Below, one piece after another: positions 1-64,000 of a stretch of DNA of 64,000 nt. The notes below the pieces were generated by a model. That model was not told the origin of the DNA and made no database searches. It saw only the letters and a program-made list of their open reading frames with translations. The translations under genes were made by a program, and so were the position numbers. The stretch is from Apostichopus japonicus (lineage: Eukaryota; Echinodermata; Holothuroidea; Aspidochirotida; Stichopodidae), in contig NC_092577.1 of assembly GCF_037975245.1 (NCBI RefSeq), positions 15,266,013 to 15,330,012 of the forward strand, read 5' to 3'. How positions within the stretch are numbered: the first letter of the stretch is position 1; every line of letters starts with the position of its first letter.

Positions 1-2420
1 CCATCCCAATGTACACAAATCAATCATCTACGTTATTAGTATTTGTGCAACCACCAGCTCAAACTTGGCATGTCTGGTCATGGTAGTAGATGATTTTGTA
101 CATGTTTTTGATCAGCAGGGCCTAAAGGAGGTATACATAGCTTGTCTGTATGACCCCACAAGAACCAATTGATATGTTACTTGGTATAGTCAGTAGATAA
201 ACCAAACTTATTTAGGTTGGTGTGCAGCATAGCATGGACAGTATCAAGTGGGTGGTAGACAATGTAACATTGTTTAAATGGTTTTTATCTATGTCTTATT
301 TACTTCAAACTTGGTATAATTGTGTAAGTACAGTACTGTATATATAGTAGCATTTTCATGTGATGAAGAAATCCCTTTAACAGTCATTGAATGGCCATCG
401 TTTTTTAAAGGTAAATGAGTGTTGGGTATACTCTAAGCTGTCTATTATTTCTGGTGAGTGACAATGTCCCGAAAAGGTGGGCAGCACTTTACAGTGTTTG
501 CTTCAAAAACTTCCCAATGACTTGGTTGAATATGACTCTTTTTCTGGTTTAGTTATAATATATGATCATTCATTATTTTTCAGATTAAAACTGAAGGAAG
601 CCAGACTTTTCGAAGAAAGAAGTAGAATGGAAACAACAGAAATCCAACCTAGCATAAACAGATCCGTTGAAAGAAATATCTTTCTGTGGTTCACAAAAAG
701 TACTAACTGTTACCGTTACTATCACATATTTATTCAACGATTGCTAATATGGTGAAGATAGGAATCAGTACCTGAATGGTCGCACAATTACAAAAAAAAA
801 ATCTAGTGCTATTGTTAGGATGACATTGGCTGTTGCAATACTCGAGACCAAAGTTTGTACTCGTTTTAAAAACTATTTGTTTTAAAGGAAATACACAGTA
901 TCAATCATAATGGAAACATGTTAATTACATGGTGCATTATTATATGTTACCAAATATACCTAACTAATTTATAAAATATTGTACTACATTTTTAACATCC
1001 TCTAAATTAAACATACAAAATCACATGTTTCTTGCATGATGTGTCACATCATATGAAAACCTATATGAAAACCAAACTGCACGGCAAGGTTGCCCTAATA
1101 TTGGTACCATCGTATACACCATCTGGACTAACTTTCCATATGTTAGGCATAGGGCTTGGCTAGTCTAATGTTACTGGCACATGCAACAGAACAACAAGGG
1201 TAAACTTTAAGATGTGGAAGTCTACAATTTGGAATTTAAATTTGTAGGACATATAGGTGCAGAACAGTTCAAAATGTTATACAAGGGGACTGAAGCAGAC
1301 GTGTACCTCCACGACTTAACCCTAGCTCTCACTGCACGATTGGAAGCATGACATTAGACATGCTTAATGATGTCTAATACATACAGTGCTGTGGAAGGGA
1401 CTTTTAAAGTATCAGTTGCAGATACAGTAGGACAAGACGGTGACTGTGTCTCTAAAGCACAGTAAGATGTGCTCTTTGATAATGTAAACCTTGATGGAGT
1501 CACACTCGGGTGATATATTCAAAGTTCTTCTAAATCTTACCCTTTGCCTACAAACTCCATCTAGCTACCATTTCTGAATAACTGTATTGCTCCCATTAAA
1601 TGATCCTTCTGAGACATACTGCATATACAAGTTCGGTATGTACATCATTTCCAGTTTTGCTGAACCACAAGCATATTTCCCATCAGGATCCGGTTGACAA
1701 ACCATACTGAAGTGTATCATTTTGTTTTTAAAATGCAAAGCTATTGTATTAATGGTGTTTATTTCAATGCACTGTGTGAATATGATTACGCATAGCCTTC
1801 ATTAGTACTACGGGCAATGATTATATTATAATTCGAAACAAGTTTCATTCAGTGTTCACATTTGTCCCCTTCAGAATCCCTTTGACACAGCAAGGAGTGA
1901 TTCTGGTTCCATCTGCCAAGCAGAAGCAGGTTAAAATTTATCCAAATTTGAAAAAAGATGAAAAATTGTTCATGTCCGTGGCATTAAATTGATGACCTTC
2001 CCTTCCCCTCCCTGACCAAAACACTGACATATCACCCCTGGTGTTCTGCAAGTTCTATTGAGTTATCACTAATATTAGTTATGTTGCTGTACATATAGGC
2101 TACTGTATGAAACGCAATACACTGATTTCTTATTCAGTTGATCACATCCAGTAGATCTGAAACTCCTCCTGGTTCTTGAATAAAAATTCTGGGTTCCTTG
2201 AAGAAACCAAAATCATGCTACCAATTAAAATGTATTTTTAGGTTCCTTGCTTTCAACAAATGAAACTACAGAATGCATTCAACCCCTTTTGTGACCCTCT
2301 GCCTCCTTTCAGGATAATGGATAAACTTTCCAAAGAACATTTACTATATCGCATCCAGTAGTAATACTATAGGATCAAGCATTGTAAATGATTACACTCC
2401 ATCATTTATATACAGTATAT
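1..2420. other. intergenic, no gene seen
   Basis: AT-rich sequence with stop codons in all frames. A short open stretch near 477-755 has no recognisable motif and is treated as chance. No RNA gene or clear repeat boundary is visible. Confidence 0.5.
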
Positions 2421-2690
2421 ACTAAACACCACCGCACGTATCGTTACAAGAACTCGGAAGTATGATCACATTACCCCTACCATGATCGAACTCCACTAGC
2501 TCCCGTTACGTGAACGAATCAACTACAAACTGCTTCTGATGTTGTTCAAATGTATGCACAATGTAGGACCAAGCTACCTCACCAACTTGTTTCAGCTCCG
2601 ACCATCATCCACACGCTCACTTCGCTCTAATTCATTACTGATGTTACTCATCCCTAGAGTAACTAGAATGCAAAATTCATTGAGGTTTAG
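2421..2690 (+). pseudogene. LINE reverse transcriptase C-terminal relic (left part)
   Basis: Reading from 2421 gives the tail of a non-LTR retrotransposon polymerase: a DHITP motif, then LPLRERINYKLLL and GPSYLTNLFQLRPSSTR, the usual thumb and tail signature of CR1/Jockey-type elements. One in-frame stop lies just before LPL, where the family normally has HWLP. The similarity fades after about 2665-2690. The matching downstream tail (PWLWNSLP) is found at 4830, so the element appears to be split by about 2.1 kb of repeat DNA. Dead copy. The exact clade is uncertain. Confidence 0.6.
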
Positions 2691-2880
2691 ATGACTTCAA
2701 TGCACTAGACTTCTGCTTGTTAGAATAACCAGAACTAGCTGTTACAATAACACTATGGCATGATAACACAGGTCAGTCTACTGTACGTGGTTATACACAC
2801 CTCCATAAAAAACAATAGGGTTCTTGTACTCAATGTTATGAATCCACACACCAAGTAATAGAAAACCTTCATCTTTAATT

Positions 2881-4760
2881 ACTTCGCACATCAAGGTTGC
2901 AGAGGAGTCAACTTACGGACAATTTAGATTGGAATATGGCCACGAAACTTCAAAAATTCAACTTGAAAGAAGCTAATACACGTCACTGGATGTCAACCTG
3001 AGGTCAAGGGTCACCCAAATGCAGATCGACTATTGGATTACAATAGCGTAACTCCCAACCTTGATGGAAATTTGGGTCTCAAGTTATTGAAAAAATACGA
3101 GTTTGTGACCCCTAATTGACCTTTGTTGACCTTGGATCACATGACTGTCATGTTTGGAAACGATCCTTTACCCCATTCACAACTAGTCCACCAACCATGT
3201 CCGATCCTGTCAATGGTAGTTTTACAAGTTTTGACCCATAATTAACATTTGGTGACCTTGTATCACACCACGGTTATTTAAGAAAACGTGCCCCTACTTC
3301 ATTTACAACTTGTCCCTATATATCAGCCCTGTCAGACTTTGTGACTAGAAGTTGTTGCAAAACGTAGCATAATTTGGCAGTTTTTTGCGCATAAGCAACC
3401 TTGAATGACCTAATGGTTTTTATAAAAAATGTTCCCCTTGATGATGTGCACTCTGTCCTAAAATCCCAACCTTGATGGACATTTGGTTCTCAAGTTATTG
3501 CAAGAATACTAGTTTTTGACCCCTAATTGACCTTGTTGACCTTGGATCATATTACCGTTATGTTTGGAAACAATCCCTTACCCCATTCACAACTAGTCCC
3601 AAAATATCAACCATGTCGGACCCTGTCAGTGGTAGTTTCACAAGTTATTGAGAAAAAAACACATTTGACCCATAAATGACCTTTGACGACCTTGGATCAC
3701 ATCACGGTTATTTTGGAAAATGTGCCCCTACTTCATTCACAACTTGTCCATATATACCAGCCATATCAGATTTCGTGACTAGAAGTTGTTGCAAAAATTA
3801 GCATAAGTTGGCAGTTTTTTGCACATAATCAACCTTGAATGACTTGGATGACCTGATGGTTCTATCAAAAAAGTTCCTCTTGATGATGTGCACTCTGTCC
3901 TAAAATTTGTTTGGACTACAATGTACACACATAATGTTATTGCTAGAAAGGTATCAAAACCAACCTTTGACCCCTCATAACTTGAGAACTGGGTGTCCGA
4001 TTGAAGCGGGAGTTGGTTTCCTTTATATAAGACAAAGAGCTGTACCATATATCAAAATATTGACAAACTTTTCTTGTTTTGCCCCATATCTCCTAAACTG
4101 AAAATATTTTTCAGGATTTGACCTTTTCACCTCGCGGTCAGATGTAGTTTGACACGCTGATTTCAAAAGGCAACATGGTCTGTGCGACCATCCTAACTGT
4201 ACTTATTAAAAAACAAAAAAAATTGACCTCTGAAAACTTCGCACACGAAGGTCGCACGAAGGTCAACCATGGAACATTTTGATCGGAAGGTACCGTTGAG
4301 ATCCGATTATGGCCACGAAAATTCAAATAACCAAAGAACTGATAAAGGTCACCGGAGGTCAACCTGAGTTCAAAGGTCACCTAGATGCGGGTCGACTCCT
4401 GGATTACAATAACGTAACTCCCAACCTTGACGGACATTTTGTTCTCAAGTTACGGCAAAAATATTAGTTTTTGACCCCTGATTGACCTTTGTTGAACTTG
4501 GATCACATTACCGTTATGTTTTGAAACGATCCCTTACCCCATTCACAACTACTCCCAAAATATCAACCATGTCGGACCCCGTCAATGGGAGTTATTGCTT
4601 GTTTTAATATTTTGGTTTTTGGTCTCTAACTGACCTTTGGAGACCTTCACATGCACCAAAAAATAGGGCACATCTACTAAATGTGGTACTAATATACACC
4701 AAATATTAGATTGGTCCAAGCTTCCCCACTTGAGATATCGTGTTTACAAGCGAGGCGTCA
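2881..4760. repeat. complex internally repeated element
   Basis: Several units recur. A block beginning near CCAACCTTGATGGAC is found at about 3055, 3462 and 4420 and carries TTGACCCCTAATTGACC and CATTCACAACTAGTCCC. A second block containing GGCAGTTTTTTGC recurs at about 3375 and 3810. The stretch 2881-3235 also matches 4230-4600 at a larger scale, including a shared GGCCACGAAA segment. No protein is encoded; the short open frames here are incidental. It lies between two pieces of one LINE tail and so is probably an insertion. Confidence 0.7.
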
Positions 4761-4827
4761 CACACACGCACACATACACACACTCTCCGCCTGCATGAAT
4801 GCATAGGTTACGATTATCATCGAAACC

Positions 4828-4975
4828 AAAAACACGAACTTACGGCTTGAGAACGTTCACATCCAGTGCACCGTGGCTGTGGAACTCACTTCCAGAACAT
4901 ATAAAAAATATGCAATACTGTGAATAGTTTCAAATCAGCACTCAAAACGTATCTCTTCACCAAAGCATATATGTT
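4828..4975 (+). pseudogene. LINE C-terminal relic (right part)
   Basis: The frame through 4828-4925 reads TYGLRTFTSSAPWLWNSLPE, the typical extreme C-terminus of CR1/Jockey-like LINE polymerases. After an in-frame stop it continues as NSFKSALKTYLFTKAY, the usual end of these proteins. It completes the fragment at 2421-2690. Confidence 0.6.
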
Positions 4976-5035
4976 ATAATTGCTATTATTTTGTTAAGCG
5001 GTACGGGAATTATTTCATAGTTTGTTTGGCGCTAT

Positions 5036-5132
5036 ATTATTATTACTATTATTATTACTATTACTATTATTACTTTTACTATTATTACTATTATTACTAT
5101 CACTATCCTTATCATTATCATTAGTATTATTA
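5036..5132. repeat. ATT/ACT trinucleotide microsatellite
   Basis: About 95 bp of imperfect (TATTAC)n / (TATTAT)n repeat, placed just after the LINE tail and possibly its 3' tail. Confidence 0.85.
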
Positions 5133-8100
5133 TACCGTTTCAATATTAATTTATAATGTGGTCAAGCAATGTAGCACGCTTTAGTACTACATGTTACTAC
5201 AAGTTATCACTGATGTTACTTACAACTGCATCAAACTCTTGCTGTGGCCTATCACATGCAATACACTCTGATTTCTTAATCAGGATGACAAATACAGCAG
5301 ATCTGAAACAATGTATCATTGTATTATTCATTGTTCTGTAAAATCAGACATTGCAAGCAAACTGTTGGTTTGGTTTTGTGATGTAATACCATAATTTGTT
5401 GATAACTATAAATGGTTATAAAAAAATCAAATATTGTATTCACTTTGTTATGCATTTAAATTTCCAAATATCTAAACTGTACAAAAGTTTCTTTATCTTT
5501 TAAATATTAAATATTTTGGAAGAAGAGTAAAATGGTTGTTTGGGTGAAAATGAGGAGGGGGTGAGAAAGGCAGGCCAGTTGAACGGTTACCTGCTTTTGC
5601 ATGCTATTAATGTTTAATGAGTCAAATTATCATGTCCCTTCTGGTTCCCAGTAGTGACCTGTGTCCAGTGACAGTTCCATGGCAGTGATTTAAAATGATG
5701 GGAGGGGAGTCTGATGTTGCTATTTTGTTTTTGGTTACATTTATTTACTCCTCTCCTTTAGCCTACAGAAATGTTTTATAGGTTGCCTTATTGTAGAGAA
5801 GCACAGTAAATCACAAATGTGGTATGGGTTGATTGTTTAGGGTGTCTTGTTGTGTTGGGTACCCATAGAGCTCTGTACTTTCAATTTTAAAGTTGGCATT
5901 TCAATACAGTTTTACTGCTTGTGTTGTTCATCGTTGGATCCAGATCAGGAAATGGTTTTATTCGGGAGATGAAAAGGGAATGCATTTTTGGTTCTGCTGC
6001 CATAAGCAAGCATTGGAATCTATAGCCTACTGTGGAGCCTGTTTTTATGTATTGGTGTGGGTGTGTGTCAAGAAGCAGTCTAATTGAACCCCATCAGTGA
6101 AATAAAACATGTGATATGTAGTAATAGGTTAAAAGGTAATGTAGGTAATTTGTAAAATGAAGTTGTATGTTGCCTGCCTTTACCCCCTTCCTCGGTAGGC
6201 TATCTAAAGGGAATGGGGTAACAAGGCATGTGTCACTGATTAAATCTCTGTAACCGTAACATGGACTAACCTAAAGCTCCTCAAATATTCAATGCCAAGG
6301 ACTTGTTTCCATACCATGAACCTCCATATATTTTCCATTTTATTATTTTCCATGTTCTGTTTCTCAGTTACACACCTATATATATAATTCTTTAATATCA
6401 CCAGTGCTACAGTACTCAAGTCCAGACTTTTCTGCATGTGGACTCTGGTCTTGGACTCGGGATAAGATGGAATCAGACTATACTGGGATGGTTACTTGAG
6501 GGGGAAAAGGCTTCTTCATAATTATACTCAATATTCATTTGCAATGTATTGCTATATATAATATCAGCTGTTCAAGAAATGTGTGGCAGCTAATGCAGTA
6601 ATGTATGTACAGATTTTTAAATTTCTATAGTCCTATACGCCAAAGGTCCATGTTTGATAAGGGGCTCTGACACATGGGAAGAAAATTAGGAGCTCCGCCT
6701 CTGCACACCGATCAGTGACTTATGATAGGACAACGTTGAACCAATTTCACAAAATAAATGTTTTGCGTTGCACCCTTGGCACAACATATATCAGTTATTA
6801 GAGCTTCCCTCCCATTACAAAAATAAATTTAGGGAAAACATGTTGTTAGCATTGTTTGGTCCCTCACAATTTCATAGTATTTTATCAAAAGTCAAAAGGT
6901 GCAGTCCAGCAGTTCTATAGCCCCCCCCCCCCCAACACACACACCCAAGTGCACAGTACTAACTGATACTGTACTAAGCATCCACTTACACAAATAAATG
7001 TACTTACTGATGCAGCAATTCCGTTAATGTAAATGGAATAAAATATTCATGTTTTGGATGGTGCCAGGGGTAGGCACATACACAGTACATCTAGTCATAT
7101 ACGGCGGTGGTCGGTGGAGGGTCTGACATTCCGGGGGGCGGGCAGAGTTTCCGACTTAGAATGTTAGATATTAGTTTGAAGGGCCCATTTAATTATTCCA
7201 AATTTCCAAGGGCCTTTGACAGTAGCCCTACGTTACGTTACTGGACTGGACACTTTTGCTGGGCACGACAGCAGAATATAAAAAGCGCATATCTGGATAT
7301 CTAGATGGATGCCCGTTTGGTTTACTGACTGCATCTTTAATATCAATACTATGCTTACGCAGATGGATGTAAACATGTCACTGCCCCCCCCTCCCCCTCC
7401 CCCGTGTTCCGAGCCCTGAGTAGTCGCACTGGCCTAGTTAAGCCACTGAGAACGATGAATTTTGTCCATGTCCCAACATAACTAGCCTATCAGATACATT
7501 GTTTGTATACAAAACGGAAAATATCATAATATGAATTTAAAAAACGGTAATTGGCCAAAATGGGGCACAAATCCAGAAAAAAATTTATATTTGAAAATTT
7601 GATGAAACATTTTTCCCTGCGAATGAAGTTATCGTAACAAAAGGTATCGTAACAAAAGGTACGATTTTCATAGGAAACAAACAAGCAAAATATCTTTACA
7701 TACGTTTTCATGGTACATGTAGACCTGTTTTAACATTAACTATATTCTCTCGAGGGGGGGCGGGGATTAAGAGATCAATAAATGTACTGTCACCACTGCT
7801 ACAAAGGGGATATTGCCGTTCTTTCATTGTTGCACACTAAGTCAAGGGTCGGATTAAGCATGAAACCTGGCACCTTCAGGGCCCTACATTTGGCCGGTTT
7901 GAAGAAACTGATCATTATTCTACTGTTATTAACGACGTGTGGCCCACTGATTAAAAACTATTCCCGGAAAAGAGAGCCACCCAAAACTGCGGTCCACAAT
8001 GGAGTCGGGGTCGTAAACAATCCAGGACCAGCTACTACCTCTACGTTGCCGTTTCTGATCATTCTCTTATCAGAGACGAACTCAGTTTATGCACCCCCTT

Positions 8101-9386
8101 CCAACCCCCCCCCCCCCCCCCCTCCCCCAGGCCGCGCTCCCTTAGACACACCATAAACGGTTTCCATGGGCCAGTAGCCTTCACACTCTAGGGCACCACT
8201 CTTTAAACAGCAGTACCAATATCAAACATCGACATATAGATCATAACGTCACAAAATGGACAACAAAGGCGCCATTCGGTCCATCAGCCGATTCTCGTAT
8301 TCGAGCAATAACTACTTTGTCAACTGACCAAGAAGCTTCTGACAAGAAGCTACAACATTCGACCCTCAGCGGGTACGATGGAAAATAATGTCCTCATTGA
8401 CAAATTCGTACTATTTTCCTTCGATTTAAGTGCTTGCACGTTTCTAGATTTTGTGCAACTAAACTCAACCCTGTATTACCCTGTTTCACTTATATTGGTA
8501 TTTTAAATCACATGTGTAACAAAGCGACAATTCGTAGCTTCGACAACACACAGGATAAAGCTAGATGCCATCATCTGCATACTTGCATAGTTGCATTGTT
8601 TACATTAAAAAATATCTTTACTTAATAACGTAGATACTAAGTAGATTTCCAATAAAAAAAAATTGCATATTTGAAATAGTGGCCAAAAAAGTAATCTTAG
8701 GGACATCGCTTTTGGAACTCATTGGATCTTTGACTGAATGTGGGACCAAACCTTGGGACCCATTGTTTGTTTGTTTTGTGTTTGTTTGTTTTTCTGGGGG
8801 AGGGGGTAACAGAGGGTATACATTTTTCTTCTAACTTCGTAATAATAAAAACAAACCTTCTGAGGTCAAAGGTCATGCACATTGGAGTAAGAGATTTATT
8901 TTATCAGTTGAATAGAATGTTGTTTAATATATGAGAGGGTTACCAGTTGTTTTTCATGATCATGCAGTTCTTTGAAAAACATAACATCACTTCATTCAAA
9001 TGCAAAAGGGACCTACTTTCATCCCCCATAAAACCTTGTGAGTTGGGGCTAGAACAAACAGTGCATATACTTTCAAAGAGAACACAGCAGGAAAAAATAT
9101 CTACATCAGTTTCTTTTCATCATGCAGGTCACTTTGGACATACATCAAAAGAGTAATTGCTATTTATTTTAACAAGGGGTCCTGTACCAAAACCTCACCC
9201 CCCCCCCCCTCCATTTGAATGAACACATGTTTATAACGTTAATAGATAATGAATTGCCCCTGTAATGTTTAGGTCGGTGGAGCCTCTTTAATAGTCATTT
9301 TTTTCAGTGAAAACATTTTATGAGAAAGCGCTTTTGCCCTGTATAGTCACGCATGCGCCCAAGTTTTAATTATTAAAATGCTATAC
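5133..9386. other. non-coding stretch with scattered poly-C/poly-G cores
   Basis: No convincing gene. Runs of C or G (about 6921, 7385, 8106 and 9199) look like the cores of small degraded hAT-type elements such as those with visible ends elsewhere in the window. Tandem GGTATCGTAACAAAA occurs twice near 7630-7660. The longest open frame (7782-8156) ends in a poly-proline read of a C tract and is judged spurious. Confidence 0.45.
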
Positions 9387-10023
9387 CAGGTGCGTATCCA
9401 GGGGGGGCGTTGGGGGCGCGCGCCCCCCGGGTAAGAAAAAGAGGGGAGAAAAGAAAAGGGAAGAAAAAAGGAAAAAAGAGGGGAAAAAGAGGAGGAGGAG
9501 AGGAAGGAAGGGAAAAGAAAAAGAAGAAAGAGAGAAAAAGGAGAAAAGGAGGGAGTAAAAGAAAAACGCGAAGAGAAAGAGGAACAGTGACATCATTACA
9601 GCGCTGAAGGGTAGCCAGTGACGGATCAATGATTTCGTAAAAATGTGACTCACCCTACCCCTTACACCGACAACTCCATTTTCCTCTCTCACTAATGATC
9701 TATATATATACTATATATGGTCTATCATAACGCATTTTTTTAAATGATATCGCTAAGTAATTTCAAAATAGACAGTGCTTAGATGCAACTTACAAGGCCT
9801 GGGAAGTGTCATTTCCAGCGATCTGGAAGACATTTTCGGCCAAAATTTGCTTGTACGCTTCGCGCTAACAAATGGTCCTGGGTAGTGCCATTTCCAGCGA
9901 TCTGGGAGGCATTTTCGGCCAAAATTTTTTGAACGCTTCGCGCCAACCTATGGTGGCTCTACGCTTAGATAGTTTGCCTACAGGCTTCGCCCCTCCCTTG
10001 GCAAATTCCTCGCTACGCGCCTG
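9387..10023. mobile_element. hAT-like non-autonomous element(s), composite
   Basis: The left end begins CAGGTGCGTATCCAGG and runs into a GGGGGCGCGCGCCCCC core and a purine-rich tract (about 9430-9590). The right end closes GCTACGCGCCTG at 10,023. The ends are inverted relatives, but the flanking 8-mers (TGCTATAC and TTCGAATT) do not match, so the two ends may belong to different insertions. Two copies of a dispersed 100-bp unit lie at about 9797-9970. Confidence 0.5.
9797..9975 (+). repeat. dispersed 'GGAAGTGYCATTTCC' unit, two tandem copies
   Basis: The unit reads GGCCTGGGAAGTGTCATTTCC-like sequence, then CAGCGATCTGG, TTTTCGGCCAAAATTTT, a CGCTTCGCGC block and GGTGGC(G)CTACGCTTAGATAG. It recurs at about 12,930, 13,640, 24,700, 25,434 and 39,142 on the plus strand, and inverted at about 18,930-19,040 and 19,525-19,620. 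Confidence 0.7.
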
Positions 10024-11534
10024 TTCGAATTTGTAACGCAAACAGCAGATATCACATCATATCAGTGAGCATGAAAATGGCGTTCCAGGATGAAAAGCCT
10101 CAAAACTGTCCGACTTGCCTGAAAAAATAACCAAAAATTTTCGCGCGCGAAGCGCGCGTTCAACGTGTTCATGTCAATATCATATAAGCAAGCATCGGTT
10201 ATTACATCGCATGCCATCATGTACCGTACGGTCCGTTCAAATTGCGCAGTATACCGCGGGATGCTAATGTAAACAACGACATATCTCATGTAGATGTATA
10301 AAAAGCATGGAGGCAGTGTTCGATTTTTCCGGTATCGCATCGCAAAATGCGATCCAAAACGACAAACTTGCGAGACGTTTCCAAATCAGCATCGCACATT
10401 GTGCCGATTTGTGCGATACAAATTCCTAGTCAGATTTGGGAGCAAACACTCAAACCTTAACTTACGAACTGTCGATCACAATGTAGAAGTTATAATTTAT
10501 TGAGTTTATACTCAATGTACAACTTATTCACTTGACCGTATAGAGAAAAAAAACCTGAAAAAATATTATCCTACCATAGTTAAGTGTAAAGCAAATAGCC
10601 TAACCACCTCGGCGGTTACGGATCTCACGTAACTAAACTCCCTGGCAACGTGCCAAAAAAATGTTAACAAACAGGTGTTACACAGGGGATGAGCTCACAG
10701 TTGTTGGGAAGGTACCTGGGCAAATTCACAGCACATGTACCGTGGTACAGTAGTTGGGTATAGGGTTAAACACTTCAGTTGTAAAAATGTACGCATAGTG
10801 CACGCTATTCATTGTTAGGCAGTCTAGAAACGGGGCTTTGCTGAACGTTGTTTGTTTCATAATATCGGAAGTTTTGTAAGTTGCACTTTTTAAAGATTGA
10901 AAGACAGATTAAATCTCTTTTCATTTTATACGATAATATAGCTACTTTAACTTGTCATTTTAAAATTTTCATCAGTTTCGTGACAATTTAAATAAAAAAG
11001 TTGTCAGTAGTTTGCATCCTCAACTGTGAATTTTTTCATCGCCAGACATCGCAAAAAATGACAATTTTCGGGGGCTTTCGCCCCCAGGATCCCCAAGAGG
11101 GGTTCTACCCCATAACCCCACCATAGCCCTAAGACGGGCCCCTGGACACCACGCCTTTATGCTCGCACGTTACGCGTGCTAGGCAGGCGAACACCGGCGG
11201 GAAATCGACAGTGTGTTCGCGGGAAATTGAACAAGGTTTTCCAACACTGCTGAACTGTGCAGTTACTGTATGCACCATGTTCAAGGTTTTCACGGAGGCC
11301 TTTGAGGAAATGAATGGTTAGTACAGTGTATATATACTGCACTAATGCTGTTTGTAGGCCAAGGTTCACGAAGGTCATTGGTTATATTCGCGCGCCGTAG
11401 ACGTGTTTTAGATGTTACGGAGAGTCAGGTTTCCATGGATATTAATCGAAAATGAATCTGAGTTTAACTGACGCTAAAGAAATGGACCGTCTTGGGCAGA
11501 TTAACAAATCATTGCAAGTATAAATAAGTACAGG
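10024..11534. other. non-coding, repeat-rich
   Basis: No gene is supported. It has a CG-rich patch (GCGCGCGAAGCGCGCG near 10,142), several TCGCATCGCAAAATGCGA-like short palindromic patches near 10,330-10,400, and a GGGGGC..GCCCCC hairpin near 11,070. Confidence 0.4.
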
Positions 11535-12306
11535 CAGGGGCGTAGCGAGCGGGGGTGTGGGGGCGGTGTCACACCCCCCCCCCAATAATTTGGTCGCTGT
11601 CGGCAAATTTTGGGTCTGTCGGCAAAAGGAGAAAAGGTGAAGAGAGCGGAAGGGGAAGAAAGATGGAAAGCTGAATAGAGAAAAGGAGAACGGGAGCTTC
11701 TTCCGTGCCAAATTTAACTTAAAATATGCACCAGATTGCATCTAAGGACGTTTCAAAACTAAAAATTTTCCAAAGGGGAGGGGTAGACCCCCTACCCTTA
11801 GACCCCTCCCCCATTTCAGTCACCACTTCCAGATCCGTCGGCAAATCAAATTTGACTTAAAATATGCACCAGATTGCATCTAAGGACGTTTCAAAACTAA
11901 AAATTTTCCAAAGGGGAAGGGTAGACCCCCTACCCTTAGACCCCTCCCCTATTTCAGTCACCAATTCCAGATCCGTCGGCAAATCAAATTTGACTTAAAA
12001 TATACACCAGATTGCATCTAAGGACGTTTCAAAACTAAAAATTTTCCAAAGGGGAGGGGTAGACCCCCTACCCTTAGACCCCTCCCCCATTTCAGTCACC
12101 ACTTCCAGATCCGTCGGCAAATCAAATTTGACTTAAAATATGCACCAGGTTGCATCTAAGGACGTTTCAAAACTAAAAATTTTCCAAAGGGGAAGGGTAG
12201 ACCCCCTACCCTTAGACCCCTCCCCCATTTCAGTCACCACTTCCAGATCCGTTGGCAAATCAAATTCTCCACACCCCCCAACAAAAAAACCTTCGCTACG
12301 CCCCTG
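11535..12306. mobile_element. hAT-type non-autonomous element, 772 bp
   Basis: It begins CAGGGGCGTAGCGA and ends in the inverse, TCGCTACGCCCCTG, flanked on both sides by the same 8-mer AGTACAGG (11,527-11,534 and 12,307-12,314). An 8-bp target duplication with CAGGGG-type ends is the hallmark of hAT transposons. It encodes no protein. Most of the interior is a 138-bp tandem repeat, listed separately. Confidence 0.92.
11711..12265. repeat. 138-bp tandem repeat, four copies
   Basis: CCAGATTGCATCTAAGG (with one G variant) begins at 11,731, 11,869, 12,007 and 12,145, an exact 138-bp step each time. Copies differ by only a few substitutions, so the array is young. It lies wholly inside the hAT-type element. 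Confidence 0.95.
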
Positions 12307-12899
12307 AGTACAGGTAGCTCTGCTGTTAAAAAGAAAAGTTCAATATCGGTTTGCTGTTATCGGCAATTAGGCACAATTTTACCGATACCGATATGCTGCC
12401 GATATTGCAAATATCGGCCGATACTGATATTGAAAACGATTATCGTAGCAACACTAGTATAAATATAATAATAAACAAACATTTTCTAGTTAATACATTG
12501 ATCGCCAACATTTGGTCCGTTTTGTGGTAATTTCAAAACTGCTATTCAATATTGGGGAACTGCTATGCAACAAAGGTATTGTATAGCAATTGTCGAAATT
12601 TGTTGCTATGCAATTTTTTGGCCATAAGTCGAACACTGCATGGAGGTCCAATTATGTCAAAATTCTCTTTTACATTAGTAATGGCGAATTAGGGGCTGCA
12701 CCCCCGCCGCGCAGTGGGGGAGCGTCCATACGGTCAGGGGCGGATGCCCCCCCCCCCCCCGACGGACTCAAATGGACTGCTGGAGCCCTTTTTCAGCTCT
12801 TTACCACTTTTTACTTATTCTAGATTATTGACTTTTTTATTGCGCTCTCATCTACTTATTGACATTTGTCACATTTTGTTGGTGTAATTTGGCGATGAC

Positions 12900-13781
12900 A
12901 CCTTATTCTTCGTTTATCTGCAAATTAGCCAGGCCCGGAAAGGGTCATTTCCGGCGATCTAGGGAGTATCTTTACTCAAAAATTTTCTGTACGCTACGCG
13001 CCAACCAGTGGTGGCGCTCCGCTTAGATAGTGTCGAAAGCGTCCCTACAGACCATTCTCGCCCCTCCTGACCAATACCCCTAGCTCCGCCACTGCCGCCG
13101 CGCCTCCTACGCCTATGTGTGTAGTGTTCGGTTTCGGATATATCTGCTATTTTTTCATTTCCTTCAACCAAGTTTTACAATAGCCGTTATAAGAGGTTTT
13201 AATATTTGTACACCAATTAATTAACTGTGTCTGAATTTTTGAAAATTTCGGACCAACATTCTGCATCACACTTCCCTCTACTCGTGCAATTTTGAACGGT
13301 CTGTTAGAGGTTGAAGGAAGTTTTTCTATATTGGTTGTCCATAGATGAAATTTTGTACAACATTATGGGTATGTTTTGAAGTGAGTTTATTCACGAGAAA
13401 TGTGAAGTTTCAAATTCTGAACAAATATGGGGCTTAAAACCTTGAAAAGTGGGGCTGACGGGTATTGAGGGCCGCGACGTAGAATCACCTACAAAAGCAA
13501 AGACCCACAGGATATGCGATCAGGTCGAACATGATGTGTGCCGGGTTGACAATCTTCAAAAAGGTTATGGATGGAAAAAAAACTTTTAGGAAATACTTGG
13601 TTCTCAGGCAAAAAGTGTACATCTGGTTGGTCATTTCAAGCCCGAGAAGTGCCGTTTCCGGTGATCTGGGGGGTATCAAAATAAAGAAATTTTCTTGTAC
13701 GCTGCGCGCCAACCGATGGTGGCGCTCCGCTTAGATAGTAATTCGCGCCCCCCGGGTTAGAAAATCCTGGATACGCGCCTG
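12900..13781. mobile_element. hAT-like element remnants with CCTG right end
   Basis: The segment ends CCTGGATACGCGCCTG at 13,781, the inverse of the CAGGSGCGTATC ends at 9387 and 18,892. It carries dispersed 100-bp units near 12,930 and 13,640. About 13,205-13,781 matches 18,892-19,470 in reverse orientation, including the CCATAGATGAAA and CGACGTAGAATCACCT segments. No left end with a matching target duplication was found. Confidence 0.6.
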
Positions 13782-14083
13782 TAAACTAGTATTCTATATC
13801 CTCTTTAAAAATTGTGTTCTTCAAATCTTGTTAAATGGGTATGAGAGGAGTATTTTCATGATCTGAAAACTCGAAGCATTCCAAATATTATTTTCAGATT
13901 ATATTGAGAAAGAACTTGCGGCCATTTCGGTTCTGGTAACAACTTGAAGTTCAAGTTCAAGCCTAAGTTCTGGGAACAGTAAAAGTAGGACATGATTTTT
14001 CTTAGTAAAATAGACTCCAAGCTACAGTAAGATATATTGTTGGCATAAGGAAACTTGGTTTTTTCTAAATGGTCACATTAGGG

Positions 14084-14901
14084 CAGTGGTTTTCAACCTT
14101 GGGCTCGCGGGCCCATTTGGGCCCGCGAAGCCGATTTTGTGGGCTCGCGAGCATTGCCCCAGTAATGATTAAAAATTGTGGCATTTTGGGGGGCTGGTGG
14201 CGAAGGCACATGATGATGTTTCTTAGGAAGCCTCTTCGATGAAACCTTGTACAACGGGTAAAATTTACTCAACCCTAACCCTATAAGACTAGTATAAGAG
14301 AATTCGGTGACTCCCACCAACCACTGCACACTACGTATTACGTATTTACCAAGGTTATGATGTGTGGAAGCCTTGCTCAATCGAACCCAGCTCTTCCCAG
14401 TGCACGCAGCAAGTATTCTATCAGTTCTCCCGTTCTATTGTCAATACACAAAGTATTATTACGTTCTCTTTATTTGTTAATTTGTTTTCAATAAATAGAA
14501 ATTACCTCACCGATTCGAAATATATCTCCTTTAATACTACTGGGCCTCATATGCACACGTCAAACGGTTTTGCTGCTTTTTTATTGCATTGCTCATCTCC
14601 ATTTTTCTGCATTATTCTGATAGTGATTACGGTCACACATTTCTTATGAAACCAGTGTACCATTGAGGGTTGCAAGAAATCTTTGAGATAGGCTCTAATT
14701 GGGCAGTACCTGTCATCTGATCACGGAGGAACATACATAGCTCTGATTGAGTCCCCGGGTCACTTGTGTCAAGAATACACTAATAAACGTTGTGAAATTG
14801 ATTTTATGAAGTTGATAACTTTGCAGGGTAGGGTATGGGCTCGCGAGGACGGCTCGGAAGACGAATTGGGCTCGTGATCGAAAAAAGGTTGAAAACCAAG
14901 G
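14084..14901. mobile_element. hAT (Charlie-like) non-autonomous element, 818 bp
   Basis: The left end is CAGTGGTTTTCAACCTTGGG and the right end closes GGTTGAAAACCAAGG. Both flanks carry CATTAGGG (14,076-14,083 and 14,902-14,909), a perfect 8-bp target duplication. GGGCTCGCGGGCCC-like palindromes sit next to the left end, with relatives (GGGCTCGCGAG, GGGCTCGTGATCG) in the right half. No transposase is encoded. Confidence 0.92.
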
Positions 14902-14909
14902 CATTAGGG

Positions 14910-16600
14910 GGTGACCTACTGTCTTCGATGTTACTTTTAAAATTTAATGAAAAATTCAATTAAATTTAAAAACATCATCCTAGACTACAACTGCAGTGGT
15001 TTTGGAGTCTGTGCCACCGTCATTGTATGTTTAAGATGGGTTTAAATGTGAAATTTTGGCATTTTGCATAAGACTATGCTATTTGTTTTTAAATGGTCGT
15101 TAAGACATATCTGAGTCGCCTTCATTTCTCGTATGTCTTAGGTAGTAACTTCAATTTAATGTCATGATTAAGGATACGCTAAAATATCATCACTGAAATT
15201 TACACGAAAGTAGCTTGCGTGAACATTACGTGGTTTCACATTATATATGATCATATTTGCATAAATTGCCTAAATTTGAAAAACCAATTGGGTAGAGGGG
15301 AAAATTGATAAAAGATTTTTCTCTAAAAGTACAGATGTTATAATATTACAATAAGCATTGTTTTATTAAAAACATTCCACAGCTGCCTCGTCACTTTTAG
15401 ATACATTAAATGTACAAATTCAATACTGATTATCACCATTTCTGGGTAATGACTGGCATATGTTTAGTGTTCCCGGGGTGGAGGGGGATACTACTAAAGG
15501 CGTCACAGCTTATACTTCCATAGGTAAACATTTCTATACTTGGACAATGCAATACGAATTTGCTTCTCAAGTCAACTGATGACCGATGATACACATACAT
15601 TGGACTCTATGTAAACAGTGAAAAGGGGAACTCGTCAGTGACAAATGGTGCTTGCCTAACATGTGCATTACGAGAAAGATTTAAGACAGGTCCCTTATAT
15701 AGGACAACAGTGATACTCTTATTCTTAGGAAGCACGTCCAACGTCATATATTATGTCTACTAAGTAAACTAAGGTACATCCTTAATGAAATATAGTATAC
15801 TTACATCGAAGCTGTCCCATATAGAAAAGGATATAGATAAAGTACGTGTAAGTGGTTTTAATTCCAACCGCACGAGGCGATGGATATCCATGGTATAATA
15901 TGACCATTTGGAGTCCACTACGATATCCAAGAGACTGGTCAAATATTCAAGTGACATCAACAATAAAGCAAAATGAATCCAGATTGTTGAAGAGTTTCCC
16001 TAATACAACGATTGTTAGGTATGGAAAGCTAGTGGTACATAGCTGGGTTTTTATTCTAATAACAGCGCACACAGTTGATAAGCATCTCCATTCGTGCATA
16101 ACTCCTACTTTGTTTAGTGAAATCTATTTTTGTGCTTATTTTGCGTAAAAGAATCTTTTTTGTGCATTTAGCATATTTTGGGATAGAAATATCCATAAAA
16201 GAGTTTTATAATTTATGACGTGATAGTACTTTGACATTATAATACTTTGTTGCTTATTACTAAGCATATTATATGGTGCTTCAAATCACGTTCGTGATAC
16301 CCCAAGTTTTAGTGCCGTTCTTGGCTTATAGGTATTCAATATAGAATTTGGGCTATGAGGTGATAAATACATGGTAGGTTTAAGTTCGTTGCAAAAGCAG
16401 GATATAGTGTTGAAATTGCTAGCATATTCGGTAACTTATTCAGTTGGTAATAAGTATACTGGTCCTTGGAAAAAGGTGACAAAAATTAAAAATATACGGA
16501 GTGAGACTTGCAAGAAATATAGACAATACACTAAACGATGTAAAAAAAATCAGTGCAGGATTTAAACGTATTTTAATATCGAAGAGTCTACCCAGATAAT
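14910..16600. other. intergenic, no gene seen
   Basis: AT-rich with short open frames only, and no motif or RNA gene recognised. A small run with TATCC/GGATA palindromes near 15,880 is unremarkable. Confidence 0.45.
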
Positions 16601-16604
16601 ACAA

Positions 16605-16985
16605 AACCGTTGGGCCAATGTTGGTCAATTTGATTGCCGAAATGTTAGTAAATTGTTGTTGTAGGCCGGGTGCTCATCGGCAAAAGTTGGACTTACAATC
16701 AATTATAATGCTGGGATTATAACTTTGTTGTTGTTGTTGGAATCAATATATTGAACAATCCATAAAAGAGCATTGGGCCAACGTTGTCAAATATAATTGC
16801 GACAACATATGGCCAACAGTTTGTTGTGTGTTGGGTTCTCATTGGTAAATCAAGTTAGGTCATTAGTAAATTCTAATGTTGGACCAAAGTTTAGCTAAAT
16901 ATGAAGTATCTATCTCAACGTTGGGCAGAATATGGCAAAGTGGTTTGCTAGTCAGTTGGACCAAAGTTGGCTGAAGTATGGTTGA
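16605..16985. repeat. degenerate GTTGGGCCAA-type repeat tract
   Basis: Repeated imperfect words of the form CGTTGGGCCAATGTTGG, CATTGGGCCAACGTTG and GTTGGACCAAAGTT recur through the tract, with a GTTGTTGTTGTTG run near 16,725. It looks like an old, diverged tandem satellite. Confidence 0.6.
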
Positions 16986-17719
16986 TCGTGATCATGATTT
17001 TATGTTTCAACAGGAAAACAAAAGTTATGGTGCTTTGACATTTAAGGAAAACAAATTTCATTAAAGAAAATTTCTCTGAACCTGTTATTTTTTCCAAAAC
17101 ACAACTGAAACAAATAACACAGCTGTGTAGTCATTAGTGTGTTAAAAGTTTCAAGTAATTCAGTAAAGTAATGTCTAAAGTTAGGCCTTGGCCTATATAT
17201 CAATACATACCTCTTGGCGCTAAGTTCAGAGCGGTAGGCCATGCTACCTTATTTCAATACACTGTAGCACATGCTAGTAGTGTAACGAAAAGCAATGGGA
17301 CCAAGTGTCAAATCGATTACGTATGATAAATAGGAATAAGTGAATGTAAGGTTACGTCCATCAGAATTACCTTACATAGTGGAGATATATCGGCATACAG
17401 TTTTCCAAACTGTCGGTTTATTTGCACCCCTGTTCGCCGCCTGTGTCGATGCTAGCGATGTAAATATTTGATTTGTGTATTGCGTTTGTCGTATAAGGTT
17501 TGAATAAGGATCTTCAGCGTTTATGCAAAGGGCGATGGCATATCGATTCTAACAGAGCTCTTTGCCCTAATGCGCGTGGTATATATTGCTTACATATTTT
17601 GTAAAGCGCCGTAACGTATATCTATCTATGTGCTAGTTGTGAAAATGTAAACAAAGTTAACATCACAAAACAAGAGTAACATCACTTGCACTACCTCTGA
17701 TGTCCTTTACCTTATTTCT

Positions 17720-17995
17720 TGCAGATTATGTAGTATTCAATATGTTAGTGAGACCAAGACTTCTCTGAAGAAACCATTCTATCGCCACAGATCCACAGTC
17801 AACACTTTCAGGACTGAAACTCCCCAAGGGCGACATTTGAACCTTCCTAACCACACTATTTCTGATATGATCTTTCAAGGCATTACATTATTGGGTAGCC
17901 GCCCGATACAGAGCAGAGCAGGAAACGTTGGTGGATCCAACGCCTTCTCACTCTTCGGCCACATCGCCGCCAACATCCAAAAAGGAAATTACTAA
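17720..17995 (+). pseudogene. Penelope-like retroelement GIY-YIG domain relic
   Basis: The frame from 17,720 reads CSIQYVSETKTSLKKPFYRH, then GRHLNLPNHTISDMIFQGIT and LLGSRP. This pattern of YVGET, K(R)FYRHRST, HFNLPNH, D, GI and LGSR is the GIY-YIG endonuclease module at the C-terminus of Penelope-like elements. G of YVGET is replaced by S here. The frame is lost after about 17,925, where a shifted frame resumes toward the usual end. The reverse transcriptase part is not visible upstream, so this is a 5'-truncated dead copy. Confidence 0.6.
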
Positions 17996-18239
17996 ACCTT
18001 CCCCTCCCATTTTCTTTCCCCTCCTCCGCCTGGCCTCTCTCATCTTTGCTATCTATATTGACAGGTTTTTCCTTCCTTTTACACCACTCAGAGTTTATCT
18101 CCACAACGCTCATCTCTTTTGTTAATCATACCTCCTATTCGTTGTTCGTTAGTCATAATCATTGCTCATTTGTCCAATTTAACTGTCTGGCTATCTGTGT
18201 CTTTTAACGTATTCTTAGTTTGTTTCGTTTTGTTTCAAT

Positions 18240-18285
18240 TAGCCCTGAAGAAGATCTTGTTTAGCATCGAAATGTCAGGTACTCA
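18240..18285 (+). other. CTGAAGA...CGAAA motif behind the GIY-YIG relic
   Basis: CCCTGAAGAAG, a short spacer and CATCGAAATGTC lie about 250 bp after the relic. The CTGANGA...GAAA arrangement resembles a decayed hammerhead ribozyme core, which is known in Penelope-like elements. The first core box has A where U is required (CUGAAGA rather than CUGAUGA), so activity is unlikely. Confidence 0.25.
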
Positions 18286-18891
18286 AACTTGCAGCAATTT
18301 GCAGGGAAAGGTAAGTTCTTGCTATTAAACTCAGTTTCCACTAATTCCAAAATGACTAAAATGCCATATAGCGCTACTTATGCGAAGCTGATAATTTGAA
18401 ATGTTAATACACGATGCCCGTTAAAGAAGGGGGGGGGGGTTAAAGGATGACTTTAAGAAATAAATACTTTGAATATGCAAAGTTTAAAAATTTGCAGTAA
18501 TTTCAAAAAAATAGTAATAATTTTGTTTTTATTTTAAATTTAAAAATTCAATTTTAGATTCTAAAAAGTAAGACAAAGCTTGCAGTAATTACTGTGCCAC
18601 CTGTAACACATGTTACCGTGTTACGAACACAGCGCAGTAGTTACTGATGCACAGTTGTGGAACATGAACAGTAGTTACTGTACTAGCTATGAGTATCGGG
18701 TGGTATTGAGAATAGTGCAAATTGCTAGCTCTGAAGTATTATTGTTCTGTAACAGTTATACTTCATAACCGTGGTGTATTTATCCGATATCATATTCTCA
18801 TGTTATTTACATTAAATTCATTAACAATGCGTAAGGCTAATATTAACGGTAGTAATCAGTAATAAAGCACTAGTGCAGTATACATGATAGT

Positions 18892-20364
18892 CAGGGGCGT
18901 ATCTAGGATTTTCTAACCCGGGGGGCGCGAATGACTATCTAAGCGGAGCGCCACCATCGGTTGGCGCGCAGCGTACAAGAAAATTTCTGGTTTTGACACC
19001 CCCCCAGATCACCTGAAATGGCACATATCGGGCTTGAAAATGACCAACTAGATGTTCACCTTGGCCTGAGTAAACCAAGAATTTTCCCAATATTATTTTC
19101 CCCATCCATGACCTTTTTTGAAGATTGTAACCAGTCACACATCATGTTCGACCTCATCGCATCTCCTGTGGATCATTGCTTTTTTTAGGTGATTCTACGT
19201 CGCGGCCCACAATACCCCTCTGCCCTACTTTTCAAGGTTTTAAGCCCATTATTCGTTCAGAATTTGAAAATTCACACTTCTCGTGAAATAAATTCACTTC
19301 AAAACATACCAATAATGTTGCACAAACTTTCATCTATGGACAGCCAATACAGAAAAACCTCCTTCAACCCCTACAGACCGGTCAAAATTGCACGAGAAGA
19401 GGGAAGAATGTGTTAGGAATGTTGGTCAGGGAAATTTCGAAAAATCAGAGACAGTTAATTCTTGGGTGCATGGGCACATATCAGTCTTGGATAATGGTGG
19501 GGATGCGTGTCTGTTCTGTGATACTATCTAAGCGGAGCGCGACCATGGGTTCGCGCGTAGCGTACAAGAAAATTTTGGCAAATATACTTCCCTGATCACA
19601 GGAAATAACACTTCCCAGACCCAATGATGCTCCCAAACCTCCTTAAGTTTTAGATCTCATGGCTTAGAAATTTAGTTTGGGGAAATGCATGGGCATCTGC
19701 AGAAAAAAATCAGGGGACAAATAATCCAAGTAGACTTTTGTATACGATGGGTCTGGTTTCGTAGCTCATCGGGAAGCGATAAGAGGGGTGGGCGTAGGGT
19801 TGTGGGGCGCGCGTTTTCATGCAGGTGGGAACAATCTCAAGAAGTGATGTGTGCGCCCCCCCCCCCCCCCCCCCCGGCAATGATACACCTTCGGATCCGC
19901 TAAATGATATTCATAGGAAATGTGCTCAATTCTCAAATCGCATGCGAAATTTTTTTTTTTTATTTTTAGATTCATTGTATGAGTTACGGTTCTAGGGGTG
20001 GGGTAACAATTAGCATTCAGTTCGCGTTGTATAACATTTTATCTCTGGATGACAGTGTTGCATCGAAGGACATATGTCTAGTGCAGTTCGCATATAGATC
20101 CTGGGCTAATACCGAAATGCGTCATGTTCCCCGACGACTCGGTCGAGTTCAAGACCAGCCACAGTTGCTTTCATAGCACACTTTTATAAGTTCTCTTCTG
20201 TTCCCTCCTTTTTCTCTTTCTTCTTTTTCTTTTCCCTTCCTTCCTCTTCTTTCTTCTCTTTTTTCCCCTCTTTTCCCTTTTTTCTTCTTTCTTTTTTTTT
20301 CTCTCCTCTTTCTCTTACCCGGGGGCGCGCGCCCCCAACACCCCCACCCCTGGATACGCGCCTG
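18892..20364. mobile_element. composite hAT-like element with CAGG ends
   Basis: The left end reads CAGGGGCGTATCTAGGATTT and the right end closes CCTGGATACGCGCCTG. The right arm is a pyrimidine-rich tract (20,190-20,315) plus GGGGGCGCGCGCCCCC, the mirror image of the left arm at 9387. The first about 580 bp match 13,205-13,781 in reverse. TGATAGT occurs at both borders but overlaps the right CCTG, so the duplication is imperfect. It is probably a chimera of two insertions. Confidence 0.6.
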
Positions 20365-22440
20365 ATAGTTTCTGTCGTTTCATAATTTCATGTAAATCCT
20401 TTTATCTCCCTCTTGATACTGTAAAGAGCATTCATATATCTCGAAGATGCTGCGTTTGAAGCCGCGTTTGAAGCCGTGTCATTGCATTGCGCCTTTTTTT
20501 TTGGGGGGGGGGTTCTTTTTGAGTTATCGCTGTTCATGAAAATGTTAGGTTACTGTAAAATTGGTTTCGCTGATTAGATTTAATTAGAGGGGTTTTTTAA
20601 AAAGATACTTTATGCCACTGCACATGTTTGGGAATTGTTGCTCGGTAGCCATCTTTGCCCGTGCAGCCAGTTTAGTCCTGCTGTTCCCTGTTAGGCATAG
20701 TTAAGCCTGAATAATAGTTCAGGTGGTGTTTTATTAAATTCTCTGAGGGATCGTATGAGGTGATTACTTGACCGCTTTTCAGTGTAGAGAACCTGTTAAA
20801 GTCTGACTGGACGTGGATTTTGACAGTTGCAGGAACTTCGCCGTAGCCAATGATGTCCGTGAACTGATCAGTTATGCGCAAGAACAATTACTATAACATA
20901 GCTGGGGATAAGTGCATGAAATGGGGGGAGTATTAAACTAGAGGGGGTTTACCTCACGACTGTGGGGTAGCATCCATTTGCTATTACTTTAATCTTTAAA
21001 GTGTGCCCAACACCATATTCAACCAGGTGGATTCCCATCTTCTGTCTCAGTATTTGAGTACCATTGCCGTATTATATTCAGTACGTGTTGGGACAACAAC
21101 AAAAACACTTGCGTCTTCATTTCCTCTGCGTTAGGGGCCTTTACTCACCAATAGAGGGCGGACGAAAAACCTGGTTACTATAGTACAAGAATACAAAGTG
21201 GAAATGATATATGTTGCAAACAATTTTATTAAGGTAGAGAGGGCATGCTTTGGACAATTGACTACCTTCTAGATCTACTGTCGATTTATTAGGTTATTCT
21301 TTTAGATTAATTAAATTAGATGGTAACGGGCAAGGTCGGATCCATCAATTGCTGTAAGAGGGGGTGAAGGGGGTCCAGGGGGCGGATCCCCTGGAGGATC
21401 TTGCAATTTGAGACAATTTGAACTCAGAAAATTTGTGTAAAGTGCCACAACAGTCGAGATGAAATGAGCCGCGAACGCTTTTAAACTGTTTAGAAAAATA
21501 GTTTTTTTGGCAAGAATGTCATGATTTCGAATTTGAAAACTGGTATATTCGCTGAAAATACTCCTTAACCATAAATCAATATCCATTTCTTTTCGAATCA
21601 TCCTGTAACGAAGTCAAATTCACGGCAAATATATACGCACAAAAATACAGGTTACGAATACAGAAAATAGACAAGAAAATACGAGTGACCTAGCTGCTGC
21701 GGCTGGTTCTTCATGTAATTAGAGAGCCCGGTTTAACGTCATTTAGGCTAACTGGTACAGCTATCAGTGCTGAAGTTTAACGATCATCCGAAACGACAAA
21801 AAATCACGTCGGATAACCTAAAACACTGCTTAGGTTTTCCTACAGACGACTAGAATTTGCCGTAAGTGTTCAATTCTTTGAACAAAACTCGGAAAATCTC
21901 TATTCTTTAAAATCAAAATCTCCCCAAAAAAGTGATATTATCTTGTTGATATCGTCCCCATTCATATTAAAAACAGCGTAAGAAATAAATCACATCTTGG
22001 TACGTTCCGTAATGAGGTGAAATCCTACACTTTAGCGGCCTTGCAGACAGTTACCATGTGTTTTTACTTAGTAAAGACAGAATGTGGATAATGTACATAT
22101 GTACTAATGGTTACGATAAGTATAGTTTACTTCGTACACTACAAAACCTGGCGGCCACAACCACGCTTGCATTATATCTCACGGCCGCACATACATATGA
22201 CAAACTAGCTGGAGTACAACGTGTATGCAGTGCTTTATTGTGCATGTGGGCATACCGCATTTTCGTTTATGTTGCTGCAATGTACATTCTGTACACCAAG
22301 GGCTTACCCTCTGTTTCTGGAAATGATCGGAAACGATTACAGAAATCATTTTTAACTACCAGAGAATTCCCGCAACCCAACATAATGAATCATGAATAGT
22401 GTCATACACATAAAATGTCTATAATTCTGCACTCATTATT
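20365..22440. other. intergenic with a small degraded element end
   Basis: A GGCGGATCCCCTGG core near 21,380 looks like a degraded hAT-type element. The open frame at 22,058-22,399 begins with a non-ATG start and has no recognisable domain, so it is not called. Confidence 0.4.
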
Positions 22441-22519
22441 GTTACCAAGATTTAAAAGTTAAAACGTCTTAAGAATGTTTGCGTCCGCTCAGAATGGGAT
22501 ACGGGATAATGAGCTGGCC

Positions 22520-23545
22520 TGGTTCTCTAATGATTTGTCAAATAGAGAACAAACTACTAGTATTGATGGGGTCAAATCTGATGCAAGACCTGTTATAATT
22601 GGTGTACCCTAGTGATCCATATAAGGTCCACAATTTATTTATCATTTTATTAATGACCTTCCTACTGTAGTTTCGAATTGTAAGGGTTTTCTTGCCGATG
22701 ATACTGCCATCATGTATAGTTAAATATACGGATTAGATATTAAAAGGGTCGTAAATTTGGACCTGGAAGCTGTTTCTGAATTAGATGAACACTAATAAGC
22801 TGACACATAATGCTTCTAAAACCAAGGTTATGACATTTGGCTCTTAAGAGCCAAATGTCATAACCTTGGTTTTATTCTCAGATGATAAAAAATGTTATTC
22901 CCCTCAATGTAAAGCTTCATAATGATGTTCTTGAGAATGTGTATGTATTCTAATACCTTGGAATGTGGTTCGACCCGTTTCTTAAATGGGAAAAACATAT
23001 TGACATAATTAGTGCAAAAATATCACAGAAACTGGGTATTCTAAAAGTACTTAGTTGGTGTGTTGACCAGCATACACGTAATACTCTGTACAACGCTCCA
23101 TGTACCCCATATTGATTATTGTTCTGCCGTTTGGACTACGGCGACGAACAAATTGGTTGACCGGGTACAGTTCTTCAAAATCGTGCAGCTATATTAGTAC
23201 TGGGGTGTGGGCTTCGGGATGTGCATGTTACAGATATTTTTGATGAATTGACGTGCATTATATTTCAGGAATATTCTAATGTATAGATGTATCCACAGCC
23301 TGGCTCCAGATTACCTTACTGATAATACTATTCTAGTGAGAGATAGCCATTCTTACAGAACTAGATCTAGCTGCTCTAATAATGTTTTACTTGCTCCTGT
23401 TAGAACTGGGAATTGTAAAGGGTCCTTTAAATTTTCTGGAGACAGGTCGTGGAACAGTCTTCTCCCAAATTTGAAATTCTTGCCAAATGTTAATAGTTTT
23501 AATCGCAATATGAAAACTGATATCTTTTGTTTAGATGTCTGATAT
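22520..23545 (+). pseudogene. LINE reverse transcriptase relic
   Basis: Broken frames give the RT palm and thumb in order: IIGVP (the GVPQG box, with a stop after P), FINDLPTVVSNCKGFLADDT (the FADDT catalytic box, here LADDT), KLTHNASKTKVMTFGS, YLGMWFDPFLKWEKHI, YIDYCSAVWT, then CIHSLAPDYL and RSWNSLLPNLKFLPNVNSF at the C-terminus. Several stops and shifts make this a dead CR1/Jockey-like copy. A perfect 58-bp palindrome breaks the frame right after KVMTFGS. Confidence 0.75.
22817..22874. repeat. perfect 58-bp palindrome without spacer
   Basis: The left arm 22,817-22,845 starts TAAAACCAAGG and the right arm 22,846-22,874 is its exact reverse complement, meeting at CTTAAG. The left arm is LINE coding sequence (TKVMTFGS), so the right arm is an inverted copy of it. 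Confidence 0.97.
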
Positions 23546-24266
23546 TTGTTTGTCTATCTTTTTGCCGTCCTTTTGTGCTTTTGGATGTTCACCGTTTTTC
23601 TACTGCATATTATTGTATATGTATTTTGTATTGAGGGCTGCTCTGGAAAGCAGTGCTTCTGCACGGAGCAGGACTACCCTCATTAAAGATGACAATAAAA
23701 AAGGAAAAAAGAAAAAACTGAAGCGCGAAGTTTGACGTAGACTAGTTACCATATATTTACAAGTAGTTGCATTTAGACAACACCCTTTGTGTTCATTGTG
23801 AACTATCGATGCAAGACTGTTTGCAAACAATGATAAGGGCTATTAGCCGACCGAATCGCAAGAAATTAAGATACCACTATTGACTACTTTTTTAGGACGG
23901 AAATATCTGTAATGGAATTGTTGTTAACGTGTACTTGCGGTTGATTGTTATAATTTATTTGTTTTCCAAGGAATTCAATCATCTGTGCAAAGGATTGGAA
24001 TTCGTTACGGTACTCACCTACAAGGCTAAATCTATACATTGTAGTATTACTTACAGCTCTCGTGCTAGGCGCTCCATTTTAAAAATCCCAAGTGTTGGCA
24101 ATAGGTAGGACGTACGTCACTATAACATGATAGTCCCGGGCATATATTAAGTAAATTATGTGCACACGATGTGTGCGATGTACTACGTCATGCAACTCCA
24201 GTACTTGTTGGTGCTTTCATTTTACAACCAAACAATCCTTCAGACAACCAAATATGAAGGCAAGGT

Positions 24267-24870
24267 TTTCCGCAGTGGCGTAGCCACGTTGGGCGTGGGG
24301 GCGACGCCCCCCCCCCATGAAAGCTTGTCGCCCCCAGTCGCCCTCCCAGTGGGATTTTGGGTGTCGAAAAAAAATTACATGTGCGAATTATATATAATTG
24401 GTCTGAATGGTCTCGAATCTCCATGATGACCACTCATGAACGTCCCTTCGACCGCGAACCGGCAGTAGGCTATAGTTGCTGAAAATCCTGACGTGACATA
24501 GCGCATAGGCCGAGAAGTCTTACAGTAGTCGCACTGTACTGAAAACGCATGTTAACGACCGTCGACCGTCACGTAGCCATGGGGATGTCGAAGGGGGCGA
24601 CCGCCTCCCCCCCCCCCTCCCCCTCTGAGCATATGTTTTGTAGGTTTTTATGATATTGCTGGTAATATCAAAATAGAAAATGCTTAGATGCAACTTGCAA
24701 GGCCTGGGAAGTGCCATTTCCAGCGTTCTGGGAGGCATTTTCGGTCAAAATTTTCTTGTACGCTTCGCACCAACTTATGGTGGCGCTACGCTTAGTTTCC
24801 AATGCCGAATCTACGGCTCTGATAATTTTCCTCCAGGTTCGCCCCTCCCTTGGCAAATTCCTCGCCACGG
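24267..24870. mobile_element. hAT-like fragments and one dispersed unit
   Basis: CAGTGGCGTAGCCACG near 24,275 followed by a GGGGGCGACGCCCCCC core looks like a hAT-type end. A second GTAGCCATGGGG...GGGGGCGACCGCC core follows at 24,570. The dispersed 100-bp unit lies at about 24,700-24,800, and the segment closes CTCGCCACGGGCC. No matching target duplication was found. Confidence 0.45.
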
Positions 24871-25044
24871 GCCTAAATAAATACTAATTCAAACAGCCTA
24901 CCAGAATCATGTAACTGATAAAACAAGCTAGTAAACTATACTATACCCTTATAATAAAAAACTGACATACAGGTTTCTCACATCATTGCTCGCGTCATTG
25001 TCTCAGTATTCTGTTACATTTTCAATCGGGGTTTCACTTCTGGG

Positions 25045-25145
25045 ACGTACCCTGATGCTCTTAACACCGCTAAAAGAAAAAAAATCAAGAAAGGAGACAA
25101 TACCATTGCTGAGAACTACCGGCCAATCAGTCTAACACCCTAATA
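25045..25145 (+). pseudogene. LINE RT scrap (NYRPISLTP)
   Basis: The frame reads IKKGDNTIAENYRPISLTP and then a stop. This is the conserved entry to the reverse transcriptase domain of non-LTR elements (KKGD..NYRPISL). Only about 100 bp survive. Confidence 0.65.
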
Positions 25146-25433
25146 ATATTTCAGACGCAATCTTTGATGTCAGTTTGGCATATAGTTCGGTCATTTCAGT
25201 ATGTTACTTGCCTGAAAGTCAAGTCAATCTTTCCTTATTTTCCACGCGCAATTTTCAGTTTTGTCGAAAAACGTCAATGCCGGTGTCAAACTCACAAAAG
25301 ATATGTCATGATATTTCAAAGTAACTTACCAGACTGTTTTTTTTTTTCTATTTCACTTAACTATTTGATGACCATACCAAGACATGGGATCTCAAAATAA
25401 AGGATGTTGAGAAAACTTAAGAGTAGCTTACAA

Positions 25434-25605
25434 GGCCTGGGAAGTGTCATTTCCAACGATCTAGGAGGCCTTTTTAGTTCACGCCCTCTGCACGCCAACT
25501 CATCGTGGCGCTCCGCTTAGATAGTAACAAGACGCCCTCCCAGGAAATGGTCAAGCTCCCCCAGCGCCCCTCCCCCACTGAAAAAATCCTGGCTACGCCA
25601 CTCTA
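25434..25605 (+). repeat. dispersed unit with element end
   Basis: Another copy of the GGAAGTGTCATTTCC unit, ending in CCTGGCTACGCCACT. The inverse CAGTGGCGTAGCC at 24,275 suggests the two were ends of one element, but the flanks do not match. Confidence 0.5.
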
Positions 25606-26271
25606 AATTTTCTTACAATTTTCTTTAAACTGAGTCCTGGCTATGAGAGAACTAACAGTTCCATACAAGTTGAGCAACCAAAACAGTTTTTGGTACAACA
25701 AAGACATGCTTCATTTTGCCTTATATTAAACTACAACTCATACCATCACGTTAAAAGTTCTACACAAATTTAGTTGCAAGGCTATTTATACCAGGTACAA
25801 GTAATGCATGTAGAGGTCAATTGAGGTCACTGGAGCGTTGCAGTAACCATATTGTCTTACTTCCATACACTTCCAACTTTTAAAGTGTTAAAGCATATGG
25901 ATTTATCTTCGCAAAGGATTGGTCACTTACTCTCCGCCAAGTGTGAAAGCATAACTCTTCAATAGCCCTCAATTGTATATTAAAGGGATTTTCGTGAGAT
26001 AGTGAAATTCAGTTCAATTAAAGTGGATGTATCTTGGATATTTCAAAACAGAAAGCCAAATCAGGGGACTGTACAATATACAATTGTACACTATTCTAAG
26101 CATATCCTACAGTCTATATTGTAAATGATAAATCTCTGATTTCTAGTTTCATTTCTCCGTGGTATATGTGAGTCTTACATGTCTTAATGTGTTTCATCTG
26201 TGCAAGTCAATGTGAGGACAGCTAACATGTGTGTTCATGTCATTGCATTACAATTACAGGTAGAGCAAGAC

Positions 26272-26419
26272 TTTGATTATTTGCAACAAGGGTGTCAGAG
26301 CTTTCTTTATCAGAAAGGGATGCTTTGGCAAAACAGATAATCACTATGCGAATTATTTTTCATTCCGCATGGCCAGAAGTATTACAGGTGTCTAAGAAAA
26401 TAGATGCATATTCCAAAGG
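26272..26419 (+). CDS. possible isolated exon, unknown function
   Basis: An open stretch reads SELSLSERDALAKQIITMRI, then IFHSAWPEVLQVSKKIDAYS, and ends exactly at an AAAG|GTGAGT donor. An AG acceptor is possible at several points near 26,290 but none is strong. Composition looks protein-like and helical, yet no partner exons were recognised within 3 kb on either side. It could be a relic exon of a mobile element or of a host gene. The family is not recognised. Confidence 0.2.
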
Positions 26420-27049
26420 TGAGTTTATATGTTTCATGCAGTAGTAACAAAAACCTTAACCTCACTAGTTTTGGTATTTACATGCAATGAAACTTATCTG
26501 TCTTCATGTTGATGAGATGCAAAACACAACTGAAAACAGTGAACAAGTGTAGTTCCTAACTGTAGCACCCCTAATATTCCAATAGTAGTGTCTGTAGTTT
26601 TGTCCCCCTGTATAATATACCCTTCCCCTTCACTTTTGTTTTTCCATTTTCATCTTATCTATTTGTGGTATTTTCTAGTAACGCTCACAGAGTCAGTGAA
26701 CTGTGTGCATTACCCCTCAGTGGACTAATTTCCTGCTAGAAGGACCATTAAGCCTTTTGTGGTTTGGTTCACACTTAGGTTACTCTTAGGTTACGCTAAG
26801 TTAGTGATAATTTATCTGTCATTCCCTACATTAACAGACCAGGCTTTGTTTTAGTCTCCCTTCAGTGTAGTAAGTATTTCACGCTCTCTGGAATCTCTGG
26901 TGGAGTAAGTTAAAGATGTGGGAAGACAGTTTATCTACTTCCTGGAGTATTGGTAGCCAGTCTAAGTAAAATCTTGTCTGGTAGGGTGGGATAACAACCT
27001 TCCCTTTGTTCTAAGAATGGCTTAAAACAGCTAAGTTTGCAAGCAACTC

Positions 27050-29200
27050 TACCATTCACCAAGACACTCCAAGCTGCCATGCACCTGGCTGTACCAGACT
27101 GTACCAGTTTTCATTAGAAATTAATTATATTAATTTCTACACAGGTAAGAGTTCATCTTTTGACTTTGCCCCAGACCCTTCAGGAGCTTGTTCATTTTCA
27201 TTGTGCATACATAGTGTATTTTACTTGCAAATGTATACATGTTAGTTCTGTGCTGGCCATGTGCACACAGAATATATAGCAGCCCTCATTAAGTGTAATT
27301 GTGTTGTATTTACTATTTACTATATTTTACCCTGTGATTGCTGAATACTCACAGACTATATATTTTATGTTTTCCCTGTGATGGCTGAGTGCACACAGAC
27401 TGTAATTATTACTTAAACGTTTTGTACCTGTAATGGCTATAGAGAGTCTACAGGTGAGATCATTATTATTGTTACCTGTTGTTTTATAGTATGTTTATAG
27501 GGTTGATTATGGCACTTGTACTGCCCTCAACCGTTGCCATCTTGTGTGTTGTTATGTTCTAACCTACATTGAGTTAATGTAAGAGTATTATAAATACTTA
27601 GGTTATTTGGTCTAACGAGAACCCACATTTTGATATTTACTTAGTTTATTATGTACTTTTGCGATACGTCTAGCATTACCTGTTACTGTAATGTACTCAT
27701 ATTCGTACCTAGTTGTTCTAAGTTTCCGCTATTCGAGCTATGTTTACATCCCATGATGCAATGCTACACTTTTACTGTTGCCATGGTGATAGGAATAGCT
27801 GAACTTCTGTTAACTTTTATATTTGAAAGAGTTGTAGCAATATGTTAGTAGGCTTATTGACTATTTCGTGAACCGAGACACTATTGTTGTTGTTTATTAG
27901 AATTTTAGTATTAGCATGTATTTAGCCCTGTGAGTCACCCTTCACTGGTACAGACTCCATCTGACCAGATATTTACAGCAGATAAGCTAGGTGACAGTCT
28001 CCGTTTTATAGCCTGCTCTTAGTCCCAAGTGACGCTTAGGTACCTGCAGCCTAACATAAGGTGTCAGTTGCCATGGCAACCTGTGGTCTAAGTTAGTAGA
28101 GGTGCATGGGTTGAAGTACATAGTTAGTATACTACTGTTGTTGCTATTATTACTAGCTGAGGGATTTCCCCAGTAGTACATTATTTATACTTGTAGACTT
28201 CACGTAAGTCATAGAGGGTGTATTGGTATTAGAGTTAATCACTCGCCTCTATTTGGATATGTTCGTAGTGGAATTAGAGCAACCAGCTTCTAGTTATATA
28301 TATATTAAACTACAACATTCCAAGATTATACTGCTATGCCGAATAGGGATAGACAGTTTCACTTATTTATGGAGCACTGTGTTATTGCTGTATGAGTAAC
28401 ATAGGCAGGTAGTTGCATGTTTAGCATCCAGTTGTGTATTAGTGTCTACGTCTCGGAAAGGTTCACTTTATTTTAATACTTTATAGTTTACTTGTTGTCA
28501 TGCCGACCATGTATGATGGGTCGTACCATATATTTCACTCTTTATTAGGTGATCAGGTTGACATTCGCTTATACTATTTTGCTATTGTTGTGTCACCCTT
28601 ACTGATTATCTTTGTTCTATATTATTGCATATTTTCATACTTCTTTTAATTGCTTAGTAATTGTTTGTTTACTGTGGGAGATCGTTAATCCCCTTGCCCC
28701 TTGTTTAGTTATTCGTAATGTGTTGGCAATGCATGGTGACCATTCACAAAGACACTCCAAGCTGCCATGCACCTGGCTGTACCAGACTTCTACACAGTAT
28801 TTAGATATTATTGAGATACCGAGAGACCGTACTTATAGATGTTCTCTTAGACGGTAGTCTTAGACGCCGGAACCCCCACTCCCGGTCCGGGTAACCAAGG
28901 ACGCATGATGTATCCCCACTAATAGATGCCATTCGTGGACTGAGGGACTGATCCTTTATTCGACGAGATGGGCGTGATCCCCGAGCTATTAGTATTAGTA
29001 GGCCATTAGTGTTAGGCCATGATGACTTTCATGCGTTAATTATGTTTTCACTTTATTTGTATTTTATATATTTTCAATTATTTTGCATATCGTAATTCTC
29101 TGTTACCGTATGGTGAATAAATCATATTTACCCTGCGGATTACGATAGAACATTGCGTTTGTCCTCATTTTAATATACTGTGTTATAATATCTTCACAAA
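27050..29200 (+). repeat. possible LTR-type repeat region
   Basis: A segment of about 45 bp (ACACTCCAAGCTGCCATGCA, then CCTGGCTGTACCAGACT) occurs twice in direct orientation, at about 27,063 and 28,750. Downstream is a GC-rich block with tidy downstream signals, an AATAAA at about 29,116, and then GGCAGGCGACTCATCACAGA, which resembles the start of a retroelement primer site after an LTR. Short words (CTGTGATGGCTGAGTGCACACAG) repeat near 27,240-27,440. No gag or pol was found nearby, so at best this is a solo or partial LTR. Confidence 0.3.
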
Positions 29201-30995
29201 GGCAGGCGACTCATCACAGAATTTGAACCCCGCTTCCCTTGATCTTATGTATCTCGTGGTTGCGTTACCAGCACATATTTAGTCCTAAAGCTAAGTGCTA
29301 CATAACCATGGAATTTGTCGGTAGAATACGCTTCTTTACTTCGTGAATTTAGGAGGGAGAGGTGATGGATGTAAACAGAGGAGGCTCAATGGGAGTGAAG
29401 TTCTAAAATGTTGTCAGTTAATAGGTCAGCTGGATAAATGAAAAAGTGCAATAGTAGCATTAATACAGGTAAGAGAGGAGAGATGTACATTCCAAAACTA
29501 TCAAGAAGCCTGAAATATGTCCACAATTAGAGGGTAAACCGTAAATCAAGCCGCTTTCCTGTCTTAACCATAAAAGCAGGGGGTAGGAGCCGGGGGGCAC
29601 GAATGTCCCCACAATTCCCCCCCCCCCCAAATATTTTGTTGTCAATACCGCCGACATCCCCGACTGAGGCTCACAGGTTGTAGCGTTTGTCAGTTCAATT
29701 GGAGTAATGTGAGACAATATTGCTGACACAGGATTTAGACATTTAATTCAGCGCGCTTTACTTACAGTCGGTACAACAGAGATGATTCCGACTCCATTGA
29801 AATGAGGTCTTAACACTATACCCCATATACTGGATATGTCAGGCACTTTGTATGATTCAGATCTGGTTATTTTTTTTTCTAGTTCGACGTACGGTGGAAG
29901 GAGGGTGGGGCGGTTGTCCTCTATCTGTATCCGCCCTTGGTCACGGGTGAGATGATAGACGGTTAAAAGTGTGCAACCACATTGCACCTTGCGAAATGTA
30001 TCTTCACAGTTTCATTATCGTTGCTCGACGCCTAAATTTAAATAAGAAAGTCGATCGGTAAACACAATCCAACGCGGAACTATGACCATTCATCTAAAGT
30101 GTCGTCATTTTATTTGGCAGAATTAAAATCAATATTGACTTATAGCAAACAGGACAGAAAAAAAGTTAACCCATACATAGAACATGTAGGTACTATTACG
30201 TGAGAGTTGGGGGTTTCCAAATCTTATACTCACTTAATTTGCATCACTAGTTATGGTTTCATGCATGGGGTGATACAAGGTCAAGTTACTTCTATCATTG
30301 TGAAAGACACCATAACCATTCCGCACTATAACAAGTGCAATAGCTAATAGTTGGAACAAGCAAAGCATCACTCAACGTGATAGTCTATACTGCACTTACG
30401 CACTGTGGATGGCTAACAGGGCAAGGACTTTCAAAGGTACGTACGTCATCATGATATTTTATCTTAGTGGCTTTATTATGTTTATATGTCAAATACACAA
30501 GGATCATGGGATGAATAAAAATGTGTGTCTAGTTAAACGAAGAGTTCATTACTTCTTTGAAACTTAAAGAAAATGTAAAAACAATGTAATGAAAACGTTC
30601 ATAACAATACCGCAAACATAAACACTGTTTTACAAGTTTTGCAGCCTACGTTTAACGTTTTCTTATTCAGAGGGTTTTATTAACTTATAAAATGGCCCAT
30701 CCGATAACGGGATAAGTATGATTTCACAACGTGTTATTGCTTGCAATTAAAGATCTGCCTAATTGGCCCCAATTATAGCACGCTATAGTTGTCACGGTCG
30801 TAAATCGACCTCAGGCCCAACACTGTGTGGAAATAGGTTCATGTCTACAGTGTAGTTAATCATATAGTGTTCTCACAAAGACCATCAAACAAGGAAAATG
30901 TGGCAGGCGTTGCAGACTAATTCGTTAAAAGAGGTAATTTTACGACCAAGTCAGGTCGATATCAAGAAACTTTTCCAGGATAGCGTGCTATATTT
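29200..30995. other. intergenic, no gene seen
   Basis: A short poly-C core at 29,618 is the only repeat-like feature. Open frames are short and featureless. Confidence 0.45.
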
Positions 30996-30997
30996 TA

Positions 30998-32170
30998 TGG
31001 CGGATCATCAGTCTCAAATCGTGGGGAATCGACATATACCGATTTAAATCAACATATACCAATTTCATACAACTTATTCAGTTTCTAGCAGCTTAAATTG
31101 ACTTCTACCGATTTAAATCGACATACACCAGTTTAATTTGACATATCATCGATTAAAATGGACAGATACCAATTTAAATCGATGATAAGTAAAATAAGTC
31201 GGTATATGTCAACTTAAATCGACATATACCAGGCGCGCAAATAATTGAAAATAAACACGAGTAGAGTGGAATGCATGATTTTAGCTTGAATACTGTAATT
31301 TTTAATCCCCCTGGGTATATATTTAGCTACAGTAAAAGATAACCTTACAGTATGCCTGACTGCAGAACATTATCATCATTGTTTAGGGTGTAACTGGAGT
31401 AGGTAATTACGTCTGTGTACGTACTGTAGGCCTACGTGTACTTGGCTAAAATTATTCCTATACTATACCTCCATGTGTTTGATTAGACAAGCCCAGTTTG
31501 CATTGAGATAATTGCACGTCATTGACATATCAGTTTTTCAGCCTTATTATTACACCGAAATCTTTTTGCAAGTAATTTTCCATAATTACCATTGACATGA
31601 TCATGATGAACACCCTTACTAGCTTGGTAATTTTGGAACTATTTAATTTTTCGCCCGCCTTGTCAGGTGACTGCACGTGATGTATCTCCACATGTCAATC
31701 ATCACCGAAATCGGCTTTTGGAATATGTTAATGATCTAAATCGATGATACGTCGATTTAAATAGGTATAGGCTTTGTCAAATTGAGTTGCTACAAACTGG
31801 TATTAGTCCAAGGAAATTGACTTCTACCGATTAAATTCGACATATCATCGATTTAAACTGGCATGTTGATTTAAATTGACATACACTGATTTGTTTTACA
31901 TATCCTCGATTTATATTGGTATATGTCGATTTAAACTGGTATAAGTCGAATTAAATTGGTCTATGTCGATTTTAATTGACATATACCAGTTTAATTTGAT
32001 ATATCATCGATTTAAGCTGGTATATGTCAAATTAAACTGGTATATGTCGATCTAAATCGGTAGAAGTCAATTTAAGCTGCTGGAAACTGGTAGAAGTCGA
32101 AGGAAATTGGTATATGACGATTTAAATCGGTGTTAGTCGAGTCCCCACGATTGAGACTGATGGCCCGCCA
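30998..32170. mobile_element. fold-back/MITE-like element made of GATTTAAATC motifs, 1,173 bp
   Basis: The left end TGGCGGATCATCAGTCTCAA is matched by an inverted right end closing TTGAGACTGATGGCCCGCCA, with TA on both outer sides (30,996-30,997 and 32,171-32,172). Both arms (about 31,010-31,235 and 31,735-32,140) are arrays of a 20-30-bp phrase of the type GACATATACCRATTTAAATC in both orientations, so the arms can pair along their length. The centre (31,240-31,730) is unique AT-rich sequence. No protein is encoded. TA duplication fits Tc1/mariner-like or similar elements, but the family is not identified. Confidence 0.8.
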
Positions 32171-32604
32171 TAATAGTTGGGGTCTATACAGCACACCTTT
32201 AAGTCCAGATCTCATTATTACTAATGATTGTTGTGTGTTGCGAATTCATTTGCTCAATTTAAAGAATTGTTATATGTCTCTCTTTCATTTTCAGAGATAT
32301 CGCAATGACGTCTTTTGTCATGCTCACGGATATGGAAGTAACTTTTCGTCAGAACGCTAGCATTGGCGAGACGGTAGTAGTGAAAATATGTTTCTTTTTA
32401 GATAATGACGATTACACAACATCATAAAAAGATTTAATTGTGATTGTCAGAAATGCTTTATTTAAAAATATTCTATATTAATTCCGTTTGGATATTAATA
32501 AGGGGGGTTGCAGAAGTACAAAATGAAAAACACTTCTGAGATTCCAATATGTAATGTGATATCCGTATAGCAAATAGATATTTCTCAACAACATAACAGT
32601 CCGA

Positions 32605-34377
32605 ATGTGCGCACTATTTGCAGCAATGAACCAACCACAGGACGGGTTACCGGAACCCACGTGCCATACTCATGGGCGAAAATATGTGTGTTGTTGTACA
32701 TGCGGTAATGTACCAGTTTGCATGGCCTGTGACAACAAGAAGCACGAAGGACACCAGCTTCATCACGTAAGTGAAATAGCAAACAGGGAAAGAAAGTCAA
32801 TTAGAATAAAGCTCACTGAACTTAATATTGAGTATCGCAAACTACAGGAGTTAAAAGAGAGGATTCAATCTACAAACCAACAACTAACAGAAAATTTCGC
32901 AACATTAACTGAAAAATTACGAGTTCATTATGAACCACAGATACAGAAGATAACACTTGAACTTGAAGAAAGCAATACGCGACAGATAAGAGACGCAGAG
33001 AAAATAGAAATCAGACGAGCTAATGAAAGAGATCAAATTACTAACTTTTTGGAAGGAAAACTTGGCTTTAGACTGACACAAGCTGAACTCATGCAAAAAG
33101 CGGAACTTCCGATGAGAAAATATGACAAACAGTTGAAAGAGTCTCAACAGAAACACCATGAAATAGACAAGGGAATAACACAAAAAATTGACAATGCATT
33201 TTTGGATTGGGAAAAGTTGACCGCAAATGCAGAATTACTCAGAACGTGTAAAGAACGTCAACTTCAACACATATTAGACGTCTGCGAAGGAATTACTAAA
33301 GGATACGAGAACTTTAAAACAACGGCTTCATCTTTTCTTTCGGCGAACGACGAGTGGACAGACGCCCAGTTCATTCCTGATCTAGAGAGAGAGTGCGAAC
33401 CTCTGATCAAAGCAATGAAGACACAATTTCCAGAGATAACAGTGTTAAGTAATTTCCGTATCAGTGATATAGCCCAACCAGTTGTTGATGACATCACGCT
33501 TACTGAAAATGAAGAGTCGGTTGTCGATGTTGTTGGGATTAAAAGTAAAGTTTGGAATATCACTGGTGTAACAAGCGACATGAACGGCAGCATCGTCATT
33601 ACTGGTAGTGCAACGAAAAAGTACTCACACATCACTGTCATTGACGCAAATGACAAAGTACAACGCCATGAAAATATAAAGAGAGAAATGAAAACAGTTC
33701 ATATCCCGGATCGTTTTTGTACCAACATGTTACGTTATCAAGTTGTAACAGTTAGTGCAGCGGGTGGGATCAGTACATACAATGTTTGCAATGGTACAAC
33801 CAACGAGACAAATATCGTTGTTGGCGTCAGAAAATGGCCGAAAGACCGGTTTCTGGCCTGTGTAACTACTGATCCAGTCCGCAATATTGTTCTGGTCGGT
33901 ACCAACAGTAGAGACGTGTATGTATTTGACGATAATCTGACGTATATTCAAACCATACTTCTACCAGGTATTATCACTGGATCTTTTGATATAGCTGCAC
34001 ATGTGGGAAACTTACTTGTTTGTGACTATGTTGGTAGGACAGCATACGTTGTCACCATCCAGGGAACGAGGAGTACGGTGATGTTTGAATTCACTAAACC
34101 GTGTTTGGATGTCGGTGACTATAGACCTCTCAGTGTCTGTACAGACAAGCGTGGATTTGTGTACATGTTATGGGATAACATTAATTCGTCTAACATGTTA
34201 TGCATCCTAGCCCAGTATAGCCAAGATGGCCGTCACTTACTTAAAACAAGGAATGTAGATAGCAACTCTCGATGTGTAACGATATGTGAAGTGAAAGAGA
34301 ACGAGAAACTTCTTATAGCGACATACACTTCGGGAAAGATTTATACATACGGCATAACTGTAAATGAAAATAAGTGA
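32605..34377 (+). CDS. B-box / coiled-coil / beta-propeller protein (TRIM-like, no RING)
   Basis: Single-exon open frame of 590 codons. ATG at 32,605; a second ATG at 32,626 (MNQPQDG) is an equally good start. Residues about 20-54 form a B-box zinc finger (C20-x2-H23, the C30/C31/C33 cluster, C39-x2-C42, then H47/H50/H53). Residues about 60-240 are a long charged coiled coil. From about 300 to the end is repetitive beta-strand-rich sequence of NHL/WD-propeller type. TRIM proteins usually start with a RING E3-ligase domain; none is present here, so the product would be a C-V or B-box-only member. Such intronless genes are expanded in echinoderms and amphioxus, where they are assumed to act in ubiquitin or immune regulation. 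No frameshift or stop is seen. A fold-back element ends 435 bp upstream. The likely host function is inferred from the family only. Confidence 0.88.
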   Translation: MCALFAAMNQPQDGLPEPTCHTHGRKYVCCCTCGNVPVCMACDNKKHEGHQLHHVSEIANRERKSIRIKLTELNIEYRKLQELKERIQSTNQQLTENFATLTEKLRVHYEPQIQKITLELEESNTRQIRDAEKIEIRRANERDQITNFLEGKLGFRLTQAELMQKAELPMRKYDKQLKESQQKHHEIDKGITQKIDNAFLDWEKLTANAELLRTCKERQLQHILDVCEGITKGYENFKTTASSFLSANDEWTDAQFIPDLERECEPLIKAMKTQFPEITVLSNFRISDIAQPVVDDITLTENEESVVDVVGIKSKVWNITGVTSDMNGSIVITGSATKKYSHITVIDANDKVQRHENIKREMKTVHIPDRFCTNMLRYQVVTVSAAGGISTYNVCNGTTNETNIVVGVRKWPKDRFLACVTTDPVRNIVLVGTNSRDVYVFDDNLTYIQTILLPGIITGSFDIAAHVGNLLVCDYVGRTAYVVTIQGTRSTVMFEFTKPCLDVGDYRPLSVCTDKRGFVYMLWDNINSSNMLCILAQYSQDGRHLLKTRNVDSNSRCVTICEVKENEKLLIATYTSGKIYTYGITVNENK

Positions 34378-37300
34378 TCAACTTGACAGAAATGATGATA
34401 TTACAAGGATGCACAAACAACCATTCATTGTATAATATGACATTCGTTATTATGACATTACGTACGTAACTAATCAATGCACATGTAGGAAATGAACAAC
34501 AGGGAATTAACTTCAAGTTATAATGAGAACATAGTACGATCAAAAAGTAATAGTAAATATTATTCTTGGTGATACTGTGGTTCATATTAAAGGCATAGCA
34601 GTATTTCTTATATGACGTTGACCGTTCAAACACAATGCTATCAGTAAATATTGTATTTTTTCAAATTTTTTGTAGAATTGACCATTTAAACACCGGGAGT
34701 TCATCTTACAGTTTAAGCACAATACACAGACCATTTGGTCAGTTCTTCCGATGCAAGACAAAACTAAATAGGAAAACAAGACTTTTATGACCTCAGTGAC
34801 GTACAGTATTCACATGGTTACCGATGTGTCGAGGATAAATGGTGTTGTTGAAATGAAGCTGAAGGAAAATATTTTGGCTGACTTATTAGAATTCACTAAA
34901 CAATGTATGAATACTAAGGAATGTACTGAGTGGCCATCATCGTCATCCAGTAGAGATTACATATATTAAATATTAAATTTACTCACTAGCTGACATGTTA
35001 TATGTTTATTGAAGTGCCTAAATGTAAATAAAGGTTGCTACTAGGTATCGTCCTAACAAATAAATTACTGAATACCATGTTGCTACAAATACAAACCTGT
35101 CCTCAATGATAACCCTCTGAAAATTCATGATATTACTGTCAAATTTCAACCACACAACAACCCCGGAAGGTATATGACGTGACGTGTTGATGTACAAAAC
35201 AACACTAGAAAACAATACGTCCTGAATCTCACCACTAATAAATTGCAGGTTATAAGTTACCAAAGGCTAACCATGAAGGTATTCCATGTGTGACATAAAC
35301 ATAGTTTATGTTCCTACAATATATTTCGTATACAGACAAGAGGTTTAGACTTTATGGCATTCTCTTATTGTATGTTATGATGTGCCGTTAACGTTTGACT
35401 GGAAATTATCGTTTTAACTCAAATGTATTACTTAATATTAACCTTCCTCTGTCGTGCATGCTTCTAATGACTTTTTCTGATGTTGTAGGCTGCTTCGTAA
35501 ATATTTCGGGCATCCTGATGGCAATAGCAGGTCAGTGATCTATACCAGTAAGATCGTCTTGAAACGTCTGAATGTAATCGGCAAATTTACCGTGACTTGC
35601 TCGCAATTACACTACCGAAGAACACCAACCAAATGGTTTACACGTTTCCGTTATATCTTTCGTATGCTTTTCTTATATGAAATGCATGTATTTCACGGTC
35701 GTGCAAGTAGATCAGTGAATTGCATGTATCAACGTTCATGTCACATTTTAGTATCAGGTGATATCACATAGTGAATATATTAGACCATCACTGGCTACTT
35801 CTTGTAAACAGAATATCATTACTCACTGTAGCTGAGACCGAACAATATTTTTTGAACGAGATCTAAAAAAGTAATGATGACAATTATGGGTTAACTCAAA
35901 ATGCAACTCGTTTTGCAGGTGGTAACAAGTAAAACCATAAAGACGAAGAGAAAATTCATCAGAATATGAGCTTGGTAACTAAATGGGTGCAACGTAACTG
36001 CACCAAAAAAAAATCGCCTGATAGACAAGCAACCTGGCAACAGATTTAAGCTTGGGAGCGTAGCCAAAATGTGCTGTTTATAGTGCTCCCCAGCTCATAT
36101 ATTGCCAAAAAAAACAATGGAAGAATTTAACCGAAAATAACAAGTTTTAGTTAGCGGTGGCGTGCACGGCTGGGAGATTTGGTTGTTCTAACCCCAAAAA
36201 CTCGAACTGCTTTGAGAGCTGGCATGTTAAACGTTACAAATAACTTTATTCGTTATTTTTCTTATACGCCATTGACACTGAATACATGTTATATCCTATG
36301 ACGGTCCTATCACTATTATTCTCTGTATTATTCTATCTATACCTCAATACGTCATGGTGTGATGCATAAGATTAGGATTGGCCTCGAGACAAACCACACA
36401 TCAACAAAGACTTTATTGTATACGGTGAAGTGATTGGTATGTGGTATAACGTGGGTTCCTTTTCAACTCTTTGTCCTCTCCATTCTCACACACTAGCACG
36501 TACCAATTTGTATTACCGTTACCGTTATGATAAGATATTTCCTACCGCTTCTAAGCTACATATGAGACTTTGTTTCCTTGTCAGTCTTTGCGCGTTATCA
36601 AAGCCCATATGCAAGTGAAAACATAAATGTGTGAACTTGACGTAGCACCGTCGTAAATAAATGCTATCAGTCTTGATACAAAGGTACTGGGATTGAAAGT
36701 GGATCAAGAAAAGCATACCTTTTGTATGAACGGGAATGTCGCTGTGTAACTGAAGCTCATCTACTTATCAGTTCACCCCCACCCATACCCTCACCCTTTA
36801 CAAGTCTGATACCCTGTTTTCTCTCCCTGTTGCGGACCGATCACTACTATGGTATTGAGGTATATCTGAATTATTCCTAATTAGTATGAAATAGTGAACA
36901 TGAATTTCATGTGGGTTGTTGGCTAGAACACTTTTCCCTTTGTATTTATAGTATTCGATGTTAATGTGACTAATATTTCAATGTAAGTGATTACATTGTT
37001 ACATGTTACCATAGAAACCTCTTTCTATTGAACTCATTACTCTTTGGTTACTGTTGACTATATGATGATGTATTCTCGACAATATCATGTGGTGCCCATC
37101 TCAAGATACAACCATCGTAGTCATTGTCATATTCCTCCTGATCTCTCTTCCGACATACAGCATAGGCCTATATCATGCACAAGCAAAGAGAACAAGTTCA
37201 CATGTCGATTATTAAAAATTTACCCTCAGCCTTATCAAAGTCAGTGTAAAGCTAGACAAGTGACGGATAACAATTACATTATTTGACATTATTTCATAGT

Positions 37301-37832
37301 GTGCTACTCAAATGAAAAGTACTAATGAGTGGAATTTTAAAAGAAGCTTGGAAATTCAACATTTATAAGAGATACAATAAATATATATACCTTACTGCTA
37401 GTAGATACCATAATACGATTATTCATACTATGGTTATCTGAAGGTAGCCCAATTTACTTTTGCAAAATGCTTCAGTCGTTGGAAACCTGCCACCTATAGA
37501 ACACAGTTACAAGTCAACAGTGCCGTAACAACTTCGATAAGCCCGCGGGATCAATCAGTCAAGCCATCACTGTTTAAGAAGTGGTAATGCTTCGGGATAT
37601 AACCGGTGTGTAATTAATGGCCACCCACATTGGCTGCACGTATAAAAAATATATATTTTAACGAAAAATAAATTTTGAAAAGTTGGTCCCAATGACTTTA
37701 TTTTATATCGACTTTGGATATTGTACAGTAATGACAGCCCGACAACAATTTTAGTGTAAACATCGTTAAAGGGCATAAGCTTTTGTTACCTAGAAATTAA
37801 TTGAAATTTTCGAGGACCATATCCTACTTCAA
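34378..37832. other. intergenic, no gene seen
   Basis: 3' flank of the B-box gene. AATAAA occurs at about 35,027. The remaining open frames are short and have no motif. No RNA gene or clear repeat recognised. Confidence 0.45.
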
Positions 37833-37840
37833 CATCAGTC

Positions 37841-39263
37841 CACTGGCGGATCCAAGGGGGGGCCATGCCCCCCCCCCCAAAGGTGAGCCAAAAAGTGTTT
37901 CCGAACATCCGCTAAATCATATGATTGGAAATTAAAACAATCGAAAGGAATAGCAGTGGTAGACTAGTCTAAACCTTTTCGTTTTCTGGTTTAAAATTAA
38001 ATGCAGAGCTCCCAACTGACCCGCAATTCGCGGGAATTAGACCCGCATTCTAACACCCAAACCCGCTGACCCGCACAAGCGTCCGAAAAAACCGCATTGT
38101 AATTGTCAAGTATACATAAAAAAAATTGCATCAATTTTTTACTAAGCAACCATCATTTCTTTAGCATTTAGCATAATAGAGTATAAAACCTCCTTTACAG
38201 CATCATTTGAACCTCAAATTAGCCTATATTTCTTTTCATTGGGGCGAGTAGCGAACATTTTCATGCCACGGGAAAGAATGAATTATCACCTACTAATCAA
38301 TTTATTGATGTTACACAAAAAAAAATGCATATTTCTCAGAAAATTTTGGCTGACAAAAGCCTTTCTAAGTGCCACCATTTTACATGTAGGCATCACCTGG
38401 ATTCCAAAAAAAATCAAAAGGGGAGGGGGACACCCCCTCCCCTTATACCCCTCCCCCAGGACGGCGATTCGTTGCCTTCTCAAGAGTTGGGAGCTATGTA
38501 AATGTATGCATGGGCGGCGATCCTGGGGGGGAGGGGGGATATATCCCCCCATGAAAATGGGTGGAGGGGATGTAATACACCATATCCCCCCACCAAATGC
38601 CAGGGATAAGAATATTTTCATGCCTACATTTATGCATCATCGTGAATGTACGGCTCTTTTTTAGCTTCATTTCTCGCCTACCATAAACGCATTGCGATCT
38701 TTTCAAATAAACCGTCTTTATCTTTATCACGGTATTGATATATAGTACATATATGCACCCTCATAGTATTTATATAGGTCCTATAGTAGGCCTACACACG
38801 TACATGTTCCCTCGAACAGCTGAGAATCTCATGTTACCAGGGTAATGCTTAATACACGTTTCACCTGGATGCCCTAGCAATCGGTACCTAGGAATGTAAC
38901 TATGTGTAATTGTGTATTGCATGTGTATAGGCCTATAATAGCCTGCATGAGGCCATTTTCTTCATCGAATAATATAAAAGAGCTCTCGAACATTCTAACG
39001 TAGCGCCTGAAACAAGATTGACAGGGGCAATTTTCCCAAAATAACACCCGAAATTAAAAAAAAAGTATTTTGGATCCTGATTATGAGATATTTCGGACAT
39101 GATATCCCTATTTTAAAGTTGGGTATATGCCGCTTGGAAACCTTGGGAAGTGCCGTTTCCGGCCATCTAGAGGGTTTGTAAATCCCCATATGGCACCCCC
39201 TCCCCCATATCACTCTAATGCCACTTTGGCCCCTCCCAAATAAAGGCCCTGGATCCGCCAGTG
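37841..39263. mobile_element. hAT-type non-autonomous element, 1,423 bp, with a nested element
   Basis: The left end is CACTGGCGGATCCAAGG and the right end closes CCTGGATCCGCCAGTG, flanked on both sides by CATCAGTC (37,833-37,840 and 39,264-39,271), a perfect 8-bp target duplication. Inside, AGCTCCCAACT (about 38,008) and its inverse AGTTGGGAGCT (about 38,485) bound a nested segment. A further poly-C core lies at 38,525-38,600, and one dispersed 100-bp unit at 39,142. No transposase is encoded. Confidence 0.92.
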
Positions 39264-39271
39264 CATCAGTC

Positions 39272-40630
39272 ATATTGTATGGTTATTTTCCTGTACAAAT
39301 CCTCCTATTGCATTTCATATGAAACACGTACTAATCGATCCTTACTCCTTTTGGGTACTATCGGTTCAAGATAATATTCGTGGGACGCACACGTGAGCAA
39401 TGCCTAGACCAGAATATTAAAACAAAATTAATATATGCGACACGGCGACTACTTTTTAAGTGGACTCAGTAAAGTACCACGACATATAGCCTTATATGTC
39501 GACTTAAATCCGTCCGCGCATGCTTCCGCTTAATGTTTTGAACAATTTTGCACACAAACACGGAATTGTGTGATTATTCATATACACAATAGTAACAAAA
39601 AAACAATTGTTAAGACCGTCGAGATTGAATGCATAAAGTGGCTTGAATTTGTTAAGAAAGAAAATGTATTTTATGCATTGCATTTTTTTTTATAGATTTT
39701 CAAAGGATTTAATGTTATTAATAAATTAATAATAATAGTTAAAAATAAATAATAATATAAGTTTAACCATTGAAAACATTCTCAGCTTATTGCCCGAATT
39801 TTCACAAAAATATTTGGTTGGGGGCTGGAGCCCCCTTCTCCACTCCTCCCCAACCCCACCCCCCCCCGCCTACAACGCCTATGTATACTGCCAAAATTAC
39901 CACAGCATGGTATCTCCTTTTTATCAATGAGTACCCGGCAGCGAATTCCCCCCCCCCCCGAACAGGTTTGCAATTGTGTGTAAATAGTCGCTCAAGACAG
40001 AATACATTATTATTCATACTTCTATGAGTGTTGATACTGTAGTGACCGCACTGCAAGCGAGCCTATATATTCCCTCTCGCAAAGTGGAACAGCCTACTTA
40101 TTTTGTTTATAGACATTCTGTCGCCCAACTTTCTTGCTTATCTCCACTCCCATTTATAGTAAACTTGAACAAAGAGGACCAGTGTCCAACGAGAGAAAGT
40201 TTGGGGTCATAAGTTCAAGTGTAGAGCGACATATTTTTATCAGTCACTTCGTTCATGGAATCGGTCAGCGAAGGTTGTTCCCTAAGCCGTAATACTACTT
40301 TATAACTACAATATATACCATTGCCTACACTACAGCGATAGCTGGCTAAAAAGGCCGATACTTCACATATTTTTCGTATATTCTTCGGGAATCCACCGGA
40401 CATTTATGTGTGGGATGTAGCAATGCAACCCACCAATTACTAGCGGATTCAGTGATACATTTATTCATTTACAAGGATTTTTATATATGCGGATCTATCC
40501 TGGAACTGACAGTTCAAGTTCCCTGGACCGACGCAAGGAGGGTTAGACTAGACAGAACAATTATTAGAGGTTAGTAGTATTTATTATTATTTACAAGACC
40601 TCTAAAATACCATCTATTTATAGGGGCAAC
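39272..40630. other. intergenic, AT-rich, one element core
   Basis: A TTAATAATAAT-rich tract lies at 39,705-39,765. A GGGGGCTGGAGCCCCC hairpin plus a poly-C core at 39,820-39,875, closing CCGCCTACAACGCC, suggests a degraded hAT-like end. No gene seen. Confidence 0.4.
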
Positions 40631-40632
40631 CC

Positions 40633-40848
40633 TCTGAAGCGTACATCTGAGTTTAAATACCTTGGCACCTACATCACCTACAATCTCAACGATAGTCGTG
40701 AGATCCGTGCTCGTGTAGCCATGACAAAGGCGACTCTCAACAATTGTGCATATTTGAAGTCGAATCGTATCTCTGTGGATGTTAAACTCCACCTGACCAG
40801 AGCTCTGGTTGCATCTCGTCTTACTTACGGTTGTAGCACCTGGCACCC
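40633..40848 (+). pseudogene. LINE reverse transcriptase scrap
   Basis: An open stretch reads LKRTSEFKYLGTYITYNLND, then EIRARVAMTKATLNNC and LHLTRALVASRLTYGCSTW, the region after the catalytic box of non-LTR retrotransposon RTs (YLG..I, EI..R+..A, LTYG...W). It is cut off after CSTW by a hairpin-forming sequence. Confidence 0.7.
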
Positions 40849-40863
40849 GATTCTACTTGTCGT

Positions 40864-40966
40864 CACGATAACTAACGTGGTTCTTGCTAATGGTGATCCA
40901 CGATAGTTATCGTGCTGTGTTATAACTTCATCACACATGTTATGAATTTTACGATAACTATCGTGG
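40864..40966. repeat. nested fold-back: three alternating CACGATAACTATCGTGG arms
   Basis: Arms at 40,864-40,880, 40,898-40,914 and 40,951-40,966 alternate in orientation. The last two are perfect 16-bp inverses around a 36-bp centre; the first two pair with one mismatch. Each arm is itself nearly palindromic. It interrupts the LINE RT relic. Confidence 0.9.
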
Positions 40967-40999
40967 ACCCTTACAAGCCATTCAAGGAGACTTTTGATA

Positions 41000-41900
41000 G
41001 TCGCATATTACAGAAAGCGACTGGGATGCTAACTCTAATAACGACCTGAAGTATTTCCATCGCAACACAAAACTATTCGCTGTACATTGATGCATGCTTA
41101 GGCATAAAGTAAACAACCAACATCAAACAAGTTACATGAATTAGATATTCAGTCCAACCAGTAGGCCTACTCCATCAACGCTTTCGATCTGCGTCATTTT
41201 TCTATAGTAAGTGCAATCGTGTCGTGAAATTGATAGGCGTATGTTACTTGTTAGAGATAACTGATACTACTACTGCTAGTACTAGCCTAACGTAAGGCCT
41301 TACAGAGGCCTAACTACTCGTACTCGTAGGCTAACTACTCTTAGTCTTACTCGCACGAAAGACCTAACGGAGATTAGGACAGTAGTCGAAGTATTACTAT
41401 GGTTATTGTTCGGTAAGTAAGTGTAACTTGTTAGGCTATATGCCTATTTCTTAGTAGGGTTATTTTCACAGGCCATACTGCAAAAAAAAAAAATGGTTAG
41501 GTGCCTTTGTAGGTGCTGTGTTTGGACATAGGCCTAGGCCTAACTGCATTGGCCATAGGCCTAACATGACGGTGCCTGTACATTGCCGCTCATATTTGTT
41601 GGGCATAAGTGTCTGACTCTCTGAAGACATTTGTGGAAAATACCAGTGAGAATCTACCCAAAATTTGAACTGGGGAAACATGACATGTCTAGGCCTTATC
41701 ATGTAGGTCAAGGGTGTATAGGTTCAGCAGGCTGCTCTGACGACATTGCTAATCATTACAGTTTCATTCATTCATTTACAAAAAATAGAACTGAAGCTTA
41801 ATCAAGACTTTATCATCATTCCTTTGACCTTAATTTATGTCATATAATACAGTCTAAGCAAATTCTGTTCTGTTCATTACACATAAAGCATGTTATGTTG
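41000..41900. other. intergenic with GGCCTA-rich stretches
   Basis: Repeated TAGGCCTAAC/GGCCTAGGCCTA words at 41,160-41,560 form a low-complexity pattern. No gene seen. Confidence 0.45.
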
Positions 41901-41901
41901 T

Positions 41902-41993
41902 CCAGGTTGGACATTCTTTTGGTCAAGACTTTGTCATGAGGTTGAATCCAGGTTGGACATTCTTTTGGTCAAGACTTTGTCATGAGGTTGAAT
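41902..41993. repeat. 47-bp direct tandem duplication
   Basis: CCAGGTTGGACATTCTTTTG and the following GTCAAGACTTTGTCATGAGG occur twice back to back. The second copy runs directly into the tRNA-like fold. Confidence 0.9.
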
Positions 41994-42037
41994 CCAAAGC
42001 TTGATTTTGGAGTGTGGGTTCGAATCCCACCAAAGTC
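41973..42037 (+). tRNA. tRNA-like sequence (possible tRNA pseudogene or SINE head)
   Basis: Acceptor arms GACTTTG (41,973-41,979) and CAAAGTC (42,031-42,037) pair fully. The anticodon-type arm is CCAAA/TTTGG around GCTTGAT (41,994-42,010). The T arm GTGGG TTCGAAT CCCAC (42,014-42,030) is canonical and contains a perfect B box. The D region is only 14 nt with no clear stem, the variable region is 3 nt, and loop position 33 is C rather than U. It reads as anticodon TTG (Gln) if the alignment holds, but is probably not a working tRNA. Confidence 0.35.
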
Positions 42038-43362
42038 CCCAGATGAATGACCTTTCTTGTGTAACATGTAGCATTTTTGTAATTGAACATGCTTTTTGGA
42101 ATAATTGGTGAAGATTTTACAGAAATTAGTGAATTACAGTATATACCCAAAACTACACAGAATTAATTTGATGCAGTTGTGATACTGGTCAATATTTGGA
42201 CAACCAATGTAACAGTGATGAAATAAAAAGACCCTCTATGAGATATGCACAACTGCATTCTCACCCACCTTTACCAAAGTGTACCATAAATCTACTGTGG
42301 TAAGTGTAGTTTTGCATATTTCCCAATTGGCCTGCCTTACTAAGTTCCCTATAGGTCTATAATAAAGCTCTGTGCATAGAGACAGAGCTCCTCTTAAAGA
42401 ATTCTTATAAACAGGATGTGGTAAGTAAGTTTGCCTAGCAAGATCTTCTTCAGAGGCTATATGACAAGTACTTTAACAGCAGGGACAAATACACACACAG
42501 AAATACAGACAGGTTAATGAGCATGGTGACCACAAATAGATATGTAAGAGGATTACTACACAAGGGATGGAGAGAAGAATGAACGAAACCAACCCAGGAA
42601 AAGGAGAGGTGAAAGATAAACAGTAGAGGGACAAAGAGAGGATTAAGGGAAGAGGGTAGGGAATAAAATAGAGAGTAGGGAATAAACAGGATGTGAGTCA
42701 TCATGACAGGTTCCTCGTGCTACAAAGCTGTACCCCTTAGAGTATGGTGTCTTTGAGCCAGGTAAAGTAATCCAGAGTTAATGTTTGTCTTTGATTGGCT
42801 ACGTCTCAGGCACTGCATACATCTGTCCTTTTCTCAATGTTTCTAAGAAGATCAGTATTAGTGAGTTGGTTGGGGAACATCTGCTCCAATTTCCCTTTGT
42901 TCCATCACTTCATCATTTGTGCTACTTTGGAGAAGTCATCAATCTAATGAGAAAAGTTCAAGAAGTTTAGTGTAAAGTATTATTTAAATTTGGTCAATTA
43001 ATTAAATTGGCATTATTTATTTCATAGTCTTATTTACCCCTACTGCAAAATAAGGGTTGGCATTTGCTATACTTCATTGTACTGTGTATTGTGTAGGATA
43101 AGGCTGTGGTACAGTGCCTTAAAGTGATATATTTGCTAATAAAGAATGTTGAGGCCAATTACTCATCAGAGTGCCTCCATTCATTCAATTGTTCTTTAAT
43201 TTTTAACATGATTATTGTAAAAATAGTTTAGTTTCTGGATATATATTGGAGGCCTATAGTTGACTTAACCATGATAAGTTGATGGCTGACTCATGACGTG
43301 GCTTTATCAGTACTGCAGCTTTATAGTTCAATAGAAAGGTTAAAAAGTCAGTAATTGCCATT
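42038..43362. other. intergenic, no gene seen
   Basis: Left flank of the large transposon. Short featureless open frames only. Confidence 0.45.
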
Positions 43363-43366
43363 TATG

Positions 43367-43389
43367 TGTACCCTTACCCAACACGAATA
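43367..43389 (+). repeat. left terminal inverted repeat
   Basis: Begins TGTACCCTTACC; matches the inverse of 57,015-57,037 with one C/T mismatch at position 13. Confidence 0.95.
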
Positions 43390-43735
43390 ACTATTAAGTA
43401 TTCGCTAAGTATTCGCTAAGTATTCGAATAGCTAAATAGTTGGTATTTCAAAAATTTAAGTATTCAGACTTTAGAATACCTAATCGAACACTTAAAATAA
43501 CTATTCCAATAGGTATTCGAATACTTCTTTCAATTGAATGCTTAATCGAATATTAAATATAGCTATACAAATAAGTATTCCAATACCTATTTCACTGAAT
43601 ACTTAAGGAATGCCTATTTGAATACTTATTTCCTTTGAACATATTTTTTGAATACTAAAGAAACTATTGAACATCTATTCGAATACTAAGACGAATACTT
43701 ATTCAAAAATGCACATGTTCTAATATACAGTATTC
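43390..43735. repeat. left subterminal repeat array (TATTCGAATA)
   Basis: Tandem TAAGTATTCGC units at the outer edge, then repeated GTATTCGAATAC-type words in both orientations, degenerating inward. Mirrors the right subterminal array. Confidence 0.9.
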
Positions 43736-43828
43736 TCAACTGTAATGTTGGACTCTAACTTTTTACATCCTGTTTTGCTGTACAAAGGTATAGGAGGAGA
43801 CTGGACTTAGATTATTTTCAGAACAATT

Positions 43829-43945
43829 TGGACTTAGACAAATTTCAGTTGATTGTGGACTTAGACATTTTTCAGTTGATTGTGGACTTTCAGTTGATTG
43901 TGAACTTGGACAACTTTCAGTTGATTGTGGACTTAGAAAAATTTC
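43829..43945. repeat. short tandem repeat, units of 25-35 bp
   Basis: TTTCAGTTGATTGTGGACTT recurs about four times with small changes and variable spacing (AGACAAA, AGACATT, GGACAAC inserts). Confidence 0.85.
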
Positions 43946-44480
43946 TTGCTTGTGAAGATCAATGTATTTTTAGTTTATATAACAACTAATTCAATTTTAA
44001 TTGCAATTACAGAGGGATGCATTCCATATGAAGGATGGAAGAGTATATTGATAAATATAATGTATATTGAATTAGAAAGTGGAAGAAGTTAACACATTTT
44101 CAAAAAGACAAACTTTCAACTGATATGTATGTTTTGTAAATATATTTTAGTAAAGTTCAAGTATTTCTGTTGAGAAATATCCAGTCAAATACACACATTT
44201 CAAGTCAAATTAAGACTTTAAACTTTTAAACCTACATGTACAGCAAAAGACATTGGTCTGTGAGAAGCGCTGGATTTAACTGATCACACACCAAATACAC
44301 TGATAGTTACAAGATGTTGAATTATATTTAATTAATATTACAATATATACTACATTAACTGGACAGCTAACCAGCAATGGTAACAAAGATTGAGGTTAAT
44401 GATATTCCATGACATCTAACCGCCTGGTATTGAAATCACCTCCTTTCAATCTACGACCAAACATATTTACGATATTTAAC

Positions 44481-44614
44481 CAGTGGTGTAGCTAGACTAT
44501 TTTCCAGGGGGGCGAAATTCTCAAAACTTCAGACTTTTCACTTGCGATTTTGACAAAATTTTACAAAAAAATTCCGGCAGGGGGGCGCGGATTCCCCCCG
44601 TTCCTGCGCCACTG
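44481..44614. mobile_element. 134-bp hAT MITE nested in the large transposon
   Basis: Starts CAGTGGTGTAGCTAG, ends CTGCGCCACTG, and is flanked by TATTTAAC on both sides (44,473-44,480 and 44,615-44,622), a perfect 8-bp target duplication. It sits just past the 3' end of the transposase gene. Confidence 0.93.
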
Positions 44615-44736
44615 TATTTAACTATTCACGTGCCTCTTTTGTCAAGGGGCCATTCCATTTGGAATATTCCTACTTTATGTGAAAAGGGTGTTTATTTGCA
44701 TGTATTAATTGATAACTATAATGCACAAAATGACTT

Positions 44737-47700
44737 TCAATTCTTTTCAACTTTGTTTGGAAATTCACAAATAAACTTCTCATTATTAATTTCAACAAGA
44801 ATACATGAGTACAGAATACTTTGAATATCGATTACCTCATATTTTTGAAACTCCATCTGTACTTTATGAATGTGATCATTGCTCTCCGAAACAAACAACA
44901 GAAAAGGGACAACTATACAAATAAACAGTGGGTTTTCCTTAGATCCAACTTTGCCAAAATACTTCACAGAACCAAACTTGTATGAATCTTTGTACTGGTA
45001 CTTGATGACACTCTGATTTCTTCTGGTCAATTTTTTATATGGACTCCCATAAACAAATGAATTACTAGCCTTGAAAAATGTTCTAAGCCAAATTTCAATG
45101 TTATTTGAGAAAATGTTAAGAACTTGTTTTACTGCAGAAAATTCACTGGCAGATAAGCATATTTCTTTAAAACCATCAATTCTGTAAATTCCTGGAAATA
45201 CAGTTTGCCATGACTTTGAAAAAGAAACTGAAGTTTTAAGGTTATTTAAATATTCCAATGCTTCAAAATCATTTATACAAAACTTCTGACTCAATATTGG
45301 AACCAAATGTAAAAAATTAAATGACTGAACAATTTGTGTATCTACACCCTGAGTACCATGGATAAAGGAAACAATAAATCCGTTCATATCTTCAAAAAGA
45401 AAACAATTGTTTACATACAAAGGTCCATTGAAACGAACACAGTCAATTAAATGAACCAGCTGATGAACATTCATGGTCATATACCTTAGTGAGTACAAAT
45501 CTTGAAAATTTTTAACAAATTCTAGCATACACATTTCTGCCAAAGCCAAGTCATCAACTGATACATTATCTTGAGATAACAAGTAAATTGATCTTACTAG
45601 CAAACAAAAATGAGTGAAATAATCACGAGTTAACACCTGTGACAAAATTGGTATTCCCCAATACAGGAGGAAATTACGAAACTCTGAAGCTTTCCAATAA
45701 GCTAGATCATTCAAAGATCGAGGCACTCTTGTTATATTGATTGTTGGTTTAATATAAGATAAAGACTCACTCACTTGAGACTTTGCACGATAGAAAGAAA
45801 ATTTATTGTTACGATTCTCTACCCCAAACCAAAGCTTTAATAAAAGCTTCATTACACCTTCACAAACACAGTGCATGTAGTCGATGACCATGCCATCCGC
45901 AAAATGAAAGTATTTTAAATACAAAAACCAAAATGGTCCCTTACATCCATTGGTTACATATGCTTTGTCCTGGTTTTTGATCTTACTGACAGTTTCTTTG
46001 ACATCTTTTAAAATTTGTTCCATGGTGCGTTTTGGACCAACAGGATCTTCAGTGTTGAAGAGGAAAACATGACAATTGCCTCCACTTTCTGTTCTATATG
46101 TTTCCCCAGGTTGCAAACAATGCCAACAACCATGTTTACCATTAAATTGAATACTATTTGTCACCAAAGACTTAGCTGGTAAGTCACATGTACATGACAG
46201 TAAGGCAGCCTTGCATAGAAATTCTTCTCCAGAAAAATCAGTTAATCTTACACCACTTTCCAACTTTCTCAAATCAAGGAAAAGAGGATTTAAAAAGCTC
46301 CACATAATAGGTTTCTTTGGAGAGATCCAAATTCCATACATTAACATGTTTTCTCTCGCCTTCCTTTCTGAAATGGGTAGTTCATTTACAATCATATATA
46401 CAGGCCACATGGAAATTTTGGAGCTCTTAAAAATGGCAACACCATCAGTATTCATAGCGAAAGACAAGTTATTGGGATCATTTAAAAAGCCTGCTTGATA
46501 CAAATCCTGATATAATTTGGAATCATACACATCACGAATACAGTTATGTGTTGTTGTTTTAAGGTGATGAAAACGATGATTTCGGACCTGCTGCGAAAAT
46601 TCTTTTCGGTTGAACAGTACTTGCAACTGATGTAGTAAACTGATTTGCACAAAATAAGATACCGCACCTGATACTGTGACATCAATTTTGCAAAGTTCAT
46701 TACTACACATCTTGGCACTTTTAGGGATGTGGTGGTAACAGTTGGAACAGTAGTAATGTACAACTGGTAGGAATGTATACTTGGCCAAGTACTTCTTGAG
46801 GCCATGATATGTTCCCATCAGACAATTCCTGTCTGGCAAAATTAGTTGCAATAAAACAAGAAAGTAATGAATGGTTTCTTGAGAGAGTTTAAAACGAATC
46901 ATGAAGCATGTTAAAAGTAAAACAATGGTGCCAAGACGCCGTTTTGATCCCGGGTACAAAGGTGGGTCAACTTCTTTTTCACTGTGGCTAGAGCATTCTT
47001 CTACTTCATCTTCAGCTATCTGCATTATATCATTCCCTAAAACTGTAATGGGGTCATAGGTGTCTTCAGCTAGTTCTCCAAAATGGTTCTCTTTCGCATT
47101 GGCATGGAGTTCATTTATTAGATCATCGAGATCCTCGTCCTTCTGTGGGGAATAATCCTGAAAATTATCAGGTTGCACATCACGTTCTTCAGTCACCTCA
47201 CCAACATCATCCATCGAGTGTATATTCCCTGAGGCAAAATTATCATCTGGAGACTCTATACTGCAACTTAAAACAGGATCAGCCAAGGAAGTCTTCATTT
47301 TACTGGGTGTTCTGATCTAATAAAACAGAAAGACAACAAAAAAACACAATAGACTACTATCTTACTAAAGCTTAAGCATATCATTTGATTCAATATTGCA
47401 GTTTAGGACATTCATAATTTATTGCAATGTTATAAACAATTGAGTAGGTAGGTACTAGGCCAAAAAATTATTTGATTTGCAAAATTCAGACAATATACCT
47501 TTTATATGCTTAACAATTTAGAAAACTAAAAACATTACATTTCTTTCCACCACAACAAAAGAGTTTTTGACCAAAAATCATCCATTATGGTGGGATTTTT
47601 GAGTGATCTCTGCAACAACAAACATTTTCACAGCTTAATTACCATATTTAAATTAAATTTGATGTTAATTTGTAGTTACTGTACTGTAACAGTACTATAA

Positions 47701-48671
47701 ATAAAAAAATTAAAGTTTAGTCATTCCATGCAACTTGAAAATTTGATACAAAAACTAAAAATTTCCCAACTGTGAGAACTTTCCCTTAACTACAAAATTG
47801 CAAATTATGATAAATGGCCTATCAATTTTCTTAAATAAGCAGTTCTACATAACCAATAAGGCTAATAACATGCTCCTTTTTCAGGAACATACATGTAGTG
47901 TGTTGTTAAGTTGAAATTATGTTTAACATTCTTGAGTTTCAGAAAAGAAATTTCATACCCTGGTTTTGTACCCTCTACGATTCTTACCCAGACTCTTAAA
48001 TCTATGTACCTAAAACCAACCCTCAACCTAAACAAAATCTTGGGCCTAACACCAACCCAAATTTATTAAAAAATACTTTAAAATTAATGTTAGATAATTG
48101 GAATATTAGATACTAGGCTACGAAACGTCCAAATTGTGAGGGTTCAAAATGTCCAACAACCGGACAGGTGCATTTATAGTGGAAAGTTTATTTTCTCCAT
48201 GACAAGAATATTGTAAGACCGTGATGATTCATACCCAAATTCTGAAATTAATTACCCTAAAAGTAAAACCAAGCCTAAACTTAACCTTAACCTACGCCTA
48301 ACCAAAATTTACGAAAAAAATATTTCAAAATATTGTGATTATGAAACGCTAGCACCCTGTACTTCCCTTTTGCTTAGTATGGGATGACATAACTTCCCGA
48401 CCAGGAGAATTACCCCTCCAGCTGGAGAAATGTGCCCCAATTGTATTTTAACTGATAACAAAACCAGAAACAATAAAACCAAATTCACAATTTGATTAAG
48501 AGTATACATATAATTTTTTAAATAAACACTAACCTCTTGTTGTTCACATTCCAAACGAGACACATCCTGAGTGATTTGTGCAGTCCACTTTCTATAAGGT
48601 CCTCTGCGACGCTTTGATACTGAGTCTCCTTTGCTAGAAACGGGGCCTATACCTACACCATTATTAGACAT
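44737..48671 (-). CDS. TNP2-family transposase, two exons, 905 aa
   Basis: Join on the minus strand of 48,671-48,534 (46 codons, basic KRRRGPYRKW segment) and 47,316-44,737. The donor GAG|GTTAGT and acceptor TTATTAG keep the frame; the second exon alone is open for 859 codons and has an internal ATG at 47,298. Numbering from that ATG: an acidic N-terminal tail (1-112), a Cys4 zinc ribbon (C184, C187, C198, C203), NTDG with D285, TCD with D372, a GCWHC zinc knuckle about 390, IDYMHCVCEGVMK with D473, and GPLYVNNCFLFEDMNG with E636. These match the Transposase_21/TNP2 core of animal CACTA-like elements and its C-terminal DUF4218-like part. It would cut and rejoin the element ends. No stop or frameshift, so possibly active. 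Upstream it shares an approximately 880-bp spacer with the BEN gene. Confidence 0.9.
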
Positions 48672-49551
48672 GATTGTTAATGTTATTGTTCAGGCGTAGG
48701 CTCTGTGTTAAAGTCTAGCATGTAACTTGTTAGGCTAGCCAACTGCAGTGTGACGCGGACAGTGACACTGATGATGATATTTGCAGGTCTTTCAAATTAT
48801 TTTGAAATAAAACTGCAGGGCTAATTTACTTTCAAAGTTTCCCGATCAATGCGAGCCTAACTTATTGACTGCCCAAAAATTCTAAGGATTTCAAACAGAT
48901 GAGCAACAGAACTTATACCGGTCGCGTCAGGCTGGATCAAGATCGTGGTACGTGGCGTCGGTTAATCACTGAGCATGTAGGGTAGACGAAACTCAACTTA
49001 CTACTACTACTAATTAAGAGGATTCGATCATGACAAAAATTGTTAATATTAAACGGCAAATTTTGAGTTTCTAATGTCATCCACTATCATAATAAAAATA
49101 TAGTCCTATTTCTAAGGATTATATAAAAATAAATAATAACGGAAGATTTTATGTTCAAATTAACAAATAAATAGTATTACTTATAATACGCTTTCTGGCC
49201 AAGGTGAAGTGCGCCGGCGCGGCGTGGGTAATATACCGCGGAAGATTTGAAAGACTGACGGACTGAAGCGTTTCTAAAATCTCACCGATCATATTCATAG
49301 ACCTACTGTTTTAGTATTCAGTGCTTAATATTCCATTTTCAATAAATTTTTATTCCTCGTGAATGTTATTCAACTTTTATTAGCAGATTGAGCTTTCAGA
49401 AATAAAAGTTTCAGTTTTGAGTCGGACTAAATTTATTCCAGTCCTTGCAGCCTAACATGTGGTAGACTGAACATTATTAACATTAGGCTGGAACTTGGAA
49501 GAGAATATAATTTTATCCAACGGCGATAGGCCTAGGCCAAAATATCCAATA
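48672..49551. promoter_or_regulatory. divergent promoter region of the transposon
   Basis: About 880 bp between the two start codons, with no open frame and one GC-rich patch (GCGCCGGCGCGGCG near 49,210). Both genes must be driven from here if the element is self-contained. No TATA element is convincing. Confidence 0.5.
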
Positions 49552-51914
49552 ATGAATGTTCAGAATTTGCTGCAGTTATCAAAGAATATGGAAAATATTG
49601 TTGACCCATCGAAGAAGACCAAGCCTCAAAAATGTGTTGTTTATTGGATTAATGATCAACAAGTTAGTACAGAGCCTTTAAGTTCGGTGATGGACAAAGA
49701 AAATGCAATGGAAAATGCAGTCTGCTTGATAAAGTGGAGAGGAAAGGGGCCGTATTCTGGAAAAATCATCAAAATAAGTGGTATGTTGACCTTTTTTTCT
49801 GTTTCATTTCTATGTGTAATCATTTGAAACTTTCTGACAGTGGCACAATAACCAATTTCAACTTCTAATTTTCTCCTGTCTTGTGCAACGATAAACACTA
49901 AACAGCATAGGCCCTAGGCCTAGGCTATTTGCAGTTAATCAAATAAATATTCAAATTAAAATAAGACAAGGTTACATGAGTAGATTATTTCTAGTTGAGG
50001 CCTAAACTTATAGGGTTACTACAGTTTAGCTTATTCTTATGGGTGCATGGGGCAATGCCTATATGTTCGGTAATTACTTGAACATTCAGAAGGCTACTTG
50101 GATTTTCCTAGTTTTACCTAGGCCTAGTCGTACTTCACGTGCGAGTCTGACGTTTCTCTTACCGTGCTACAGAGATTTTAATTACCATTGAAATAGCGTT
50201 ATCAATCTTTTTTTTTTTTTTGCAATGAATCATGTGGGCAGTTTCTGTAACTTTTTAGGCCCATGTATTATTTTAGCACCTTAAATTAAGCTGAACAAAC
50301 ATAGGTTAAAATTTTGTGTACAAAATCTAATTGCCATCAAATTTTCTGTTAATATCTTTTTTTACAAATGGGTAAATTTCCCCTGAAATCTACCTACTTG
50401 TTGAGCATCGTCTGAACATAGGTGGCTTAATTTGAACACACATGTGCACAGTAAATTGGATGTGTTTTGAATCTGACAGAACGATTGTAAACAAGGCAGT
50501 GTGCTTTTTCAGATGTGTTGGAAGATTTGCAGATTGTAAAGACCTTTGCATGTCTTTCTCAAAATCACAATAACTGAAGCTTTAAAGCTATGAATGAGTC
50601 ATGAGTGCATGCATGGTGTTGAACATTTTTTATCACCTGATAATTTTCTGGGCATTTATACCAGTTTTTATTTTCATACTTTTGTCTTCAAAGATGACAA
50701 AGATATTCTGAGGGTTGCACAGGAGAGGTTGGAACAAGAGTTAAGTGAAGCTCTTCCATCTGCTGATGTACCTGCTCCAAGCGGTGATATAGATGTTTCT
50801 TCCAAAGGTCGAAAAAGAAGGAAAAGCCAGAAGCTGGTCGCATCATCAGATAATTCTGATGCAGAACAGCCTGTAAAACTGTAAAAAGAGTTACAGACAA
50901 ACCTGTAAAGATCGCCAAGAGAGGTAGGTTTTATTGGCTTTTTTTCCCCACAAATCTTCACTCAAGTTTTATTTTTAATGTAAATGTGCACTGTCAATAA
51001 TTGGATAACTAGTTCGGGAAGTTAGTCTCTTTTGTGTAGTTTACTTCCTTGGCAGTCTGGACCAGAAATTCTAGGCCAATTTTAATTTTTTTTTTGCAAA
51101 ATAAATATTCTCTATACCAATTTACAATAAACCAAATGTTGCAATTCAAGGAAAATAAGAAAGGATGACCTAATAAATAACCAAATCTCTAAAAACACCT
51201 TCATCCCTCACTCTGACTTTTATATGTCTCAAGTGCATGTTGATTATCCTTGGGGAGGGTATTGCCATATGTATGACATTAAGTCTAAAGGGAGGTTTAT
51301 AGTCACATATTTGACAACATGCATGTACAGTAATGCTGATGTTTTGTTTTAAGTGTATTTTGTAACACCAAAAAAAAAAGTTATGGAAACCACATTGCAG
51401 TTGTTCTTTAATCATAATCATTTGAATGCTTAAGTATGTGACTAGAAGAATTTCAAGGTCTGCCTGGAGAATGAGTCATCAGGTACAGTGTTTAAGCCAG
51501 CTTATTTTTGTGCAAAAATGTCGCACAATGCTGACCAAATAACACATTAAAAAAAATTGAAAAATAAGGAATTTGTGCACAGTAAGCTTACAGATTGCTA
51601 ACACAAAATGTGTTGCACCTTCAATAATTATAGCATTGAAAATCAATAAAAAAAACCTTTACTGTAAGGAAAATGTGTCATACGCTTTTGAACCTAGCTA
51701 AAACACTGATAAGGTATGTCGCAACATCCATAGAAGGTCATTCTTTATGATGGGGAAAACAAATTTTGTGATAATGCAGTGTCGTGACTGATCCTAAGTA
51801 GTGAAACATGTATTTATCCTTTCTTACAGCACCCTCTGCATCTACACAGAAGGTAACTGATTCGATAAACATGTTGGCTGGATTCAGTTCAGTTTTAATG
51901 GAAGAACCAATGAC

Positions 51915-52155
51915 GTCCTTGCCTGCCAGTACGACTTTGCCTGCCGGTACTTCCCTGCCAGCTTGTACATCCTTGCCTGCCAGTACATCCTTGCCTGCCA
52001 GTACGACTTTGCCTGCCGGTACTTCCCTGCCAGCTTGTACATCCTTGCCTGCCAGTACGACTTTGCCAGCTTGTACATCCTTGCCTGCCAGTACGTCTTT
52101 GCCAGCTTGTACATCTTTGCCAGCCAGTACATCTTTGCCTGCTTCTTTGCCAATT
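51915..52155 (+). repeat. 18-bp coding minisatellite
   Basis: Repeats of TTGCCTGCCAGTACGTC with C/G/A variants, each encoding a six-residue TSLPAS/TLPAGT/SLPACT unit, about a dozen copies, degenerating toward 52,260. It stays in frame with the rest of exon 3. Confidence 0.95.
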
Positions 52156-53512
52156 CCCGCCAGTGTGTCATTGCCTACCAGAATGACTTCACCAGCCAGA
52201 ACATTTTTACCTGCCATAACGTCTTCGCCAACCTATACCCATCTGCCAACACAACACACAGCCACATATGCATCTTTAACCCCTGCCAGGGCATCTTCTC
52301 CAGCTTCCTATGCAACTCAGCCTATCACTGCCTCTTCATTCAATATGCGACAGCAAACCAGAGTTAATCATCAACCCACCACCAAACAGCCACATTGGTC
52401 GATTTTTGAAAGCCAAATGACACTCGATGACGATGATGTCATCCATGACTTTGTCATGGAGAACAGCAACGTAGAACTGCAAACTAGAGTAGAAGTTCTT
52501 GAAAGAGAAAACGCAGCCCTTTTGGAAGAAAATGCTGCATTGCGTGCTGCAAAGGGCTCTTCTAAACCAGGTATTTTAATCATTTAATAGTTTTTATGTT
52601 GTTTGTAAATGGTTAATCTGAAACAGTAGTGTGAAACCACTACCACTAACCCAACAAATGATTCCCTCTGAAAAAACAATAGATAAACTTGCTTCAATTC
52701 TTTGCTATTTTATCACTTCAAGCTAAAAGGGAATATTGTTAAAGCGAGTTATTTCACATGGAATTAACCTTGTGCCCAACAGGCCAATTGGAGAAAACTG
52801 CTGTTAGCGGGGCCTGTGTGGTGCAAGAAACGTACATTTCACAAAAAGGCACCATAATATACCAAATTGGTTGAAACAACAGTGCATCATGCTAATTACT
52901 GTATCTTTATTGCTCTTGTTAATTTACTGTACATCTTTTTCTCAACAGATGCAGAGGTTTTATTTCACCTACGCAAACTTAGTGAACTGTTGGAACCATC
53001 CAGAAAATCAAACACTCTGGTGAGTATATATATATCCCTTACCTTCTCTGCAATACATCTAACTTTTGGTTCCAATTGTTCCTTCAGCAGGGAACTCTTG
53101 TTTTATGTAGGCCACATGAATCAGAGTCCCATTACAACATGCTCAAGGACAACAGAGAAATATGTATAAAGATGTATTTTCTAAAATCCAACCCTGAGGG
53201 TATTCAAGGTATAATGGTTATTCAATTGTGCAGGATTGAAAACCAATAATGGTGTCTTACTTAAATATTTGCTTTCTGTAGAAGTCAGTTTTAACCAGTT
53301 TTGATTTGTCACTTTCATCCTCAATTTAGCTCATGTTGTGGCTACTTGTTCACAAATCTTTAAGCACTGAATTGAATGAAGGATGCTTGTGTCAACATTA
53401 CCTAAGTTGCTTTGAAATCTTATAAAACAATGGAAGTAACTAGTGCTGTGAACAAAAAGTAATTTACCAAACACCTACTTGCAAATAAAATGTGAGTGGT
53501 TAGCAATTAATC

Positions 53513-53561
53513 TTGTCATTTTCTCTGTGGAACTAATCATGTTCCACAGAGAAAATGACAA
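53513..53561. repeat. 21-bp-arm hairpin inside an intron
   Basis: TTGTCATTTTCTCTGTGGAA(C) pairs perfectly with its inverse across a 7-nt TAATCAT loop. The second duplication copy (about 54,500-54,540) lacks the left arm, so the hairpin arose in copy 1 only. Confidence 0.95.
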
Positions 53562-54207
53562 AAGTGTTTATAGAACTCATATGCTCCTTTGTTCATGAAA
53601 AATTTGCTCAATTTTTGTAGGCCCACAAGAAACAAAGTTTAAATGATAAGAAAGAAAAACTAAAAAAAAGTGTTATATAAAATTATCAACAAAAGCCTGA
53701 TTTAAGTGACAAGCGAGCAGTTGTCACAGTATTAGAAGTATCAAATTTTCGTCAAAATTCTGCTAACTTGATCTTATATTGCATAATGTTAACTTATGTC
53801 ATTTAGTATTTCATTATTATTTCTGGCAGAACCAAAGTCAAGAGCTTTCTGAAGTTTCCGGGGACACAAGCCTAGGAGAAGGGTCAGTGCATAAGGTAAG
53901 ATAACAGTCTTCATAAGTATTGGTTCTTTTAGTGAAAATGGCTAAAAAAAATCATTCTGCTAGAAAATTAATGCCATCTTCCTCAAAACTCAAAATTGAT
54001 CACTCCTGCAGTACCTCAATCCCATTTCCCTACCCCTTCAGTCTCCTATCTAAATGATTTAGTTTATCAAATAGCTTGTTCAGCGTGTTGCTTCAATTTA
54101 ATATATTGTTGGAGCAAGCCAAAAGATTGCCTTGTCTGTCCATTTAGAAACCTACATTTCAGCTGAATTTTTGCAAGTTAAAAAATACTTCAGGACAACT
54201 TGGGGTC

Positions 54208-54311
54208 GTCAGGTAGCCTAGTGATTAAGGCCGCAGACTGCACCATTGTGTTTCACATGTGCATGGGTGTGAGACTGACCTGACGTTGTAGGTTTTATCC
54301 GGGTACTTTCA
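54208..54311 (+). mobile_element. tRNA-derived SINE, 5' portion
   Basis: GTAGCCTAGTGATTAAGG is a tRNA A-box-like start, followed by GGGTGTGAGACTGACC (degenerate B box) and GTAGGTTTTATCCGGGTACTT, the start of a body common in invertebrate SINEs. It is cut at GGGTACTT, exactly where the second duplication copy begins. Confidence 0.65.
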
Positions 54312-55083
54312 TCCTCAAGTTAGCACATGTTGTGGCTACTTGTTCACAAATCTTTAAGCACTGAATTGAATGTAGGATGCTTGTGTCAACATTACCTAAG
54401 TTGCTTTGAAATCTTATAAAACAATGAAAGGAACTAGTGCTGTGAATGAAAAGTAATTTACTAAACACCTACTTGCAAATAAAATGTGAGTGGTTAGCAA
54501 TTAATCATGCATGATTAGTTCCACAAAGAAAATGACAAAAGTGTTTATAGAACTCATATACACTTTTGTTCATGAAAAATTTGCTCAATTGTTGTAAGCC
54601 CACAAGAAACAAAATTTGCATGATAAGAAAGAAAAAGTAAAAAAAAAGTGTTAAATCAGGCTTAGTGAAAAGCGAGCAGTTGTCACAGTATTAGAAGTAA
54701 CAAAACTTTCCGTCAAAATTCTGCTAACTTGATCTAATATTGCATAATGTTAACTTATGTCATTTAGTATTTCATTATTATTTCTGGCAGAACCAAAGTC
54801 AAGAGCTTTCTGAAGTTTCCAGGGACACAAGCCTAGGAGAAGGTTCAGTGCATAAGGTAAGATAAAAGTCTTCATATGTATTGGTTCTTTTAGTGACAAT
54901 GGCTAAATTCTTTTTCATTCTGCTAGAAAATTGATACCATCTTCCTCAAAACTTAAGATTGATCACTCCTGCAGTACCTCAATCCCATTCCCTACCCCTT
55001 CAGTTTTCCTTTCTAAATGATTTGTTTATCAAATAGCTTGTTCCGCGTGTTGCTTCAATTTAATATTTGAAATTTAATATTAT

Positions 55084-55275
55084 ATGTTTCACATGTGCTT
55101 GGGTGTGAGACTGACCTGACGTTGTAGGTTTTCTCAGGGTACTTCGGTTTCTTCCCACTTCATTTGTCTCATTTATGTTTATCATATCATGCCATTGTAT
55201 ACAGATTCTTCTCATCTATATATTACCATAGCTGTTAAATAAAGGGATGTGGAACTACACCAACCAACCATCAGG
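55084..55275 (+). mobile_element. tRNA-derived SINE, 3' portion with tail
   Basis: Overlaps the other fragment from TTTCACATGTGC to GGGTACTT, then carries on through TCGGTTTCTTCCCACTTCA to the tail AAATAAAGGGATGTGGAACT. Together the two pieces give one SINE. Confidence 0.65.
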
Positions 55276-56561
55276 ACAACATGATTTTAATTAAAGAGTT
55301 GAAATGTTAAGTGGTCAACTAGACATGTGGGTGATTTCTTTCACCCTACATGCAATCTCTTCCATAAAATCTCAAAATTTCATACTCAAGTCCTTTTCTT
55401 CCTAATTTAACTTTGCACTCTTAATTTCATTTTTATGTTATTCTTTGACTACAGGGCCTTGAAATTGTAACAAACTGAAAATAAATGTAGATTTTTTTTT
55501 TTTTTTCCAGCAACTTCTCATCAGGGATCCCAATGACACTGATCGCTTCTCCCATATCACTGTCGAGCCCACCAAGCTATACTCCATTCAGCTGAAGGCT
55601 CTAAAGAAAGATCCACAGGAGGCACCATTGTTTTTGCTGAATGGAGTCATAGATCTTATATTTCCAATAGATGTTTTGGCTGCATCGTCTGGACTTGGAC
55701 TGCGGAAAGATGGAAATCTGGGGGGAACAGAAAACCTTTGGCAGGAGATAAAGTTGCTGCATTGAGAGGTATTTAATATGCTGTAATAAATAAGTGATAA
55801 CTTAGGATCTAAAAACTTTTCCCACAAAATTTGGTTCCAGTGTAGCGTGTGTTACTAGCACAAGAATGACACATGGTACCCTGATAGTCCTATTTTTAAA
55901 TATGGAGGCGGTTTCATGCATCTTATTTGGCTCTTATTTTGCAAAACATTTAAGTGGTGGGCATGCAGAGTTAAATGTGATTACATTTCTGTTTTTCATA
56001 TGTGGTTATATGCAAAAAGCATCATTTTTATAATTATTATAGGGGGCGGGGGAGGGCTAGTAAGGTTATATATAAACTTTGTGACATGTTGTAAGACATG
56101 TGTAAACATACTTGCTTGCAAAAAAGTGGGGACTAAAGCCACCTATCCCTCTCCCGCGTCGCGACGTCCCTGTATTATGCACTGAAACTATAACCTTTTT
56201 TGTTCTGGTGGGTGGTTATTGTGCCAATGTATATTTGTGCTGTATCATTATTAATTATTTCTATTTATGTTTTTTTTCAGAGTACATTCACAGTATGTGT
56301 GGCAGAAATCAGTGGCCAGAACCACTGCCACAAGAAATTAACAAACGATTTGCGTACAAGTGCACAAATGCTCGAAGAGATATGAAATTGAAGAAGCTGT
56401 AGTTTCATTTTTGTTTTGTTTTGTAATTTTATACTTGTTGAATAAAAAGGAGGCTTCAGAATTCTGGTTATTCTCATTATTTGTTTGGTGAGTTTTAATC
56501 AAGGAGCTAGGACAACAAGCTGGCCAAATCCTAACTCTCCTTGGAACTGATTAGCATACAA

Positions 56562-57014
56562 GTATTCAGTAAGTATTCGAGTAAGTATTCAGAAACCTGT
56601 TAAGCCTTCATAACATAACTAATTAGCATACAAGTATTCGAATACTAGCGAATAAGTATTCGAATAACTATAAGTATTCGTCAGAGCCGAATTATTTAAA
56701 TGAGCGAATACTTATATGTAAATGAGCTAAGTAGTCAGATAGCTATTCCAATAGCTATTCGAATAGCTATTCGAATAGCTATTCCAATACTATTCCAATA
56801 GCTATTCGAATACCTATTCGAATATCTATTCGAATATCTATTCGAATACCTAATAGGTATTCGAATACTTAACTCATTAACATAATTCGGCTCTGACGAA
56901 GGCTTATAGTTATTCGTATTAGTATTCGAATACTTATTTTGTACTGTGTGTTATATGGTACATTCTCTGAATACTAAGGAAATCTTCGAATACTTATCGA
57001 ATACTTATCGAATA
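56562..57014. repeat. right subterminal repeat array (TATTCGAATA)
   Basis: More than a dozen copies of GAATACTTAT, ATAGCTATTCGAATAG and related palindromes, in both orientations, ending in tandem CGAATACTTAT next to the terminal repeat. Confidence 0.92.
56661..56916. repeat. internal inverted repeat in the right subterminal region
   Basis: Arms 56,661-56,697 and 56,882-56,916 share TTCGTCAGAGCCGAATTAT, inverted, with CGAATAACTATAAG outside it. The enclosed 185 bp are dense in CTATTCGAATA words. Confidence 0.9.
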
Positions 57015-57037
57015 TATTCGTGTTAGGTAAGGGTACA
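57015..57037 (-). repeat. right terminal inverted repeat
   Basis: Ends GGTAAGGGTACA; inverse of the left end with one mismatch. TATG follows at 57,038-57,041. Confidence 0.95.
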
Positions 57038-57041
57038 TATG

Positions 57042-57828
57042 TGCCTATGCATTCAAAGTGTGTTGTTAAGTGTGTGGGAGATCTAAAAGTTTTAAAAGGG
57101 AGTGAATACATTTAAGGTAAGGTTAACAGTATTGTAGACCTTAGAGTACTTTACTATGTTCATTATTTCTGTATATAGTTCTATGTTTAATAGATATAGA
57201 CTGGTATTTGTTTCTGTGCAGGTTAAAGGGAAATCTAGCTACTGTACAATGTGGCTTTTCTTGTTGTTTATTACAATAGTGTCACCATATATGGCATAAA
57301 TACAAGAATTCCACTTTATGGCCTCAACTGACCTTAAATGCCCTATGACAACAGCCTTAAACAAAAGCAGCATCTACCAAACTACCCAAATGTTTTTGTT
57401 GTATGCAAATTGATATGCCATACTAGCTGCATATGTATTTACTGCATAGGACATGCATGATTAAGTCAATTAATTTTACTTTTGAAAGTGGGTTCTGCTC
57501 TCTAAACTTAAATTTATGCTAAATATTAGTAAGGAAGTTTAAGTCACTCTAAGATCTTATAAATATCGCATTTTGAGTAGTTGTGTAAGATGGTAACAAA
57601 TACAGGTTTCGTGAGTATTCATCAATATTCCAAAAGAAGTCTATTTTAAACATGTATGTGTGGTGGGGAAAAATACAGGTGATAGCTGGTTGCACGCACC
57701 TCGTCACTCTTTCTCCAATTCCAAAATCAAGCTCCCCCCCCCTCCTCCCTTCCCTTAACTCGGGAAACTTCATATTGATCTAAATTATTCATGTTTTTTC
57801 ATCTTCCTTCAAAAGTTTTCCTGAAAAT
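57042..57828. other. spacer between the two transposons
   Basis: No gene. The left end of the KDZ element should lie in here or further left, but no terminal repeat can be recognised without seeing its right end. Confidence 0.5.
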
Positions 57829-60800
57829 ATGCCTCCAAAGAAGAAAATCAAGCGCAAAAGACTTGTTTTTACTAGAAAACACATCAACAAAGACCTGTCT
57901 GTTACAAGGATTCCAGTCAAGTTTGTCCCGGTCAATATACCACATGTTTCGACTGAAAATGTATGTGACAGAACAGCACCATCGACCAGTCGAACTCCAT
58001 CTATGGATCATGTGGCTGCTGAGGTGAGGATAGAGAAAAGTCCATCAGCTGCAGAGACTGAACCAACCAAGAAAGAGGAAGAGGTCAGAGCATGGCAAAA
58101 TATTAGAAGAAATGTACAAACTGCCTACATTGAATCATCTGTACCCTCTTGTACCTGTTGCCAGGTTTGTTCTCAATCCTCCCCTGAAGTATTGGTCATC
58201 TGCTTTGACTGCGACACTCGACCAGTGATGTGCCCTGGATGTGCAGTGGAAAAGCATGCACTGAATACAAAGTTTCACAACTTAGTGCAGTACAAGGTAT
58301 ACTACTATATTTGCCTTACTTCAGAATCTGTACCATATGTATATAGGTTATATGGGGCTGTGGGTAAGGGGTTCAGGAACTATGATAGGATTGGTGGGCC
58401 ATTAGATGTATACGATGTACTGATGCATATCAGTTTTGATGTTTATTCCCTGTCAAAGCAAAGGAAGCATATGTGATGGTAATGCTATATGTGTTTGTCT
58501 ATGTTATGCATTGGATTGTAGACATGATAAACCAAGAAGTACTTTGTTTATGAACTTCAAATGTAAATTAAAGGCCAGCAGAGGTCTGTAAAGTAAAGGT
58601 GAATAGTCAACAGAGGTCAAGATCTGAAAACATTCAAGTTTGGACTTACTACTTTGAATTGTGGACTGAAATTTACTGAACATGACAATCTTCTTTTAGG
58701 AGGGGGTTGATTCTTAACGAGAAGTTCTAAAATTAGTGTATGACTCACAAAAATGATCACCAACCGCTGTGCATATAATTTTATTTCTTTATTATTCATT
58801 TATTATTTTATTATTTTGATTATATTTGTTAAGGATGGTGTTCGCTCCACTTTCAACTTTAAGAAAGAGCTAAAGGCTACCCACCATGAAGACTGCGGTA
58901 ACGTTTTCATGAGGTCAATGGACGTATTTGACCATAGAGGTACTGTAAAAACACCAATAGTTTGTTTTTCATTTGATATCAACTAATATTAGTTGCAAAT
59001 TAATGTTTTGCAGGTGTGAACTCTGAGCATGATGAGTTTTCATATTTGATATGCTTGATGACAGGTACCACATCCCACTTAATGTAAATGGTAGATAGTT
59101 ACATGCATTACTTGTTATGCAAATAACAAAAAAATTTACCAGAGTTTTAGTAAATGGGGTAATTTGAATGTCAGTTTGTGGTGTCTTTTGATGTCACATG
59201 AAATTTTCTGCAATGTAGTGTTGATGTTACCAACAAACCATGATTGTACCTTTCAGTCAGTATAAAAATGGTTCCTCAGAAGAGCTAAATTCCCGTTGGT
59301 TTTATCGTGTAACGTACACAAGTGGAAAAGTAGAAAAGAAATGAGGGAGAAGGCAGGTTAAACACAAATAAACCAGCTTGGTTAATGTGTACAATTAAAT
59401 TTCATGGTTTCTCTTGAAGATTAACGTTTGTTTGCTCACCATTCTACATCCAAATACATTTCTTTATGTTTCTTGCTCTATAAGGGAGAGGTCACACATG
59501 TGATTTTATATTCTGTTCATGTGTACCGGAAGTTGAGAGTCTTGTACGATGTGGCTATTGGCCCTCCAGTGCAAAAGGACCAAGATGTGCTATTCGTATT
59601 GAACTGCTGGAATGGATGAGAGTCCTGTTACTAGAAACTCAATCCTCACTGCGAGCTATATGTCATTCCTTACAGTGGAAAAATTACATGTCAGATTCCG
59701 AGGTAGGTCGATGAGCTTTTTTGTGGAGCATAAATGTATTTCTATCATTGGCATAATACATGAAATGGATATGAAATAGAACTGGTTTGTTACATACAGT
59801 ATGTCATGATTCAAAATGCCTGATCATTCAAAGTGATCCTGAAATATCTTATTTTGCTGATGCAGTAGTTGCTATTAAAGTTGTACAGATAACCATACAG
59901 ATAGCATCGGTAAGTGGTTTTAACATTTTTTGGTTTTTAACATATTGTATCAACATTTAAAACATGATGAATATATGTCAGCTCTTCACACCAGGCATTA
60001 TTTGTAAAGTCAATCAATTGTTTGCTTTTGTGAATTAAAAAATGTTTTCTTTTTCTAATGGGTCAACTGTTGTGCTTAGCTTTATTTATCCTTAAAATTT
60101 ATTACAATTCTGACAGGCGTTCTGTATTTTGTGACTGAAATTTCATTTACTTGCTGGCCTTATATCTGTAGAGTGAGTTATGACCTTACATGGTACTGTA
60201 TTGTTTGTTCTTTCAGACTGCATACTTGTATCGCACATTAACACACGAGACATTTGAAGAGTTTCGCTTCTTTCATTATAAAACTGAAAGGCTCCCTGAG
60301 GAAGAAGAAGGCTTGTATGATGATGGCTCAGCTTGTCCAGCTTGCCCAAAGGTAATTTTCACTGTGTGTTCATAACTAATTAATTGTTATTGGCAATAAT
60401 GTTCATTTGGCTGCAGCAGTGATTTGAATATTGGCATGTGGCTAGTAACACTGTGGCATGAGTTATTTTAATGCCAAAGACAACTAGAATCATAACTTTG
60501 TCATAACCACAACTTTAAGTGTGTAAAGTAACAGACCAAAATGCACTGGGAAATGTTTGACAGATAGCTGGGTGCCCTAGATGTCACGCACTCTGGTAAC
60601 CAAAACAAGCTGTGACTTACTTCTTTTTGTAGGCTAGTGTGTGAATGACCCTTGCAATGCATCCTCAATAACCAGAAGCAAATGATAAGAAAGGAAATGA
60701 AACAATCCATTGGGTAATGTTTGTTTTTCAAAGACATTTAATATTGAAAAGTAACCCATCACAATGTACATTGACCATACATGCAGTAATTTATGTTGAA

Positions 60801-63800
60801 AATGCACTCTACAGTTCACATTTAAAATGAAAGTAACATAAGCATTCCATCCTCATAGTACAACAAAGAGAAGACAGAACATGATTAATTGAAAGAACTG
60901 CCTTTTTTCATTCTGCAGAAAAATGATAACATATTTGTGTCACTTGATGCTAACTTTGGTCTGGTGAGGAAAAAAAATTCAGGAACAAGCTTAGAGCCAC
61001 CCAAGCATGCTTCTAAATTTTTCATCAACCAGGAAGAAGTGGATGACTATGTCGACCAGTACAGTACACAGACATCTAGTAAGGAAGAACATCAAGTAAG
61101 TTCAACATATTACAGGCACATTGTACCAGCAACACTCATTTCAGACTTGCACAGTACATGGCTTCTTAACAAATACTGCAGACTGTTTGTGTGGTTTCTC
61201 CGCACATTTTTAAAGAACAATTGCTATTTATCATCATTAATGTTGCTATCAATAATCTAATCTAATTCCTAGATGTGATATTTAATAAAGCATCGGGAGA
61301 ATTTTGACTGCTTAAAGTATCATATTAAAACAAGATAAAGAACAGTTCATATTTGCTTCGATATTGCGATATGAGACGCTTGTTCACGCAATTATTGGCA
61401 TCATTTCAGGCTAATTAACATGTTTGTAAATTTAACAGGAGTGCAACAGTTTTCAAGCCACATCCGTTATCAGAACGAAGAATAAGACCGCAAACCTAGA
61501 TGCCACTGGTGTAGCCTGTCGCCATGGTGTGCCCCGTCTTTTTCTGAGCATGCGCCACGGTGAAAGGTATGTCACATGGAATGAATCACATTTGACCCAA
61601 ACAACATGAGTTAAGCATAAGCTCTTGCTTTGTTTGAAAGGCAGACAGGATATAATTTTCTGATTGATCTACATTGTTCAATCACCTCAACTTACACATC
61701 TCGTCCCTGAAATTCTCTCTAACTATAGATAAAAGCTCCCAACTCACTTTAGCAACATCATAGCATCACTTTTCAATATTTATTATTCATTGATTTCAGG
61801 TATGCATACCCTGCTCTTTTACTGAAGAAATTACTGACGGGTAGTACCTTGCATCATCATGTCATTTATGATATAGCATGCAAGTTTGACACACATATTA
61901 AGGTAAATAGTTTTGTTACTTATATTTCAAAGTTGAGATATGAAATTTCTTCATGTCATCAGAAAGGATTGAGATGTATTAGAGAAGCAGTTGATCATTT
62001 TGACTTATAGAAATGAACAATAACTGCAGAAATATATTCAGTTAACAACTGCTATCAGATAACTAAAATTTCTTTGCATCAATAGTATGTTGTCATATAT
62101 TTTGTAACAAAAAATTACAAAAAGAAGCTAAGAAAACCAAAACAAGATCATAGCAATGAAGTTATTATTAAAGTCATTGCATAATTCACGGTCAACAAAA
62201 CATATTCATGATAACATTTTCACTTATCTATTATCTTACAGAAAAACTTGCCACAACTTACAGGATATGACCTTGCACTTCCTGTTTTTCATGCATATGG
62301 GCATAAGGTGCAATGCCAGGTATAGAAACACATATTTTGCTGTCCTTTAGCTTTCACTAGAATTCTAACCTACTGTATTCATGCAAGGGGTTTGTGTGTG
62401 TATACAGAGAGTGTGTTCGTTTGTCATGACTGACACATTTCTTGATTGTTCCAAAATTCAGTGAAAGACTGTTGAAACTAAATTAAATGTGATTTCAATG
62501 TATTTGACAGTCTAAATGATTTAGACACAACAAATAGTCCAAAATGGTCAAAGTTGCTCATCAAACTATTTCTTGTTTTGCCCATTTTGGCATACCTTAG
62601 CATTTAGGGCACACTTATAGCCCCTGTAAAGGTAACCATCTGTCCTTTTCAGGTTGCATACAGCACAAGATGGAGGAAAGATTATGGGCTGACAGATGGA
62701 GAAGGCATGGAAAGGTTGTGGTCTTATTTAAGAAAATTTGCCCACATAACCAAAGAAATGACCCCTTCGAATCGCATCGACCTTCTCTCTGATGCACTTC
62801 GCCACGGGAAAGGTTTGCAACCAAGGTAAGCTTCATCCTATCCCATGAGTTTTCAAAACTGTAGCCAATTAAACCATCCCCAATGAAATACAGGTTGAAG
62901 TTCTTCAAATGTTCAATACAATCAAACAAATATTGATGTAATCGGAATTAGTGTGGTGAAGGCCTGAGATGGCACTTCCCAAAAGTTACCATCATGGCAC
63001 TATGAGTTTGCATTTAGCTTCCCAAGAATAAGTCTGCTCTCAAAATGCCTTTAAGATCAGTCATCAATGGCACTCTTTAGGCCTTCTTACTTGCATCAAC
63101 ACATTGTTATTTGTGATGTTATATTTTAGTTATTGGAAATGTTGAGTAGAACAAAGAATAGGCAGTAAAATCACTTAGTGTGGGTAATGTTATTTGCATG
63201 TACCTGCCAAAAAGGGACCTACTTGGCCAAATGAGCTGCATGGGTGTGCCATGCATTGGTCTGTGTGTTCCTTGTTGTATTGAAAAGAGACAATGGCAGT
63301 TTGTATGCAAACAGTTTAAATGATGTTATTTATTCAGCTTATCGTTTAATCAGGTGAACAGAGTAATGATGAGACCAGATGAGAAGTGTTGTTATTTTAT
63401 TTAGTGATTGCTACATGTTTTGTGGAGTTCACATATATCAGAGGGTTGAACAATTGTCAGTGCAGTTCTTATAATGCATTAATCAGGTGGAAGAACAGAA
63501 GAAAGCAGCAATGCCAACCTTGTTTGTTTTGGCACAACTCTGACACAACAGGTATTTCCAAATGTACCTTCAATCAAATTTGTCTGCTTCAAGAACCCTT
63601 ATGTTTCACTCTATGTTTGTTTTCTTAAACTCATTCTTGAGTGCTTGTAACTTGTCGAATGGCCACAAGTATGCACTATGGGATTAAATGTGAATGTTTG
63701 CTTTCAATAGCATCTGCCTTCACTGTCAGATGAGTTTATTTAGGCATTATATGTCTCGACCAAAGTATAATCAGGAAGATAGGGCTAAACATTTGACTTT

Positions 63801-63942
63801 TGTTTCCAATTGTTTACTAGCGTTTGATTGATTTATTCTTTGTTTTTATTTTTATTAGCTGCCTCACTATGTTTGTGCCTCCAAAAATGCCGGGATGTCG
63901 CACAGAAATCAAACTCTGAAATTCAGGAGATTTGCAGAGAAT
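57829..63942 (+). CDS. KDZ-superfamily transposase, at least 11 exons, 3' end beyond window
   Basis: Exons 57,829-58,296; 58,834-58,939; 59,485-59,702; 60,217-60,351; 60,919-61,095; 61,439-61,566; 61,800-61,902; 62,242-62,319; 62,653-62,825; and, less surely, 63,487-63,551; 63,859-63,942. All junctions are GT-AG with matching phases and no stop, giving about 578 residues so far. In order: a basic start (MPPKKKIKRKR); a CxC zinc cluster (CTCCQVCSQ, CFDC, MCPGCAVEKH); CSC...RCGYWPSS; CPACPK; LDANFGLVRKK with the first catalytic Asp; TGVACRHGVP...RHGER; YDIACKFD with the second Asp; LPVFHAYGHKVQCQ; and STRWRKDYGLTDGEGMERLW with the catalytic Glu. This is the Kyakuja-Dileera-Zisupton signature. 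KDZ proteins are usually longer than this, so roughly a third is missing. Looks intact so far. Confidence 0.88.
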
Positions 63943-64000
63943 GTGAGTGTTTTATTTTTTAATGTACTAGACTATGTAAGTCCACATTAAAGGAGAACAT

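Follow-up and report, generated by a model that had tools for sequence, protein, structure and literature searches.

A large CACTA-related transposon of Apostichopus japonicus with CCC ends, a TA target duplication and a probable BEN-like companion gene

Several findings have emerged from the present analysis of the window, that is, the whole 64,000-nucleotide stretch of Apostichopus japonicus DNA. First, the element found in it is a real transposon of a known animal CACTA-related type and has been mobile fairly recently. Second, the end shared by its copies begins at CCCTTACCYAACACGAATA, the copy flanks match over 2 bp and the empty sites hold one TA; therefore, the true element is bounded at 43371 and 57033 by a TA duplication (Table 1), and not at 43363 and 57041, the borders that a first-pass annotation had regarded as defined to the base. 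Third, its unusual feature is a BEN-like gene, predicted to be divergently transcribed, that appears to travel with the transposase. Both the borders and the filing of a large animal transposon are corrected by these results.

Table 1. Features of the element, in window positions
Feature	Position	Strand	Basis or remark
Left TA target duplication	43369..43370		2-bp flank matches and empty sites
Whole transposon, CCC...GGG ends	43371..57033		13,663 bp; conserved copy ends, 2-bp flank matches, empty sites
Left terminal inverted repeat CCCTTACCCAACACGAATA	43371..43389	+	Inverted-end match, conservation in copies
Left subterminal array, ATTCGAAT/TATTCGAA-type repeats (approximate borders)	43390..43710		Repeat counts
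TNP2 transposase ORF	44737..47298	-	853 aa, no internal stop; Pfam matches, conserved motifs
Possible upstream exon of transposase gene (inferred)	48339..48671	-	Same-strand ORF
Partner N-terminal exon (approximate borders)	49553..49780	+	62-aa stretch beside transposase loci
Partner basic exon	50693..50884	+	One-base frame difference from C15 copy
Partner exon with 18-bp coding repeats	51829..52571	+	Weak bZIP-like matches at exon end
Internal direct duplication, ~1 kb, partner-gene intron	53311..55144		Window self-match and C15 comparison
Partner first BEN-like exon	55512..55764	+	One-base difference from C15 shifts frame
Partner last BEN-like exon	56280..56402	+	Conserved in C1 element
Right subterminal array, ATTCGAAT/TATTCGAA-type repeats (approximate borders)	56550..57014		Repeat counts
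Right terminal inverted repeat CCCTTACCTAACACGAATA	57015..57033	-	Inverted-end match, conservation in copies
Right TA target duplication	57034..57035		2-bp flank matches and empty sites

The earlier annotation had proposed TGTACCC ends and a 4-bp TATG duplication. The matching 23-bp inverted ends on which it relied were recovered (43367-43389 on the plus strand and 57015-57037 on the minus strand; 0 in 100 shuffles), and TATG is indeed present at 43363-43366 and 57038-57041. However, among the 95 matches in the host genome to the end beginning at CCCTTACCYAACACGAATA, TGTA stands ahead of it in three, the exact ones only. In 19 of 20 end pairs drawn from these matches, the flanks were identical over the 2 bp adjoining the ends (TA, TT, TG or AA), the match being exactly 2 bp long in 18 pairs and 3 bp in one; agreement in mismatched pairs, used as a control, was 92 of 380. 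A 4-bp match abutting the ends was observed in none of the 20 pairs, and the offset TATG match was confined to the window copy. The expectation that other copies would each carry their own 4-bp duplication was thus not borne out; copies without one, which had been named in advance as evidence against the proposal, were obtained from both the end pairs and the empty sites. The window's own target site was found empty in five copies, which read ...ATTTATGTG-TA-CATATGTGCC..., with a single TA and with the TGTA and TACA letters kept. Under a TATG duplication, an empty site should hold a single TATG and be without TGTA and TACA, and the 4-bp duplication is rejected because both are kept. In other words, although TATG and TGTA are symmetrical at the two ends of the window copy, a separate animal lineage with TGTACCC ends and a TATG duplication is refuted by these sites, and the rarity of TGTA and the 2-bp flank matches leave it practically no probability.

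The genome search for empty sites used 8 of the 20 joined-flank constructs, one of them shortened, and four of the eight insertions had empty counterparts at 93% identity or higher; two more empty sites lie inside flanking minisatellites, with 2 mismatches of 32. The exceptional pair whose flanks did not match, L029b, was considered as a case of mis-paired ends, a possibility that was dropped when a whole 1.9-kb copy with a damaged left side was seen. Four empty versions of this site read ACC-AA-GTAC, whereas at the filled site AA is present on the right but a single G on the left; therefore, either the left duplicate has disappeared or the element was inserted imprecisely. Terminal inverted repeats starting with CCC were observed in the window element, its copies and other lineages. 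For the C16/C17 lineage, the borders were taken from two 99.86%-identical copies, giving CCC ends with CA/CA and TT/TT. In the C1, C12a, C12b, C17b and C16b elements the repeats were picked by hand, and their 2-bp matches carry that freedom of choice. A GTTA-flanked group of ends was excluded, being regarded as a derivative that had been amplified within a larger repeat.

The transposase reading frame matched Pfam Transposase_21 (E 1.7e-13; 50.7 bits against a cut-off of 28.6) and DUF1258 (E 1.6e-12). Residues D372, C391/C394, H612/H616 and E636 were invariant across six aligned transposases, and the C(2)C and H(3-4)H motifs between the second D and the last E, which mark the CMCT clade, are present. 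Transposases of different lineages shared 27-50% identity, a range drawn from six proteins rather than from all 15 partner-linked loci. No viral relatives were found in viral contigs with six peptide patterns, and no solved-structure relative was detected by sequence at E up to 1. The dN/dS of 0.60 between the window and C15 transposases comes from 17 differences only and is uninformative because the coding parts are about 99% identical.

Since SmTRC1-type elements are recognised in the literature by CCC ends, a 2-bp duplication and a Transposase_21/tnp2 protein (PMC1636069), the element would, from its sequence, belong to the animal TRC type, among the CACTA/EnSpm relatives of the CMCT clade. 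With TGTACCC ends and a 4-bp duplication found to be wrong, the case for an unnamed animal lineage falls; CCC ends with a 2-bp duplication had already been described in 2006 in animal CACTA relatives (PMC1636069), and again in 2015 in a Hydra element (PMC4298943). The CACTA ends and 3-bp duplication of plant-type elements were not observed here, where the ends are CCC and the duplication is 2 bp. TRC elements of Schistosoma, Tribolium and Aedes are alike in the Transposase_21 transposase, the CCC-starting repeats and the 2-bp duplication, the last reported for 7 of 14 SmTRC1 copies together with paralogous empty sites; the same source reports similar proteins from the sea urchin genome (PMC1636069), and its Tribolium end, CCCTAGTAG, is like the C12b/C17b ends seen here. 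The cloned SmTRC1 copy is about 4.7 kb, with no BEN partner in the description consulted (PMC1636069), whereas the present elements span 11-19 kb, have a divergent partner and carry long arrays in their subterminal regions. The Hydra element Spongebob (EnSpm-4N1_HM), placed in TRC within the CACTA superfamily, likewise has CCC ends and a 2-bp duplication, but it measures 5.8 kb, the account cited describes no partner gene, and its exact transposase was not found owing to stops or frameshifts (PMC4298943). The fungal CMCT lineages Plavaka and ESTA share the C(2)C and H(3-4)H motifs and the presence of accessory genes in the group, and PlavakaA and ESTA also have 2-bp duplications; unlike the present elements, PlavakaA ends in TGT..ACA and the accessory genes reported for these fungi are TET/JBP, not BEN (PMC12730594).

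The association of the second gene with the transposase is not confined to the window. Of 47 transposase loci, 15 had a BEN-like partner within 15 kb, against a random mean of 0.11 and a maximum of 3 in 2000; among the 21 loci covered over 480 aa or more, the number was 14. This count was based on 14 of 70 N-exon matches and on all 41, 4 and 14 BEN matches, the 56 excluded N-exon matches belonging nearly all to the GTTA carrier group, with some fragments; when N-exon and C16-type matches are left out, 7 of 47 loci remain (random mean 0.037). The 62-aa N-exon stretch lies on the opposite strand, 2.3-3.1 kb from nine transposase loci; seven of these do not belong to the window/C15 pair and show 34-67% identity. 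No partner was found within 15 kb of 32 of the 47 loci, one of them being a decayed copy, at C17:17.6 Mb, whose pieces are 81-90% identical, and at C16:26.28 Mb the BEN-like exon and the transposase are on the same strand. In searches confined to the open literature, we recognised no description of a BEN-like partner with an animal CACTA-relative transposase.

The description of a two-gene TNP2 transposon with inverted ends and a BEN-like partner holds, while the BEN match of the window copy is below threshold. With the C15 copy's exon as query, the window/C15-type partner scored 13.6 bits for Pfam BEN (PF10523) against a cut-off of 23.2 (E 0.077), and the C16-type partner, also under this cut-off, scored 14.4 bits (E 0.044). 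No BEN match was obtained for the C1-type partner in the Pfam search, the hhalign profile comparison was weak (probability 4.5, E 0.009), and the window/C15-type BEN region had no solved-structure relative by sequence at E up to 10. A match of the C17b-type query to a sensory transduction protein chain (E 0.026) was taken as chance. The BEN assignment in the window copy is therefore weak, and these low scores and missing matches might suggest an unrelated DNA-binding protein whose similarity to BEN arose by chance. Against this, the Pfam search named no family other than BEN for the window/C15 and C16 types, and matches above the cut-off (25.4-25.9 bits) were obtained in the C12b, C17b, C16b and C12a elements, each time with the gene in its divergent position. 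A TGA is crossed by three of these four matches, which probably extend beyond the end of the exon, but the C17b-type exon alone also passes (25.2 bits). We consider a chance similarity quite improbable and retain the BEN-like reading.

The window copy is closely related to the C15 copy, at 99.3% identity over the transposase frame and 94.8-97.2% in three long whole-element blocks, gaps counted; the intron duplication is represented in C15 by about 0.78 kb matched by both halves. One-base indels relative to C15 are present in two partner exons of the window copy. Its partner reading frame looks broken, and its completeness, which had been asserted, is doubtful because of these indels.

Dense repeat arrays occupy the ends of the element. 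The two 500-bp ends together hold 27 occurrences of TATTCGAA, which is absent from both the 12,663 bp of interior and the 50,337 bp outside. The arrays differ among the four lineages studied, other 8-mers being enriched outside the window lineage; the types include ATTCGAAT, AAGSCTT, CCAACTGG, which is among the top end 8-mers of the C12b/C17b lineage, and GCGTGCGA, and in the C16/C17 array, which is weak, the top 8-mer occurs 5 times. In L029, a 1.9-kb-type copy retains about 540 bp of one end and 266 bp of the other, together with about 150 bp of window-matching interior. An Rfam search of the window and of three carrier loci returned no hit at gathering scores.

Herein, we propose that the element is a TRC-type cut-and-paste transposon in which TNP2 cuts the ends and the BEN-like partner binds the arrays, a reading that we hold to be probable. 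First, TNP2, judged by its DDE motifs, would cleave at the CCC...GGG ends and insert these into the target with a 2-bp stagger, giving the observed 2-bp duplications. Second, the partner might bind the lineage-specific, often palindromic end arrays as dimers and would either pair the two ends or control the element, comparable to TNPA in plant Spm/En. Third, the derivatives of about 1.9 kb, which keep both terminal arrays, may move in trans. Plant CACTA elements (Spm/En, Tgmt*) similarly combine tnp2 with a DNA-binding protein recognising lineage-specific subterminal repeats, as TNPA does in Spm/En; they differ in their CACTA ends and, in Tgmt*, a 3-bp duplication, and that account does not describe TNPA as a BEN protein (PMC2613891). 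Moreover, Spm TNPA shares the transcription unit of the transposase (PMC1636069), whereas the partner here is divergent. Alternatively, the BEN-like gene might be cargo, a self-repressor or an antagonist of host silencing rather than an end-binding transposition protein, as some BEN proteins are described as acting in repression and at chromatin boundaries, and fungal CACTA relatives carry accessory TET/JBP genes (PMC12730594). The dense terminal arrays and the position and orientation kept across lineages as divergent as the compared transposases favour a core role, though not decisively, and we regard such an accessory role as unlikely.

The BEN-like partner is a candidate second protein of animal CACTA relatives. 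If it reads the arrays, the several lineages in one genome would form a natural experiment on BEN DNA specificity, with a bearing on the origin of animal BEN proteins. More tentatively, a BEN-family protein might be an ancestral core part of animal TRC/CACTA transposons, TNPA-like, binding palindromic arrays as dimers and co-evolving with them by lineage. If so, transposon proteins of this kind could have given rise to certain BEN transcription and boundary factors of animals, or could have arisen in part from them.

The element occupies 43371-57033 and is flanked by a TA duplication, as follows from its 2-bp flank matches and its empty sites. The first-pass annotation had placed it at 43363-57041 with TGTACCC ends and a 4-bp TATG duplication, and the window sequence does contain both 23-bp inverted ends, along with the TATG motifs, exactly at those borders. 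In a pattern search of the whole assembly holding the window (671,581,487 bases, 35 contigs; up to 3 mismatches), the end pattern had 95 matches versus 6 for its reversed control, and the TGTA start was limited to the three exact matches among the 95; the common part starts CCCTTACCYAACACGAATA. Since the pattern included TGTA, copies with more mismatches escaped this count. Copies were then retrieved and their flanks aligned: the dinucleotides abutting CCC...GGG were identical in 19 of the 20 end pairs examined (TA 8, TT 5, TG 4, AA 2), compared with 92 of 380 combinations when left and right flanks of different copies were matched. The third flank base also agreed in one of the 19 (the C15 copy), agreement over 4 bp was found in 0 of 20, and the offset TATG/TATG match was confined to the window copy. 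The 4-bp duplications predicted for other copies were seen in none of the 20 pairs. The sole failing pair belongs to a whole 1.9-kb copy (L029b). Its target occurs empty in four versions, all ACC-AA-GTAC; when filled, it has AA to the right of the copy but just one G to the left, which points to loss of the left duplicate or to an imprecise insertion.

When the window flanks joined with one TA were run against the genome, five insertion-free copies were found (96-99% over 280-293 bp of the query; 98.7-100% identity within the 238 bp that surround the junction). Each of them has the sequence ATTTATGTG-TA-CATATGTGCC, with one TA where an empty allele with a single TATG had been expected. Of the 40 matches listed for the C15 insertion, 35 span the empty junction, and the five that were read have one TT each. 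Two other insertions (L002 and L005) have one close empty copy apiece (93% and 99%). Two further insertions lie inside minisatellites whose neighbouring units represent the empty site (2 mismatches of 32), and this holds less clearly for a third insertion, C3b, where 9 mismatches were counted.

Features in the window and related copies in the host genome
Feature	Position	Strand	Remarks
Transposase ORF	44737-47298	-	Transposase_21/tnp2 E 1.7e-13; DUF1258 E 1.6e-12
Coding tandem repeat, partner gene	51916-52144		18-bp unit; encodes SLPA(S/C)T-type repeats
Repeat hosting the element	~43220-43370, 57034-57183		at least 5 other copies without insertion
Open frame	32578-34374	+	599 aa; B-box/TRIM-like start by eye
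Second full-length copy	C15:23352396-23365317		12,922 bp
Another lineage, two copies	C16:1363575-1374862; C17:24242-35531		99.86% identical

The C15 and window copies share 99.3% identity in the transposase frame and 94.8-97.2%, gaps counted, in the three long blocks of the whole-element comparison. The C15 transposase contains stops. Relative to C15, whose first BEN exon is open, the window partner gene has single-base indels in two exons and is therefore probably broken, which makes it doubtful that the window element is complete. The proposed BEN partner exists as a second gene on the strand opposite the transposase, but its BEN assignment is below threshold in the window/C15 type: for the last two exons, which are BEN-like (query: C15 exon plus the last exon), Pfam reports BEN alone, with 13.6 bits where the cut-off is 23.2. 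The label exceeds threshold solely in four other elements (C12b, C17b, C16b and C12a).

D372, C391-x2-C394, H612-x3-H616 and E636 are invariant across six aligned transposases of the host genome (27-50% identity between lineages), and an earlier D (TDG; KDG in C12b) occurs in all five extending that far. PMC12730594 reports this motif set for the CMCT clade. Comparing the C16 and C17 copies gives borders free of choice, CCCCTCTACAAAT...ATTTGTAGAGGGG, with flanks CA/CA and TT/TT; with hand-picked repeats, CCC ends and 2-bp matches were also seen in C1 (TA), C12a (GT), C12b (AT), C17b (TA) and C16b (TT). These elements fit one broad design of CCC ends, 2-bp duplication, tnp2 transposase and divergent BEN-like partner.

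The two 500-bp ends of the window copy hold 27 occurrences of TATTCGAA, which is absent from the 12,663-bp interior and from the 50,337 bp that lie outside the element copy. End arrays consist of AAGGCTTC/AAGCCTTA in C1 and of AACTGGGT and CCAACTGG in C12b and C17b; the GCGTGCGA array of the C16/C17 lineage is weaker (5 occurrences). A short copy in L029, 96.5% identical over its full length to a 1.9-kb copy, retains ~540 bp from one end of the window copy, ~266 bp from the other and ~150 bp from its interior, as would be expected if the arrays were needed in cis. The ends, duplication, catalytic motifs, arrays and linkage are the observed parts of a mechanism in which TNP2 would cut the ends and join them to the target, and a partner dimer might read the terminal arrays. 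CCAACTGG, from one lineage, differs by one base from the Insv site, which is suggestive only.

Linkage was assessed with the window BEN exon, the Pfam BEN family, the N-terminal exon (14 of 70 matches entered) and the BEN-like exon of another lineage, counting partners divergent from and within 15 kb of a transposase locus. Such partners were found at 15 of 47 loci, and at 14 of the 21 with a match of at least 480 residues; in 2000 random placements the count averaged 0.11 and reached 3 at most. Counting against the pairing, 32 of the 47 loci yielded no partner, among them a decayed C17 copy whose pieces are 81-90% identical, and the BEN-like exon at C16:26.28 Mb shares its strand with the transposase instead of being divergent.

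Several side observations were made. About 50 copies of the partner N-terminal exon, most of them with an open frame and all matching the window version at 83-92% identity, lie on C2, C4, C5, C8, C11, C12, C14, C15 and C19-C22 (e.g. C19:31032802-32319365), some close to GTTA-flanked ends of the window element's family; eight on C19 follow one another at intervals of 161-227 kb. Such a pattern suggests capture of a derivative by a large repeated segment. An open frame of 119 aa is common to fourteen BEN matches (C2:18945755-18946111 and 13 other sites) and may mark another BEN-carrying repeat; at the one locus read, the ORFs were not transposase-like by eye and no transposase match lay nearby. 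In mitochondrial COX1 (contig C35), AAA occupies positions of conserved Asn, which fits the echinoderm/flatworm code, and the host is taken to be an echinoderm.

An unnamed animal lineage had been suggested. PMC1636069 describes SmTRC1 and its relatives as having a Transposase_21 protein, CCC ends and 2-bp duplications, the latter in 7 of 14 SmTRC1 copies, and mentions similar proteins from sea urchin, Ciona, zebrafish and Aedes; PMC4298943 assigns a Hydra element to this kind on the same grounds. The window element shares CCC ends, a 2-bp duplication and Transposase_21/tnp2 with SmTRC1, and therefore, on the sequence features tested, it belongs with the SmTRC1 kind. No description of a BEN partner paired with a CACTA/EnSpm-type transposase was found in searches of the open literature, judged by titles and abstract openings. 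The transposase-partner pairing looks old, because the six transposases of linked lineages are so divergent, and the BEN-like partner is the feature that could be new.
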